Positions 1 through 64,000 of a stretch of 64,000 nt of DNA are shown here, piece by piece. Source of the DNA: Synechococcus sp. KORDI-52 (lineage in GTDB: Bacteria > Cyanobacteriota > Cyanobacteriia > PCC-6307 > Cyanobiaceae). The position numbers and the translations under genes were made by a program. A model generated the notes under the pieces. It did no database searches. It had not been told where the DNA came from and saw only the letters and a program-made list of their open reading frames with translations. The stretch's first letter is position 1, and the number at the start of each line of letters is the position of its first letter. Location of the stretch: contig NZ_CP006271.1 in NCBI RefSeq assembly GCF_000737595.1, positions 310,001 through 374,000 on the forward strand. The letters are read 5' to 3'.

Positions 1-288
1 ATGGCAATGGAGCACCGCCCCGAGCTCAGGGCGGGCAGCGAGCACATCGGCATGAAGGCGCCATTCCGAGGACGGACGCCGGCCAGCGTCCTGCAACGGC
101 TGGCCCTGCCAATTGATCGCCACGAGGTCACTCGGCCCCATGTGTTCGTAAGGAAGCGAGCTGGGAGTGATCAACAAACCCCCAGGACAACGCACCGAGA
201 GATTGCCGGAGGTGCCCTGGTTGAGACCCGAGGCATTCATGCGCCGGGCCACGGCCACCAGATGCTCCCGGAGGGCCTGGTCAGTCAT
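1..288 (-). CDS. Class II aldolase/adducin family protein, N-terminal part
   Basis: This gene runs off the left edge, so only the first 96 residues are visible. The start ATG at 288 overlaps the mtnA stop by 8 bases, so the two are probably translated together. The segment GLNQGTSGNLSVR (residues 21-33) followed by LLITPSSLPY is the phosphate-binding N-terminus of class II aldolases. The His-Cys-His at the window edge fits the zinc-binding HxH pair. Next to mtnA, the candidates are methylthioribulose-1-phosphate dehydratase (MtnB) or the related aldolase that cleaves 5-methylthioribulose/5-deoxyribulose 1-phosphate to DHAP and an aldehyde. The GLNQGTSGN form looks more like fuculose-phosphate aldolase than MtnB, but the rest of the gene is needed to decide. 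An in-frame ATG at 294 is an alternative start. Confidence 0.85.
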   Translation of the reverse strand, partial: MTDQALREHLVAVARRMNASGLNQGTSGNLSVRCPGGLLITPSSLPYEHMGPSDLVAINWQGQPLQDAGRRPSSEWRLHADVLAARPELGAVLHCH

Positions 289-1381
289 CGGCATAAAGCC
301 CCCGAAGACCCGCTTCACTGGCCTCCGCCACACCCCGTTCCGTGATCAAGCCCGTCACCAGGCGAGCAGGGGTGACATCAAAAGCGGGGTTAAAGCCAGG
401 GCTGCCGTTGGGGGTGAGCTGCACGCTTGTCATCACTCCCGCTGGATCCAGGCCCTGAATATGCGTCACTTCAGCCTCAGAGCGGGCCTCGATCGGGATG
501 CCATTCACCCCGTCATCAATGGCCCAGTCGATCGTGGAAGCCGGCAACGCCACATAAAAAGGCACCTGGTTGTCGCGAGCCGCCAAGGCTTTGAGATACG
601 TGCCGATCTTGTTGCAGACATCACCACGGCGGGTGGTGCGATCAGTGCCCACGATCACGGCATCCACCTGACCGTGCTGCATGAGGTGTCCCCCTGCATT
701 GTCGACCACCACCGTGTGTGGCACCCCCTCCCGACTCAACTCATAGGCGGTGAGTGAAGCCCCCTGATTGCGCGGGCGCGTTTCGTCGACCCACACATGA
801 ATGTTCAGGCCGGCGCGATGGGCCTTGTAGATCGGCGCCAAGGCCGTTCCCCAGTCCACCGTGGCCAACCAACCGGCATTGCAGTGGGTCAACACATGAA
901 ACGGTTCGACCTGGCGCGCCTGTGGGCGAGCCTCCGCGAGCCGCTGAAAGATCGCCAGGCCGTGATCGCCGATCGCTGCGCACATGCCCACATCTTCATC
1001 AGCGATCCGCGCCGCCTCTGCTTTTGCCGCCTCAGCCCGTTGCTCCTCAGGCAACGCCATCACCAGATCCCGCACCCGCTCCAGAGCCCAGCGCAGATTG
1101 ACCGCGGTGGGACGGGTGGCGTTGAGCTGATCAAAAGCAGTCTGAAGAGCGGCATCGGAGGGATCCGCCTGCAAGGCCAGCATCAAGCCATAGGCCCCTG
1201 TCACCCCAATCAACGGAGCACCACGCACCACCATCGTGCGGATGGCATGGGCAGCATCGTTACAGGTGCGAAGCGTGGAGGTCGTGAAGCGATGGGGCAG
1301 CAGGGTCTGATCAATCACCCCAACGGAACATCCATCACTCTCCAGCCAGATGGTGCGCCAGGCCTTGCCATCGATGTTCAT
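281..1381 (-). CDS. mtnA: S-methyl-5-thioribose-1-phosphate isomerase
   Basis: This enzyme isomerises 5-methylthioribose 1-phosphate to the ribulose form in salvage of methylthioadenosine, a by-product of SAM use. The 366-residue length is normal. Visible signatures are RGAPLIGVTGAYG (53-65), HCNAGWLATVDWGTALAPIY with the expected catalytic Cys at 167, DETRPRNQGASLTAYEL (199-215), and VGTDRTTRRGDVCNKIGTY with the catalytic Asp at 247. It is translationally overlapped with the downstream class II aldolase, which supports a shared salvage route. The first residues MNIDGKAWRTIWLE match the family N-terminus, so the 1381 start is reasonable. About 100 bp separate it from the divergent GtrA-fusion gene and probably hold both promoters. 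Confidence 0.95.
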   Translation of the reverse strand: MNIDGKAWRTIWLESDGCSVGVIDQTLLPHRFTTSTLRTCNDAAHAIRTMVVRGAPLIGVTGAYGLMLALQADPSDAALQTAFDQLNATRPTAVNLRWALERVRDLVMALPEEQRAEAAKAEAARIADEDVGMCAAIGDHGLAIFQRLAEARPQARQVEPFHVLTHCNAGWLATVDWGTALAPIYKAHRAGLNIHVWVDETRPRNQGASLTAYELSREGVPHTVVVDNAGGHLMQHGQVDAVIVGTDRTTRRGDVCNKIGTYLKALAARDNQVPFYVALPASTIDWAIDDGVNGIPIEARSEAEVTHIQGLDPAGVMTSVQLTPNGSPGFNPAFDVTPARLVTGLITERGVAEASEAGLRGLYADD

Positions 1382-1479
1382 CGGCTGCAGATCAGCGGTG
1401 AATGCACCATGCTGCCTCCGATGAGAACGATCCTGATGCGCTGCGATCGCGCCCAGCTGATGAAGCAGTTGTCGACCCG

Positions 1480-2694
1480 ATGAATCTGCCGGGGGCCCTG
1501 AACCGACTGGTGCGTTACGGCTCCATCGGCTTCATCGCCGCCGCTGTGCACATCGGCGTCCTGCTGCTACTGGGCTCTTGGATGAGCCTGAGCCTGGCCA
1601 ACCCCATCGCCTTCCTCGCCGCCTCGGTGGCGGGCTATCTCGGCCACGCTCTGTTCACCTTTCGGGACGAGACCGGCGGTCGCCAGTTCGCCCGTCGCTG
1701 GCTGCTGCTGCAATACGTGGTCAACATCAGCGTCTGCGCCTTGCTCCCGCTGCTCCAGGCACCAACCCTGGTGCTGGTGTTCACCCCCACGGTGCTGAAT
1801 GCCCTGATCTGGAGCCGAGCAGCACGCTTCAGCGCTCAAGCCCGTCAGCTCCACAACGGCCAACCACCACTGCTCCATGCCGACGATCTCGGCTTGGCTC
1901 GTGGCGTGGATGCGGCCATCGTCGATCTGGCCCGCAACGGACAGCTCCAAGGAGCCAGTCTTCTGGTGAATGGACCAAGTGCGGCCGACGCCATGCAGGC
2001 CTGGCGCGGGCTTACTGAACCCCCACCACTCACCCTCCACCTCTGCCTCAGCGAAGGGCATCGCCTGCCCACCTGCCCGGATCTGCCGACCGGATTCGGC
2101 ACCTTGTTGCTGGCCTCATTGCTGCCCTGGCAGCGCCGACGCATCGCCCCCCAGCTGCGCAGGGTTCTGCAGCAGCAGATCAGGCGCTACCGCCAACTGA
2201 CCGGGCCGGGGCAGATCCGCCTCGATGGCCACCAGCACATCCACCTCGTTCCCCTTGTGCTGGATGCCGTGCTGGATCTGGCCCGTTCTGAATCGATCAC
2301 CTGGGTGCGAACGACGCGGGAACCGCTGCCCGAGGGCTTGTCCCTGCGGCTGTGGTGGCGCAGCCTTCTGACAGGAGGGCTGCTCAAGTGGTGGGTCCTG
2401 CAGCTGCTGAGCGGGCTGGCCATCCCCCGCCTGCGCCGGGCCGGACTTGCCACCAACCGGCGCTTCGCCGGAGTGTTGTTCAGTGGATCGATGTTCGGAA
2501 CAGCGTTTCGCCGCAGCTGGGAAACGGCCTACAGCTCCGTCGCGATCGATCGTGCTGCACGAGCCGTTGTGCTGATCCACCCGGCCCTCCCCGATGCCGC
2601 TTCAGGCATGGATCAGGAGGCGTTTCAGCAATCTGTGACCTTTTTCCAGTCGGCCAACCGGCAAAAGGAGTGGGTTTCAGCGCAACAGCTCTGA
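1480..2694 (+). CDS. Fusion of a GtrA-like membrane domain and a ChbG/HpnK (YdjC)-type deacetylase domain
   Basis: Two families sit in one frame. Residues about 5-115 form a GtrA-like unit with four hydrophobic segments and the typical RYGSIGFIAAAVH start and AYLGHALFTFRD-like stretch (here GYLGHALFTFRD). GtrA proteins are thought to flip polyprenyl-linked sugars. From about residue 130 the protein has HADDLGLARGVDAAI and, later, LDGHQHIHLVP. These are the metal-binding ADD and HQH motifs of ChbG/HpnK/YdjC carbohydrate deacetylases. I chose ATG 1480 (MNLPGALNRLVRYGS) over 1402 because the extra 26 residues are not GtrA-like and lie over the divergent promoter region. The 3' end overlaps the opposing GT2 gene by 18 bp. 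The inferred role is modification and translocation of a lipid-linked sugar; the substrate is unknown. Confidence 0.85.
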   Translation: MNLPGALNRLVRYGSIGFIAAAVHIGVLLLLGSWMSLSLANPIAFLAASVAGYLGHALFTFRDETGGRQFARRWLLLQYVVNISVCALLPLLQAPTLVLVFTPTVLNALIWSRAARFSAQARQLHNGQPPLLHADDLGLARGVDAAIVDLARNGQLQGASLLVNGPSAADAMQAWRGLTEPPPLTLHLCLSEGHRLPTCPDLPTGFGTLLLASLLPWQRRRIAPQLRRVLQQQIRRYRQLTGPGQIRLDGHQHIHLVPLVLDAVLDLARSESITWVRTTREPLPEGLSLRLWWRSLLTGGLLKWWVLQLLSGLAIPRLRRAGLATNRRFAGVLFSGSMFGTAFRRSWETAYSSVAIDRAARAVVLIHPALPDAASGMDQEAFQQSVTFFQSANRQKEWVSAQQL

Positions 2695-3630
2695 AGCCTG
2701 ATGCACGGCTCGAACGAAGTAGTGCGGCCGCCGTTTGACATCGATGTAGATCCTGCCGATGTACTCCCCCAGCACACCGATGCCGATCAGCTGGATCCCC
2801 CCCAGAAACAGAACGGCAACAATCAATGAGGCATAACCCGGCAGGTCCACACCGAAAACCAGGGTGCGCAGCACAATCAGGGCGGCATAAACAAAACTCA
2901 GGAACGAGATCAGCACACCGATCACGCCCCACACCTTCAGCGGCTTCACCGTGAACGAAAAGATCCCGTCCAGGGCATAGCGCCAGAGCCTCAGAGAGCT
3001 CCAGGATGTGGCGCCACCGACGCGGGCCACACGGCTGTAGGTGATCTCCTCGCTGCGGTAACCGGTCCAGGGCATCAACCCCTTGGAAAAGCGGGTGGCC
3101 TCACGCAACCGCGTCACCGCCTCCACCACCGGAGCACTCAACAAGCGGAAGTCGCCAGCGCCCTCCTGAAGCTGGATCGAATCCACAAGGCGGTTGAACA
3201 CCCGATAGAACCAAGACGCCGTGGCCACCTTCACCAGCCCTTCGGCGTCGCGGTCATCACGCACCGCCGTGACCACTTCTGCACCGTTACGCCAGGCCTG
3301 CACCATGGCCGGAATCCGCTCCGGAGGGTGCTGAAGGTCGGAGTCGATCAGCACCGCAGCGGCACAGCGGCCGTTGGCGTAGTCGAGTCCCGCCAGCATC
3401 GCCGCCTCCTTGCCGAAATTGCGGGTGAGCTCCAGCAGCGTGACGGCCTGATCGGCATGGCTCTGCTGCCAGGCACGGATCACCGCCACCGTGGCATCGG
3501 AGGAACCATCATCGATCAGCAGCAGATGATCCACATCCGGCAAGGCCACAACCCGCTCGATGAAGGCGCTGATCACCTCGGCTTCGTTGAAGCAGGCCGC
3601 CACCACCCACACGTGCTCGCTGGCCATCAA
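2677..3630 (-). CDS. GT2-family membrane glycosyltransferase (GtrB/DPM1-like)
   Basis: The protein has 317 residues, with an N-terminal GT-A fold and two C-terminal membrane helices (about 230-258 and 266-292), as in bactoprenol-phosphate glucosyltransferases. It shows CFNEAEVI (13-20), the nucleotide-sugar motif LIDDGSSDATV (38-48), the DxD metal site in LIDSDLQHPPE (94-104) and FRLLSAPVV. The family transfers a sugar from UDP- or GDP-sugar to polyprenyl phosphate on the inner face of the cytoplasmic membrane. It converges on the GtrA-deacetylase fusion gene and overlaps its 3' end, so a GtrB/GtrA working pair is likely. Start 3630 is followed at once by a second ATG at 3627; either may be used. 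Confidence 0.9.
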   Translation of the reverse strand: MMASEHVWVVAACFNEAEVISAFIERVVALPDVDHLLLIDDGSSDATVAVIRAWQQSHADQAVTLLELTRNFGKEAAMLAGLDYANGRCAAAVLIDSDLQHPPERIPAMVQAWRNGAEVVTAVRDDRDAEGLVKVATASWFYRVFNRLVDSIQLQEGAGDFRLLSAPVVEAVTRLREATRFSKGLMPWTGYRSEEITYSRVARVGGATSWSSLRLWRYALDGIFSFTVKPLKVWGVIGVLISFLSFVYAALIVLRTLVFGVDLPGYASLIVAVLFLGGIQLIGIGVLGEYIGRIYIDVKRRPHYFVRAVHQASELLR

Positions 3631-3709
3631 TGCGCGGTCTGCAGTGTTTGGAACCGTAGGGCTCCCTGCTCAGTCATAGGCTCAGCCTGCTGACGCCCGA
3701 CCAACCGCC

Positions 3710-5134
<1,425 letters not shown>

Positions 5135-5155
5135 AGAATCAACAGCAGGTCATCT

Positions 5156-5878
5156 GTGATCATCAACCACTCGAAGAAATTCATATTTTTTGCCAACCGG
5201 AAAACGGCTTCAACATCAACAGCAATTGCGCTGTCGAGCAGCTGCAATCGAAAAGATGTCATTACACCTTTAGGTCGGGACGAAAAAATTCGAAGACAAC
5301 TTGGCTACCAGGGGCCCACAAATTACATCCCCTGGTGGAACAAAGTTAATTATTTTGCGATCAAAGCAAAATGCAAGTTACAAAAGAAAGGACTTAGCCC
5401 ATATCTTAAATCGATAGGACTGCACACACACATCGAAGCAACAACTGCTCTAAAAAAGAATTACATCGACGCATCAATGTTCGAGAGCTATTATAGCTTC
5501 TGTTTTATTCGAAACCCATGGGACCATGCCATTTCCAAATTTTTTGAACTCAAAAAAGACGAGAAATTGCAATCCCTCGACCTGGACACATTTATCGAGA
5601 GCGGTATGCTGGACAAATTCGCAAGGTCATGCCGATTAATCTACAGCGATCAAGGCGAAATTATCGTAAAACGCTTATATCGCTACGAGAATCTCCAGGA
5701 AGCAGTTGAAAGCATTTTCAACGATCTCAAGTTGACCGGAAACCCACAATTGCCAAGAGCCAAATCCAACTTAAGAACCGACAAAAGGCCCTACAGAGAC
5801 TTGCTAAATACCAATCAAAAAAATAAAATCGAACGCATCTTTGAACAAGAAATTGAATGGGGAGAATATCAATTTTGA
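5156..5878 (+). CDS. Sulfotransferase family protein, AT-rich and probably acquired
   Basis: This is a 240-residue soluble protein. The segment FFANRKTASTSTAIALSSS (about residues 11-29) resembles the 5'-phosphosulfate loop of PAPS-dependent sulfotransferases. FCFIRNPWDHAISKFFEL (about 120-137) matches their 3'-phosphate strand and helix, including the Arg-Asn-Pro-Trp pattern. The acceptor cannot be predicted; cell-surface glycans are the common target of this bacterial group. The start is GTG at 5156, as no upstream ATG is in frame. Base composition is clearly lower in GC than icd and glcF on either side, with many AAA and AAT codons, so I infer a horizontal insertion. About 120 bp after it are AT-rich and hold no gene I can see. 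Confidence 0.75.
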   Translation: MIINHSKKFIFFANRKTASTSTAIALSSSCNRKDVITPLGRDEKIRRQLGYQGPTNYIPWWNKVNYFAIKAKCKLQKKGLSPYLKSIGLHTHIEATTALKKNYIDASMFESYYSFCFIRNPWDHAISKFFELKKDEKLQSLDLDTFIESGMLDKFARSCRLIYSDQGEIIVKRLYRYENLQEAVESIFNDLKLTGNPQLPRAKSNLRTDKRPYRDLLNTNQKNKIERIFEQEIEWGEYQF

Positions 5879-5996
5879 AGACCTCAAGCACGCAAAGCAA
5901 GGGTGAAACCACCGCAACGCAGCAATCAATGCCCAGCGAGCAACGATTTTTTTTCAATCCCACCCGTCAGCGTGCTGCCAAATCCAGACTCATCGC

Positions 5997-7376
5997 ATGA
6001 GCCAGCCAGTCAGCTTCGAGCCTGAGGCCATCAGTCTCCCCGGACTCCCCGCCGGCGCCGCAGACCCTTGCGTGCACTGCGGCTTCTGCCTGCCCACCTG
6101 TGCAAGCTATCGCGTGCTGGCCAGTGAGATGGACTCCCCCCGCGGCCGCATCCACGCGCTGCGAGCAATCGAAGCCGGTGAACTGGAGCTGGATGCCACG
6201 GTGGCCAGCCATTTCGACACCTGCCTGGGCTGCTACGCCTGCGTGTCCGCCTGCCCCTCGGGGGTGCGCTACGACCAGCTGATTGAGGCCACCCGGCCCA
6301 AGCTGAATCAGGCCAATCACCGCAGCAGCTGGCAGATCAGCTTCCGCAAACTGCTGCTGCAGGTGCTGCCCTACCCCAAGCGGCTGCGGGCCCTGCTGCA
6401 ACCCCTGCGAGCCTATGCCGGCACACCGCTACAGGATCTGGCCCGCCGCTCCGGGCTCACCCGTCTGTTCGGCCCGGAGATCGAGGCGATGGAGCAGCTG
6501 CTGCCACCCCTGGTGCCGCAAAGCTTCAGCGACCACCTGGCCCAGATCAATCCCGCCAGCGGCGAACGCCGCGGCCGTGTGGCGCTGCTGCTGGGCTGCG
6601 TGCAGCGTTGCTTCGACCCCAGCGTCAGCACCGCAACGGTGAAGGTGCTGCAGGCCAACGGTTTTGAGGTGGTGATTCCGCCGGACCAGGGCTGCTGCGG
6701 CGCAGTGAGCCATCACCAGGGAGAGCTGGAACTCACCCGCAAACTCGCGAGGGAGTTGGTCCGCAGCATGAATGCGATCCAGGGGGAGCTGGATGCCGTG
6801 CTGGTGGCGGCCTCCGGCTGTGGCCACACAATGAAGGCCTACGGCGAGCTGCTAAACGGCAACGCTGCGTTCAAGGCTCCTGTGCTGGATGTGCAGGAAT
6901 TCCTGGCGGACCGCGGCCTCCTGGAGACGTTCCGGACCCAACTGCAACCGCTCCCCGGCGTCGTGGCCATGCATGACGCATGCCACATGATTCACGGCCA
7001 GGGGATCCAGGCCCAGCCCCGCCAGCTGCTGCGCGCCATCCCCGACGTTCAGCTGCGGGAAGCGACCGAAGCGGGGGTGTGCTGCGGCAGTGCCGGCATC
7101 TACAACCTGGTGCAGCCGGAGGAAGCCGCCGAACTGGGCCGGATCAAGGCCGATGACCTCAGTGGCTCCGGCGCTGCCCTGGTCGCCAGCGCCAACATCG
7201 GCTGCACCCTGCAACTGCGGCGGCACCTGGGCGATCGGGCCCGGGTGCAGCACCCGATGGAACTGCTGGCCGCCTCAGCCGGTCTCCATCCGCTGCCAGG
7301 CATCCCGCAAGGTCTCGGCAACGCCGAGATTGCCGGGGAACGTAAGAATCGGCAGTCCGCTGCAGGGCCCCGCTGA
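5997..7376 (+). CDS. glcF: Glycolate oxidase iron-sulfur subunit
   Basis: GlcF passes electrons from the FAD subunits of glycolate oxidase/dehydrogenase in photorespiration. Two ferredoxin-type 4Fe-4S motifs are intact: C25-C28-C31-C35 (CVHCGFCLPTC) and C75-C78-C81-C85 (CLGCYACVSAC). Two CCG domains follow, with DQGCCGAVSHHQGE and GVCCGSAGIYNLVQPE. The 459 residues are slightly long for the family. The last 30 or so, past HPMELLAASAG, lie over the 3' end of the opposing sugar-acid kinase gene (102-bp overlap) and look unconserved. The other oxidase-like subunit glcE lies beyond the inverted kinase gene, so the glc genes are not one transcript here. Confidence 0.93.
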   Translation: MSQPVSFEPEAISLPGLPAGAADPCVHCGFCLPTCASYRVLASEMDSPRGRIHALRAIEAGELELDATVASHFDTCLGCYACVSACPSGVRYDQLIEATRPKLNQANHRSSWQISFRKLLLQVLPYPKRLRALLQPLRAYAGTPLQDLARRSGLTRLFGPEIEAMEQLLPPLVPQSFSDHLAQINPASGERRGRVALLLGCVQRCFDPSVSTATVKVLQANGFEVVIPPDQGCCGAVSHHQGELELTRKLARELVRSMNAIQGELDAVLVAASGCGHTMKAYGELLNGNAAFKAPVLDVQEFLADRGLLETFRTQLQPLPGVVAMHDACHMIHGQGIQAQPRQLLRAIPDVQLREATEAGVCCGSAGIYNLVQPEEAAELGRIKADDLSGSGAALVASANIGCTLQLRRHLGDRARVQHPMELLAASAGLHPLPGIPQGLGNAEIAGERKNRQSAAGPR

Positions 7377-8621
7377 CGGCCGCACCAGCGACAGTCCCGG
7401 CAGCAGCTGCCCTTCCAACTGAACAGATTCGAGGGCCAGGCCCCGAGCCAGCAGCGTCTGGGTGGTGATCCCCCCTTTACTGATTAAGTAACCCAGATCA
7501 GGAGCGAGGGCGGCTGCCAGACGCCCCATCAAGGCAGCCAGAGCGGACGACAAGCGCCGGCCCTCGTGTTCCGAAGCGCAGCTCAGCTCACCACGGCTTG
7601 TGAACAGCACCGGAGTGGCTCCAGCCTTGAGCCTCTCCCGCAGCTGCTGGAACCAAACCCGCTCCAGATCCGCGAGCAGCAGATCAGGGGTCGGCCCCTC
7701 CAGCACCCGAGCGATGCGAGGCACCGGCAGCTCAACCCCTTGGCACGTCGGTTCCACCAGCAGCAGCTCCAGCTGCTGATCCGCCAAGGGCACGTGGGAG
7801 CCCACCATCACCAGGCCTGGCTTCGATGTGCCGTGGGCACCCCGTCTGCGCAATCCCACCAGACCCTCGGCATCCAACGGCGGCGGGCCAGGGTCTGCCA
7901 GCGCCCTCACCATGCTGGCGGCGGAACGGAACAGAAACCGTTTCTGCCCTTGCACGGCGCGCACCGCTGCAGCCAGAGCGGTGAGCTGCTCCTGACGTTC
8001 GGCATCCACCACCACCGCTGGATTTCCCTGCAGACGACGCAGGCGATCGATCAACAGCGGCAGACCAGCCCCACAGGCGGCATCAAGCTCCCGGCCACTG
8101 ATCCGCTGCACCGACCCCGCGGCAATGGCCCCATCGCTTTTTTCTTCCAACCAGCGGGCCAGATCACTGCTGCTGAAGCCGAACAGCCGGTCCTGAGCAA
8201 ACGGCGTGGTGTGCACCGGTTCGCCGTGGAGGAGATGCACCCCATTCACGGTGGTGCGGCCCCCTTCCAAAAAAGCCGGCACGTGAAAGGTGGCATCAAA
8301 GGGACCGAAGGCCGCCTGCAGTGCCTCAGGCTCCAGCACCCCATGGCCGCGAAGGGTTGAGTCCCCTCGACTCACCAGCAACACCTGATCACGCGCCAAT
8401 CCCTCCCGCTGCAGCGCCTGATCCAAAGCCACCGCAATGCTGCGGTTGCGTTCCGCGGCATCCATGGGCATCAGCGCCCGGGTGTCGGCCAGCAGAAACA
8501 GCAACGGGGAGGCATGACGCAACCCCCGCCGCAGGGTGTCGACATCCCAACGCAGCAGAAGCGGACAGCCGTGCACCGTCTGCGAGCCGGTGGGATCGTC
8601 ATCAATGACCACAACCTTCAT
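7275..8621 (-). CDS. Four-carbon acid sugar kinase family protein (DUF1537/OtnK-like)
   Basis: The family phosphorylates four-carbon sugar acids such as erythronate or threonate with ATP. Start ATG 8621 gives 448 residues and begins with the family's typical VVVIDDDPTGSQT. Other hallmarks are LLADTRALMPMDA, SRGDSTLRGHG, the VGSHVPLADQQLELL-like linker, LISKGGITTQTLLARGL and the ATP-site end GPCSGLPILTFPGNLG. It overlaps glcF by 102 bp tail to tail and starts only 14 bp from the divergent glcE start, so it is wedged between two glycolate genes. The real substrate is unknown. A link with glycolate or erythronate metabolism (for example a damaged Calvin-cycle sugar phosphate) is only inferred from position. 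Confidence 0.88.
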   Translation of the reverse strand: MKVVVIDDDPTGSQTVHGCPLLLRWDVDTLRRGLRHASPLLFLLADTRALMPMDAAERNRSIAVALDQALQREGLARDQVLLVSRGDSTLRGHGVLEPEALQAAFGPFDATFHVPAFLEGGRTTVNGVHLLHGEPVHTTPFAQDRLFGFSSSDLARWLEEKSDGAIAAGSVQRISGRELDAACGAGLPLLIDRLRRLQGNPAVVVDAERQEQLTALAAAVRAVQGQKRFLFRSAASMVRALADPGPPPLDAEGLVGLRRRGAHGTSKPGLVMVGSHVPLADQQLELLLVEPTCQGVELPVPRIARVLEGPTPDLLLADLERVWFQQLRERLKAGATPVLFTSRGELSCASEHEGRRLSSALAALMGRLAAALAPDLGYLISKGGITTQTLLARGLALESVQLEGQLLPGLSLVRPSAGPCSGLPILTFPGNLGVAETLRDAWQRMETG

Positions 8622-8635
8622 GGCACTATCGTGCC

Positions 8636-9787
8636 GTGAGCCATTCCCCAACCAGCCGCAGCGCTCTGATCGACCTGGTGCGCCAGTGGCATCAGAGCAG
8701 CACCCCCTGGAGTCCCAGTGGCCTGGGCACACGCCTGGACTGGGGCCCACCGCTGGATCCCCGCCATGAGGTGCTCTCCTGCCGTCATCTCAACCGGGTG
8801 ATCGACCATGCCGTGGACGATCTGACCATCACAGTGGAAGCCGGTCTGCCGCTGCAGGATCTGCAGGATCTGCTGGCGGAGCAGGGCCAATGGCTGCCGA
8901 TTGACTGGCCCCGGGCCGGTGCTCCCGGAAGCATCGGCGGCTTGGTGGCCCGTGGACTGGCGGGGGGACTTCGGCACCGCCACCTGGGAGTTCGCGATCA
9001 GATCATCGGCATCGGCCTGTTGCGAGCGGATGGCGTCGAAGCCCATGCCGGTGGACGGGTGGTGAAGAACGTGGCGGGTTACGACCTGATGCGCCTGCTC
9101 TGCGGCAGCTGGGGCAGCCTGGCGCTGATCACCGAACTCACCCTGCGGCTGCAACCCCTGCGCCCCGCCCGCAACGGTCTGCTCGTGCAAGGTGACCTGG
9201 AGGCCCAGGAGGCCTTCCGCAGCGAACTGCTGCGCTCCAGTCTGACGCCGGAACGCTTTGACTGGATCAACGGCGGCGACGGTGCCTGGCGGCTGCGACT
9301 GGTGGTGAGCAGCGTGTCGGACCAGGCGGTGGACGATCAGCTGAAGCAGCTCGAGGCGTTGGCGCTGAACCAGCAGCTCAGCGCCGAACGCCAGCCTTGC
9401 GCCGATGCCCTGACCACTCCCCTCGACGCCAGCCCCTCCGCGCAGCTGGTACGGCTGGTGCTGCCGCCGGCCCAGCTGCAGAGGCTGCTGCGGGATGAGG
9501 CCATGACGGCCCTGAAGCCATGGTGCTGGGAGCTGGCCGCTGGAGCCGGCTGTGGCGATGGCTGGTGCAATGCAGCAACACCGGATCACCAGCTGGACGC
9601 CCTGCGCCGCAGCGTGAGCCGCCTTGGCGGCGAAATGACGCTGTTGAAACGCGCCGCTAGATCAACTGTGCCGGCCTGGCTCGACCGTCCCTCCCGACCA
9701 CTGATCGAAGCGGTGAAACGCCAGTTCGACCCCAAACTGCAACTCAGCCGAGGCCGGCTGCCGGGGGTGGATCAGGAGACGCTGTAA
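8636..9787 (+). CDS. glcE: FAD-binding glycolate oxidase subunit, GlcE-like
   Basis: This is a 383-residue protein with a PCMH-type FAD domain in the first half: LSCRHLNRVIDHAVDD, TITVEAGLPLQDLQDLL and PGSIGGLVARGLAGGLRHRHLGVRDQI, then RVVKNVAGYDLMRLLCGSWG, a strong GlcE signature. Its role is in the glycolate dehydrogenase complex with GlcD and GlcF. GlcD is not in the window. The start is a GTG at 8636, 14 bp from the divergent kinase start; an earlier GTG at 8631 is out of frame. The 3' end overlaps the opposing mutarotase gene by 16 bp. Confidence 0.9.
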   Translation: MSHSPTSRSALIDLVRQWHQSSTPWSPSGLGTRLDWGPPLDPRHEVLSCRHLNRVIDHAVDDLTITVEAGLPLQDLQDLLAEQGQWLPIDWPRAGAPGSIGGLVARGLAGGLRHRHLGVRDQIIGIGLLRADGVEAHAGGRVVKNVAGYDLMRLLCGSWGSLALITELTLRLQPLRPARNGLLVQGDLEAQEAFRSELLRSSLTPERFDWINGGDGAWRLRLVVSSVSDQAVDDQLKQLEALALNQQLSAERQPCADALTTPLDASPSAQLVRLVLPPAQLQRLLRDEAMTALKPWCWELAAGAGCGDGWCNAATPDHQLDALRRSVSRLGGEMTLLKRAARSTVPAWLDRPSRPLIEAVKRQFDPKLQLSRGRLPGVDQETL

Positions 9788-10626
9788 CGGCAGGTGAGGG
9801 TCTGATGGGTGCCAGGCTCCAGCACCAGTTTGCGATCACCGCTGACAAGAGCCTGCCGGGGCCCCGACCAGGGTTCCAAACAGACCATCCGGCGCGGGGG
9901 CTCGGTCCAGACCACGCTGAGATCCAGCGGTGCCTGATGGTGCAGTTCCAGCTTCAGGCCGGTGACGTCATCGATCAGGGTGACCGGACCGGCGGGGCGG
10001 CAGAGGAAATCCACCCCCTGCGGCAACCGCTTGAGCTGATCAGCGGTGGCGGCCTCGGCCATCTCCAAGTGGTTGAGACAGCGCTCCGCCAGTCCCATGA
10101 GCCGGGTCTGGGCCAGATCGCTCACGTTGAAGTAGGGATGCAAGCCGAAACTGAACGGCATCGCGGCATCACCGCAGTTGTGCACCGTGGTGGCAATCTC
10201 CAACTCAGAGGCAACCGGGCGCAGCTCCATCTCCAAACGAAAGGGGAACGGATAGGCCGCCAGGGTGGCCTCAGAACTCGACAACGACAGCCGAACGCCG
10301 CTTTGATCGTCCAGCAACTGAAGCTGCCAGGGCAGATCCCGGGCGAAGCCGTGCTGCTTGAGGGGGTAATCAATCCCATCCAAGGGGAGCACGTCTCCGG
10401 GGAGATTGCCGCAGATCGGAAACAACACCGGGATGCCGCCGCGAATGCTTTTGCTGGGATCGGCGTAGCGGTCCTGATCGAAATAGAGGATCTCCTGGCC
10501 CCCGCACACCCAGCCGCTCACCAAACCACCCCGCTCGGGGATGATCCGCAACCGATCACCGCTGCTGGGATGCACAAAGTCCCAGTGGGCGTAGGGGGCC
10601 GTCTGCTGGGTGAGGGTCATGGGCAT
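9772..10626 (-). CDS. Aldose 1-epimerase family protein (hexose-phosphate mutarotase-like)
   Basis: The 284-residue protein belongs to the galactose mutarotase/YeaD family, which interconverts alpha and beta anomers of hexoses or hexose 6-phosphates. Visible motifs are RGGIPVLFPICGNLPG, the catalytic-region QHGFARDLPWQL, FSFGLHPYFNVSD with the conserved His, and the C-terminal CLEPWSGP containing the catalytic-base Glu of this family. The R-G-G-I-P-V-L-F-P form favours the hexose-6-phosphate (YeaD) subgroup over true galactose mutarotase. ATG 10626 (MPMTLTQQ) or ATG 10620 may be the start. It lies downstream of an alpha/beta hydrolase on the same strand, with a 27-bp gap. Confidence 0.85.
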   Translation of the reverse strand: MPMTLTQQTAPYAHWDFVHPSSGDRLRIIPERGGLVSGWVCGGQEILYFDQDRYADPSKSIRGGIPVLFPICGNLPGDVLPLDGIDYPLKQHGFARDLPWQLQLLDDQSGVRLSLSSSEATLAAYPFPFRLEMELRPVASELEIATTVHNCGDAAMPFSFGLHPYFNVSDLAQTRLMGLAERCLNHLEMAEAATADQLKRLPQGVDFLCRPAGPVTLIDDVTGLKLELHHQAPLDLSVVWTEPPRRMVCLEPWSGPRQALVSGDRKLVLEPGTHQTLTCRYSVS

Positions 10627-10653
10627 CCGCCGAATGCGGGGGGACTCACTGAC

Positions 10654-11565
10654 TCACTTAGCCAGCAGATCGGCATTTGTCGGTGCCGCAGCCGACTGAA
10701 GGCCCTCCAGCCATTGCAGCAACGCCGCATTCACCTGATCCGGCACTTCATCGTGGGGGCAGTGTCCGGCCTCCAGAACCACCTCAGTGGTGACCTCCGG
10801 AGCATGGCGCTGGAAGGTGGAGCGGCGACCAGGAGCATTGATCCAGGGATCACGGATGCCCCAGACCAGCAGCAGCGGTGCCGTCAGTTCCGCGAAGAGC
10901 TCATCGAGGGGCTGACCGCGGGGAATATCGAAGACGGTGCGAAACACACCGAAGGCACCAGGATCAAGGGAGGGGCGCCGAATCGACTCCACCAGCCAGT
11001 CATCAACGTTGGTCTTGTCCACATACACCTGGTTGAGGGTGCGGCGAATCGTGGAAGGCCGGCGCAGGTTCTCGAACAGCAGCCGCTGCAGCACCGGACT
11101 CTTCAGCAGGGCCGTGCCGATGCTCTGGCGGGCGATGGCACCCCAGCCTTGCGGGGGTTTCTGCTCATCACTGAAGGGACCGGCGGCATTGAGCAGCACG
11201 ACACCTGCACAGTCGGATCCCAAGGCGGCCCCGGCGGCAAGAGCCGCAAACCCTCCCAGGGAATTACCTGCGATCACCGTCGGACGCCCGATCCGCTCGC
11301 GCACGTAGGCCACCAATTGGTCACGCCACAGAGCGCCGCCGTAATTCAGCCCCGCCGGCTTGGCACTCCTGCCGAATCCCAGCAGGTCAATCGCATGCAC
11401 AGCATGGGTCTTGGCCAGCACGGGGATGTTGTGGCGCCAGTGATCGGTGGATGCCCCAAAACCGTGCACCAACAGAAGGGCCGGATGATCGGCACTATCC
11501 TCAGCGGGACACTGCTGCACCGTGTGCACAGCGTGGCCGAGATGGCTCCAGGTGACGCGATCCAC
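10654..11565 (-). CDS. Alpha/beta hydrolase
   Basis: This is an alpha/beta-hydrolase fold enzyme of about 303 residues. It has the oxyanion-strand LLVHGFGASTDHW, AIDLLGFGRSAKP, the nucleophile elbow GNSLGGFAAL with Ser, the acid strand LLLVWGIRDPW with Asp, and the His in EAGHCPHDEVP. The triad is complete. I chose GTG 11565 as start (VDRVTWSHLGH), because longer versions carry an Arg-rich, low-complexity N-terminus that runs over the divergent gene. The substrate is unknown. The protein is a clear paralogue of the hydrolase at 62923-63843, sharing the GHCPHDE-PDQVN ending. Many cyanobacteria carry several such hydrolases, some acting on chlorophyll esters or lipids. Confidence 0.88.
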   Translation of the reverse strand: MDRVTWSHLGHAVHTVQQCPAEDSADHPALLLVHGFGASTDHWRHNIPVLAKTHAVHAIDLLGFGRSAKPAGLNYGGALWRDQLVAYVRERIGRPTVIAGNSLGGFAALAAGAALGSDCAGVVLLNAAGPFSDEQKPPQGWGAIARQSIGTALLKSPVLQRLLFENLRRPSTIRRTLNQVYVDKTNVDDWLVESIRRPSLDPGAFGVFRTVFDIPRGQPLDELFAELTAPLLLVWGIRDPWINAPGRRSTFQRHAPEVTTEVVLEAGHCPHDEVPDQVNAALLQWLEGLQSAAAPTNADLLAK

Positions 11566-11612
11566 AGCCCGCTGCGAGGGACGCGATGCTAAGCAGCACT
11601 GAGGCGGCCTTG

Positions 11613-11936
11613 ATGCTGAACTACGAGGTGATGGGCGGACCGCTGGCGGACCCCTCCGTCTGGCGCGGAGCTTTGCTCTGGGCCGTTGCTCTTTACGTGC
11701 CGCTGAGCGCACCCCTCAGCACGTTGGAATCCAGCCTTGAGGAGAGTGAGCTACCGGAATCGGTGCGTCAACCGGTCCTGGTGATCAGCAGCTTGCTGCT
11801 GTCCCTGGCCACCGGCGTGGTGACCCAGCTCGGATTCAGCTGGGCCTTGGGACCAGGCTGGGCCTCCAGCCTTGGCGTTGTAGCCGTGGGCTGGAGTGTG
11901 TTGCTCATCCTTGCCAATACAGGCAAAGCCGACTGA
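11613..11936 (+). CDS. Small conserved-looking membrane protein of unknown function
   Basis: The 107-residue protein has three likely membrane helices: about residues 18-36 (GALLWAVALYVPLSAPL), 58-82 (VLVISSLLLSLATGVV) and 87-105 (WASSLGVVAVGWSVLLI). ATG 11613 is preferred because a GAGG ribosome-binding sequence lies 8 bases upstream; ATG 11586 is the longer alternative and sits closer to the divergent hydrolase start. I do not recognise a family. Its stop is 1 bp from the stop of the opposing antiporter gene. Position next to an ion transporter is suggestive only. Confidence 0.7.
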   Translation: MLNYEVMGGPLADPSVWRGALLWAVALYVPLSAPLSTLESSLEESELPESVRQPVLVISSLLLSLATGVVTQLGFSWALGPGWASSLGVVAVGWSVLLILANTGKAD

Positions 11937-11937
11937 T

Positions 11938-13317
11938 TCAGGAGGCACCAGCCAGAGGATCGGCTGCCAATTCCTCAGGCACTTGATCACCATCCTCAGG
12001 CGGCTTGCCCTTCAACACCAAGCGCAGCAACACCGGTGCCAGGAACGTGGTGCCGATCACCATCAGCAGAATCGCCGCTTCGAGCCCAGGGGTGAGCAAA
12101 CCGGAGGCGGTGCCCAGGCCCAGGAAAATCAGGCCGACCTCGCCGCGGGGCATCATTCCCAGACCAACAACCAGGTTGTTGGTCTTCTCCTTGCTGAAGA
12201 TGGCCCAGCCGGCTGCCACCTTGCCGATGATCGCCACCACCAAGAGGAAAGCAGCCACCACCAGGGCGGAACTGGCCCCGGGGTCAGAGGGATTGATCAC
12301 TGAGAGGTCCATGCCAGCACCCACCAGCACAAAGAAGACGGTGGCAAACAGATCAACGATGGGGGTGACCGACGCCTGAATCTCATGACGGTGTTTTGAG
12401 GTGCTGGCGATCAAGCCGGCGGCGAAGGCACCGAGGGCGGCTTCAAGTCCGATGGCAGACGCCACAAAACAGCTGGCTGCGAGCAAAAGATAAGAACCGA
12501 TCAGTTTGGCTCCGGGGGCCTTGAGCTGATCAATCACCCAGTCGAAGGCAGGGGCCGCCTTCTGGCTCAGCAACAGGGCCACCACCACAAACAGCACCGC
12601 TGCTGCCACCAGCTGAACGATGGGGCCGACCTCGAGGCTGCCGCCGGCCGCCAGGGAGACCACGATGGCCAGGATGACGATGCCGAGGATGTCGTCGAGC
12701 ACAGCGGCACCGATCACGATCTGGCCCTCACGGGTGCGCAGATAACCCAGCTCACTGAACACGCTGGCGGTGATCCCGATGCTGGTGGCCGTCATCGAGG
12801 CGCCGGCGAAGATCGCGGGGATCGCATCCACATGGAAGATCGCCATCAGACCAAAGGTGCCGAGGGCGAAGGGCAGCACCACACCCACCACAGCAACGCT
12901 GAAGGCCTGAGCTCCCACCGCCATCAGTTCCTCCAGTTCACTTTCGAGACCAACGGAGAAGAGCAGGGAGTAAAGCCCCAGCGTGGCCACCGACTGCAGG
13001 GCGCCGAAACTCTCGTTGTAAAGCTCTGGGATTTCGTCCACCGGCACGTGAGAGAGGCTGGCGACCACCTCTGAAAACGCTCCTGAGAGCTGCACATGGG
13101 TTTCCGGCGGCACCAGAAGATGCAGACCGGAGGCCCCGATCAGCACCCCCGCCAGCAGTTCACCAAGGATCGTGGGCAACTCGAAGCGCACCAGCACCTC
13201 GGCAAGGGAGCGGGCCGCCACGAAGATCAGCATGAAGCGGAGGACGCCGATCAGCGTTTCCGCCAATTCGAAGTCGTGGCTGCTGATTTCGCTCAGCAGG
13301 GTGGGCAACAGCATCAA
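11938..13317 (-). CDS. Monovalent cation/proton antiporter, CPA2 family (NapA/KefB-like)
   Basis: This is a 459-residue integral membrane protein of the Na+(K+)/H+ exchanger family, with about 12-13 helices. Typical stretches are LPTILGELLAGVLIGASGL near the N-terminus, FSVGLESELEEL, and the ion-binding IGAAVLDDILGIVILAI with the paired Asp-Asp. FAAGLIAST and GMMPRGEVGLIFLGLG are also characteristic. There is no cytoplasmic TrkA-N (KTN) domain, so it resembles cyanobacterial NhaS/NapA proteins more than KefB/C. Its role would be Na+ extrusion and pH control in seawater. It starts about 210 bp from the divergent phosphoketolase operon; that gap has no gene. Confidence 0.92.
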   Translation of the reverse strand: MMLLPTLLSEISSHDFELAETLIGVLRFMLIFVAARSLAEVLVRFELPTILGELLAGVLIGASGLHLLVPPETHVQLSGAFSEVVASLSHVPVDEIPELYNESFGALQSVATLGLYSLLFSVGLESELEELMAVGAQAFSVAVVGVVLPFALGTFGLMAIFHVDAIPAIFAGASMTATSIGITASVFSELGYLRTREGQIVIGAAVLDDILGIVILAIVVSLAAGGSLEVGPIVQLVAAAVLFVVVALLLSQKAAPAFDWVIDQLKAPGAKLIGSYLLLAASCFVASAIGLEAALGAFAAGLIASTSKHRHEIQASVTPIVDLFATVFFVLVGAGMDLSVINPSDPGASSALVVAAFLLVVAIIGKVAAGWAIFSKEKTNNLVVGLGMMPRGEVGLIFLGLGTASGLLTPGLEAAILLMVIGTTFLAPVLLRLVLKGKPPEDGDQVPEELAADPLAGAS

Positions 13318-13528
13318 GCCGGGCGTGTCTCACGCCGAACCTTAATGGTGATTCCGCCGGCGAACTGTTCGCTGAATCATCCCAATTGACCGGGAATGCT
13401 GTAAGGGCGCGCAGTGATGCTGGCAGTTTCAGTCGCGATGGCTACGGTCCGAACAATCCGAAAAGGCGGCCGCACAGCTCACCCGGAGCCTGACGGTGAT
13501 TTGTCGTTGAGGAGCACGCAGAACAGCC

Positions 13529-15958
13529 ATGACCACCGCCCCCCATCCAAAGGCACTGGAACCGCTCACGGCACCCACCGATGAGGAGTTGCAGCTGCTG
13601 GATGCCTACTGGCGCACGGCCAATTACCTGGCCGTTGGCATGATCTATCTGCAGGACAATCCTCTGCTGAAGGAGCCCCTCCAGCCCGAGCACATCAAGA
13701 ACAGGCTGCTGGGACACTGGGGCTCAAGCCCGGGGCAGGCCTTCATCTGGACCCATGCCAACCGACTGATCAACAAATACGACCTGGACATGATCTACAT
13801 GTCCGGCCCTGGTCACGGTGCCCCTGGCGCCCGTGGTCCGGTGTACATCGACGGCAGCTACAGCGATCGCTACCCCGATAAATCCCTGGATGCAGAAGGG
13901 CTGAAGAAGTTCTTCAAGATGTTTTCCTTCCCCGGTCACATCGGCAGCCACTGCACCGCCGAGATGCCCGGCTCCATCCATGAGGGCGGCGAACTCGGCT
14001 ATGTGCTCTCCCATGCCTGCGGATCCGTGCTCGACAACCCCGAGCTGATCACCATCGCTTGCGTGGGTGATGGTGAAGCGGAAACCGGACCTCTGGCCAC
14101 CAGCTGGCACGTCAACAAGTTCATCAACCCGATCCACGACGGGGCCGTTCTGCCGATCCTGCACCTGAACGGCTACAAGATCGCCAACCCGACGATCCTC
14201 AGCCGGATCGATCCCGAGGAGCTGGACAACCTGCTCAAGGGGTATGGCTGGACGCCGATTGTTGTGGAGGGATCCGACCCGCTCACGATGCACCGCGAGA
14301 TGGCCGTGGCTTTCGAGCAGGCCGTGCTCGAAATCAAAGCGGTGCAGGAGCAGGCCCGCAGCAGTGGAGAGGCTTTCCGTCCCCGCTGGCCGATGATCGT
14401 GTTGAGGTCCCCCAAGGGATGGACCGGCCCCGAAGAGATCGACGGCAGGAAGGTCGAGAACTTCTGGCGCTCGCACCAGGTTCCCGTCGCGGATGTGAAG
14501 ACCAACGAGAGCCACCTGCGGCTGCTCGAAGACTGGATGAAGAGCTACCGCCCTGAGGAGCTGTTCGACGAGAACGGCGCCGTGCGCGACCACATCCGGG
14601 CTTTGTCGCCCAAGGGCGAGCGTCGCATGGGCAGCAACCCCCACACCAACGGCGGCGTGCTGCGCAGAGATCTGCTCTTCCCCGCCATTGAGCGCTACGC
14701 GGTCGACGTTCAGAGCCCCGGCAGCAGCGAAGTGGAGAACACCTATCCCCTGGGAGAGGTGATCCGGGATCTAATCCGAGACAACCCCGGCGGCTACAAG
14801 TTGTTCGGGCCCGACGAAACCCACTCCAACCGGCTGGAGGCGGTCTACGAAACCACCAAGAAAGTGTGGATGGCCAACTACTTGCCGGAGGATCTCAACG
14901 GCAGCGAGCTTTCCCGTGATGGCTCGGTGATCGAGATGCTGTCCGAGCACACCCTCGTGGGAATGATGGAGGGCTATCTGCTCACCGGTCGCAACGGCTT
15001 CTTCCACACCTACGAGGCCTTCGCCCATGTGATCAGCTCGATGTACAACCAGCACTGCAAATGGCTGGAGCACTGCGAAGAGATCCCTTGGCGCGCCCCG
15101 ATCGGACCCTGGAACTGCCTGATCTCCTCCACCGTCTGGCGGCAGGACCACAACGGCTTCACCCACCAGGATCCCGGCTTCATGGACCTGGCCGGCAACA
15201 AGAAAGGATCAATCACCCGGGTCTACCTGCCCGCTGATGCCAACAGCCTGCTCGCTGTCGCCGAGCAGGCCCTGGTGGAGACGAACGTCTCCAACATCAT
15301 CATTTCCGACAAGCAGAAACATCTCCAATACCTGACATTGGATCAGGCACGGCGCCATGTGGCGAAGGGCATCGGCATCTGGGACTGGGCCTGCAACGAC
15401 GACTGCGGCACCGACCTTGATGAACCGGATGTGGTGCTCGCCTCCGCCGGTGACATCCCCACCAAGGAATGCCTGGCGGCGATCGAAATCCTGCGGGAGC
15501 ACATCCCCCAGCTGAAAGTGCGGTACGTGAATGTGGTCAAGCTGTTCTCCCTGGCACCGGCCGGAGAGCACCCCCACGGCCTCACGGACAAGGACTTCAA
15601 CAGCCTGTTCACAACCGACAAACCGGTGATCTTCAACTTCCATGGCTACCCCTGGCTGATTCACCGGCTCACTTACAGCCGAACGAACCATGCCAACTTC
15701 CACGTTCGCGGTTACAAGGAGAAAGGAAACATCAACACACCGCTGGAACTGGCCATCAGCAACCAGATCGACCGCTTCAACCTGGTGATCGATGTGATCG
15801 ACAGGGTGGAGACCCTCGGCTCCCGGGCCGCTCACATCAAAGAGCGGATGAAAGACGAGATCCACAACCACCGCTGCTACGCCTACACCCACGGCATGGA
15901 CGCACCGGAGATCAACAACTGGCGCTGGACATTCAGCCATGGAGGGTCCATCTCCTGA
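13529..15958 (+). CDS. xfp: Phosphoketolase (xylulose-5-phosphate/fructose-6-phosphate)
   Basis: This thiamine-diphosphate enzyme of 809 residues splits xylulose 5-phosphate (and often fructose 6-phosphate) with phosphate into acetyl-phosphate and a shorter sugar phosphate. Diagnostic segments are YWRTANYLAVGMIYLQDNPLL, GHWGSSPGQAFIWTHANRLI, MSGPGHGAPG, FPGHIGSHCTAEMPGSIHEGG, the ThDP site CVGDGEAETGPLATSWH, LHLNGYKIANPTIL and GWTGP. It heads a run with glycogen phosphorylase and acetate kinase on the same strand. Acetate kinase uses its acetyl-phosphate to make ATP, so the grouping is functional. The start ATGACC is preceded by a GAGGAG-like sequence about 13 bases upstream. Confidence 0.96.
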   Translation: MTTAPHPKALEPLTAPTDEELQLLDAYWRTANYLAVGMIYLQDNPLLKEPLQPEHIKNRLLGHWGSSPGQAFIWTHANRLINKYDLDMIYMSGPGHGAPGARGPVYIDGSYSDRYPDKSLDAEGLKKFFKMFSFPGHIGSHCTAEMPGSIHEGGELGYVLSHACGSVLDNPELITIACVGDGEAETGPLATSWHVNKFINPIHDGAVLPILHLNGYKIANPTILSRIDPEELDNLLKGYGWTPIVVEGSDPLTMHREMAVAFEQAVLEIKAVQEQARSSGEAFRPRWPMIVLRSPKGWTGPEEIDGRKVENFWRSHQVPVADVKTNESHLRLLEDWMKSYRPEELFDENGAVRDHIRALSPKGERRMGSNPHTNGGVLRRDLLFPAIERYAVDVQSPGSSEVENTYPLGEVIRDLIRDNPGGYKLFGPDETHSNRLEAVYETTKKVWMANYLPEDLNGSELSRDGSVIEMLSEHTLVGMMEGYLLTGRNGFFHTYEAFAHVISSMYNQHCKWLEHCEEIPWRAPIGPWNCLISSTVWRQDHNGFTHQDPGFMDLAGNKKGSITRVYLPADANSLLAVAEQALVETNVSNIIISDKQKHLQYLTLDQARRHVAKGIGIWDWACNDDCGTDLDEPDVVLASAGDIPTKECLAAIEILREHIPQLKVRYVNVVKLFSLAPAGEHPHGLTDKDFNSLFTTDKPVIFNFHGYPWLIHRLTYSRTNHANFHVRGYKEKGNINTPLELAISNQIDRFNLVIDVIDRVETLGSRAAHIKERMKDEIHNHRCYAYTHGMDAPEINNWRWTFSHGGSIS

Positions 15959-16019
15959 ACCGCTCAGCACCATCCACCCCATGGGGGGAGTCCCTGCTCT
16001 CCCCTTTCCCCCTCCTGCC

Positions 16020-18542
16020 ATGACCACCTCCAAACCCCTCGATCTGCGTCTACCGACCCCCGGGTGTCACAACGACCCGGAGCGCGCCGGCCTCGATGCC
16101 AAAAGCGTGTTCGACGGCATGACCGAGCACCTCTTCTTCACGCTCGGCAAACTCGCCCCCACCGCCAGCCGCCATGACCTGTACATGGCCCTGAGCTATG
16201 CGGTGCGCGATCGATTGATGATGCGATACCTCGCCACCACCGAGGCGATGCGGGCGCACCCTCAGAAATCAGTGGCCTATCTGTCGGCGGAATTTCTGAT
16301 CGGACCGCAGCTCAACAGCAACCTGCTGAACCTGGGAATCCAGAAAGAGGCCGAGGACGCGCTCAAAAATTTCGGCATTGAATCGCTGCAGCAGATCCTG
16401 GATGTGGAAGAGGAACCGGGCCTTGGCAACGGTGGTCTCGGCCGTCTGGCAGCTTGTTATCTGGAGTCGCTGGCCAGCCTGAAGATCCCGGCCACCGGCT
16501 ATGGCATCCGCTACGAGTTCGGCATCTTCAACCAGCTGATCCGCGATGGCTGGCAGGTGGAGGTCACCGACAAGTGGCTCAAGGGCGGCTGGCCCTGGGA
16601 ACTGCCCCAGCCTGATGAGGCCTGCTTCGTGGGCTTCGGTGGCCGTACCGAGAGCTACATCGACGACAAGGGCAACTACCGCTCCCGCTGGATCCCGGCC
16701 GAACATGCCATCGGCATTCCCCACGACGTGCCGGTGCTGGGCTATCGGGTCAACATCTGCGACCGGCTGCGGCTCTGGCGTGCCGATGCCACCGAAAGTT
16801 TCGACTTCTATGCCTTCAACATCGGCGATTACTACGGCGCCGTTGAGGAAAAAGTAGGCAGCGAAACGCTCTCCAAGGTGCTGTATCCCAACGACGGTAC
16901 CGACGAAGGCCGGCGTCTTCGCCTGAAGCAGCAGCACTTCTTCGTCAGCTGCTCACTTCAGGACATGCTGCGCAGCCTCGACAACCGTGGATTGGCCGTC
17001 GAGGACTTCCCCAATTACTGGACGGTTCAGCTCAACGACACCCACCCGGCCATCGCCGTGGCCGAGCTGATGCGCCTGCTGATCGACGATCGACATCTCG
17101 AGTGGGACAGGGCCTGGGACATCACGTCACGCTCCGTGGCCTACACCAACCACACGCTGCTGCCCGAGGCGCTGGAGAAGTGGGATCTCAACCTGTTCAG
17201 CAGCCTGCTGCCCCGCCATCTCGAGCTGATTTACGAGATTAATCGGCGCTTCCTGCAGCAGGTGAGACTGCGCTACCCCGGCAATGATGCCATCCAGCGC
17301 AAGCTCTCGATCATCGATGAAGAGGGCAGCAAAGCCGTGCGCATGGCCCACCTGGCCACGATCGGTGCTCACCATGTCAATGGGGTGGCAGCGCTGCATT
17401 CCGATCTGGTGAAAACCGATCTGCTGCCTGAGTTCGCGGCACTCTGGCCAGAGAAGTTCACCAACGTGACCAACGGCGTCACGCCCCGCCGCTGGGTGGC
17501 CCTGGCCAACCCCGAGATGTCCGCCCTGCTCGATGAGCATGTGGGGCCGGACTGGATCTCCAACATGGAGACGCTGCGCAAGCTGGAAGACCAGCAAAAT
17601 GACCAGGGTTTCCTTGAGCTGTGGGGCAACACCAAGCTGTCGGTGAAGCGCAAGCTGGCCACCTACATCCACCGCAACACCGGCGTGCTGGTGGATCCGG
17701 CCAGCCTGTTCGACGTGCAGGTGAAACGCATCCACGAGTACAAGCGTCAGCACCTCAACGCCCTGCAGGTGATCACCCAGTACCTGCGGATCAAGAACGG
17801 ACAGACCGAGGGCATGGCGCCTCGCACCGTGATCTTCGGCGGCAAGGCTGCGCCCGGCTACTACATGGCGAAGCTGATCATCCGCTTCATCAACGGCATT
17901 GCCGACACCATCAACGCCGACCCCGACATGGATGGTCTGCTGCGGGTGGTGTTTCTGCCGGATTACAACGTGAAGCTGGGGGAGCAGGTGTATCCCGCCT
18001 CCGATCTCTCCGAACAGATCTCCACCGCCGGCAAGGAAGCCTCCGGCACCGGCAACATGAAGTTCGCCATGAATGGCGCCCTCACGGTCGGCACCCTCGA
18101 TGGGGCCAACGTTGAGATTCGCGAGCTGGTGGGAAGCGAGAACTTCTTCCTGTTCGGCAAGACCGTGGAGGAGATCACGGCCCTCAAGAAGAGCGGCTAT
18201 CGCCCGGGCGATGTGATTGCCGCACTTCCGGAACTGCAGGAAGCCCTGCGCCTGATCGAGATGGGGCACTTCAGCAACGGCGACGGCGAACTGTTCCGTC
18301 CTCTGCTCGACAACCTCACCGGCAACGACCCCTTCTATGTGATGGCCGACTACGCCGATTACCTCCGGGCCCAGGATGCGGTGAATCGCGCCTGGAGCGA
18401 CAGGATGCACTGGAACCGAATGTCGCTGCTGAACACGGCCCGCACCGGGTTCTTTTCCTCCGACCGATCCATCAGCGAGTACTGCAACAACATCTGGGCC
18501 GTCGACCCACTCAACGTGGAGATCACCTGCGACGTGCACTGA
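16020..18542 (+). CDS. glgP: Glycogen (alpha-glucan) phosphorylase
   Basis: This PLP enzyme releases glucose 1-phosphate from stored glycogen. ATG 16020 gives 840 residues, the usual length; the longer frame from 15939 would overlap xfp. Recognisable stretches are KSVAYLSAEFLIGPQL, GNGGLGRLAACYLESLA, GYGIRYEFGIFNQ, VQLNDTHPAIAVAELMRLL, NVTNGVTPRRWVALANP, VKRIHEYKRQHLN and the PLP-lysine region EASGTGNMKFAMNGALTVG. It lies 61 bp after xfp, and its stop TGA shares one base with the ackA start, so at least glgP and ackA are translationally coupled. A GC-rich hairpin (GGGGAG/CTCCCC, 15985-16004) with a short T stretch sits just upstream and might tune expression. Confidence 0.96.
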   Translation: MTTSKPLDLRLPTPGCHNDPERAGLDAKSVFDGMTEHLFFTLGKLAPTASRHDLYMALSYAVRDRLMMRYLATTEAMRAHPQKSVAYLSAEFLIGPQLNSNLLNLGIQKEAEDALKNFGIESLQQILDVEEEPGLGNGGLGRLAACYLESLASLKIPATGYGIRYEFGIFNQLIRDGWQVEVTDKWLKGGWPWELPQPDEACFVGFGGRTESYIDDKGNYRSRWIPAEHAIGIPHDVPVLGYRVNICDRLRLWRADATESFDFYAFNIGDYYGAVEEKVGSETLSKVLYPNDGTDEGRRLRLKQQHFFVSCSLQDMLRSLDNRGLAVEDFPNYWTVQLNDTHPAIAVAELMRLLIDDRHLEWDRAWDITSRSVAYTNHTLLPEALEKWDLNLFSSLLPRHLELIYEINRRFLQQVRLRYPGNDAIQRKLSIIDEEGSKAVRMAHLATIGAHHVNGVAALHSDLVKTDLLPEFAALWPEKFTNVTNGVTPRRWVALANPEMSALLDEHVGPDWISNMETLRKLEDQQNDQGFLELWGNTKLSVKRKLATYIHRNTGVLVDPASLFDVQVKRIHEYKRQHLNALQVITQYLRIKNGQTEGMAPRTVIFGGKAAPGYYMAKLIIRFINGIADTINADPDMDGLLRVVFLPDYNVKLGEQVYPASDLSEQISTAGKEASGTGNMKFAMNGALTVGTLDGANVEIRELVGSENFFLFGKTVEEITALKKSGYRPGDVIAALPELQEALRLIEMGHFSNGDGELFRPLLDNLTGNDPFYVMADYADYLRAQDAVNRAWSDRMHWNRMSLLNTARTGFFSSDRSISEYCNNIWAVDPLNVEITCDVH

Positions 18543-19618
18543 TGGGCGACCTCTGCCTGGTAATCAATCTGGGCAGTTCAAGCGTCAAGGCGGCCCTGGT
18601 GGACTCCACCGGGGCTTTTTCTTGGCATGGCAGTCGCAGCCTGGCAAGGGAGGACGTCCTGGAGGAGGTGCTCGACAGCTGGCTGACCCCGGCGATCGCG
18701 CCCCATCAACAGCGGTTGGAGCGCATCGGCCATCGCATCGTCCACGGCGGGGAGCGCTTCACCGCACCGACGCTGATCACACAGGAGGTGGAGTGCCTGC
18801 TCAGAGAACTCATCCCTCTGGCCCCCCTGCACAACACACCGGCCTTGAAGGGCCTGGCCTGGGCACGGCAAAGGGCACCGGAGTGCCCGCAGTGGGCCTG
18901 CTTCGACACGGCGTTTCACAGCAGCCTGCCGGCGGAGGCCAGCACCTATGCCATTCCCATGCCGTTCCGGGCCCAGGGGTTCCGCCGCTATGGCTTCCAC
19001 GGCATCAACCACCAGCATGTGGCCGAGTCCGTGGCCAAGCAATGGCAGCAGCAGGGCCGGGACCCCACCAGCCTTCGACTCATCAGTGCTCACCTGGGGG
19101 CGGGAGCCTCCCTGGCCGCCATCAAAGGCGGGATCTGCATCGACACCACCATGGGCTTTACCCCCCTTGAGGGGCTGGTGATGGCCACACGCTCCGGCTC
19201 GGTTGATCCCGGCCTGCTGCTGGAACTGATGCGTGAGGGATACGACGCTGACGCTTTGGCCAACACCCTGCAAAAGGAGTCGGGCCTGAAGGGGCTGTCA
19301 GGCCTCAGCGGCGACATGCAGGAGATCCGGGCTGCAGCTGCGACCGGCCACAACGGTGCGATCCAGGCCCTTGGCGTGTTTCGTCACCGCCTGATCCAGT
19401 TGCTTGGTGCCATGGCCGCCAGCCTGCGTGGGGTGGATGTCCTGGCCCTGACGGGAGGGATCGGCGAATACGACAAAGAGCTCCAGCAGGAGCTGCGGGA
19501 AGCGATCCGATGGTGGGGGAGAGTGGAGCTGATCGTCGTCCCCGCGGATGAAGAGGGAATGATTGCCCGACTCTGCTCGAGCCACAACACGGCTGTTGGT
19601 TCAGCTGCGATCCGGTAA
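18542..19618 (+). CDS. ackA: Acetate kinase
   Basis: The enzyme interconverts acetyl-phosphate + ADP and acetate + ATP. Motifs present are VINLGSSSVKAAL at the N-terminus, RIGHRIVHGGERF, FDTAFHSSLP with the active-site Asp, YGFHGINHQHV, SAHLGAGASLAAIKGG, DTTMGFTPLEGLVMATRSG and LTGGIGEYDKELQ. At 358 residues it is about 40 shorter than typical AckA, mainly in loops; all core motifs remain. The ATG overlaps the glgP stop by one base. With xfp two genes upstream, it completes a glycogen to acetate route that yields ATP. The final residues overlap the opposing gene by 18 bp. Confidence 0.95.
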   Translation: MGDLCLVINLGSSSVKAALVDSTGAFSWHGSRSLAREDVLEEVLDSWLTPAIAPHQQRLERIGHRIVHGGERFTAPTLITQEVECLLRELIPLAPLHNTPALKGLAWARQRAPECPQWACFDTAFHSSLPAEASTYAIPMPFRAQGFRRYGFHGINHQHVAESVAKQWQQQGRDPTSLRLISAHLGAGASLAAIKGGICIDTTMGFTPLEGLVMATRSGSVDPGLLLELMREGYDADALANTLQKESGLKGLSGLSGDMQEIRAAAATGHNGAIQALGVFRHRLIQLLGAMAASLRGVDVLALTGGIGEYDKELQQELREAIRWWGRVELIVVPADEEGMIARLCSSHNTAVGSAAIR

Positions 19619-20065
19619 GTCAGGCGTCTGGTGCAGGAGACGGTTGAGCCGGAGACGATCGAGGTTCAACGGGTCAGGAGCAAGCTCACCGGCCAGTTCA
19701 CGAAACTTCTGCTCGATCTCCTCAGGGACGCGCACATCAAACACGCGTTCCATCAAGGCCTCAATCGAAAACAGATGGGCATTGATGTTCTCCAGGTCGG
19801 CGATGGCCTGCTGGAGAGCGTCACCGGATTCCTCGGAAACCTGGGCTCCTGCCGCTGCTGGCTTGGCAGTTGCGTCGGCGCTCTTGCGGGAGCCGTGCTG
19901 CTTCTGCAGATCCTCGAGAACCCGACCAGAAAGGGTTCGAAACGACTGGAGTGCCGCCCAGTTGAGCTCCTGCTGCTGACGAAGCGAGGGAGATTCCCGG
20001 ATAAGCCGGTCATGCTCCCGGTAAAACCGTTGGCAATCCGGGCATTGGCAGGGCTCTTCCGGCAA
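19601..20065 (-). CDS. Hypothetical protein with N-terminal Cys cluster
   Basis: This is a 154-residue, charged, mostly helical protein I do not recognise. The N-terminus EPCQCPDCQRFYREHDRLI has three cysteines in a CxCxxC arrangement that could bind metal. The rest alternates a helical region, an Ala/Lys-rich linker (about 60-78) and an acidic helical tail containing VRVPEEIEQKFRELAGEL. The likely start is a TTG at 20065, as no in-frame ATG lies close upstream. Codon use resembles its neighbours, so it is probably a resident lineage-specific gene. It overlaps ackA tail to tail by 18 bp. Confidence 0.65.
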   Translation of the reverse strand: MPEEPCQCPDCQRFYREHDRLIRESPSLRQQQELNWAALQSFRTLSGRVLEDLQKQHGSRKSADATAKPAAAGAQVSEESGDALQQAIADLENINAHLFSIEALMERVFDVRVPEEIEQKFRELAGELAPDPLNLDRLRLNRLLHQTPDLPDRS

Positions 20066-20102
20066 TGTCGTCCATCGCGGTCATAGTCCACTATGCCACC
20101 GA

Positions 20103-20429
20103 TCAGGCAGCCTGGGGTCCCAGATCTTCCTCAGGCTGAGGGCCATCCTCACCAGCCGTAGCAGGCAGAGGGATCTCAATGGACGACACCACACCGATGA
20201 CGTCGCGCAGCCGCATCGAATCGGCAAACCATCCCATGGCCTGTTCCGTGTCGCTGCGACGTTCAGCATCACTGGCCTGATCCTCATGGGCTTCCGCCAA
20301 CAACGCCAGCCAGCAGAGGCAGCGGGCCTGCACCACCGAGAGATCCAGGTCTGTGGGCTGAGACTCCGCAATCCGCTCACTCTCCTGCTGCACCAACAGA
20401 CGCAGACGGAGATCGTGTAGCTGGGTCAT
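20103..20429 (-). CDS. Hypothetical protein, about 108 residues
   Basis: The ATG at 20429 (MTQLHDLRLRLLVQQ) gives a small acidic, helical protein without membrane segments or signal peptide. The middle section LDLSVVQARCLCWLALLAEAHED has a Cys-Leu-Cys pair, and the C-terminal 20 residues are rich in Pro, Glu and Asp. I do not recognise a family. It lies just upstream of the other unknown gene (19601-20065) on the same strand, with a 37-bp gap. The two may be co-transcribed. Confidence 0.6.
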   Translation of the reverse strand: MTQLHDLRLRLLVQQESERIAESQPTDLDLSVVQARCLCWLALLAEAHEDQASDAERRSDTEQAMGWFADSMRLRDVIGVVSSIEIPLPATAGEDGPQPEEDLGPQAA

Positions 20430-20522
20430 GGCACCCGCACCCGGTTCAAGCAACCCTAGCGGTGGTACGCGATCTGCCCACCCCACCAGATGTAGCGTTG
20501 ATCACTTCTTCAGCAATTTTCA

Positions 20523-20596
<74 letters not shown>

Positions 20597-20634
20597 AGAC
20601 CTCTGAATTATGCCCACGAGGCATGATGAGATCT

Positions 20635-21021
20635 GAAAGCAGGCGAGGTGGTTGCGGCCGAACTCTTTGAGTGTCGGCTGAGGAAAGTCCGGGCTCCCTG
20701 ATGGCCAGGCTTGCTGGGTAACGCCCAGTGCGGGTGACCGTGAGGAGAGTGCCACAGAAACACACCGCCGATGGCCGGTTCACCGGCACAGGCAAGGGTG
20801 CAAAGGTGCGGTAAGAGCGCACCAGCAGCATCGAGAGGTGCTGGCTCGGTAAACCCCGGCTGGGAGCAAGGCCAAGGAACGACGGCTGGCCATTGGCCCC
20901 GTTCCGCTTGAACGCGCCGCTTGAGGCCGTCGGTAACGGCGGTCCCAGATAGATAGCCACCCACCCTCTGCAGACCAACCTCTGTGGGGCGTGAACAGAA
21001 CCCGGCTTATGTCCTGCTTTC
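20635..21021 (+). ncRNA. rnpB: RNase P RNA (type A)
   Basis: This is the catalytic RNA that trims 5' leaders from pre-tRNAs. Its ends pair as P1 (GAAAGCAGG at 20635 with CCTGCTTTC at 21013-21021). Universal elements are present in order: GAGGAAAGTCCGGGCTCC (P4 strand), GTAACGCCCAG, ACAGAAACA, GGGTGCAAAGGTGCGGTAAGAGCGCACC, and near the 3' end AGATAGATAGCCACC and ACAGAACCCGGCTTA (second P4 strand). Length of about 387 nt is normal for cyanobacteria. Protein frames across it are chance. Confidence 0.96.
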
Positions 21022-21052
21022 AACCCCCTTTCAGCGTTGCTCAGGAGTGCCT

Positions 21053-21778
21053 GTGGATCCATCCCGCGCCGCCGAGCTCACCGACCTGATCCAGCGCCTC
21101 GACGCTGGGATTCCGATCGAACCGAAGCTGCTGATTCAGGTGGATCAGGCCCTCACCCACGTGTCGAGCGGCCGGGCCCGCAATCTGGAACGGCTGGAGT
21201 TCCTCGGAGATGCGGTGCTGCGGCTCGCCGCCACCGAATTCATTGATCGCCACCACAGCGATCTCGCAGTAGGAGCCTGCTCCAACCTGCGGGCCCAGCT
21301 GGTCAGCGACCGGTGGCTGGCGGACCTGGGTGCAGCCCTTGCCATCGAACAGCATCTGCTGCTGGGGCGACACGCCCAGGGTGACCGTTCCGCCCAATCC
21401 AGGCTGCGGGCCGATGCCACCGAAGCTCTCATCGGTGCGTTGTACACCGCCCTTGGCGACCTGCAGGCCATTCACCGCTGGCTCACCCCCCACTGGTGCG
21501 CCACGGCCCAAGCGGTGCTGGCCACCCCCAACCAGTTCAACGGCAAAACATCCCTGCAGGAGTGGAGCCAGGGCCAGGGGCTGGGACTCCCCCACTACGC
21601 CACAGAAGAATGCAACCGCCAGCACGGCGACCCCGAGCGCTTCTGCTGCCGTGTCAGCGTCCAGGAACGGGAGCTGGCGGAGGCCAAGGGGCGTTCCCGC
21701 AAGGAGGCCGAGCAGAACGCCGCCGCTGTTGCCCTTCAGGCCCTGGAGGGCAACGATGCGCCGCAGGCATCGCAGTGA
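21053..21778 (+). CDS. rnc: Ribonuclease III
   Basis: This is the double-strand-specific endonuclease for rRNA and mRNA processing. The catalytic signature NLERLEFLGDAVLRLA lies near residue 43, a second acidic cluster is in RADATEALIGALY, and a C-terminal double-strand RNA-binding domain begins at NGKTSLQEWSQGQGLG and ends with SRKEAEQNAAAVALQAL. I chose GTG 21053 (VDPSRAAEL) because AGGAG lies 5 bases upstream. The longer frame would start inside the RNase P RNA gene. The 241-residue length is normal. Its 3' end overlaps the opposing channel gene by 43 bp. Confidence 0.94.
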   Translation: MDPSRAAELTDLIQRLDAGIPIEPKLLIQVDQALTHVSSGRARNLERLEFLGDAVLRLAATEFIDRHHSDLAVGACSNLRAQLVSDRWLADLGAALAIEQHLLLGRHAQGDRSAQSRLRADATEALIGALYTALGDLQAIHRWLTPHWCATAQAVLATPNQFNGKTSLQEWSQGQGLGLPHYATEECNRQHGDPERFCCRVSVQERELAEAKGRSRKEAEQNAAAVALQALEGNDAPQASQ

Positions 21779-22563
21779 CGGGCATCCCGGCGATGCCCCT
21801 GACGCCCGCAGCTGCTGCAGGCCAGCTCCGTACCCCGTTGGTGGTGATGCCGCACCCCAGACACCGTCAGAATTCCCGTGGGGATGGCGATGATCCCGAA
21901 ACCCAGGAGCATCACCACCGAAGCCAGCAACCGCCCCAGCTCCGTCTGCGGCACCACGTCGCCGTATCCCACCGTGGTCATGGTCACAATCGCCCAGTAC
22001 ACGCCGCTCGCCACGGTCTGAAACTGCGAGTCGGGCCGAGCGCTTTCGATCACAAAGATGCTGTAGCCCAGCACCACCTGCAGCAGAAAGACAAAGAACA
22101 GAAAAACGCCGATGGTGCGGGCACTGCCCCGCAGAGCCTGCCCCAGCACGCGGGCCTCATCGATGAACTTCAGCAGCTTGAACACCCGCAGGATGCGGCC
22201 GAACTTGAACACCCAGAGCAACAGTTCGCTACGCACCTGAGGCACAAAGAAGAACAACACCGCCGAGGCGTCGATCAATCCGGTGAAGCTGAACAGGTAG
22301 CGACGGGGCTTCTCCACCAAGGTCAGGTGCAGGACAAAATCCGCCGCAAACACCGCCAGGCAGACGTCCTGCACTAGATCGATCCAGGGCACATTCGTCT
22401 GGCGCAAGGCTGAATGGCCCAAGGGATCGGGCTCCACCAGCAGCGCCAGAACACTCAGGAGAATCGCCCCGAAAATGACGACGTTGTACGCCCTTCCCGC
22501 CGGGGTACTGGCTTCAAGCACGGTGGCCTGCAGGCGTTGACGCAGGCTGCGATCCCCGTGCAT
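21736..22563 (-). CDS. Voltage-gated-type K+ channel with C-terminal zinc-ribbon
   Basis: This is a 275-residue six-helix channel subunit. The S4-like helix carries spaced basic residues in FGRILRVFKLLKF (121-133). The pore helix and filter TMTTVGYGD end at 202, and the inner helix follows. The tail has two CxxC pairs (C249/C252 and C264/C267) that look like a small zinc ribbon, unusual for this family. It would conduct K+ across the cytoplasmic membrane. It lies 4 bp after ndhS on the same strand and is probably co-transcribed. The stop lies inside the 3' end of rnc. Confidence 0.9.
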   Translation of the reverse strand: MHGDRSLRQRLQATVLEASTPAGRAYNVVIFGAILLSVLALLVEPDPLGHSALRQTNVPWIDLVQDVCLAVFAADFVLHLTLVEKPRRYLFSFTGLIDASAVLFFFVPQVRSELLLWVFKFGRILRVFKLLKFIDEARVLGQALRGSARTIGVFLFFVFLLQVVLGYSIFVIESARPDSQFQTVASGVYWAIVTMTTVGYGDVVPQTELGRLLASVVMLLGFGIIAIPTGILTVSGVRHHHQRGTELACSSCGRQGHRRDARHCDACGASLPSRA

Positions 22564-22567
22564 TGCC

Positions 22568-22753
22568 CTAAGCCGGCTGAAGGTCCTTCAAACGCAGGGT
22601 CACCAACTTGTCCCAGTTGCCGCCTTCGAACAGAACAGCCGCACGGTCGCCGCTGATCCGCTGCACGAAGCCGATGTAACCGTTGTAAATCGAGGTGGCA
22701 TCGGCCACGGTCACGGTGGAGCCGGGAAGGATCGGAGCGGGTGCTGACGCCAT
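22568..22753 (-). CDS. ndhS: NAD(P)H dehydrogenase-like complex subunit S
   Basis: This is a 61-residue SH3-like beta protein. ILPGSTVTV followed by [33 protein letters not shown] matches the NdhS/DUF3252 family; the GGNWDKL core is characteristic. NdhS sits near the ferredoxin-docking site of photosynthetic NDH-1, which carries out cyclic electron flow and respiration. It starts 55 bp from the divergent rimM and is followed after 4 bp by a K+ channel gene. The assignment rests on recognising the core motif in a short protein. Confidence 0.75.
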
Positions 22754-22808
22754 GGCTCAGTCGCGGACGGGTCTGGAGCCATTATCGGCAGAGTGTGACG
22801 CTGATGGC

Positions 22809-23342
22809 ATGGCGGAGAGCAACGGCTGGCTCAGCGTTGGCAAGGTTGTGGGAGTCCAGGGACTCCAGGGGGAACTGCGGGTGAACCCCGCCAGTGATTT
22901 CCCGGAGCGCTTCACGGCACCGGGGCCCCGGTGGCTGCGAAGCAGCAAGGGGGGTGCGCCCAGGGAGATCCAGCTCAAGAAAGGCCGGCAACTCCCGGGG
23001 AAGTCTCTGTTTGTGGTGCGGTTTGAGGGGATCGACAACCGCAGCGCCGCCGAAGCCCTGGTGGGGCAGGAGCTGCTGGTGTCGGCGGACGATCGCCCCG
23101 AGCTCGCGGAAGGGGAATTTCACCTGCTCGATCTGGTCGGGCTGCAGGCACGGCTCACAGCCGACGGCCCCGCCATCGGAACGGTGAGCGACCTGATCAG
23201 CGGCGGCAACGACCTGCTGGAAGTGACCACAGCGGACGGCCGCAAGCTGCTGATCCCCTTCGTGGAGGCGATCGTGCCAGAGGTTCAGCTCGACGGCGGC
23301 TGGCTGCTGCTCACCCCGCCGCCGGGCCTTCTGGAGCTCTGA
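22809..23342 (+). CDS. rimM: Ribosome maturation factor RimM
   Basis: RimM helps mature the 30S ribosomal subunit head by binding S19. The 177-residue product from ATG 22809 has the N-terminal barrel ([20 protein letters not shown]), the [18 protein letters not shown] helix-strand and the C-terminal PRC barrel ([11 protein letters not shown]..., [13 protein letters not shown]). A longer frame from 22695 would cross the divergent ndhS start and lacks RimM similarity. It is followed 73 bp later by the GDP-mannose synthesis gene. Confidence 0.95.
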
Positions 23343-23415
23343 CGGGGATCCAATGCCTCCTGGCCATCGACAGAAGCCCAGAAGGCAAGCGAACCTGGGT
23401 CACCGCTTTCAGCAA

Positions 23416-24879
23416 ATGATGGCTGCCACACCGCTGATTCCCGTGATTCTCTGCGGAGGCACCGGCACACGGCTGTGGCCACTCTCTCGGGCGAGTTATC
23501 CCAAGCAGTACTGGCCTCTGAGTGGTGACGGGGACGCCACGTTGCTGCAACAAACCCAGCAACGACTCCATGGGCTGGAGGCTCTGGCGGCTCCTCTGCT
23601 GATCTGCAACGAAGACCACCGCTTCATCGTGGCCGAACAGATGCGGCAGATCGGGGTCGAACCGAACGCGATCCTGCTGGAGCCGATGGGCCGCAACACT
23701 GCCCCGGCCGTAACGGTGGCCGCACTTCAGGCCACCGCCAATGGCGAGGACCCCCTGCTGCTGGTGCTGGCGGCGGATCACCTGATCCGCAATGCCGCCG
23801 AATTCCGCCAAGCCATCGATGCCGGGCGCGGGCCCGCCGAGGAGGGTCGTCTGGTGACCTTTGGCATCGTGCCGACGGCCCCTGAAACCGGCTATGGCTA
23901 CATCGAGGCCAGCGAACCGTTCTCCCTCGGAGGACCGGCCCATGTGCCGATCAAGCGCTTTGTGGAGAAGCCCGACCAGGCCACGGCAGAGCAGTTCCTG
24001 GCCACTGGCCGCTTCACCTGGAACAGCGGCATGTTCCTGTTCCGCGCCAGCGCCATGCTGGCGGAACTGGAGCGGCTGTCCCCGGAGGTGGTGAGCTGCT
24101 GCCGGGCGGCTCTCGAGCAGGACACGGCCGACCTGGAATTCCATCGGCTGGAGCGGGAGGCCTTCGCCAAATGCCCCAACGTGGCCATTGATGTGGCGGT
24201 GATGGAGAAAACAGAGCTGGGCAGTGTGCTGCCGCTGGATGCGGGCTGGAGCGACGTCGGCAGCTGGAGTGCCCTCTGGGAAACTTCGGAGCAGCGCGAT
24301 TCCCAGGGGAATGTGCTGCAGGGCCACGTGATCGCCGAAGGCAGCCGCGACTGCTATCTGCGCAGCGAACACCGCCTGGTGGTGGGTCTTGGGGTCGAAA
24401 ACCTGGTGGTGGTGGAAACCGACGACGCCGTGTTGATTGCGGATCGCACCAAGGCCCAGGAGATCAAGACCGTGGTGAAGCAGCTTGAAGAGGAAGGACG
24501 ACCGGAGGGCAAGGCCCACCGCAAGATCTATCGCCCCTGGGGCTCCTACACGGGCGTGGTGGAAGACAGCCGCTGGCAGGTGAAACGGATCTCGGTGAAA
24601 CCCGGCGCCAGCCTTTCGCTGCAGATGCACCACCACCGCGCCGAGCACTGGGTTGTGGTCAAGGGCACAGCCCTCGTGGAACGCGATGGCGAAGAGCAGC
24701 TGGTGGGGGAAAACCAGAGCACCTACATCCCCCTGGGTTGCAAACACCGCCTATCCAACCCTGGCCGGATCCCGGTGGAACTGATCGAGATCCAGAGCGG
24801 CACTTACCTCGGCGAAGACGACATCGTGCGCTTCCAGGACCGCTACGGCCGCAGTGATCTCAAAATCAACGCCAGTTGA
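23416..24879 (+). CDS. manC: Mannose-1-phosphate guanylyltransferase / mannose-6-phosphate isomerase
   Basis: This is a bifunctional type II enzyme of 487 residues that makes GDP-mannose for surface polysaccharides. The N-terminal nucleotidyltransferase has IPVILCGGTGTRLWPLSR, PKQYWPL and EPMGRNTAPA, plus KPDQATAEQFLATGRFTWNSG. The C-terminal cupin isomerase has RPWGSYTGV, VKPGASLSLQMHHHRAEHW with metal ligands, and STYIPLGCKHRLSNPG. The start is ATG 23416 or the next codon at 23419; earlier residues are not family-like. It is convergent with glmS, only 3 bp apart, so both ends of this pair feed sugar-nucleotide synthesis. Confidence 0.93.
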   Translation: MMAATPLIPVILCGGTGTRLWPLSRASYPKQYWPLSGDGDATLLQQTQQRLHGLEALAAPLLICNEDHRFIVAEQMRQIGVEPNAILLEPMGRNTAPAVTVAALQATANGEDPLLLVLAADHLIRNAAEFRQAIDAGRGPAEEGRLVTFGIVPTAPETGYGYIEASEPFSLGGPAHVPIKRFVEKPDQATAEQFLATGRFTWNSGMFLFRASAMLAELERLSPEVVSCCRAALEQDTADLEFHRLEREAFAKCPNVAIDVAVMEKTELGSVLPLDAGWSDVGSWSALWETSEQRDSQGNVLQGHVIAEGSRDCYLRSEHRLVVGLGVENLVVVETDDAVLIADRTKAQEIKTVVKQLEEEGRPEGKAHRKIYRPWGSYTGVVEDSRWQVKRISVKPGASLSLQMHHHRAEHWVVVKGTALVERDGEEQLVGENQSTYIPLGCKHRLSNPGRIPVELIEIQSGTYLGEDDIVRFQDRYGRSDLKINAS

Positions 24880-24882
24880 AGC

Positions 24883-26772
24883 TCACTCCACCGTGACGCT
24901 CTTGGCGAGATTGCGGGGTTGATCCACATCCAGGCCGCGATGGGCGGCGATGTGGTAGCTCAGCAACTGCATTGGCACCACGGTGAGCAGGGGGCTGATC
25001 CACTCACTCACGGCGGGCACCGGCAGCAATTCATCAAATAGATCAGTGTCGGGCCCCTGCGGCGCCACACCGATCAACTGAGCATCGCGGGCCTTGGCTT
25101 CCTGCGCATTGCTGAGCACCTTCTCGAACACCACACCGGGAACGGCGATCGACACCACCGGCACGCGCGAATCAAGCAGGGCGATCGGACCATGCTTCAT
25201 CTCGCCGGCCGGGTAACCCTCGGCGTGGATGTAGCTGATTTCCTTGAGTTTCAATGCCCCTTCAAGAGCGATCGGATAATTAATTCCCCGACCCAGGAAA
25301 ATCACATCCTGGGTGTCGGCAAAGCGATGGGCCAGGGATTCAGAGCGCTGATCGTGGAGCTCCACCAGCTGACGCAACTGCTGGGGCAGGCCGCGAAGTT
25401 CATCTGCCAAAGCGTTGATCTCAGCGGCGGAACGAGCACCACGACGGGCCGCAAACGCCATCGCCAGCCCGTAGAAGGCCAACAGCTGGCCCAGGAAGGT
25501 CTTGGTGGCAGCCACACCCACCTCGATACCGGCGCCAATATCGAGGATGTGGGAGACCTGACGTGACAGGGAGCTTTCCGGACGGTTGGTCACCCCCAGC
25601 TGACGGGGAGCAAAGGCCGGATCTCCATGGGCGTGGCGCCTCTCGGCCTCCATCGCCAGGGCCGCCAGGGTGTCAGCCGTTTCACCGGACTGGGTCACCC
25701 CAATGGTGAGGGTGTGGGGAGCCAGCGGCGGCGGCGCGTAGCGGAATTCACTGGCGTAATGCACCGATGTGGGAAGTCCGGCGAACTGCTCCAGCAGATA
25801 GGCACCCACCATGGCGGCGTGGCGGCTGGTGCCGCAAGCCAGAATCTGGATTCGCTCAACCCCGGCATAGAAGGCATCCTCCATCGGCAGCGCCACCGGC
25901 TGCTCCGCCGGCAAGCCCTGGGGCATATGGCGCGCCACCCACAGCTCTGCGGTCTCCGGTTGCTCATGGATTTCCTTGAGCATGAAGTGACGGAACTCGC
26001 GCTTGTCCGCCACGTGGTCCACACCGGTGAGCTGGGTGGGCATCCGTTGTTGACGCGCCCCTGAGGCGTCGTAGAGCTCCACCCCCAGGGGTGAGAGCAA
26101 GGCCACTTCGCCGTCTTCCATCGGCAGGATCGTGCGGGTGAACCCCGCCAGAGCCGGCGTGTCGCTGGCACAGAGAAATTCCCCTTCGCCCAGGCCAATT
26201 AGCAGCGGTGCCGCCTTACGGGCCACCACCAATGCCCCAGGCGCCTGATCCCAGATCACCGCCAGGGCGTAGGCCCCTTGCAACTTGGGCAGCACCTGCT
26301 GCAGGGCCGCCAGCAACAAGCCACCACCAGGGGTTCCACCCCCGGCCTGCAGTTGCTGCAGTTCCTCGGCCAGGAGGTGAGGGATCACTTCGGTGTCGGT
26401 CTCCGACTGGAACACCACCCCTGTCGCCTCCAGCTGCTCCCGCAGAGCCCGGTGATTCTCAATGATTCCGTTCTGCACCACCGCCACCGCGCCGTCGCTG
26501 CTGCGGTGCGGGTGGGCATTGCGCTCTTCCGGCTTGCCATGGGTGGCCCAGCGGGTGTGGCCGATGCCGCATTGCCCGGGCGCGCCTTTGGCCTCAAGAC
26601 AGGCGGTGAGGTTGCGCAGTTTGCCCTTGGCCCGCAGGCAGGTCAGCTGCCCCTCAGCGGCGACCGTCGCAATCCCAGCGGAGTCGTAACCGCGGTATTC
26701 CAGCTGCCGAAGACCCTCCAGGAGCTGGGGCGCCGCTTCTCTGGAGCCCACCAGGGCAACGATTCCGCACAT
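24883..26772 (-). CDS. glmS: Glutamine-fructose-6-phosphate aminotransferase
   Basis: The enzyme makes glucosamine 6-phosphate for peptidoglycan and other glycans. The mature N-terminus CGIVALVGSREAA supplies Cys2 as the glutaminase nucleophile, which fixes the ATG at 26772. Two SIS domains follow, with LACGTSRHAAMVGAYLLEQF, GVTQSGETADTLAAL and, at the end, PRNLAKSVTVE. The 629-residue length is normal. A rho-independent terminator for psaC ends only a base or two before this start codon. The transcript must therefore start within or right after it, or arise by readthrough. No Shine-Dalgarno sequence fits in that space. Confidence 0.97.
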   Translation of the reverse strand: MCGIVALVGSREAAPQLLEGLRQLEYRGYDSAGIATVAAEGQLTCLRAKGKLRNLTACLEAKGAPGQCGIGHTRWATHGKPEERNAHPHRSSDGAVAVVQNGIIENHRALREQLEATGVVFQSETDTEVIPHLLAEELQQLQAGGGTPGGGLLLAALQQVLPKLQGAYALAVIWDQAPGALVVARKAAPLLIGLGEGEFLCASDTPALAGFTRTILPMEDGEVALLSPLGVELYDASGARQQRMPTQLTGVDHVADKREFRHFMLKEIHEQPETAELWVARHMPQGLPAEQPVALPMEDAFYAGVERIQILACGTSRHAAMVGAYLLEQFAGLPTSVHYASEFRYAPPPLAPHTLTIGVTQSGETADTLAALAMEAERRHAHGDPAFAPRQLGVTNRPESSLSRQVSHILDIGAGIEVGVAATKTFLGQLLAFYGLAMAFAARRGARSAAEINALADELRGLPQQLRQLVELHDQRSESLAHRFADTQDVIFLGRGINYPIALEGALKLKEISYIHAEGYPAGEMKHGPIALLDSRVPVVSIAVPGVVFEKVLSNAQEAKARDAQLIGVAPQGPDTDLFDELLPVPAVSEWISPLLTVVPMQLLSYHIAAHRGLDVDQPRNLAKSVTVE

Positions 26773-26773
26773 A

Positions 26774-26800
26774 CAAAAAAGGCCCGGCTTCAGCCGGGCC
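26774..26800 (-). terminator. Rho-independent terminator after psaC, abutting glmS
   Basis: On the minus strand the 8-bp GC stem GGCCCGGC/GCCGGGCC with a 4-base loop (TGAA) is followed directly by six T residues. It sits 23 bp after the psaC stop. The T run ends one base before the region of the glmS ATG at 26772. The high abundance of psaC mRNA would explain the strong terminator. Confidence 0.92.
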
Positions 26801-26823
26801 GAGCTTATGGGATGAAACTGGGA

Positions 26824-28715
<1,892 letters not shown>

Positions 28716-28768
28716 GCTTTCCGCTCACGCCGTGCGTCAAAATCGCTCCAACTTTCCCTCTTAACACC

Positions 28769-30778
<2,010 letters not shown>

Positions 30779-30802
30779 TCGCCAGAACACGTCAACAAAA
30801 GA

Positions 30803-30830
30803 CCCCCTGCCGAGCCAGGGGGCTTTTTTT
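30803..30830 (+). terminator. Rho-independent terminator after tkt
   Basis: The stem CCCCCTG/CAGGGGG with loop CCGAGC is followed by C and seven T residues, 25 bp after the tkt stop. On the other strand the hairpin is followed by TCTTTTG, so it may also act weakly against readthrough from thiC. Confidence 0.93.
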
Positions 30831-30855
30831 ATGCCATCAAGCAAGGGCATGACAC

Positions 30856-30885
30856 AAAAAACCCGACGACCTAACGGACGCCGGG
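30856..30885 (-). terminator. Rho-independent terminator after thiC
   Basis: On the minus strand the stem CCCGGCG/CGTCGGG (one G-U pair) encloses a 10-base loop and is followed by six T residues, about 25 bp after the thiC stop. With the tkt terminator it forms a back-to-back pair separating two convergent genes. Confidence 0.85.
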
Positions 30886-30910
30886 CCAACATCTGATTGC
30901 AAGCAGACGA

Positions 30911-32314
30911 TCAATCAGCTTTGTCGAGTTTGACCGGCGTCAGCTCTGCGGCGCCGGTGTTGCCTTCAAGCACCTTTTCAAGACCTTCGAGATCTTCATC
31001 AGTGATCTTGGTCTGCATCGGGCAGTGCTTCGGTCCACACATGGAGCAGAACTCCGCCTGCTTGTAGATGTCAGCCGGCAGGGTTTCATCGTGATATTCC
31101 TTGGCCCGCTCAGGATCCAAGGACAGCTCAAACTGCTTGTTCCAGTCGAAGTTGTAGCGGGCACGGCTGAGCTCGTCGTCACGGTCACGGGCACCGGGGC
31201 GATGACGGGCGATGTCTGCCGCATGGGCAGCGATCTTGTAAGCGATCAGGCCTTCGCGCACATCCTCAGCGTTGGGGAGACCGAGGTGCTCCTTCGGTGT
31301 CACGTAACAGAGCATCGCGGTGCCGTGCCAACCGGCCATGGCCGCGCCGATGGCCGAGGTGATGTGGTCGTAACCGGGAGCAATGTCGGTGACCAGCGGG
31401 CCGAGCACATAGAAGGGTGCTTCGCTGCACTCCTCCATCTGCTTTTTCACGTTGAACTCGATTTGATCGAGGGGAACGTGGCCGGGACCCTCCACCATCA
31501 CTTGCACGTCGTGCTTCCAGGCGCGACGGGTCAGTTCGCCGAGGGTGTGCAATTCGGCCAGTTGGGCAGCATCCGACGCATCGTGCTGGCAACCGGGGCG
31601 CAGCGAGTCACCGAGAGAGAAGGTGCAGTCGTAGCGCTTGAAGATCTCGCAAATGTCGTCGAACCGCGTATAGAGCGGGTTCTGACGATGGTGATACAAC
31701 ATCCATTGAGCCAGGATGCCGCCGCCGCGGCTAACGATGCCGGTGATGCGGCCCTTCACCTTGGGAAGGTGCTCAATCAGCAGTCCAGCGTGGATGGTCT
31801 GGTAGTCGACACCCTGCTGACAGTGCTTCTCGATGATGTGGAGGAAATCGTCCTCATCCAGCTTTTCGATCGATCCGTGGACGCTCTCAAGAGCTTGGTA
31901 AACAGGCACGGTGCCGATCGGCACAGGGGATGCACCGATGATCGCGGTGCGCACCTCGTCGAGATTGACGCCGCCGGTGGAGAGATCCATCACGGTGTCG
32001 GCGCCGTATTTCACCGCCAGCTTCAGTTTCTTCACCTCCTCGGCAGCATCAGATGCATTCGGGGAAGCGCCGATGTTGGCGTTCACCTTGCATTTGCTGG
32101 CGATGCCGATCGCCATCGGCTCCAGATTGGTGTGGTTGATGTTGGCCGGGATGATCATCCGCCCCCGGGCCACCTCTTCCATCACCAGCGATTCGGGCAG
32201 GTTCTCCCGCTTCGCCACATGGGCCATTTCTTCGGTCACCACGCCCTGACGGGCGTAGTGCATCTGAGAGACGTTGGCCTGACCCTTACGGGACTCAACC
32301 CAGGAAGCGCGCAT
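30911..32314 (-). CDS. thiC: Phosphomethylpyrimidine synthase
   Basis: This radical-SAM enzyme converts aminoimidazole ribotide to the hydroxymethylpyrimidine phosphate of thiamine. ATG 32314 ([12 protein letters not shown]) gives 467 residues, typical for the cyanobacterial/plant-like short form; the longer frame runs through the riboswitch. Hallmarks are [59 protein letters not shown] and the C-terminal cluster site CSMCGPKHC (Cx2Cx4C). Thiamine is needed by transketolase and phosphoketolase in this window. Expression is controlled by the TPP riboswitch just upstream. Confidence 0.97.
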
Positions 32315-32372
32315 GATCTGAAGTGCGACGGACAGCCCAGGGGTCGACGTTTGGCCGTGGATCACGCTCAAG

Positions 32373-32457
32373 CACTTCCCTGCGCCGGCATGACCCGGAA
32401 TCAGGTTCGGAGGGTGTGATCTCAGTCTGGGTTCATGGTGAAACCCAGACACCCCTA
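32373..32457 (-). promoter_or_regulatory. TPP riboswitch (THI element) of thiC
   Basis: On the minus strand, 60 bases upstream of thiC, the conserved THI-box parts occur in order. These are AGGGGTG (P1), a hairpin GTCTGGGTTTCACC...GAACCCAGAC, CTGAGATCACACCC, CGAACCTGATTCCGGGT and ATGCCGGCGCAGGGAA. These are the pyrimidine- and pyrophosphate-binding segments. When TPP binds, thiC expression should fall. Between the aptamer and the ATG there is an ACCCCT (plus-strand 32339-32344) exactly complementary to the 5' AGGGGT of P1, a possible switching strand. Confidence 0.95.
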
Positions 32458-32497
32458 GTGATCTTTGAACGCTAGCAAGCATTGCTCAAAGGCCCGT

Positions 32498-33112
32498 TCA
32501 GCTGGCTTGCAACCCATTGAGCACCGCAGCCACCACCCGGTGATCGCTGTCCTGCTGCAGGGATTGCAGCAGGCCTCTGGCCTGCACCGCGATGGGATCG
32601 GCGCCACCCTCCCGAACAATCCGACTCAGGATTTCTGCCCCACTCACCCGGACAATGGCATCGGCATCAGCGATGGCCATGGTGGCCAGCTCCAGCAGCC
32701 AGGTGAGATCGATCTCCGGCTGTTCCGCCAAGGCAGACAGGATGCTGCAACGCACCAGCCAGGCCTCATCGGCTTCAAAGGCCGACCGCAGCAAGGGCCA
32801 GGCCCGCTCGACCCCGTAGCTGGCCAGAGCATTGGCTGCCTCGGCCCGCACATTGGGGTCTGCATCGGAAGTGATCAAATCACTCAGGACGGTCCAGCCC
32901 TGCTCAGTACGCTTGTAGCCCAGGCCGCTGCAACTCAGGGAGCGCACCAGAAAGGGCTTCTGCTCCGTGCCCAGCACCAGCAACGGCACCGCCTCAGCGT
33001 CAGAGCAATGGCGCAGCTGGGTGATCGCCGGCATTGCCTGAACTGGATCCCCACTGGCAATGGCCTGGCGCACCGCTTCGAGATCAGGACGTTGCGGATC
33101 GGTGTCGCTCAT
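32498..33112 (-). CDS. HEAT-repeat protein
   Basis: This 204-residue all-helical protein is built from five or so HEAT-type helix pairs. Typical repeat cores are DPNVRAEAANALASYG, DEAWLVRCSILSALAEQ, DADAIVRVSGAEILSRI and DHRVVAAVLNGLQA. In cyanobacteria such proteins include phycobilisome lyase-like and NblB-like members, but nothing here proves a link with pigments. The ATG overlaps the stop of the upstream small membrane gene by 4 bases (ATGA). It is the last gene of a coupled run starting at ruvB. Confidence 0.85.
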   Translation of the reverse strand: MSDTDPQRPDLEAVRQAIASGDPVQAMPAITQLRHCSDAEAVPLLVLGTEQKPFLVRSLSCSGLGYKRTEQGWTVLSDLITSDADPNVRAEAANALASYGVERAWPLLRSAFEADEAWLVRCSILSALAEQPEIDLTWLLELATMAIADADAIVRVSGAEILSRIVREGGADPIAVQARGLLQSLQQDSDHRVVAAVLNGLQAS

Positions 33113-33336
33113 GGGTTGCTGCCGGGTGCGCGCGCCCGTTGAAGATCGGCCAACAGCCTGGCGCGGCGGCGCTGCCGACCGAGAGCGCTGCTGATGATCA
33201 GACCCGATCCCACCAATATGGCGGGCAGCACCTGCACCCTGTCCTTGCCCTCTCGCTGGTTTGTGGCCAACAATGCGAGCACGATTAGGAACGGTGCGCC
33301 TAGGGAAACCCAGATCACCGCGCGACGTTGGTTCAT
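33109..33336 (-). CDS. Small two-helix membrane protein
   Basis: This is a 75-residue protein with two hydrophobic segments, VIWVSLGAPFLIVLALLAT (about 7-25) and VLPAILVGSGLIISSAL (about 36-52), and a strongly basic tail (RQRRRARLLADLQRAR). Both ends use ATGA overlaps: its start with the M20 peptidase stop and its stop with the HEAT-protein start. That argues that it is real and fixes the start at 33336. No family recognised. Confidence 0.75.
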   Translation of the reverse strand: MNQRRAVIWVSLGAPFLIVLALLATNQREGKDRVQVLPAILVGSGLIISSALGRQRRRARLLADLQRARAPGSNP

Positions 33337-34514
33337 GCCGAGGTGTTCTCCGCCATCCAATCCAGCAGGGTGGCCGTCAGCACGGCAATGCCCACGCCAA
33401 GGGCGTCTTCCTCCAACGCGAAGGCGCCGTTATGCAGCGGCGCACACCCATCGGGCCCAGCCACCCCCAAGCGCACCATCATTCCCGGCACATCCCGAAG
33501 CAGCTCAGCAAAGTCTTCGGCACCTAGGGAGGGTTGCTCCACGGGCAACACCTTGTCGCGGCCCAGACAGTCCACTGCGCACCGCTCAAGCAGATCCGTG
33601 AGCTGCTGATCGTTGTGCACGGGCGGCGCGATGCAGCGGTAGTTCACGACGGCGGTGCCGCCACCGCTGGCACAGATTCCCTGCACCGTCTCATCAATCC
33701 AGGTTGGCAGCTGAGCGTGCTGCTGCAGATCCAGACAACGCACCGTCCCCAGCAAACGCACCTGATCGGCAATCACGTTGAAAGCCCGGCCCCCCTCTAC
33801 CTTGCCGAAACTGATCACCACCGGCTGCAAGGCATCCAAGCGACGGGCGATGGTCTGCTGAAGCTCTGTGATCACCCGCGCCGCCAACCAGACAGCGTCC
33901 ACCGACTGATGGGGACGGGCACCATGACCGCCCTCCCCCTGCACCCGGATCTCCAGCTCACCGGCCGCCGCCGTGAGACAACCCCGACGGATCCCCACCG
34001 TGCCCACTGGCAGGTTCGGCACAACATGGATGCCAAACAACGCATCGAGGCCCTCCACCGCCCCCGCGTCCCGCATCCACACCGCCCCCTGGGCCAACTC
34101 TTCGGCGGGTTGAAACAGCAAGCGCACCCGGGCCGCCAAACGCGGCTCCTGGGCCAGCAACCGCGCCACCCCAAGGCCCGTGCAGGTGTGCAGGTCATGG
34201 CCGCAGGCATGCATCAGGCCCTGGCGGGTGGAGGCATAGGGCAAACCGGTGCGCTCCTCCACCGGCAAGGCATCCATGTCCACCCTCAGGCCCACCGTGG
34301 GGCCATCATCGGGGCCTAGTTCAGCCACCACTCCGGTGCGGCCGACCCCTTCACGCACACGCCAACCCAACTGACGCAACTCGCCCGCCACCAGAGCAGC
34401 CGTCTGGTGTTCTTCACCACTGAGTTCAGGGTGGGCATGCAGATGCCGGCGCAGCTCGAGCAGCTCAGGCAGCTGATGACTGAGTCGATCCGAGATCGCC
34501 TGGGCTTGGGTCAT
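33333..34514 (-). CDS. M20-family amidohydrolase
   Basis: This 393-residue metallohydrolase is of the N-acyl-amino-acid/hippurate hydrolase group (M20D). The metal-binding and catalytic parts are LRVDMDALPVEERTGLPY, MHACGHDLHTCTGLGVARLL, LLFQPAEELAQGA with the Glu-Glu pair, GGHGARPHQSVD in the lid domain, and SLGAEDFAELL near the end. Possible substrates are N-acyl amino acids, indole-acetyl conjugates or peptidoglycan-derived amides. It lies 1 bp from the upstream TPR gene and overlaps the next gene by 4 bases. Confidence 0.9.
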   Translation of the reverse strand: MTQAQAISDRLSHQLPELLELRRHLHAHPELSGEEHQTAALVAGELRQLGWRVREGVGRTGVVAELGPDDGPTVGLRVDMDALPVEERTGLPYASTRQGLMHACGHDLHTCTGLGVARLLAQEPRLAARVRLLFQPAEELAQGAVWMRDAGAVEGLDALFGIHVVPNLPVGTVGIRRGCLTAAAGELEIRVQGEGGHGARPHQSVDAVWLAARVITELQQTIARRLDALQPVVISFGKVEGGRAFNVIADQVRLLGTVRCLDLQQHAQLPTWIDETVQGICASGGGTAVVNYRCIAPPVHNDQQLTDLLERCAVDCLGRDKVLPVEQPSLGAEDFAELLRDVPGMMVRLGVAGPDGCAPLHNGAFALEEDALGVGIAVLTATLLDWMAENTSA

Positions 34515-34515
34515 C

Positions 34516-35280
34516 TCAAGACGCCTCCAGGGCCAGGAACGCCATCAGATCTGCCGTTGGTTGCGGCGGCCAGCGGCGCACCTGCTGCAACCAGTCGGCC
34601 TGGCGGTAGCGCTGGTCCAACCCCGCCGCCGCGGCCCAGTGGCTTTCAGCCTCACCACTGGATCCTTTGCGCCAGAGCAAGCCACTGAGGGCCGCCCGGG
34701 CATCAGCAAACAAGGGGTAGCGGCGGATCAGCTTGCGCAATTCCGCCTCCGCCCACTCCAGATCTCCCGCCTGCCAGGCCGCCAGGGCCTCGCTGGAGCG
34801 GGCCATGGCAAAGCCGGGGCGGGCAAGGGCAGCCTGCCCGTACAGCTCACGGGCCTCCGGCCAATCCCCCTGGGAGCCACGCACGTTGGCCAGGTTGTAG
34901 AGGGCTGAGGCATCCTGCGAATCCCGCTCCAGGATCCAGAGATAGTCGTCCGCTGCCGAGGACCAGTCCTGAAGCGCCTCCTCCGCCGTGCCCCGGTTCA
35001 AGCGCGGATCGCTCTCCTCCGGTGCCAGCACGATCGAGGCGGTCTGGTCGTCAATGGCCCCGGAAGCATCCCCGAGGGCAAGACGCACATTGCCGCGGTT
35101 GCTCAACGCGGCAGCATCCTCAGGGGCCAGTTCCAAAAAGCGGTCCCAGAGAGGAAGCGCCTCCACGAAATCCCCCTGACGGCTCGCCGACAGGGCCTGC
35201 TCGTAAAGACCTTGAAGATCCAGGGCCTGCACCGGTAGCGCCAGCAACAGACTTAGACACAGAACCAGGCAGCGGTTCAT
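34516..35280 (-). CDS. Exported TPR-repeat protein
   Basis: The 254-residue product starts with a signal peptide ([19 protein letters not shown], probable cleavage after residue 19). About five tetratricopeptide repeats follow, for example [24 protein letters not shown] and [25 protein letters not shown] (given as fragments). It is probably a periplasmic or lumenal protein-interaction scaffold. The start overlaps the ruvB stop by 4 bases. Similar lipoprotein-less TPR proteins are common in cyanobacteria; the partner is unknown. Confidence 0.85.
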
Positions 35281-36323
35281 GCCGCCTCCGCCAGATGGCT
35301 GCGGGCCGCATCCGTGACCATCCGACCGCGGGGAGTGCGCATCAGCAATCCCTGCTGCAACAGAAATGGTTCCACCACGGTCTCCAGGGTGACGGGGTCA
35401 TCGCCGAGGGCCGCCGCCAGAGTCTCCAGGCCCACCGGTCCTCCACCGTGGTGCTCAATCAGCAGCTGCAGAAAGCGCCGATCGCTGGCATCGAGGCCTC
35501 GATGGTCGACCCGATGCAGGCTCAGGGCCTCTCCCACCAGGGCCTGATCAATGGTTCCACCGCTACCTCGACGCACGCTGGCCACATCCCGTACCCGGCG
35601 CAATAACCGGTTGGCAATCCGTGGCGTCCCGCGGCAGGAGGCCGCAATGCTGCTGCGGGCCTGCTGCGTGAGGGTCACCCCAATCAACCCTGCGGTGCGC
35701 GACACAATCGCTTCCAGATCGTTCTGGCCGTAAAACTCCAACCTCTGAATCAGACCGAAGCGATCCCGCAGTGGTGAACTCAGCGATCCGGCGCGGGTGG
35801 TGGCCCCCACCAAGGTGAACGGCGGCAAGTCAAGGGAGCGGGTCCGCGCCGTGCTGCCCTTGCCCACAGTGAGATCGAGGCGACGGTCTTCCATCGCCGG
35901 ATAGAGCAGCTCCTCCGCCACCCGACTCAGGCGGTGAATCTCATCAATGAACAGCAGGTCGCGGGGCTGAAGGTTGACCAACAAGCCGACGATGTCGCGC
36001 GGGCGTTCCAGGGCCGGTGCACTGGTGACCTTGCACTGGACCCCCATCTCCTCGGCCAGCACCATGGCCATGGTGGTTTTTCCGAGGCCCGGCGGGCCAT
36101 ACAGCAGCACGTGATCAAGGGCATCGCCGCGGCCAAGAGCCGCTTGCACCGCAATGCCCAGCACCTGCTTCAGCTCGCTTTGACCGATGTAATCGTCCAG
36201 ACGCTGAGGCCGCAGCTTGTCGTCCGGCCGACTCACCACCTCCTCAGGGGCCGACTGGGGATCCACCAGCGCTTCAGGGCGGCGTGGTGGCTTGCGACCG
36301 GAGCTGGAGGAGACAATCGCCAT
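35277..36323 (-). CDS. ruvB: Holliday junction branch-migration helicase RuvB
   Basis: This is the hexameric AAA+ motor that moves Holliday junctions with RuvA. ATG 36323 gives 348 residues. Motifs are [16 protein letters not shown], Walker [13 protein letters not shown], Walker [25 protein letters not shown], sensor [19 protein letters not shown], arginine finger region, and the winged-helix end [15 protein letters not shown]. It heads a coupled run (TPR, M20, small membrane, HEAT proteins). The divergent smpB starts 50 bp away. Confidence 0.97.
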
Positions 36324-36373
36324 GGAGGCAGGGTACCCAGACCTGGATAGGGTCGGAAGACGCAGCCACAGCC

Positions 36374-36874
36374 ATGGCCAAGGGAGGAGCGAAAAAAGCA
36401 GCCGCAGCTGCCGCAAGGGCCGCCGCCAATCGGCTGCTGGCGGACAACCGTCAGGCCCGTCATCAATACGAGATCCTCGAAACCCTCGAAACCGGCATCG
36501 AGCTGGTGGGAACCGAGGTGAAGTCAATCCGCAATGGCAAAGCCAACCTGCGCGATGGCTTCTGCCTGATCCGCAATGGGGAACTGCAATTGCACAACGT
36601 GCACATCTCCCCTCATACCCATGCGGGCAGCTATTTCAACCACGACCCGCTGCGCACCCGAAAACTGCTGGCCCATCGCCGTGAAATCGACAAACTGCGC
36701 GGTTTGGTGGATCAAAAAGGCCTGACGCTGATCCCCCTCAACATTCATCTCAAAGGATCCTGGATCAAGCTCACCATCGGCCTGGGCAAAGGGCGCAAGT
36801 TGCACGACAAGCGCGCTGCCGAAAAAGAAAAGCAATCCAAAAAGGATTTGAAGGCGGCGATGGCTCGCTACTGA
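36374..36874 (+). CDS. smpB: tmRNA-binding protein SmpB
   Basis: SmpB brings tmRNA to stalled ribosomes for trans-translation. The 166 residues from ATG 36374 include [66 protein letters not shown] and the basic tail [22 protein letters not shown] in part. An Ala/Lys-rich N-terminal extension of about 15 residues precedes the conserved barrel. The 3' end overlaps the opposing kinase-like gene by 7 bp. Confidence 0.96.
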
Positions 36875-38643
36875 TTGTTCTGATTCAGCGCTTCCTGATT
36901 CAGCCCCTCTGGGCTGACGAACTCCCCGGTGGCCGAATCAGGTAGCGGATCCAGGTCCACATCCGGCAAGGGAACACGGGGACGATCGGCGCGGCAGGAC
37001 AGGGTGAACAGAGCGGAAGAGACTCCATCGTTGGTGATCAGCACCTGCAGCGGTGAGCCCGCTTCCGCCGCAATTCGCACGACCCGCAGAGGGCCACGCT
37101 CCTGCACCACCTGTCCTTCAGCGCCGAACACCATCATCTGCATCAGCGGTGTGCCGTTGATCCCCAGGGACACGCCATCACCGGCCGGCACCTGCACCAA
37201 CACCAGGCGGGCGCCACCGGCAGGAATGCGCAACGACGTGTTGGTGGGTTCCAGGGGACGCGCCGCGAGCCGCACAATCTCCACGTCATCGAGGCTTTGC
37301 ATCGCCGCTGCAATCCAGAGCTGTTGGAAGGGTTCGGCGGGTTTCCGCCCCTGCATGGCCCCCGGCAGGAGATCCTGAGCAGCGGCACTCACAAGGTGCT
37401 CCACCACCTGCGGATGAACGGCCTGCTGCTGCAGCGCCTGCCGCGGCTGCTCCCAGTCCCCATTGCGTAAGCGGCCCAACCGGGCTCGGATCGCAGGAGG
37501 CAACTGCTCAATCCGAGCCAGCCACTCCTCCGCCAACTCGCTCCAGACCCTTCGCAGCGGCGCATCCTCCAGGGATTCCGAGGGGAGGCCGCCAGCGTGC
37601 TCGGGGAAACGGCTCAGCACGCTGGCATCCACAAGCTTGAGGAACCAGCCGCGATCCACCTGGAGCGCCCGCAACCGGCTGAACAGCCGCTGGCGTTGAT
37701 CCAACTCCGCCGGCGGCAAGCGGACATCCGGAGCCCCCCCATCCCTGCTAACGCGGGGAGGTCTGGCTGGAGTGGAGGTGCGCGGGAGCAGAAACCAACC
37801 AATGGCAGAACCCACCAGGGCCGACAGGGCCAGCGCAATCACCACAGGCCCGATCCGGCCCTCCACCCCTTGCTCTCGGGCCAGCGCCCGGCTGGTTCGC
37901 GGCGGCGCGTTGGGCTTCGGCCGGTTGGGATCAGTCATTGCCGCAGGCAACACAACCGTTTCAAGGGCCTTCAGCACCTCGGAGGCCTGGCTGAAGCGGC
38001 GCTCCGGTGCCGTTGCGATCAGGCGCTCCAACACCTCGCGAAATCCCCCCTCCAGCGCCAGATGCGACGGCCAGCTCTCGTCCACCTCTGCCGTCCCGCT
38101 GAGCAACCCCAAAGCAGTGACCCCAAGGTCGTGAAGATCTCCCCAGGGAGCATCCGCCGATGGAACACCTTGCCTCTGCACTCGGCCACCATCCAGCAGC
38201 ACAGGCAGACCATCGCTGCGACGACGCAGCAGATGGCGGAGATTCACATCTCCATGCACCAGTCCACTGCCATGCAAAACCGCCAGCACCGGGAGGATCT
38301 GGCGCAGCAGCAACAGCACCTCACCAGCACCGAATCGCTTCTGCCGCAGCAGCACGTCGTAAGCGACACCGTCCTGCCAATCGCGCACGAGCCAGAGCAC
38401 CCCATCCAGCTCCAGGAACTCGCCACAGCGGGGCAACTGGGGATGCAACAGAGACTGCAACTGTGGCCAGACCGCCCGAAGTCGCTGCTGGGCTGCCGAG
38501 CTCTCCACTTGGCGAATGGCCACCGGCAGATCACCGCCCATCTCATCCACAGCACGCCAGAGGGAGCCCTGCAGCAGATCAGGACCGCTCAGGCGCTCCT
38601 GTAAGTGGTAGCGCTCCACCAGCACCGTGCCGGAACCGCTCAA
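36868..38643 (-). CDS. Kinase-like membrane protein (atypical or pseudo Ser/Thr kinase)
   Basis: The 591-residue protein has an N-terminal Ser/Thr-kinase-like domain (about 10-230), one membrane helix (about 264-286) and a large C-terminal, probably extracytoplasmic, domain. Kinase landmarks are altered. The usual Lys in VAIK is Arg44 (VAIRQVE). The catalytic loop reads [12 protein letters not shown] (H130, D132, N134) in place of HRDLKPEN, DFG is DGG (151-153), and no APE motif is seen. Asp132 and Asn134 could still support catalysis, so it may be weakly active or a nucleotide-binding sensor. The C-terminal part has no family I know. It is divergent from egtB by about 80 bp. Confidence 0.8.
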
Positions 38644-38724
38644 GGGACTCAGCCGCGTCGATGGGCTGATGGTACCGATGGTCTGGAGTGCCCCCTAAGG
38701 TCCGCTGGAGAATGTGCGGAGACC

Positions 38725-39873
38725 GTGCTGCTGGACACTCTGCTGGCGGTGCGGCGCCGCAGCGAAGCCCTGATCGCACCGCTGGAACCGGAGGACCTGA
38801 TGCTCCAGGGGATGGCAGATGCCAGCCCCCCCAAATGGCACCTGGGCCACACCACCTGGTTCTTTGAGACGTTCGTGCTCCAGCCCCACGCCCCGGGGCA
38901 CCAGGTCTGCGATCCCCGCTGGAGTTTTCAGTTCAACTCTTACTACGAGGCCCTCGGGGCCCGTCATCCCCGCCCGCAGCGGGGCCTGCTCAGCCGTCCG
39001 CCCATCGGCGCAGTGCTGGCCTGGCGCCATCGGGTGGATGCCGGGCTGGAGGTACTGCTGCAGGATCCACCCAAGGGCGTGATCACCCTGGTGGAGCTGG
39101 GGCTGCAGCACGAACAGCAGCACCAGGAACTGCTGCTGATGGATCTCCTGGATGGCTTCCACCGCCAGCCTCTGGAACCGGCCTACAACCCAGAGAGCGA
39201 ATTGACCCTCCAAATGGAGCCTGACCAATGGCTCCCCTGCCCCGGCGGTCTGACGGAGATCGGCCACCGGGGTGATGGGTTTCACTTCGACAACGAGGCG
39301 CCGCGGCATCGGGTGTGGCTGGAGCCGTTTGAACTGAACAGCACCCTGGTAAGCAACGCCGCCTTCGCTGCTTTCATCGACGACGGCGGCTACCGGCGCC
39401 CCGAGCTGTGGATGAGTGAAGGCTGGGCACTGGTGCAAGGGCGCCAATGGCAGGCGCCGCGCTACTGGCGGGGGGACAATGACGAATTCACCCTGGCGGG
39501 CCGCCGCCGCCGCGACCCCAAGGCACCGGTCCGGCATCTGAGCTGGTTCGAGGCGGATGCCTTTGCCCGCTGGAGCGGAGCCCGTCTTCCCACAGAAGAG
39601 GAATGGGAGCACGCTGGAGACCTGCATCGCACGTCCATGCAGCATGCCCATCGGGCGTTGTGGCAATGGACCTCCAGTGCTTACAGCCCCTATCCCGGTT
39701 TTCGTCCGGTTGAGGGAGCAATCGGCGAATACAACGGCAAATTCATGAGTTCTCAGATGGTGCTGCGGGGCAGCAGCTGGCTCACCCCTCCTGGCCACGA
39801 ACGCAACAGTTACCGCAATTTCTTCCCACCGGACAGCCGCTGGATGGCCGCTGGCATCCGTCTGGCCCGATGA
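38725..39873 (+). CDS. egtB: Ergothioneine biosynthesis protein EgtB (sulfoxide synthase)
   Basis: This non-haem iron enzyme joins hercynine with a cysteine-containing donor and O2 to form a sulfoxide. It has an N-terminal DinB-like domain with HLGHTTWFFE (about 39-48) and LQHEQQHQELLLMDLL, which together supply the three-His iron site. A C-terminal formylglycine-generating-enzyme-like (FGE-sulfatase) domain has FELNSTLVSNAAFAAFIDDGGY, VRHLSWFEADAFARWSGARLPTEEEWE and VLRGSSWLTPPGHERNSYRNFFPP. I chose GTG 38725 (VLLDTLLAVRRR), with GGAG just upstream, as no in-frame ATG is near; this gives 382 residues. It overlaps egtD by 4 bases. Confidence 0.9.
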   Translation: MLLDTLLAVRRRSEALIAPLEPEDLMLQGMADASPPKWHLGHTTWFFETFVLQPHAPGHQVCDPRWSFQFNSYYEALGARHPRPQRGLLSRPPIGAVLAWRHRVDAGLEVLLQDPPKGVITLVELGLQHEQQHQELLLMDLLDGFHRQPLEPAYNPESELTLQMEPDQWLPCPGGLTEIGHRGDGFHFDNEAPRHRVWLEPFELNSTLVSNAAFAAFIDDGGYRRPELWMSEGWALVQGRQWQAPRYWRGDNDEFTLAGRRRRDPKAPVRHLSWFEADAFARWSGARLPTEEEWEHAGDLHRTSMQHAHRALWQWTSSAYSPYPGFRPVEGAIGEYNGKFMSSQMVLRGSSWLTPPGHERNSYRNFFPPDSRWMAAGIRLAR

Positions 39874-40823
39874 GCATCACCCTGATCGACCTGCACCCGC
39901 CCCAAGCAGATCTGCAGCGCCTGGTGCAGGACGGATTGCAGCGCAACCCTCGGCAACTGCCGGCCTGGATGCTGTACGACGCCGAAGGATCACGGCTGTT
40001 CTCCGAGATCTGCCGACAGCCGGAGTACACCCTCACCAATCGTGAGATCACGCTGCTGGAGCAACACGCTGACGCCATCGCAGCCGTCACCGGCCCCGGA
40101 CTGGTGGTGGAGTTCGGCATCGGCAATGCCCGCAAGGTGGATCCGCTGCTCACGGCCCTCGGCAGCGGCGTCTTCGCCGCGTTGGACATCAGCCTCAGCG
40201 CGCTGGAGGAGGCCCTCTCCGGTCTCGCCACGAGGCACCCCAACACCACCATGGTGGGCATCTGCTGTGACCACACCCGCCTGGAGCAGCTGCCTCAACA
40301 TCCCGCCCTGCAGGGCCAACGGCGTATTGGATTTTTTCCCGGCAGCTCCCTTGGCAACTTCACACCGAACGAGGCTGTGGACTTCCTCCGCAATGCCCGA
40401 CAGCTGCTCGCCGGAGGTCCACTGTTGCTGGGGTTGGATCAACCCCGCGATCCGGCCTTGATGGAAGCCGCCTACGACGATGCCGCCGGCGTGTCCGCTG
40501 CCTTCGCCAGCAACCTGCTGCGACGACTTAACCGCGACCTCCAAGGCGATGCCGATCCCAGGCAGTTCCGCTATCGGGCCCGCTGGCAACCGCAGGAACA
40601 GCGGATCGAAATGGCTCTGGTGAGCACACGCGATCAGACCGTTCACCTCGGCGGAGAGGCCTGGTTCTTCCGCAACGGCGAGGCCTGGATCACCGAACAC
40701 AGCGTCAAATATTCGCCGGAGGCCGCGGCCGCCCTTGCGGCCCGAGCCGGCTGGCGGATCGAGCGCCGCTGGGAAGATCTGCATCAGCAGATCGCTCTGC
40801 ATCTGCTTCTACCGGCAGACTGA
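39870..40823 (+). CDS. egtD: L-histidine N-alpha-methyltransferase EgtD
   Basis: EgtD trimethylates histidine with SAM to give hercynine. The 317 residues show LYDAEGSRLFSEICRQPEYTLTNRE, the SAM-binding VVEFGIGNARKVDPLLTAL, ALDISLSALEEALSGL and FFPGSSLGNFTPNEAVDFLR, all in the family order. The ATG overlaps the egtB stop (ATGA), so the two are coupled. Its by-product S-adenosylhomocysteine is the substrate of the ahcY product encoded 9 kb away. EgtA, EgtC and EgtE are not in this window. Confidence 0.93.
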   Translation: MSITLIDLHPPQADLQRLVQDGLQRNPRQLPAWMLYDAEGSRLFSEICRQPEYTLTNREITLLEQHADAIAAVTGPGLVVEFGIGNARKVDPLLTALGSGVFAALDISLSALEEALSGLATRHPNTTMVGICCDHTRLEQLPQHPALQGQRRIGFFPGSSLGNFTPNEAVDFLRNARQLLAGGPLLLGLDQPRDPALMEAAYDDAAGVSAAFASNLLRRLNRDLQGDADPRQFRYRARWQPQEQRIEMALVSTRDQTVHLGGEAWFFRNGEAWITEHSVKYSPEAAAALAARAGWRIERRWEDLHQQIALHLLLPAD

Positions 40824-40843
40824 AATCAGGAGCACACGGCGGC

Positions 40844-41077
40844 ATGAAAACAGACGAACGACGCCAGGCGATCAAACGGCAGCGCGAGCAACTGATCCAG
40901 GACCTGGAAGCCGTCTACATGGCGGCATTTGATCGCCTGGGTGAACTGGAAGGAGAAGTGGGCGAGGTCAAAGCAGCGCAGCTCACCCAGATGATCCTCA
41001 ATTCCAAAACGGCCGCGATTGAGCCCCTGGAGAAAGAGATCGAAAAACCGGTGATCACCACCCCGGGCGAGGCATGA
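40844..41077 (+). CDS. Small helical protein linked to the ergothioneine genes
   Basis: This is a 77-residue charged, helical protein (MKTDERRQAIKRQREQL at the start) without signal peptide or membrane segment. It lies 20 bp after egtD and overlaps the next gene by 4 bases, so it is almost certainly in the same transcript. I recall small proteins annotated as 'hercynine metabolism small protein' at this position in marine picocyanobacteria, but no function can be read from the sequence. Confidence 0.7.
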   Translation: MKTDERRQAIKRQREQLIQDLEAVYMAAFDRLGELEGEVGEVKAAQLTQMILNSKTAAIEPLEKEIEKPVITTPGEA

Positions 41078-41553
41078 GCAACTGGCTGGAGCAGTTGGAG
41101 CGGGAGCTGGACGCAAAACTCTCCGCTTTTCTCCGCAACAACCCCGTCCAGGACAACCTGTTCAGCGAGCAGCATCTGAAGGATCGGGCCGGTGCTCTGC
41201 AACGACAACGCCAGCAATTGCAGAGCGAAGCGAAACAGCAACGCCAGCAGCTACTGCGGCTCGCCGAGGACGTGCGGGCCTGGCGTAGCCGGACGGAGCG
41301 TGCCAAGGCAGCCGGAGCAGCCGATCTAGCCGGGCGAGCCGAACAGCACCTCACCAGCCTGATGAACCAGGGCCGCGCACTCTGGGCCGACCTGGAGGAT
41401 CTGGGACGCCGCTTCAACGAGGTGGAGCGACAGCTGGAGGAGCTTCACCAGCAACAGCAAACGCCCAATCCTTCAACACTGGAGAAGGACTGGGCGTTGT
41501 TTGAAGCGGAACAGGAGCTTGAACAACTGCGCCGCAATGCTGGACTGACGTAA
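41074..41553 (+). CDS. Coiled-coil protein of the egt cluster
   Basis: This 159-residue protein is nearly all alpha-helical, with a long Gln/Arg/Glu-rich coiled coil (about 40-75) and a second helix region (about 95-130). It starts MSNWLEQLERELDAKLSAFL. The ATGA overlap with the preceding gene supports the start and shared translation. Related proteins next to egtB/egtD in marine cyanobacteria have, as I recall, been labelled 'hercynine metabolism protein' on context alone. It could be a scaffold or membrane-associated regulator; this is not shown by the sequence. Confidence 0.7.
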   Translation: MSNWLEQLERELDAKLSAFLRNNPVQDNLFSEQHLKDRAGALQRQRQQLQSEAKQQRQQLLRLAEDVRAWRSRTERAKAAGAADLAGRAEQHLTSLMNQGRALWADLEDLGRRFNEVERQLEELHQQQQTPNPSTLEKDWALFEAEQELEQLRRNAGLT

Positions 41554-41554
41554 A

Positions 41555-41818
41555 TCAGGCCTTGGGAGCAGGTGGTTCCAGGCTGACACCCTCGGGCGGA
41601 GGCGTTGGATCCGGATCGGCGATCAGCATGTGCTGCAACACGATTTCAGGGCGCTCACTGTCACGCCAGCGGATGCGGTATGCAGGCATTTTGGTGCCGC
41701 GGCTGGTGGTCTGCTCCACAGGCTCCATCACCCATCCCCGGCGGGAACGGCCCTGGGGATTCCGCTTGACCACGGCATCAGCGTGCTTGAAGCGAAACCC
41801 GACGCGTTCTCCACTCAT
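41555..41818 (-). CDS. Hypothetical protein, 87 residues
   Basis: This small basic, probably beta-rich protein starts MSGERVGFRFKHADAVVKRNP, has a central WVMEPVEQTTSRGTKMPAYRIRW segment and a Pro-rich tail. The alternation of hydrophobic and charged residues suggests an SH3-like or nucleic-acid-binding barrel, but I recognise no family. It is convergent with the egt-linked coiled-coil gene (1-bp gap) and lies between it and lysS, on the lysS strand. Confidence 0.65.
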   Translation of the reverse strand: MSGERVGFRFKHADAVVKRNPQGRSRRGWVMEPVEQTTSRGTKMPAYRIRWRDSERPEIVLQHMLIADPDPTPPPEGVSLEPPAPKA

Positions 41819-41845
41819 GGGGATAAGACCATGCCACTCCTCCCA

Positions 41846-43354
41846 TTATTCCACTGAGGGTGGTTCTCCCTTGCGGGACTCCGGCCGGAGCAGCGGGAAG
41901 GCGATCACATCACGAATCGAAGGGCTGTCGGTGAGCAGCATCACCAGCCGGTCGATGCCGATGCCCAACCCCCCAGTGGGGGGCATGCCCACCTCAAGGG
42001 CCATGACGAAGTCCTCATCCAAGCCCTGGGCTTCCAGATCGCCCGCCGCCTTGCGCTCCTGCTGGGCCTCCAGGCGCTGGCGTTGATCAACTGGATCGGT
42101 GAGTTCACTAAAGGCATTGGCGTGCTCCCGGCCAACGATGAACAACTCGAAACGTTCCACCAGTCCTGGCTTGCTGCGATGGGGCCGGGCCAGGGGCGAG
42201 ATCTCCACCGGGTAATCGGTGACGAAGGTGGGCTGAATCAACGTCGTCTCCACCGCTTGCTCGAAGGCCTCATTGAGCAGACGGCCCACCGAGTCGGCCA
42301 GTTCAGGGGCATGCAAACCCTTGGCGGTCATCGCCGCCGCTGCCTCCTCCCGGCTGCTGAAGCTGTTGAAATCAAGCCCCGTCGCGTCCTGAACGAGCTC
42401 GTGCATTGTGGCGCGCCGCCACGGCGGTGCCAGATCGATCTCGGTGCCCTGGTAGGTGATGGTGGTGGAGCCGCAGACCTCCTGGCACACCGCGCTGACC
42501 ATCTGCTCGGTGAGCTCCATCATCCCGACGTAATCGCTGTAGGCCTGATAGATCTCCACCGAGGTGAACTCAGGGTTATGGCGGGTGCTGACCCCCTCGT
42601 TGCGGAAGATCCGGCCCAGCTCGTAGACCCGCTCAAAGCCGCCCACCACCAGGCGCTTCAGATGCAACTCCGTCGCGATCCGCAGGGTGAGGGGCAGATC
42701 AAGGGCATTGTGATGGGTCTCGAACGGTCGCGCGTCAGCACCACCGGGTTCGCTCTGCAGAACAGGGGTCTCGATCTCAAGAAAATCCCGCTGATCGAGC
42801 CAGCGACGGATGCCGCTCACCAGGCGGGCCCGGCGCCGGAAGGTCTTCCGGCTGTCGGGGGAGACCACCAGGTCCAGGTAACGCTGGCGGTAGCGCTTCT
42901 CCACGTCGGCCAGACCATGCCACTTGTCGGGCAGGGGCTGCAGTGCCTTGGTGAGCATGCGCCAGTCGCTCACTTTCACCGACAGCTCGCCACGGTCAGT
43001 GCGACGCAAGGTACCGCTCACCCCCAACCAGTCGCCGCTGTCCACCAGAGAGGTGATCTGTTTGAACCATCCCTCCTGCTGTGCCTCCAGACCTGCCTTC
43101 TCCAGGAACAGCTGAATGGATCCCGTCTCATCGGCCAGGGTGAAAAAGGCCAACTTGCCCATCACCCGGCGTGTCATCACCCGTCCGGCCACGGAAACAC
43201 TGACGTCCCGTTCCTCACCCTTGGGCAGATCGGCATGGGTCTCCTGCAGCTCAGCCATGCGATGGCTGGGGCTGAAGGTGAGGGCATAGGGGCCCTGCCC
43301 CAACCCCTCCAATGTCTTCGCCTTCTCAAGACGGGTGTCGCGCAGCTCAGACAC
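41846..43354 (-). CDS. lysS: Lysyl-tRNA synthetase (class II)
   Basis: The 502-residue enzyme charges tRNA-Lys. An N-terminal OB-fold anticodon-binding domain ([21 protein letters not shown]) leads to the class II core. That core has motif 1 around [21 protein letters not shown] in part, motif 2 [20 protein letters not shown], and motif 3 [18 protein letters not shown]. The last residues [13 protein letters not shown] are typical. It lies 44 bp after rpaB on the same strand. Confidence 0.97.
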
Positions 43355-43398
43355 AGCAGCAGATCAGTCGGGCGCCATCTTGCCCGCCCGCGGGTTGA

Positions 43399-44160
43399 TC
43401 AACCTGCCGCGGAGGCTTCACCCATGCGCTGAGAGGCATAACCAATACCCCGCACCGTGAGAATCAGCTCTGGATTGCGGGGATCAGGCTCCAGTTTTCC
43501 GCGCAAACGCGCCACATAAACATCCACCACGCGAAGGTCGGCTGCACGACGAGGGGGATATCCCCAGAGCTGCTCCAAGATTTCGGCCCGGGGCACGACA
43601 TGGCCGGGGTCGCGGAACAGCAACTCCAGCAGGCTGAATTCCGTGTAGGTGAGGTTGATGCGCTCCGTTCCACGGGTGACCTGGCGTCGGTTGGTGTCCA
43701 CCACCAGATCGCCGAGCCGCAAAACGCCCTGCCCTGTGGGCAATTCACGACTTTCAACAACGGCATTACCCCGCCCCACCCGGCGCAAAATGGTGGCGAT
43801 CCGTGCCTCCAATTCCTTAGGGCTGAAGGGCTTGGGCAAGTAGTCATCGGCGCCCAGATCCAAGCCTGCTACCCGCTCGGAGATCGCTTCAACCGCGGAG
43901 AGGAAAATGATCGGCACGCAGGATTCGGCTCGCAGACGACGGCAGACCGCGAAGCCATCAAGCTTGGGCAACATCACATCGAGCACCACCAGATCGGGGG
44001 ACTCGTTGTGGAACATTTCAAGGGCCTGCTCACCGTCCTCAGCACAGATGACGCGGTAACCCGACAACTGCAGGCGCATCACCAGAACGCGCCGGACCGC
44101 AGCCTCGTCATCAACGACAAGAATGGTCGCTTTCGGTTGTGAGGGCAAGTCGCCCGTCAT
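43399..44160 (-). CDS. rpaB: OmpR-family response regulator RpaB
   Basis: This is the essential cyanobacterial regulator that represses high-light genes and controls photosystem transcription. The receiver domain has VVDDEAAVRRVL, phospho-acceptor Asp61 in VVLDVMLPKLDGFAVC, and GLDLGADDYLPKPFSPKELEARI. The C-terminal winged helix has INLTYTEFSLLELL, RAEILEQLWGYPP and VDVYVARLRGKLE. ATG 44160 (MTGDLPSQPKA) is preferred over 44187 because the nine extra residues are not family-like. No partner histidine kinase is in the window. It is downstream of the orphan solute-binding protein gene. Confidence 0.9.
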   Translation of the reverse strand: MTGDLPSQPKATILVVDDEAAVRRVLVMRLQLSGYRVICAEDGEQALEMFHNESPDLVVLDVMLPKLDGFAVCRRLRAESCVPIIFLSAVEAISERVAGLDLGADDYLPKPFSPKELEARIATILRRVGRGNAVVESRELPTGQGVLRLGDLVVDTNRRQVTRGTERINLTYTEFSLLELLFRDPGHVVPRAEILEQLWGYPPRRAADLRVVDVYVARLRGKLEPDPRNPELILTVRGIGYASQRMGEASAAG

Positions 44161-44252
44161 CCGAATCAAACCCTTAACGAGCTGCAACCCTACAGGTCAG
44201 GAGATGAAGATCGACGCAAACGCCCTGCCGCGCAGGTCGTTTACCGATTGTC

Positions 44253-45560
44253 TTAAGGATTGCGTCCAGTTTCGGGCCAGCGCGAACGGGCGTAACGGTT
44301 CCATTCCGACGCAGCAGCTGCTAAGGCTTGCGCAGGTGTGACCTGGCCCAACATCGCGCGCTGCATCTGGGTGTAGATGATCTTCTGTAGACGCTTGATT
44401 CCCGGCAACGCCGGGACAAGAACCCGGGCCCGATCCAACGTGCTGGCCGACAACAGACGGGCCTGGCGAATCTGACGCTCAGCGGCTGAGTCGGGCCGTT
44501 CCTGTTCCAATTCAGCACGCACCCGAGCCAAAGCCGCCACCGACGAGGGGAGAACACGGGCCTCGCGGGCGAAGCGGGCCTGATTGGGAGCATTGGTGAG
44601 ATAGAGAGCAAGATCCACAGCATCCTGAGCGCGCTGGCTCTGCCGCGGCACCGCCAGCGTCATCAAGGCCACATTGGCAGTGCCATCAGCACCGGTCACG
44701 GGGGGGTGGGGCTCCGTGACCGCGGCCACCCGTGGCGCGTTGGTCTGAATGCTGCGCAGAAATTCCGCCCCCGTGGCCGCCAGGGCCAGATCACCGCTCT
44801 GAAACAACTCGATCGCCCGACGTTGCCCCTGACTCACCACCTCCCGGGGCAACAGACCCTCCTGGTAGAGATCACTCCAGAACCGGAAGGCCCGGCGACC
44901 CGCCGGACTGTCGAAGGCAGCCCGGCGCTGGGGATCCAGCAGGGTCACCCCCATCTGCACCAGGGTTTCCAGAAGCTCGGCCGAATCATCCGGAACCGTG
45001 GTGAGGAACAGGCCGTAACGGCCCGTACGCTCACGGATGCGGCGAGCGAAGGCAGGAACCTGATCCCAACGGGTTGGTGGTGCTGCGACCCCTGCTTGAT
45101 CCAGCAGCGCCCGATTCACCAGACTCAGCCGAACCGTGAGATACCAGGGCACCGCAATCTGGCCCGCATCGGGCTCGCGGCAAGCGTTCCAGACCGAGGG
45201 CAGGTAGCGGCCAGCTGCACCATCCGGCAGCAATGGGGTCAAATCCGCCAGCCCCCCTTTGCTGGCCAGATTGGCCGCGAATGGCGGATTGAGGTTCACC
45301 ACATCTGGGGCGGTTCTCGCAAACACCGCCGCCAGCAACTTGCGTTCCACCGACCCCCAGGGCAGATCCGTCCAGCGCACAGGCTCGTCGGGATAGCGAC
45401 GGGTCCAGGACCCCAGAACATCCTCGAAGTAGGGGTTGAACTTGGGGGCCAGTTGCAGCGTCCACAACTCCAATGGCCTGGTCTGTGGCGTCCGTCGGCC
45501 ACAGGCCGCAAGACCCATGGCCGCTGCCCCCAGCAGCAGATCCCGTCGCGTCATCGTCAT
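44253..45560 (-). CDS. ABC-type sugar transport solute-binding lipoprotein, orphan
   Basis: The 435-residue exported protein is of the family-1 (maltose/multiple sugar) binding type. The start MTMTRRDLLLGAAAMGLAAC combines a twin-Arg-like signal with a lipobox LAAC (Cys20). Typical parts are LELWTLQLAPKFNPYFEDVL, VNLNPPFAANLASKGGLADLTPLL, AVPWYLTVRLSLVNRALLDQAG and a late TQMQRAMLGQVTPAQALAAAASEWNR. No permease or ATPase genes are next to it. The start overlaps the mreD stop by 4 bases (ATGA), so it is embedded in the mre transcript and followed by rpaB. Confidence 0.87.
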   Translation of the reverse strand: MTMTRRDLLLGAAAMGLAACGRRTPQTRPLELWTLQLAPKFNPYFEDVLGSWTRRYPDEPVRWTDLPWGSVERKLLAAVFARTAPDVVNLNPPFAANLASKGGLADLTPLLPDGAAGRYLPSVWNACREPDAGQIAVPWYLTVRLSLVNRALLDQAGVAAPPTRWDQVPAFARRIRERTGRYGLFLTTVPDDSAELLETLVQMGVTLLDPQRRAAFDSPAGRRAFRFWSDLYQEGLLPREVVSQGQRRAIELFQSGDLALAATGAEFLRSIQTNAPRVAAVTEPHPPVTGADGTANVALMTLAVPRQSQRAQDAVDLALYLTNAPNQARFAREARVLPSSVAALARVRAELEQERPDSAAERQIRQARLLSASTLDRARVLVPALPGIKRLQKIIYTQMQRAMLGQVTPAQALAAAASEWNRYARSRWPETGRNP

Positions 45561-46066
45561 GAGGGAACCCTCCTGCGCCACAACAGCAACTGCAAGGACA
45601 CCAACACCGGAGCCAAGAGTCCCGTCACCAGGGCCTGACACCACAGAGTCTGCAGACCCCAGCTCTGGGTGAGGGGATCCATGACTCCGCCTTGACGCAG
45701 CCAGAGTTGCAACAGCAACGACAGGCCAAGGCCCACCGAACCGAACCAGGCCAACAACCCCAGATTCAAGCTGCGTTGGATCGGCGCCGCACGTCGCCCC
45801 AGACGTCCCCACCACCAGCCCAACAGCAGAAGGGCTGGCACCTGACTCACACCGCCGAGATTGAGGCCATCCAGCACCAGGCCCAAGGCCACCCCCGCCA
45901 ACGCTCCCGACACCGGGCCATCCACAAGAGCCCAAGGCAAAAGCCAGAGCACGCCCCAGGAAGGACCGACCCCATCAATGGCCAGCCAGGCCGGAGATGC
46001 CATCGCCATCAACGGCACCACCAACGCCGAGGCCACGCAGATGGGTTGGCGATGCAGACGCGTCAT
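45557..46066 (-). CDS. mreD: Rod-shape-determining membrane protein MreD
   Basis: This is a 169-residue hydrophobic protein with about five helices (for example AWLAIDGVGPSWGVLWLLPWAL and VSGALAGVALGLVLDGL). MreD proteins diverge fast; position directly after mreB and mreC, size and topology carry this call. It works with MreB/MreC in lateral wall synthesis. It is 1 bp after mreC and overlaps the next gene by 4 bases. Confidence 0.8.
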   Translation of the reverse strand: MTRLHRQPICVASALVVPLMAMASPAWLAIDGVGPSWGVLWLLPWALVDGPVSGALAGVALGLVLDGLNLGGVSQVPALLLLGWWWGRLGRRAAPIQRSLNLGLLAWFGSVGLGLSLLLQLWLRQGGVMDPLTQSWGLQTLWCQALVTGLLAPVLVSLQLLLWRRRVPS

Positions 46067-46067
46067 C

Positions 46068-46814
46068 TCAACGTGTTTGCACCTGCACCCAGTCGATCGC
46101 TTCCGGTGCAGCGATCAACTGGACCACCGCTGTAGGAGCCGGGACGGCCTGCTCATTCACCGACTGGATCACTCCTACAGGCACGTTGGGGGGCAACAGC
46201 GTGCTGGCGGGCGATGTGGCGACAAGATCCCCCGGCTGGACATCCGGATCCTTGTCGATGAAGCGGAGCGACAGGCGGCTGCTGCCACGTCCCACCAGCA
46301 GCCCATGGCGGCGGCTGCGAGGCAGCCAGACACCAATCTCATGACCAGGCGCAGTGAGCAACTTCACTCGAGCCGTGGCAGGGGTGACGCTGGCAATGCG
46401 CCCCACCAAACCACCAGGCCCCAGCACGGCGTCGCCCTGAGCCAGGCCCTGCAACGAGCCCTTGCCCAACTCCAGTTGCTGCCACCAACCCCGTGGTGAA
46501 CGGGAAATCACAGCGGCAGGCACCTCTCCCTCGGCTGCACCTTGCTGCTGAAGCTGCAGCAAAGCGCGCAAACGACGGTTATCCCCTTCCAAGAGCTGCA
46601 GGCGGGAGCGCTCCTCCAGGTCGACCGCGGCCGTGACCCACTCCCGCTGGGCAGAACCGGGCCAGAAGGGGCGACTGAGCAGCGCATAGGCATCGCTAAA
46701 ACCGGCTCCCTTGCTCAGGCGTACCAGCAACAGACCGGCCACCAGCAGCAGCCAGGGGGTGAGTTGCCCCAATCCACGCCAGCGGCTTTTGCCGGGACGA
46801 AGCGTTGGGGCCAT
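46068..46814 (-). CDS. mreC: Rod-shape-determining protein MreC
   Basis: MreC spans the membrane once and shapes the elongasome in the periplasm. From ATG 46814 the protein has 248 residues, with a helix at about 18-34 (LTPWLLLVAGLLLVRLS), a coiled coil (LEERSRLQLLEGDNRRLRALL) and the beta-rich domain with AAVISRSPRGWWQQLELGKGS and GPGGLVGRIASVTPATARVKLLT in the conserved order. Start 46814 leaves a 4-bp gap to mreB; 46844 is a longer alternative overlapping it. Confidence 0.93.
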   Translation of the reverse strand: MAPTLRPGKSRWRGLGQLTPWLLLVAGLLLVRLSKGAGFSDAYALLSRPFWPGSAQREWVTAAVDLEERSRLQLLEGDNRRLRALLQLQQQGAAEGEVPAAVISRSPRGWWQQLELGKGSLQGLAQGDAVLGPGGLVGRIASVTPATARVKLLTAPGHEIGVWLPRSRRHGLLVGRGSSRLSLRFIDKDPDVQPGDLVATSPASTLLPPNVPVGVIQSVNEQAVPAPTAVVQLIAAPEAIDWVQVQTR

Positions 46815-46818
46815 GGCT

Positions 46819-47877
46819 TCAGGCGCCTGCGGCGGAGCGAACAAACTCCGGGGTATCCACCACCCGTTGCAAACGCTTCCAGTCCTCCAGCACCTGGCCG
46901 CACCCGTTCACCACACAGAGCAATGGGTCTTCGGCGATGTGCACAAAGATGCCGGTCTCGTCGCTGATCAGGTCGCTGATGCCCCGCACCAGGGCGCCGC
47001 CGCCGGCCAGCATGATGCCCCGATCAACAATGTCGGCCGCCAGCTCGGGTGGGGTGCGCTCCAGCGTTCGCTTCACCGCCTCAACGATCACATTGAGGGG
47101 TTCGGCGATCGCTTCGCGCAGGTCACCGGCCTTGAGGTTGATGGTGCGGGGCAAACCGGAGAGGAGATGCAGACCGCGCACATCCATCGACTGCTGATCG
47201 AATTCGTCGTCGGGGAAAGCTGAGCCGATGCGGATCTTGATGTCCTCGGCTGTCCGTTCGCCCACCACCATGTTGTGCACCTTTTTCAGATAGACCCCGA
47301 TGGAATCGCTGATTTCATCGCCGGCGACACGCACGGATTCACTCAACACCGTTCCACCAAGGCTCAACACCGCCACCTCGGTGGTGCCGCCACCGATATC
47401 AACGATCATTGTGCCGACGGGCTCGGTGACTGGAAGGCCTGCACCGATGGCCGCCGCCACCGGCTCGTCGATCAGGTGCACCTCGCGGGCCCCAGCCATG
47501 CCGGCTTCTCGCACAGCACGACGCTCCACGCCGGTGACACCACTGGGAATGCCGACCACGAGCCGAGGAGCCATGATGCCGCGGCCCTCATTACCTTTGG
47601 TGATGAAGGTTTTGAGCATCTGCTCAGCGGCATCAAAATCGGCAATCACCCCATCGCGCAGCGGTCGGACAGCCCGGATGTTTCCAGGAGTGCGTCCGAG
47701 CATCAACTTGGCTTCATCACCCACAGCCATGGTGGTGCCACGCTCGAGGTCCAGAGCCACAACGGAGGGCTCCTGCAACACGATGCCCCGACCGGAAACG
47801 TAGATCAGGGTGTTGGCGGTGCCCAGGTCGATGCCGATGTCGCGCGACAGCTGGAAACGACGAAAGAACACAGACAC
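46819..47877 (-). CDS. mreB: Rod-shape-determining actin homologue MreB
   Basis: The 352-residue actin-like protein polymerises under the membrane to guide wall growth. Motifs are DIGIDLGTANTLIYVSGRGI (phosphate 1), ERRAVREAGMAGAREVHLIDEPVAAAIGAGLPV, the second phosphate loop MIVDIGGGTTEVAVLSLGG and the adenosine motif IMLAGGGALVRGI. It heads an mreB-mreC-mreD run that continues into the solute-binding protein gene. About 136 bp separate it from the divergent ssb. Confidence 0.97.
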   Translation of the reverse strand: MSVFFRRFQLSRDIGIDLGTANTLIYVSGRGIVLQEPSVVALDLERGTTMAVGDEAKLMLGRTPGNIRAVRPLRDGVIADFDAAEQMLKTFITKGNEGRGIMAPRLVVGIPSGVTGVERRAVREAGMAGAREVHLIDEPVAAAIGAGLPVTEPVGTMIVDIGGGTTEVAVLSLGGTVLSESVRVAGDEISDSIGVYLKKVHNMVVGERTAEDIKIRIGSAFPDDEFDQQSMDVRGLHLLSGLPRTINLKAGDLREAIAEPLNVIVEAVKRTLERTPPELAADIVDRGIMLAGGGALVRGISDLISDETGIFVHIAEDPLLCVVNGCGQVLEDWKRLQRVVDTPEFVRSAAGA

Positions 47878-48013
47878 CGCAGTCGAGACCGCCGGATCAT
47901 AGGGGCGTTCTCAGCCGTTGCCTGTTACACCCAGCGGCTTGGGTGGAACTCCTTAGAAGCAGTCACCCAACCGGTGCCGCATCATGAATCCACATTCAGG
48001 AGATGAATTGTCT

Positions 48014-48391
48014 ATGGGCGTTAATTCCGTCACTCTCGTCGGCCGTGCAGGCCGAGATCCCGAAGTGCGTTACTTCGAATCCGGCAGCATGGTGGCCAAC
48101 CTCACCATGGCGGTGAACCGTCGCAGCCGCGACGATGAACCCGACTGGTTCAACCTGGAGATCTGGGGCAAGCAGGCCCAGGTTGCTGCGGATTACGTGA
48201 AGAAGGGCTCCCTGCTGGGCATCATCGGCAGCTTCAAGCTGGATCGCTGGACCGACCGTGCCAGCGGAGAAGAGCGCAGCAAGCCAGTGGTCCGTGTGGA
48301 TCGGCTCGAACTGCTCGGATCCAAACGGGACAACCAGGAGGCCACCGGCAGCTTTGGCGGCCAGGCCTCCGATGAGGACATCCCCTTCTGA
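48014..48391 (+). CDS. ssb: Single-stranded DNA-binding protein
   Basis: This 125-residue OB-fold protein protects single-stranded DNA. It starts MGVNSVTLVGRAGRDPEVRY and ends in the acidic tip DEDIPF that docks partner proteins. AGGAG lies 11 bases before ATG 48014 and 5 bases before an in-frame TTG at 48008, so the start could be either (two residues difference). Confidence 0.96.
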   Translation: MGVNSVTLVGRAGRDPEVRYFESGSMVANLTMAVNRRSRDDEPDWFNLEIWGKQAQVAADYVKKGSLLGIIGSFKLDRWTDRASGEERSKPVVRVDRLELLGSKRDNQEATGSFGGQASDEDIPF

Positions 48392-48422
48392 GCCTCCTTC
48401 CCAGGTAATCCCGCGCCGGTGC

Positions 48423-49082
48423 TCAGTCGGATGACTGGCTCCGGCGCCAGATGCGCAGACCCAACCAGATCGTGCCCGCCAGCACCGCCACCACCAGCAA
48501 CACCTTCACGGCTTTGGAGACAGGGTCAATCCAGAGCTCGACGTTGCTGTAGCCCTCTCCAAGAACCATGCCAGCCACGGTGAGCAGGGCCGTCCAGATC
48601 AGGCTGCCGGCGGTGGTCCAGAGCAAAAACGGGGCCATCGGCATCATTTCGATGCCAGCTGGAACGGAAATCAAGGTGCGAATCCCCGGCACCAATCGCC
48701 CCCAGAACACCAGGGCAGTGCCGTAGCGGCTGAACCAGCGACGGCTGCGGGCCAACTCATCGGCACTGATGCCAATCCAACGGCCGTGGCGCTGAAGCCA
48801 GGCTTCGATCCGTTCCTCGTTGATCAACCGTCCGATCCCGTACCAGGGCAAAGCACCAAGGACGGTGCCCAGCAAACCGGCCAGCACCACGGGCACCAGA
48901 TCCAGCTGACCTTGCTGCACATAGAAGCCCCCGAGGGGCATGATCAGCTCGGAGGGAATCGGCGGGAACAGATTCTCGAGAAACATCGCCGCGAAAATCG
49001 CGGTGTAACCCAGCCACTGGTTCGCCTCCACCGCCTGGCCGATCAACTCCGGCAGCTGTGTGATCAGATCAGAAAGCCCCAT
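48423..49082 (-). CDS. DedA-family membrane protein
   Basis: The 219-residue protein has the SNARE-associated/DedA fold with 4-5 hydrophobic segments. FLENLFPPIPSELIMPLGGFY near the N-terminus and WGRLVPGIRTLISVPAGIEMM in the middle are classic DedA motifs (E and R residues needed for function). Members are thought to recycle undecaprenyl phosphate or phospholipids across the membrane. It is convergent with ssb, with a 31-bp gap, and follows ahcY by 71 bp on the same strand. Confidence 0.93.
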   Translation of the reverse strand: MGLSDLITQLPELIGQAVEANQWLGYTAIFAAMFLENLFPPIPSELIMPLGGFYVQQGQLDLVPVVLAGLLGTVLGALPWYGIGRLINEERIEAWLQRHGRWIGISADELARSRRWFSRYGTALVFWGRLVPGIRTLISVPAGIEMMPMAPFLLWTTAGSLIWTALLTVAGMVLGEGYSNVELWIDPVSKAVKVLLVVAVLAGTIWLGLRIWRRSQSSD

Positions 49083-49153
49083 GGAGACTGCGCTCGATCG
49101 CGCAAGTCTTCCATGGGGCCGTAACGATCAGGTTCCGATCCGCTGGATCGTGA

Positions 49154-50584
49154 TCAGTATCGGTAGTGGTCGGGCTTGTAAGGGCCTTCCACGGGCACAT
49201 TGATGTAGTCGGCCTGATCCTGGCTGAGCTCGGTGAGCTTGGCCCCGATACGACCGAGGTGAAGGCGAGCCACCATCTCATCGAGATGTTTGGGTAGCAC
49301 GTACACCTCCTTGGCGTACTCATCGCCTTTGGTGAACAGCTCGATCTGCGCCAACACCTGGTTGGTGAAGGAGTTGCTCATCACAAAGCTGGGGTGACCG
49401 GTGGCGCAGCCCAGGTTCACCAGGCGACCTTCCGCCAGCAGGATGATTCTGTTGCCGCTGGGCAGGGTGATGTGGTCCACCTGCGGCTTGATGTTCTCCC
49501 ACTCGTACTCCTTGAGGGAAGCGACATCGATCTCGTTATCGAAGTGGCCGATGTTGCAGACGATGGCCTCGTCCTTCATCTTCACCAGGTGCTCGTTGCG
49601 GATCACCTGGTAGTTGCCGGTGGCGGTCACGAAAATGTCCATGTCTTCCACCACGTCCTCAAGACGGACAACGCGGTAGCCCTCCATAGCGGCCTGCAGC
49701 GCGCAGATCGGGTCCACTTCCGCAATGCAGACGGTGGCGCCGAGACCACGCAGAGACTGAGCTGAACCCTTGCCCACATCGCCGTAGCCGATCACCAGGG
49801 CCTGCTTACCCGCCACCATCACGTCGGTGGCGCGCTTGATGCTGTCCACCAGGGACTCGCGGCAGCCGTAGAGGTTGTCGAACTTACTCTTGGTGACCGA
49901 GTCGTTGACGTTGATGGCGGGGAAGGGCAACTCACCGCTCTTCTGCATCTTGTAGAGACGCGCCACGCCCGTGGTGGTCTCCTCGGTCACGCCTTGGATC
50001 TGCGCCTTGGTGCGGGAATAGAAGCTGGGGTCCTGGGCCAGCTTTTTCTTGATCGAAGCGAACAGGAAGGTCTCCTCTTCGTTGCCGGGGTTGTCCAGAA
50101 CCGTGATGTCCTGCTCGGCCTTGCTGCCCAGCATCACCAGACCGGTGGCATCTCCACCGTCGTCCAGGATCATGTTGGGCGAGCCGCCGTCACCCCACTC
50201 GAGGATGCGGTGGGTGTAATCCCAGTACTCCTCCAGGGTTTCACCTTTAACGGCAAAGACCGGAATGCCCTGGGCGGCGATGGCCGCAGCGGCGTGGTCC
50301 TGGGTGGAGAAGATGTTGCAGGAGGCCCAGCGCACTTCGGCCCCGAGTTCCACCAGGGTCTCGATCAGAACGGCGGTCTGAATCGTCATGTGCAGGGAGC
50401 CGGCGATGCGGGCACCCTTGAGGGGCTTCTCGCTGCCGTACTTCTCGCGCAACGCCATCAGACCGGGCATCTCGGTCTCAGCGATGTCGAGTTCCTTGCG
50501 ACCGAAATCGGCCTGGTTGATGTCGGCGATGACGCAATCAACGCCGAGCTTCAGCTCAGCCGGGGACGTGAGCGCTGCCACCAT
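49154..50584 (-). CDS. ahcY: Adenosylhomocysteinase
   Basis: The enzyme hydrolyses S-adenosylhomocysteine, keeping SAM-dependent methylation running. ATG 50584 ([14 protein letters not shown]) gives 476 residues with the insertion typical of bacterial forms. Features are [51 protein letters not shown] with the catalytic Lys, the NAD motif [20 protein letters not shown] and [12 protein letters not shown]. It begins 7 bp from the divergent tsaE start. A 12-bp perfect palindrome (50621-50632) lies 37 bp upstream. Confidence 0.97.
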
Positions 50585-50591
50585 GGTTTGA

Positions 50592-51107
50592 ATGCTCCCT
50601 AAAGCAAACGTGGAGTTGAATCTCTGCAGAGACGCCGAGGCTTCGGGCTCGCTTGGTGCGGACTCTACACAGCAGATCTGGCGTCTTGAGACCCTTGAGA
50701 CGACACGAGCGCTGGGGCAATGGCTGGCGCAAAACCTGCCCACGGGCAGCATTCTGCTGTTGAGCGGTCCGCTGGGAGCCGGCAAAACATCACTGGTGCA
50801 GGGCCTGGCAGCAGGCCTCGGGATCACCGAACCGATCACCAGTCCCACCTTTGCCCTGGCACAGCACTACCCCCAGGGGACACCGCAACTGGTGCACCTC
50901 GATCTTTATCGCCTGGAGCACCCAGCCGCCGCCGATGAACTCCTGCTGCAGGAAGAGGAAGAGGCGCGCGCGGCAGGGGCGTTGATGGCGGTGGAGTGGC
51001 CCGAACGGCTTGGTCTCGACCTCCCGGACGCCTGGCGGCTCGAGCTGCGTCACCAGGACGAAGGCCGACTGGCTCAGCTCACCTCTCCCAGAAACGCCTC
51101 CACCTGA
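50592..51107 (+). CDS. tsaE: tRNA threonylcarbamoyladenosine biosynthesis ATPase TsaE
   Basis: TsaE works with TsaB, TsaC and TsaD to modify A37 of ANN-reading tRNAs. The 171-residue frame has the P-loop [39 protein letters not shown] and VEWPERLG. The first 30 or so residues are not family-like. The true start may be GTG 50610 or TTG 50616 rather than ATG 50592, which is only 7 bp from the divergent ahcY. The 3' end overlaps the opposing PfkB gene by 34 bp. Confidence 0.92.
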
Positions 51108-52030
51108 GCCTCCTTGGGCTGGGGGTCAATGCCGCCGGCACCGCCGCAGACCAACGCGCCACAGGCGGCCGCAAAGCGGATGCGCTCCTGGGGCGGGGAC
51201 GACCATCGGTGCAACAAGCCAGCCGTGAAGGCATCGCCGGCACCAGTGGTGTCGACGACGGTGGGGGGCTGAAAGGCGAACTGCTCGCCTGATTCGGCCC
51301 CCAATTGCCATCGCACCGGAGCCGCTCCATCGGTCACCACCACATCCGGCCGCTGTGGCAACGCCTGCTGGATCGCGCCGGGATCGTCGCTGTTGAACAA
51401 CCAGAGCGCTTCCTCCCGCGCCAGCTTGATCAGGGCCGCCCGGTCCAGGAGCGGTTGCATCGCCGCCAAGGCCGCAGCGGACGGCTCAGCCCCAGGATCA
51501 GCGGAGGCATCCCAAAACGTGGGGCGCCAATTCACATCAAGGGCAATCGCCGTGCCCAGGCTCTCGGCCTGGTGCACGGCCGAGAGCAGAGCCGAGGCCG
51601 AAGCGGGTGTGGCCAGCGGAAGCGTGCCGATCAACAACCATCGGGCCTGGGGCAGGGGTGCCGGCTCCAGAGCCTGATCCGCGAAGCCGGCCCCTTGATC
51701 CCCGGCAAAGCCCTGAAACTGCCGTTCTCCATCCCGAGCACGGCGCACCAACACGATGCGGCTGGGGCGCTCGCCATCCCGCTGCAGCAGCGTGGTCTCA
51801 ACGCCACGCTCAGCAAACAGATGGGAAAAGGCGTCACCAATGGCGTCCTGCCCCAATCGACCGGCAAAAGCCACCTCTGTACCCAGACGGGCCAGGCCGC
51901 AGGCCACATTGGCCGGAGCACCGCCCAGACGATCGTCCACGGGGCGATCCACCGCTGGATCACCACCAGGCGGGCCAAGCCGATCGATCAGGGCTTCACC
52001 AAGACAGACGACAACGGGAACAAGCGCCAT
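51074..52030 (-). CDS. PfkB-family carbohydrate kinase (fructokinase-like)
   Basis: This 318-residue ribokinase-fold sugar kinase begins with VVCLGEALIDRLGPPGGDPAVD and has GGAPANVACGLARLGTEVAFAG, and the catalytic-base motif DTTGAGDAFTAGLLHRW near the end. The form fits fructokinases. In marine Synechococcus it may act on fructose released from sucrose. It lies 21 bp after mutY on the same strand and overlaps tsaE tail to tail. Confidence 0.9.
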   Translation of the reverse strand: MALVPVVVCLGEALIDRLGPPGGDPAVDRPVDDRLGGAPANVACGLARLGTEVAFAGRLGQDAIGDAFSHLFAERGVETTLLQRDGERPSRIVLVRRARDGERQFQGFAGDQGAGFADQALEPAPLPQARWLLIGTLPLATPASASALLSAVHQAESLGTAIALDVNWRPTFWDASADPGAEPSAAALAAMQPLLDRAALIKLAREEALWLFNSDDPGAIQQALPQRPDVVVTDGAAPVRWQLGAESGEQFAFQPPTVVDTTGAGDAFTAGLLHRWSSPPQERIRFAAACGALVCGGAGGIDPQPKEAQVEAFLGEVS

Positions 52031-52051
52031 CTGACCGCAGGTGAACCTTGC

Positions 52052-53194
52052 CTAAGGGTGGGCAGAGCTGTCCAACCTGCCAAGCAGCGCCTCAATGATT
52101 CGTGCATTGGCCGCTGGGAAGGCGTAATTGACCAGGTCTTCCGGCAACACCCAACGCACCTGCTGACTGGCGAGAGGCTGCGGCTCCCCCGACACCCAGT
52201 CGCAGAGATGCACGACGAAGCGCAGCTTCTTGTGGCTGTAGGCGTGATCCACCGTGATCAGTTCATCGCCGACCGTCACGGCGATACCGAGTTCTTCCTG
52301 CAGCTCACGGACAATGCAGGTGTTGATCGTTTCGCCTTCTTCCTGTTTGCCACCGGGAAATTCCCACATCCCCCCGAGCAGGCCTTCCTCGAGCCGCTGA
52401 TCGATCAACACCTCCCCTGCAGCATTGAGCACAACGCCCACTCCAATCACCTGGAAGGGCAAGGGTTTGGCAGCGTCGGTCACGGGCCAGGGGCGGGGAT
52501 CGCCGGAAGCGTAAGCAGCACAGCGCAACCGCCAGGGGCAACGTTCGCAGGAGGGAGAGCGTGGCGTGCAGAGCGTGGCCCCCAGATCCATCAAGGCCTG
52601 GTTCATATCCCGGGGCCGCACCGGATCCAGCAACGCCTCACTCCAGCTCCAGAACAGCGCGTCATCGCGAGCCGGCGGGCGCGGATGGGCCGTCAATCGC
52701 GCCAACACCCGTTTGACGTTGCCATCCAGGATGGGCAGCGGTTCATTGAAGGCACTGGAAAGAATGCTGCCGGCGGTGGTGCGGCCAATGCCCGGCAAGG
52801 CCATCCAGCCCTCAAGGTCTCGGGGCCAGGGTCGGCCCACCAACATTGACGCCGCCTCATGCAGACGGCGAGCACGGGCGTAGTAACCGAGGCCCTGCCA
52901 CTGCAGCCGCACCTCATCCAGAGACGCCGAGGCCAGGGCCTCCACCGTGGGAAACGTCGCCATCCAATGCGTCCAGTAGGGGAGAGCCACGGCCAACTGG
53001 GTCTGCTGGAGCATCACCTCAGCGATCCAGATGCCGTAGGGGTCGAGCTGTTGATCCGCTTCCGGCCATGCCCCGCACGCCAGAAACATCCAAGGCTTTT
53101 GCAGGGGATCCCGCCGACCATGGACCTGCCACCAAAGGATCAGGTGTTCGGCCAACGAATCAAAGCTTTCAGATCCCGAACATGGACTGATCAA
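52052..53194 (-). CDS. mutY: A/G-specific adenine DNA glycosylase
   Basis: MutY removes adenine mispaired with 8-oxoguanine. The 380 residues include WIAEVMLQQTQLAVALPYW, the helix-hairpin-helix LPGIGRTTAGSILSSAFN, LDGNVKRVLARL with the catalytic Asp, the 4Fe-4S loop C-x6-C-x2-C-x5-C (CTPRSPSCERCPWRLRC), and a C-terminal MutT-like domain. That domain carries an intact-looking Nudix box GGKQEEGETINTCIVRELQE followed by ELGI. Most MutY proteins have lost Nudix catalytic residues, so this is notable. No upstream start is needed beyond ATG 53194. Confidence 0.95.
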   Translation of the reverse strand: MISPCSGSESFDSLAEHLILWWQVHGRRDPLQKPWMFLACGAWPEADQQLDPYGIWIAEVMLQQTQLAVALPYWTHWMATFPTVEALASASLDEVRLQWQGLGYYARARRLHEAASMLVGRPWPRDLEGWMALPGIGRTTAGSILSSAFNEPLPILDGNVKRVLARLTAHPRPPARDDALFWSWSEALLDPVRPRDMNQALMDLGATLCTPRSPSCERCPWRLRCAAYASGDPRPWPVTDAAKPLPFQVIGVGVVLNAAGEVLIDQRLEEGLLGGMWEFPGGKQEEGETINTCIVRELQEELGIAVTVGDELITVDHAYSHKKLRFVVHLCDWVSGEPQPLASQQVRWVLPEDLVNYAFPAANARIIEALLGRLDSSAHP

Positions 53195-53216
53195 AGGACT
53201 TTCAACACTTCAGGAC

Positions 53217-53868
53217 TTAGTCGTAGACGACAACCAGACCTGCAGAGGGTGGCTGCATCAAGGCCTTGATCTCAGGTTTTACGGACATCTTGAACTGCTT
53301 CCACTGGAGGCTGCCGATGATCTGTAGCGCTGCAGCTTCGGCCAGACGCTGACCTGCTTCCACATCACTTGGATAGTGCATCCCGCAGGTCACACGGGCG
53401 GCCATCCCCTGACGGCCCACCTGCAACAAACGCTGTCTGCGTTCCGGCAACAAATCAGCAAGCAGCAAGCAGCAAGCAGCAAACTTGTCGTGACATACCA
53501 AGTGGAGTGGCCACTGGGGTAACTCTCGGAGTATTCCCGGGGCAAACAAGGCGTCAGATCTCGATGGGAAAGAAATGGTCTAGGGCGCCCGATTGCGTTT
53601 TTGAGCTTGTTTTTTACTTCATCGACCAGATGAACAAACTGCGGAACACCCGAGCGAATCATGACTGTTGCCAGCGCAAAACATCCAGATCACGCTTCAG
53701 CGCCTGACTGCCCCGCGCCGATGGTGACCCAACCACATTGGCCAAAGAAGAGAAATCCATTTGAAAGCCATCGTCCGGATTAGCCGCCACAGGCTGGATG
53801 AATGCTGTCGAGCCGAAAACAAAAACACTTCAAGCGCCGACCATGCCACTAAGGCCACGAAGCGCCAT
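53217..53868 (-). pseudogene. Broken PAP2-superfamily acid phosphatase gene
   Basis: Reading the minus strand, pieces of one class A-type acid phosphatase appear in order but in different frames. From ATG 53868: MALRGLSGMVGA, an in-frame TGA (53830-53832), then SVFVFGSTAFIQPVAANPDD (signal peptide end) and GSPSARGSQALKRDLDVLRWQQS, then TGA (53659-53661). In the next frame: LKNAIGRPRPFLSHRDL and SYPSGHSTWYVTTSLLL (motifs 1 and 2). After a heptamer repeat expansion the third frame gives ADLLPERRQRLL and ARVTCGMHYPSDVEAG (motif 3). About 30 residues before GVPQFV also seem lost. With four lesions it is surely inactive. The intact ancestor would be a periplasmic phosphomonoesterase. Confidence 0.85.
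53455..53482. repeat. Four-copy 7-bp tandem repeat inside the PAP2 pseudogene
   Basis: On the plus strand the units are tcagcaa, gcagcaa, gcagcaa and gcagcaa. Removing two units (14 bp) restores a reading frame that aligns position by position with the phosphatase family (STWYVTTSLLLADLLPERR), so the expansion itself explains this frameshift. Confidence 0.9.
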
Positions 53869-54077
53869 CAGTGCAAGGCTCCAATAGCAGCCATATTAAT
53901 GCAAGTCTCACGTCATTCAATCAACCCTTTTTGACATTAAAAATCTGCAATCAGCCGCCAGAAGAAACAAAAAACACTTGTCGCAACTGAGCAGCCCCAA
54001 TGGTTTTTAAGTGTTTGAAATGCTCCGGGGCAACGTCTAACGCTGATGGGGAAGCGTCTGAGACTCTGCACTGGGCT
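53869..54077. other. Intergenic stretch without a recognisable gene
   Basis: These 209 AT-rich bases lie between the pseudogene start and the methyltransferase stop. I see no frame, RNA or terminator that I can support. Confidence 0.6.
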
Positions 54078-54785
54078 TCAAGGACGAACAGGCCGAAGCA
54101 GGGCCAGGGCTTCTGCCCGATGCTGACCGCGCCAAGCCCATGTCATCGTCCAGCCGCAGTCGGCAGCGACCGACTCGATCCAGCCACGCCGTGCCGGCCA
54201 GTCACATCGCTTCAGGTGATCGATCACAGCATCCCGCTGCTCGCCGGACAGACCGGGCCACTGCTGCACCCTGGCGACATAACGCTTGAGATAGTCGTCC
54301 CGCGATTCATCTTCCTCCTGAAACACATCCGTCCACACCAGCAGCCCGTCGTCAGCAACGCGCCGACGCGCCCCCTCAAGGAAACGACCCTTATCGGAAT
54401 CGCTGAGGTGGTGAATGGCGAAGGCGGAGTGAATCAAATCCACCGGTTGCTCAGATTGCGCCACGGCCCAATCGAGCAGATCCCCACACCTCCAGTGGCA
54501 GGGGAACCGGGCCGCCCCCATCTGGCGCTCGGCCAGGGGCAGAACAGAGGCCGCCAGATCAATCCCTGTGTAGGAGCGCAAAGGCAACGAGCGGAACAGG
54601 GGCGCGAGATGGGCGAGATCACCACAACCCAGATCCACCAGAGCGACGGATGTCCGCCAGTCCCCGCGTTGATCGCACCAGTCCCTGAGTGCAACAGCGG
54701 TCGCGTCGGCAACAGCGCGGTGCTCCATCACATCGTGGTTCAGAACCTTCCGGAAGGTTTGCCATTGCTGTTCGAACAAGGTCAT
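54078..54785 (-). CDS. SAM-dependent methyltransferase
   Basis: This is a 235-residue class I methyltransferase. The SAM-binding motif VALVDLGCGDLAHLAPLFRSL lies near residue 48, followed by YTGIDLAASVLPLAERQM, DLIHSAFAIHHLSD and VADDGLLVWTDVF. The substrate is unknown. The ATG at 54785 overlaps the upstream gltS stop by 4 bases, which fixes this start and excludes the much longer frame. Coupling with a glutamate symporter is unusual and does not suggest an obvious substrate. Confidence 0.87.
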   Translation of the reverse strand: MTLFEQQWQTFRKVLNHDVMEHRAVADATAVALRDWCDQRGDWRTSVALVDLGCGDLAHLAPLFRSLPLRSYTGIDLAASVLPLAERQMGAARFPCHWRCGDLLDWAVAQSEQPVDLIHSAFAIHHLSDSDKGRFLEGARRRVADDGLLVWTDVFQEEDESRDDYLKRYVARVQQWPGLSGEQRDAVIDHLKRCDWPARRGWIESVAADCGWTMTWAWRGQHRAEALALLRPVRP

Positions 54786-56164
54786 CGTGCCCGGCCCAGA
54801 CGCAGGCCGAACACCAGGGAGGCCAGGGTGAGCGCCAGAGCGACAGCGCTGAAGCGCGGCAATCCCCAGCTGGCGATCAACACAGGCGAGAGGGCGGTGA
54901 CCAATCCACCGCCCAGGAAGGGTTCGAACAACAGCTGCTTGAACGAAAAGGCTTCCATGGCCCGACTCCGTCCCAGGGGGTCGGCCATGCGCAGCAGCAG
55001 CAGGCCAGTGGCCGTCACCCCGGTTCCCTGGCCGAAGTCCGCGATCCCTCGCTCGAACCAGTGATCGCGGAAAATCCGCGGAGCCAGCACGAGAAAAGCA
55101 GCGATATTCCAGGTGAGACCAACAACTGCGAGGGCGACAAAGGGAAGCCAGTTCTCCTCCAGAAGCGGCAGATTGAGACTGGCCATCGCCGCCGTGATCA
55201 GCAGATCCATGGCCACAGAGCCGAGGCTCGCCTGAGCCAGCGGCGAAGCCAGACCGGTTTGCCCGGTGCGCTGCAGCACAACCTGCACGATCAACCCGCC
55301 GACCATGGCCAGGGGGAACACGGGAATCGCAAGGATGAGATTGGCGGTCTCGGGACCTCCAAACCAACCGGCGAGGCCCGTGAGCAAGGCCTTCAGCAGG
55401 ATGCCCAGGCCGACAGCGCCGCCGGCGAGCGCCACATTCAGCGTGAGGGCATCGATCGTCATCGACCGTGGAGCGTCTGGATCAACCGTTCCCGCAGCAC
55501 GCTCCAGATTGAGTCGCTCCTCAGCAGACATCGGATCTACGGTGTCAAGCGCCTGTTGCGACCTGTTCACGCGCGCCAGCCATTGGCGGGCGCGGCCGAT
55601 TACCACCAGGGTGCTGCCGAGCAGAACAGCAGTCAGAACACCCACCGTCGCCATGGCCAGACCGAGGGTCTCACCAGCGGGGAAACCCAGCTCGCGGAAG
55701 GTCGGGCCCAGACCGGCCGCAGTGCCATGGCCCCCTTCAAAGCCCACCTCGATCAGGGCCGCCATCAAGGGGCTGGTGCCAAACAGCGGCTGAAGCACCA
55801 GAAGCACCAGAAGCCCCCCCACCAGGTACTGCCCGAAACCGAGCACCATCCCGAACGCGGTCTGTCCGGCCGCACGATTCCAGATCACCCCTGGGCTCGG
55901 CAGCCTCTGGCCGAGAAACAAGGTTGCGAACACCAGGGAGATCAAGACGCCAGGGGCCTGGCTCCAGATGCGATACACCTGCTCGGGGAACACACTCCAG
56001 GGTCCGAAAGGACCGATCAGCAGACCAAGCAGACCGGCAATCAACGCCTCAGGGATGCCGAGGCGCCTAAGCCAGCCCAGATGTTGACGCAGCGCTGTGC
56101 CCACCAGGAGCAGTAGACAGAGCCCCGAAAAAGACAGCAGAACATCGAACAGACTGAGGTTCAT
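54782..56164 (-). CDS. gltS: Sodium/glutamate symporter
   Basis: This 460-residue membrane protein of the ESS family has about 11 helices in two inverted halves. Recognisable parts are LGIPEALIAGLLGLLIGP, the first reentrant-loop motif VGFEGGHGTAAGLGPTFRELG, and the second half GFGQYLVGGLL and IADFGQGTGVTATGLLLLRM. A long cytosolic linker lies around residues 200-245. It would import glutamate with Na+. Upstream the sequence turns abruptly AT-rich (from 56165), marking the edge of the decay zone. Confidence 0.9.
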   Translation of the reverse strand: MNLSLFDVLLSFSGLCLLLLVGTALRQHLGWLRRLGIPEALIAGLLGLLIGPFGPWSVFPEQVYRIWSQAPGVLISLVFATLFLGQRLPSPGVIWNRAAGQTAFGMVLGFGQYLVGGLLVLLVLQPLFGTSPLMAALIEVGFEGGHGTAAGLGPTFRELGFPAGETLGLAMATVGVLTAVLLGSTLVVIGRARQWLARVNRSQQALDTVDPMSAEERLNLERAAGTVDPDAPRSMTIDALTLNVALAGGAVGLGILLKALLTGLAGWFGGPETANLILAIPVFPLAMVGGLIVQVVLQRTGQTGLASPLAQASLGSVAMDLLITAAMASLNLPLLEENWLPFVALAVVGLTWNIAAFLVLAPRIFRDHWFERGIADFGQGTGVTATGLLLLRMADPLGRSRAMEAFSFKQLLFEPFLGGGLVTALSPVLIASWGLPRFSAVALALTLASLVFGLRLGRAR

Positions 56165-56444
56165 CAGATCTCAACCCATGCAGGCAGGGTGCCACCGCTC
56201 GCCTCAGGCTGATGACTTTGGCATGTGAGCGGTCATGCCAGCCAGGCCGCCACTGCCACGCTGAGATGGATCAATTAACATATAGCCATATAAAATGCCT
56301 TTCTCATCGCCGCTGATGGCAAGGAGCTGAAAAAGAGAAGAAAGAAGCAAAGAAATTCAAATAGAGAGGGCACTATAAGGCAAATGCTTTTTGCCATACT
56401 TTCAGTCAATATGTAACACATTAACTGGTAAAATGAAAGGGCTT
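56165..56444. other. AT-rich intergenic stretch before the EAL remnant
   Basis: About 280 bases upstream of gltS and of the EAL-like remnant. It probably holds the gltS promoter. I find no supported gene; the 90-codon minus-strand frame across 56275-56547 looks like chance because it is antisense to the EAL remnant. Confidence 0.5.
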
Positions 56445-57117
56445 GAATGTTTATCCAGACTTGAAGAGGACTCAACTTTGCTAGAACCCAGGTATTTTTA
56501 CCTTTAATTAAATCATTACAAATCACTGCTGATTTTGATATAATCATACGCGAAAAAGTGATCGCTTAAATAGGCATTATTCACGCAAAGTCGCCCCACA
56601 CAAAATTGACATTCAATGTAAATGTCTCAGGCGATCTTATTCGAAGCCCTGATAAACGTGAAATTTTACTTGAACTGATTGCCTCCGCCTCCACCTAACA
56701 AAAAACTACAAATTGAAATTGTTGAAGACTCATTTGAAATAGAGGCTCATGTATGGATGTTTTTTCACATGCCTTGAATTGTTGAATATTAAAGTATATA
56801 TCGATGACTTTGGCTTAGGCTTTGCATCAATCGACCGTATATTATCTCTTCCGATTTATGGGGTAAAAATTAGATGGCATTTTTGTTTCTGGGCTAGATG
56901 AGCGCGACCAGAAAAAAATAATTTCCTAGGTTCCATCGTCAAAGCTCTTACCAGTTCAGACTTAGAAGTTGTTACTGAAAGCATAGAAAATCAAGATCAG
57001 ATTGAGTGGATTAAAAGTTTAGGTGTTTAAAAATACCAAGGCTATGCAATTTCGAAGCCAATCTCTTTACAGGATACGCTTGCATTCATCATGGCAAACG
57101 AAATCAAACCAGAAGCG
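56445..57117 (+). pseudogene. Degenerate EAL-domain (cyclic-di-GMP phosphodiesterase-like) gene
   Basis: Translating the three plus frames and joining pieces recovers an EAL domain in order. The pieces are ECLSRLEEDSTLLEPRYFYL (56445, the EAL-motif position), IKSLQITADFDIIIREKVIA, HAKSPHTKLTFNVNVSGDLI (the NVS motif), LQIEIVEDSFEIEAHV (the E-x-x-E motif), VYIDDFGLGFASIDRIL with LPIYGVKI (the DDFG motif), DGIFVSGLDERDQK, and SDLEVVTESIENQDQIEWI with YQGYAISKPISLQDTLAF (the E-S-I-E and QGY motifs). At least four frameshifts and four stops separate them. The gene is certainly dead. The upstream GGDEF or sensor part, if there was one, is not visible. The strong AT bias contrasts with the rest of the window. 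Confidence 0.85.
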
Positions 57118-57774
57118 ATTATTGGTCGGAATAAATCCAGCAGAATGATCAATTCTTTAAGCTTTAGAAGTTTTCTGACAAAAACCCTTTATAAAATACC
57201 TTTTTACAGATCGTCGAGCTAAAACTAATATTAATCATTGGCGCTGATCAGCATCAAGAACACCTAAAATGATCAACGGCAAGTCACGTTATTTCCAGAA
57301 TAAAGCAACGAATAATTGTTTGAGCATCACAATCATACAACTTGCATCCACGAACCATTACAAATCAACAACTAAGGCATCGAGCCAATGAAACCTTTAT
57401 ACGTTATTCTTGAAGATGGTATTTTTGAATAGTTCTACCATTGTATTGCTATTACTAGCAAGAGAAAGCTATAAATTCAATTTCAAAGGCTGATCAATGC
57501 GCGAGCTCTCAGTGTCATAGACTGAAAACTTGCACTGCAACCACGCAATTATACATCTAATAGCCACCTACTCATCTAAAATAACATTCAAAATATAAAC
57601 TAGAGAGGAAAACCGACTTCACAACAATTGGCGAGGGTGACTCTGGGCTCGGCGGACAATTCTAATGAAGAAAATACGATTACATGATGAGCCAAGAAGC
57701 TCATCAGATTCAAAGACTAACAGTTGAGCTGAAGCTTGTCATAGCGAGTTCACGATGAATGAGCTCTGCAAACG
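57118..57774. other. AT-rich stretch of about 650 bases with no intact gene
   Basis: This region continues the AT-rich tract after the EAL remnant. Short open pieces such as ELKLILIIGADQHQEHLK (near 57220) look faintly coding, but they are interrupted at once and I cannot assign them. It may be further decay of the same or a neighbouring signalling gene, and it includes the upstream region of the zinc-finger gene. Confidence 0.5.
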
Positions 57775-58200
57775 ATGGACTGTCCGGCCTACCACTCAAA
57801 ACTCGATGAGGTAGATGTGTGCGGCCTGAGGGTTGACTTGTGCCAATACGGATGCGGGGGTATTTGGTTCGAACGTTTCGAGCTCAATCAAACCAACACA
57901 ATCCACGCCCATACAATTCAGAATTTATTCAAAGCATCAACGGCAAAACATGATCAAAAGATCATGACCAGTCAAAGACGGTGTCCAAGAGATTCAACCA
58001 TCATGCAACAGCATTACTACAGCATTAAAAAAGAGGTCGAGGTTGATACATGTCCTTGCTGCGCTGGCATCTGGCTCGATCGCCACGAATTAAACAAAAT
58101 TCAGCAGCAGTATGAAAATGCTCGCGAGAGGGACGCAGAAGCGAACCTATTTATCGAGAAAGCATTTGACAAGATTCTTGCCACCCGATCAATCCCCTAA
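57775..58200 (+). CDS. Double zf-TFIIB-type zinc-finger protein
   Basis: This is a 141-residue protein with two copies of the zf-TFIIB motif (CPxC ... CxxCxGIWxDxxEL). Copy 1 is MDCPAYHSKLDEVDVCGL then CQYGCGGIWFERFEL; its second Cys is a Tyr (CPAY), so zinc binding may be lost. Copy 2 is RCPRDSTIMQQHYY then CPCCAGIWLDRHEL; here the usual second Cys is Asp (CPRD). A helical tail follows (QQQYENARERDAEANLF). It is intact but AT-rich like the decayed DNA around it. ATG 57775 is at the motif start, as in the family. Function unknown. Confidence 0.75.
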   Translation: MDCPAYHSKLDEVDVCGLRVDLCQYGCGGIWFERFELNQTNTIHAHTIQNLFKASTAKHDQKIMTSQRRCPRDSTIMQQHYYSIKKEVEVDTCPCCAGIWLDRHELNKIQQQYENARERDAEANLFIEKAFDKILATRSIP

Positions 58201-58500
58201 TACCCTCCGATTCTCACGACACTCCATTTGAAAGCTCATAACCCATGATCAAGACCATCAATTCGAGGGTCTTCGTTGTCAATATGTCCTTCCAGTCTCC
58301 CTGATCAAGCGAACATTCAAGCCATCCCACCCTGACGACAACAACTCTCTCCACCAGGAAATTGCATTGAAACATGAACTCAAGCTTGAAATCCGATTGC
58401 CCCGATCGAATCTCAAGATCCCTACAGAAGCACTCAACAAGACAGACAGAGGCTTGCAGAAGCCATATCCTGCGCGCATTACAAGGTTCAAGAGTCAGGA
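58201..58500. other. Upstream region of the efflux genes, no gene seen
   Basis: Three hundred bases bridge the AT-rich zone and the RND efflux genes. No supported frame or RNA was found. The efflux promoter should be here, but I see no convincing operator. Confidence 0.5.
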
Positions 58501-59643
58501 ATGCGCCGAGCTCATCAGCTCCTGGGCCAGATGCTGGTTGCAAGCACGTTGCTTGGAGGCATCTCGGGCTGCCTGTCGAAACCACCCCAAAAAACATTTC
58601 TTTCGATCCAGACGAGCCGGATCAAAACAGCGACGTTCTCTCCCGTCATCGAAGCGATCAGCCCGCTGGAATCCACCAGCAATGTGGCGGTGAAGCCCCA
58701 GGTGGCTGGCACCGTGGTGCAGATCCTGGCCACCGCTGGCCAACCGGTGAAAGCCGGCCAGGTGATCCTCGTGCTCGACAACGTTCAACAGAGCGCCGCC
58801 CTGGATGCGGCCCGCAGCGAAGCTCGGAAGGACATCCTCAACGCTGAACGCTACGACTATCTCTACAAGCAAGGAGCCGTCTCAGCCAAGGAACGCGATC
58901 GATACGCCACTATGGCCGAGCAGGCCAAGGATGATGTCCGCACCGATGCTGCGGATCTGGGCTACAAATTCGTGCGCGCACCCATTGACGGCGTCATCGG
59001 TGATCTGGATTCCGTGAAGCTTGGGGACTACGTCAAAGTCGGCCAGCAGATCACTGGCATCGTCGACAACTCGACGCTCTGGACCTTGATGGAGATCCCA
59101 GCCTCCGAGGCCTCAGCGGTCAAAGTAGGCCAAACGGTGAAGCTGGTGTCGCAATCAACACCACCGGTGAGCGGTGAAGGCAAGGTCACCTTCGTGTCGC
59201 CTTACTACGGCATCACCGGCAGCAGCAACGCTCCCAACACCTTGATGGTGAAAGCGGAGTTCCCCAACCTCACCGGGAAGCTCAAAACCGGCCAGTTTGT
59301 GGCCTCCGAAATCATCACAGGCAACCAGTCCCATCTCGCGGTGCCAGTGCAGGCCGTGATGATGCAGGCCCAGCAACCCTTCGTCTACAAGGTTGTTCCT
59401 CTCAACAAAGTCTTACCAAAGATCAAGGCTTCTCCGAACGCCTCCCCGAAAACAGTGAGCGAGCTGGAACGGTTACCGGCGGACACCCCGGTTGTGGTGC
59501 AGACCAAGGTGCAGCTGGGCGATCTTCAGAACAATGCCTACCCCGTGAAATCTGGGCTGAAAGCTGGTGATCAGGTGGCGATCAGCAACACCAGCCGCCT
59601 GCGCAGCGGGATGCCAGTGCATGTGAAGACCGGAGCGAACTGA
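58501..59643 (+). CDS. RND efflux periplasmic adaptor (membrane fusion) lipoprotein
   Basis: The 380-residue HlyD/AcrA-type adaptor has a lipoprotein signal ending in the lipobox ISGC (Cys24). The lipoyl half-motifs are ISPLESTSNVAVKPQVAGTVVQIL and then KFVRAPIDGVIGDLDSVKLGDYV, with a helical hairpin between. A beta-barrel follows (TVKLVSQSTPPVSGEGKVTFV in part) and a C-terminal membrane-proximal domain with VKSGLKAGDQVAISN. It links the inner-membrane pump encoded 4 bp downstream to an outer-membrane channel that is not encoded here. ATG 58501 is probable; ATG 58531 would shorten the signal. Confidence 0.93.
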   Translation: MRRAHQLLGQMLVASTLLGGISGCLSKPPQKTFLSIQTSRIKTATFSPVIEAISPLESTSNVAVKPQVAGTVVQILATAGQPVKAGQVILVLDNVQQSAALDAARSEARKDILNAERYDYLYKQGAVSAKERDRYATMAEQAKDDVRTDAADLGYKFVRAPIDGVIGDLDSVKLGDYVKVGQQITGIVDNSTLWTLMEIPASEASAVKVGQTVKLVSQSTPPVSGEGKVTFVSPYYGITGSSNAPNTLMVKAEFPNLTGKLKTGQFVASEIITGNQSHLAVPVQAVMMQAQQPFVYKVVPLNKVLPKIKASPNASPKTVSELERLPADTPVVVQTKVQLGDLQNNAYPVKSGLKAGDQVAISNTSRLRSGMPVHVKTGAN

Positions 59644-59647
59644 AGCG

Positions 59648-62600
59648 ATGTCTTTCTCCGACAACTTCATCAAGAAGCCTGTTCTCACCACGGTTTGCAG
59701 CATCCTGATCGTGCTGATTGGGGTCATTGCGATCCCCACCCTGCCGATTGCCAACCTGCCCAACATCGCCAATCCTCTGATCCAGGTGAGCGCGGTGTAC
59801 AGCGGTGCCAATGCAGAGGTAACCGAGCAGGCGGTGACCAACCCGATCGAAGCACAGATCAACGGAGTGCCCGGGGTGGCCTACATCGCCTCCACGAGCG
59901 ACATGACAGGCAACAGCACGATCAATGTCTACTTCGATCAAACGACCGACATCGACATCGATCAGGTAAACGTGCAAAACCGGGTCACCCTGGCGTCGCC
60001 GCAGCTGCCGGAGCAGGTGTCAAAAAGCGGTGTTTCGGTGAAACAAAGCAACCCTTCGATCCTGTTGGCCTACGAGATCAGTTCATCGGAGGGCCAGTAC
60101 GACGCGGCTTACCTGAACGGCCTGATCTACGAACAGCTCTATTACCCTCTGTCGCGCGTCGAAGGCGTGGCCACAGTGGGGGTGCTTGGCGGAGCCAACC
60201 CAGCCTTCTGGCTGTTTGTCGATCCCGACAAACTCGCCGCCAACAAGATCACTGCTGAAGACGTGATCACCGCGGTGAACGCTCAGAACAGCGTGGCGGT
60301 GGGGGGCCTGGTGGGAGGGCCTCCGGCCTCTGGGGATCAGGCCTACACCTACCCGATCGTTGTAGAGAACAACGGCAACCTCATCTCCCTGGAGGACTTC
60401 AACAACCTGATCCTCAACCGCTCACCCTCGGGCAACCTGCTCAAACTCGAGGATGTGGGCGAAGTTCGCTACGGAACACAAAGCTTCTCCGTTCAGGGCA
60501 TCGACAAAAACGGCCATGAGGCCCTGACTGTTGTGGTGTACCAGACACCCGCCAGCAATGCCCTGGATGTGTCCAAGGCTGTGGTGGAGCAACTCGACCA
60601 GTTCCGCAGTCTCGTCCCGCCCGGGGTGACGGTGAATCAGATCTATGACGTCGGCCAGTTCATCAAGTCTTCGGTGGATGGGGTAATTGATGCCCTCGGC
60701 CTGGCGATCGTGCTGGTGCTCGTGATCCTGTTTCTGTTCCTGCAGAACTGGCGGGCCACCGTGGTGCCCAGTCTGGCCATTCCGATCTCCCTGATCGGCA
60801 CCTTTGCTTTCCTCAAGCTGTTCGGCTTCTCGATCAATCAACTCACGCTGCTGGGGTTGGTGCTGGCCACGGGTCTGGTGGTGGACGACGCCATTGTGGT
60901 GATCGAGGCGGTGTCGACCAACATCGAACAGGGGATGAAACCCCGCGAGGCCGCCCTGGCCTGCATGGGGGAGCTGTTTGGTGCGCTGATCGCGACAGCA
61001 CTCGTGTTGATGGCGGTGTTCGTTCCAGTGGCCTTTTACCCCGGCGGCATCGGGATCATCTACAAGCAGTTCGCCCTGACGATCGCTTTTTCGATCGCCA
61101 TCTCGGCCTTCAACGCCCTCACGTTTTCGCCGATGTTGTCGGGTTTGATCCTGCCTCGGGAGAAACCGCCCGAGCCGCGTGGAAGCTCCTGGATCGTTGT
61201 GGGTGTGATCGTGGGCCTGGCCTTCGGACGCTTCAGTGCTGCCGCCTTTGGCAGCTGGACCTACCTGGCCGGTGTGGGCATCGGCGCCGTGGCCGGAGCC
61301 AACCTGCCCAAAATCTTTGCGGCATTCAATGCCGGTTTTGATCGCCTGCAGCGGGCCTACGCCGCGCTGCTCACCCGGGTGATCGCCCTGCGCCAGCTGA
61401 TTCTCGGCGGATTGGCCCTTGGCATCGTGATGACCATTTTCGCCTTCACAACTCTGCCCAGCGCCTTCATCCCTGATGAAGACCAGGGCTACGGACTCGG
61501 CTTCTTCCAACTCCAAAACGGCGCCTCCCTGGTGGAAACGAAGCGGCTCGGCATGAAGATCGCCGAGGTGCTGAGCGAGGAAGACGACGTGGTCAACGCC
61601 GGGATCATCAACGGCTACGGCTTCAATGGTTCCAGCCCTGACCAGGGCATCTTCTTCTTCGGGTTCAAGCCCCTGGAGGAACGCAAAGGCGCCGGCCAGA
61701 GCTCCGACGCGATCATCAAGCGGCTCAACACCAAGCTGATCGAACTGAGCGATGGCCTGGCAAGAGCATCAGGCCCACCAGCAGTGCCTGGTTTCTCCCC
61801 TCAGGGTGGGTTCTACTTCCAGTTCAACGACCTCAGCAACGGCCAATACAGCCTCAATGAACTGTCAGATCTGGCAAATCAACTCATCCAAGAGGGGAAT
61901 GCCAGCGGCGACTTTTCCACGCTTTACACCCAATTCAATCCCAGCTCCCCCGCCGTTGGTCTGTCGATCAACCGCGACGTGATGGGCGCACTCAACGTCG
62001 ACTATCAGGAGGCCATGAACAGCATCGCTGCCCTCACGGGCAGCAACTACACCGGGCTCACCTATGAGAACGGTCAAGTGCGCCAGATCTACGTGCAGGG
62101 CACACCGGATCAACGCCAGAGCATCGACGACGTGCTGGGTTACTACGTTCAAGATCGCGACGGCGGGCTGGTGCAGGTGTCGCAGTTCGCCGACGCCGAG
62201 CTGAGCAGCGCTCCGCCGGTGATCAGCCATTACAACCTCAACCGCACCGTGCAGATCCAGGGCGCGGAAGCGATCGGCAAGAGCAGCGGTCAAGCCCTGG
62301 CCAAGATTCAGGCGCTGTTCACAGCTGCCGACTTCACCAACATCGGCTCGGCTTTCACCGGGCTCGCCGCTTTGCAGTTGTCTGCCGGCAACGCCAGCGT
62401 GCTGGTGTTCGGCCTTGGCGTGTTGATCGTTTACCTGGTGCTCTCCGCCCAGTACGAGAGCTATGTCACGCCCGTGATCATCCTGGCCACGGTGCCGCTG
62501 GCCATGCTGGGTGCCCTGGCCTTCCTGGCCCTGCGCTCGATCGATCTGAACATCTATGCCCAGGTGGGCCTGGTGACCCTGATCGGACTGGCGGCCAAGA

Positions 62601-62911
62601 ACGGCATCTTGATCGTGGAGGTGGCGGAACAGAAACTCGAGCAGGGTCTGAGCATCACCGAGGCGGTGGTGAAGTCCGCCGAATCCCGGCTGCGGCCGAT
62701 CCTGATGACCGCCATCGCCGCCTTGGCGGGCTTCCTCCCTTTGGTGGTCGCCAATGGTGCCGGTGCCCACAGTCAGCAGTCGCTGGGCACCGTGATCTTC
62801 GGTGGCCTGGTGGTGGCCACGGTGTTGTCCCTCGGGGTGGTGCCACCGGTGTACGTGCTGGTGAAAAACCTCGAAAACCGTCTGTTCTCTCGCCAGGATG
62901 TACCGGCGTAG
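59648..62911 (+). CDS. RND-family multidrug efflux pump (AcrB-like)
   Basis: The 1087-residue inner-membrane drug/proton antiporter starts MSFSDNFIKKPVLTTVCSILIVLIG, a typical HAE1 opening. Proton-relay residues are kept: Asp413-Asp414 in LVVDDAIVVIEAV and Lys984 in GLAAKNGILIVEVAEQ. Other signs are GIGIIYKQFALTIAFSIAISAFNALTFSPML-type helices and DEDQGYGLGFFQLQNGASL. It is about 40 residues longer than AcrB because of an extra hydrophobic stretch (about 511-557, IVVGVIVGLAFG...SWTYLAGVGIGAVAGA) between the two halves. It forms a unit with the adaptor gene; no TolC gene is near. Confidence 0.94.
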   Translation: MSFSDNFIKKPVLTTVCSILIVLIGVIAIPTLPIANLPNIANPLIQVSAVYSGANAEVTEQAVTNPIEAQINGVPGVAYIASTSDMTGNSTINVYFDQTTDIDIDQVNVQNRVTLASPQLPEQVSKSGVSVKQSNPSILLAYEISSSEGQYDAAYLNGLIYEQLYYPLSRVEGVATVGVLGGANPAFWLFVDPDKLAANKITAEDVITAVNAQNSVAVGGLVGGPPASGDQAYTYPIVVENNGNLISLEDFNNLILNRSPSGNLLKLEDVGEVRYGTQSFSVQGIDKNGHEALTVVVYQTPASNALDVSKAVVEQLDQFRSLVPPGVTVNQIYDVGQFIKSSVDGVIDALGLAIVLVLVILFLFLQNWRATVVPSLAIPISLIGTFAFLKLFGFSINQLTLLGLVLATGLVVDDAIVVIEAVSTNIEQGMKPREAALACMGELFGALIATALVLMAVFVPVAFYPGGIGIIYKQFALTIAFSIAISAFNALTFSPMLSGLILPREKPPEPRGSSWIVVGVIVGLAFGRFSAAAFGSWTYLAGVGIGAVAGANLPKIFAAFNAGFDRLQRAYAALLTRVIALRQLILGGLALGIVMTIFAFTTLPSAFIPDEDQGYGLGFFQLQNGASLVETKRLGMKIAEVLSEEDDVVNAGIINGYGFNGSSPDQGIFFFGFKPLEERKGAGQSSDAIIKRLNTKLIELSDGLARASGPPAVPGFSPQGGFYFQFNDLSNGQYSLNELSDLANQLIQEGNASGDFSTLYTQFNPSSPAVGLSINRDVMGALNVDYQEAMNSIAALTGSNYTGLTYENGQVRQIYVQGTPDQRQSIDDVLGYYVQDRDGGLVQVSQFADAELSSAPPVISHYNLNRTVQIQGAEAIGKSSGQALAKIQALFTAADFTNIGSAFTGLAALQLSAGNASVLVFGLGVLIVYLVLSAQYESYVTPVIILATVPLAMLGALAFLALRSIDLNIYAQVGLVTLIGLAAKNGILIVEVAEQKLEQGLSITEAVVKSAESRLRPILMTAIAALAGFLPLVVANGAGAHSQQSLGTVIFGGLVVATVLSLGVVPPVYVLVKNLENRLFSRQDVPA

Positions 62912-62922
62912 CAGGCCAAGGC

Positions 62923-63843
62923 GTGAGCCATAGCGAGAACCTTTGGAGCTGGAAGGAGCGATCGATTGGCTGGAGCCGGATGGGCGAGGCAGATGCTGAA
63001 GAGGCGGTGCTGCTGATCCATGGCTTCGGGGCCAACACCAGCCACTGGCGCTTCAACCAACCGGTGCTGGCGGAGCAAGCTCCTACCTATGCCATTGATC
63101 TGCTGGGCTTCGGCCGCAGTGATCAACCCCGGGCCCGCTTGAAGGATGAAGCTGCAAGCGACGATGCGGTGCATTACGGCTTTGATCTCTGGGGTAAGCA
63201 AGTCGCCGACTTCTGCCATGAGGTGATCGATCGGCCGGTACGGCTTGTCGGCAATTCGATCGGCGGTGTCGTGGCCCTACGGGCGGCGCAGCTGCTGGGA
63301 GAGCATTGCCGAGGTGTGGTGCTGATCGACTGTGCCCAGCGCTTGATGGATGACAAGCAACTGGAAACCCAGCCGGCCTGGATGACATGGATCCGACCCG
63401 CGTTGAAGACCCTGGTGCGGCAGCGCTGGCTCAGCACCGCACTGTTCCGCAATGCTGCACGGCCTGGCGTGATCCGCAGCGTGTTGAAGCAGGCTTACCC
63501 CAGTGGCGCCAACATCGACGATGAACTGGTGAACCTGCTACTCAAACCCACACAACGGGATGGAGCCACTGAAGCCTTCCGCGGCTTCATCAACCTGTTC
63601 GATGACCATTTGGCTCCTCAATTGATGGAGGAGCTGAAAGTTCCGGTGCATCTGATCTGGGGCGCGAAGGATCCCTGGGAGCCGATTGCCGAGGCCAGAC
63701 GCTGGACACAGACCATCGGGTGTATCGAATCACTGGAGGTGATTCCTGAGGCAGGTCACTGTCCCCATGACGAAGCACCGGATCAGGTGAATCCAGTGCT
63801 TCAACGATTGATCAAAACAGCATCAACTCAACAGGCAACGTAG
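62923..63843 (+). CDS. Alpha/beta hydrolase
   Basis: The 306-residue alpha/beta-hydrolase has a complete set of sites: LLIHGFGANTSHWRFNQPVLA, AIDLLGFGRSDQP, the nucleophile elbow GNSIGGVVALRAAQLLG, the acid strand VHLIWGAKDPWEP and EAGHCPHDEAPDQVNPVL with the His. It closely resembles the hydrolase at 10654-11565, so the two are paralogues. The start is GTG 62923 (MSHSENLWSWKER); no closer ATG keeps the N-terminal strand. The gene is 11 bp after the RND pump and may be co-transcribed. The 3' end overlaps the opposing sigma-factor gene by 16 bp. Confidence 0.88.
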   Translation: MSHSENLWSWKERSIGWSRMGEADAEEAVLLIHGFGANTSHWRFNQPVLAEQAPTYAIDLLGFGRSDQPRARLKDEAASDDAVHYGFDLWGKQVADFCHEVIDRPVRLVGNSIGGVVALRAAQLLGEHCRGVVLIDCAQRLMDDKQLETQPAWMTWIRPALKTLVRQRWLSTALFRNAARPGVIRSVLKQAYPSGANIDDELVNLLLKPTQRDGATEAFRGFINLFDDHLAPQLMEELKVPVHLIWGAKDPWEPIAEARRWTQTIGCIESLEVIPEAGHCPHDEAPDQVNPVLQRLIKTASTQQAT

Positions 63844-64000
63844 GCCTCCACCTGATCACTCACGCGACGCAGACCAGCCAAACCATCACGCTCCAGATTC
63901 CGTACCCGATCGCGGCTCATTCCAAGGATCCTGCCGATGCCGGTGAGACTCATCGGATCTTCACCATCCATGCCGTAACGCATGCGCAGCACCTGCTCCT
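63828..64000 (-). CDS. Sigma-70 family factor (group 2), C-terminal fragment
   Basis: Only the last 57 residues are in the window; the gene continues past the right edge. The segment EQVLRMRYGMDGEDPMSLTGI with GRILGMSRDRVRNLERDGLAGLRR is sigma region 4.2, with its helix-turn-helix that contacts the -35 element. The R-x-R-x-x-E-R-x-G-L pattern matches cyanobacterial group 2 sigma factors rather than the primary factor, whose ending is longer. Group 2 factors control stress, circadian and nutrient responses. Confidence 0.85.
   Translation of the reverse strand, partial: EQVLRMRYGMDGEDPMSLTGIGRILGMSRDRVRNLERDGLAGLRRVSDQVEAYVAC

Follow-up and report, generated by a model that had tools for sequence, protein, structure and literature searches.

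Between a sodium/glutamate-symporter-like gene and an efflux operon of Synechococcus sp. KORDI-52 lies a short AT-rich stretch in which motifs of an EAL (c-di-GMP phosphodiesterase) domain appear in order but across several reading frames. We asked whether this stretch is the remnant of a c-di-GMP signalling gene and, if so, how such a gene came to stand, and to break, in a genus whose other sampled genomes show no c-di-GMP enzymes.

A degraded EAL domain in an AT-rich island

The window, i.e., the whole 64-kb stretch of DNA that was analyzed, has a GC content of 62%. Its lowest five 500-bp windows (taken in 250-bp steps) all fall inside a single island, at 36.6% GC compared with a median of 63% for windows of that size. 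A second dip in GC content, down to 41%, is seen at positions 5001-5750. The island was divided as follows:

56270-57774, no strand: AT-rich island, 36.6% GC
56334-57090, + strand: ruin of an EAL domain (PF00563, frameshift-aware alignments, clade placement)
57091-57774, no strand: remainder of the island, without recognizable gene (Pfam)

The first-pass annotation, made from the sequence letters, had drawn the island from 56165 to 57774; it is AT-rich from 56270 onward, while the first ~100 bp, beside the symporter-like gene, have 63.8% GC.

The EAL part of the ruin spans 757 bp on the + strand. With stops read through, its second half (56773-57060) matched PF00563 with an E-value of 2.5e-18 and 66.7 bits (cut-off 31.3), and its first half (56358-56735) with 3.7e-6 and 27.1 bits, below the same cut-off; the ruin covers the domain almost end to end. 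In frameshift-aware local alignments with 38 ORFs, the best-scoring intact homologue reached 199, with 68 of 250 positions identical, compared with 28-38 for 12 shuffles and 34 for the reverse strand. Alignment to a profile of 37 EAL domains scored 218, compared with a maximum of 42.7 (mean 30.1, sd 3.9) in 40 shuffles preserving single-base composition only, and 38.7 for the reverse strand. The signature residues of EAL domains are ExL, N, E, DD, K, E and Q, and each of the seven can be read at its aligned place in the read-through. These results confirm 56334-57090 as a degraded EAL domain with homology beyond chance. They bear out the first-pass annotation, which had described an EAL gene in ruins within a foreign-looking AT-rich patch and had named failure of an EAL profile with joined frames as grounds for withdrawing that view.

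The best path through the 37-domain profile makes 5 frame changes and passes 3 stops in ~250 codons, and a laxer penalty raises the frame changes to 7 with the same 3 stops; the single-frame PF00563 pieces hold 2 and 8 stops. The first-pass annotation had given at least four frameshifts and four stops, and a length of 670 bp. Like EAL phosphodiesterases, the ruin has near-full domain length and readable signatures; unlike them, it cannot be produced as one chain. As it does not form one open reading frame, it is a former, not a working, member of the family, and most likely makes no enzyme now. Given that the residues at the signature positions can still be read, we infer that its intact ancestor hydrolyzed c-di-GMP.

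Regions adjoining the domain yielded little. The first 378 residues of L095, one relative, were used as a query for an upstream GAF/GGDEF part, and none was found in 53195-58500 (a score of 35 on one strand and 36 on the other, with 33-37 in six shuffles). A possible C-terminal tail at 57091-57219 was compared four times with the ruin's clade; shuffles scored equally high in 2, 22, 39 and 65 per 100, leaving three of the four tests without significance, and the tail was discarded as additional evidence. Eight conceptual pieces of the remainder (57091-57774) gave no Pfam family at E<=1.

The ruin is a family-type signaling gene

The read-through matched 92 of 400 family genomes (its own included) at E<=1e-10. 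The best other match within the family reached 157 bits and 35% identity, and the best outside it, in a phylum-wide draw of 386 genomes, 108 bits and 29%. Its best intact relatives in the family are 29-35% identical (30-35% for L094-L103). A whole-bacteria scan gave, among the matches listed, 80 loci with 22-32% identity and a best E-value of 4e-27, less alike than the family copies; beyond these, closer relatives may exist. In a tree of 80 EAL domains from the same genome, the family, other cyanobacteria and other bacteria, the bootstrap of which had not fully settled, the ruin and 20 family EAL domains fell on one side of a branch with support of 100/99.6. An earlier tree, built more quickly from 96 rows, supported at 97 a grouping that also included L007, a long-branch gene of this genome. 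The two trees drew 80 and 96 of 125 rows, half of the bacterial rows having been left out before the 125.

Since the family copies are both its closest matches among those listed and its clade partners, the ruin is assigned to a family-type signaling gene. Nor is the gene exotic: the clade, as sampled, belongs entirely to the same family, and 85 of 300 family genomes have an EAL match. The exact position of the ruin inside the clade is unsure, because it shares only ~35% identity with its nearest relative and its branch is very long (2.47 in the 80-row tree).

Pfam analysis of 8 of the 20 clade members identified seven GAF-GGDEF-EAL proteins and one GGDEF-EAL protein; two of the 20 rows derive from short ORFs of 323 and 434 aa. 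The ruin carries an ED motif that is invariant across 13 rows, while the other EAL domains compared mostly have ET or ES instead, and clade member L205 also has ET. The ruin thus shares a clade and the ED motif with what we group here as Cyanobiaceae-like GAF-GGDEF-EAL proteins (L095-L097, L100-L103 and relatives). It differs from them in that no GAF or GGDEF part was found in the insert and in its AT-rich setting, the clade members having 52-73% GC; none of them qualifies as an AT-rich donor.

Three other sources were considered and rejected. A recent duplicate from within the genome should have a second DNA copy, of which none was found; at the protein level, the genome's eight other EAL ORFs are 24-31% identical to the ruin over the aligned stretches, and single-frame pieces of the ruin reach up to 44% over 34 residues. 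A search of 58 other genomes was also negative at E<=0.001. Phage carriage was set aside as the ruin had no DNA match among phages and low protein matches, and plasmid carriage because of equally low protein similarity: no match to the 4010 plasmid or the 55 phage records reached 60% identity, those listed being 24-33%.

A composite insert in a variable slot

The island is part of a 5.3-kb insert between a mutY-like gene and a HlyD/RND efflux operon, with the following features:

52052-53194, - strand: mutY-like gene (named by eye), left flank (amino acid identity to relatives)
53195-58500, no strand: composite insert in a variable slot (flank comparison with relatives)
53217-53662, - strand: PAP2-type phosphatase, broken, in two overlapping frames (PF01569)
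54078-54790, - strand: methyltransferase-like gene (named by eye), adjoining the symporter-like gene (recurrence with it)
54782-56164, - strand: sodium/glutamate-symporter-like gene (PF03616, 7.8e-12)
57775-58200, + strand: intact 141-aa ORF with two TFIIB-type zinc-ribbon stretches (PF13453, 1.4e-17)
58501-62911, + strand: HlyD and RND efflux genes, right flank (PF16576, PF00873)

The mutY-like protein has 82-83% amino acid identity in G005 and G009 and 73% in G021; HlyD has 85-88% in G028, G009 and G005; and the RND gene is 86.5-87.4% identical to those of the same three genomes and 77.6% to that of G021, which indicates that the present genome is not the outermost of the five. The slot between the flanks is nearly empty in G005, where the mutY-like match ends at 12620 and the HlyD match starts at 12766 of L085, ~0.1 kb apart. 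The gap is ~9.7 kb in G009 (L084) and ~4.2 kb in G021 (L086). Blastn of the insert against the slot DNA of these two genomes gave no match, and neither the ruin nor the symporter or zinc-ribbon proteins were detected there at E<=1e-3. The insert therefore behaves as a genomic island, being absent from the matching site in relatives, which hold almost nothing (G005) or other DNA (G009, G021). In G028, the ~11 kb extracted from the corresponding side of HlyD contained no mutY-like match.

A 48-residue stretch adjoining HlyD in G009 (L084 5647-5781) resembles the beginning of the mutY-like gene (52%), the whole gene standing at the opposite end of that slot; this stretch is possibly a footprint of DNA entry.

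The content of the insert is heterogeneous. The symporter-like gene, divergent from the ruin, has 64% GC and a third-position GC of 0.75. It is found in 1 of 34 genus genomes, this one, at E<=1e-20, and a relative of some kind occurs in 209 of 300 family genomes at E<=1e-40; its 13 best other family matches, from two other genera, are 79-83% identical. Of 14 symporter loci inspected, four (L229-L232) also have the adjoining methyltransferase-like gene, at 57-60% identity. An intact EAL copy next to a symporter was also sought, and the flanks (<=1.5 kb) of the 14 loci in other genomes gave no EAL match. The PAP2-type phosphatase is the second broken gene of the insert, with PF01569 matched in two frames, in one above the cut-off (7.3e-7) and in the other below it (1.5e-4), and the zinc-ribbon ORF between the ruin and the efflux operon is of intermediate composition (46% GC). 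The presence in one insert of a GC-rich symporter pair, an AT-rich ruin, a broken PAP2 gene and an intact zinc-ribbon ORF indicates a patchwork, in which the ruin may have arrived separately from the symporter pair. A tRNA scan of the slot and of ten slot and island loci was negative, and 56150-56350 and 57550-58550 have no identical words of 10-20 bases in common, in either direct or inverted orientation.

A c-di-GMP gene set private to one genome of the sampled genus

Searches with stops read through (E<=1e-3) detected an EAL domain (Pfam) in 1 of 34 genus genomes and GGDEF likewise in 1 of 34, both being the present genome. Of the 34, 19 (this one included) are >=90% complete and <=5% contaminated, and 15 of the other 33 are not. 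Within the sampled genus, c-di-GMP genes are thus confined to this genome, in agreement, habitat aside, with the earlier remark that few open-ocean picocyanobacteria have them. That reading did not take in the many apparently intact c-di-GMP genes that the same genome holds. No title among the papers listed on c-di-GMP in Synechococcus, picocyanobacteria or Cyanobium describes this set, although it may already have been published, and a word search of PMC7522525 returned no c-di-GMP terms.

Seven long EAL ORFs are present (five GGDEF-EAL, one CHASE4-EAL and one EAL alone), together with two further GGDEF proteins, giving seven complete GGDEF domains in all. Damaged members are the ruin, a 129-aa half EAL ORF (2.007 Mb) and a GGDEF gene split over two frames (2.039 Mb). 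Apart from the 0.37-Mb site in the window, the set occupies positions near 0.60, 0.72-0.73, 1.38, 2.01 and 2.03-2.06 Mb. Together with a polysaccharide locus described below, it has 36-46% GC, compared with 62% for the window; the EAL/GGDEF genes measured have 36.5-46.3% GC and third-position GC of 0.34-0.45, and the mutY-like, HlyD and RND genes third-position GC of 0.74-0.80. Loci noted outside the window are:

L088 8260-11633 and L090 4150-7445: pairs of a phosphonate-binding-type gene and a GGDEF-EAL gene, EAL domains 50% alike
L088 12722-13633 (G000 ~2.039 Mb): GGDEF split over two frames, 53% GC, an exception to the AT-rich set
L091 7479-13708 (G000 ~2.007-2.014 Mb): NfrB/NfrA-like polysaccharide locus, with the half EAL ORF

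Two GGDEF-EAL genes are preceded by the phosphonate-binding-type genes and one GGDEF gene by an NMT1-like gene; the two pairs could possibly encode ligand-controlled c-di-GMP enzymes. In a further AT-rich run (L087 6274-16642), DyP-peroxidase-like and P450-like genes lie between two GGDEF-EAL genes.

Three genes stand in a row beside the half EAL ORF. One encodes a glycosyltransferase with an MshEN domain (25.5 bits against a cut-off of 23.1), and the other two encode a TPR-bearing NfrA_C protein and a protein of the DUF4434 type. The NfrB-like synthase was found in 7 of 300 family genomes, a draw that took in at least 20 other genus members; the other six copies lie outside the genus, in three other genera, and are 61-64% identical to the present one, with 58-68% GC compared with 41% here. 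The three-gene row was conserved in both of the two genomes examined among the six. According to PMC8669469, the E. coli counterpart, NfrB, binds c-di-GMP and synthesizes a polysaccharide that is secreted. The present locus resembles E. coli NfrA/NfrB in having an MshEN glycosyltransferase in line with the NfrA_C protein and one more gene; it differs in that this third gene is of the DUF4434 type, and it lies far from the window.

The apparently intact genes would constitute a live c-di-GMP set, of which the ruin would be a dead member.

Origin and decay of the EAL gene

We propose, with considerable confidence, that the ruin is a dead EAL gene of the family-specific type, which stood in the slot as part of a composite insert and was truncated and then decayed. 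The original gene would have been the C-terminal EAL domain of a c-di-GMP signaling protein, whose relatives mostly have a sensor (GAF)-GGDEF-EAL architecture. In this scheme, a lineage within a genus lacking c-di-GMP enzymes would have gained family-type c-di-GMP genes at several sites from one or more AT-rich sources, one of them entering the mutY-like/efflux slot within the composite insert. The gene would next have lost its upstream part, which makes up over half the protein in relatives, frame changes and stops gathering after the truncation. With surplus phosphodiesterases present, one more may have been dispensable, and redundancy may account for the loss.

This scheme fits the role of marine Synechococcus islands, which PMC2441476 describes as reservoirs where transferred genes are either retained or, more or less quickly, lost again. 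The slot shares with those islands its variable contents, atypical GC and decaying genes, and differs in that no tRNA was found there.

The first-pass annotation had left the choice between a past import and a remnant of an ancestral gene. In the latter case, the genus ancestor would have had c-di-GMP genes, most of which this lineage retained, the present one now being lost, while its sampled congeners lost theirs. The clade of the ruin belongs to the same family, and two of the genome's own EAL genes (L003 and L004) group with family protein L047 with support of 97 in the 96-row tree, both of which are compatible with descent. PMC4284465 explains the absence of c-di-GMP genes in oceanic picocyanobacteria by possible loss in stable habitats, which PMC7063779 also favors, noting nutrient-rich waters as the origin of the Synechococcus strains with such domains. 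Against this, retention would require many losses, as 33 congeners (15 of them poorer genomes) lack EAL and GGDEF even with stops read through, and the present genome is not outermost at the RND gene. The slot is nearly empty in a close relative. Moreover, long-resident genes would be expected to have become host-like in composition, which the c-di-GMP genes are not, and the foreign-looking composition of the intact genes cannot be explained by decay. We therefore regard an ancestral remnant as rather unlikely. The near-empty slot, the 33 congeners without a match and the AT-rich intact companions together make import likely rather than selective retention, although not proven: the comparison with relatives covered a single slot, the search turned up no AT-rich donor, and the split GGDEF has 53% GC.

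An error of sequencing or assembly in an intact gene is very improbable. AT-rich stretches are sometimes harder to sequence, but the genome is a single contig rated 99.97% complete, at other sites of the assembly the AT-rich c-di-GMP genes mostly have uninterrupted frames of 500-800 codons, and an error would leave the missing upstream part unexplained. That a working product is still made, by programmed frameshifting or recoding or from a split gene, is scarcely credible, given that ~250 codons contain five frame changes and three stops and that the insert shows no sensor or GGDEF trace, even though the signature residues are readable on the joined path.

A broader version of the import scheme would have the whole c-di-GMP pathway (sensors, cyclases and phosphodiesterases, together with a polysaccharide synthase under c-di-GMP control) regained laterally in several AT-rich pieces, with an unsampled AT-rich relative in the family as the source and the surplus now being pruned. 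The ruin, the half EAL ORF at 2.007 Mb and the split GGDEF at 2.039 Mb would then be examples of this pruning. We give this version about an even chance.

Implications

A pseudogene in an island is ordinary and carries little weight alone; the interesting part is the private c-di-GMP set with a plausible output. One sampled species has a whole c-di-GMP set, together with a polysaccharide synthase as its plausible output, in a genus otherwise without such genes. If the proposed history is true, it would offer a natural gain-of-signaling comparison, with 33 sampled sister species without the genes (18 of them good genomes) and one with them, and the partly decayed remainder would show which c-di-GMP parts are dispensable.
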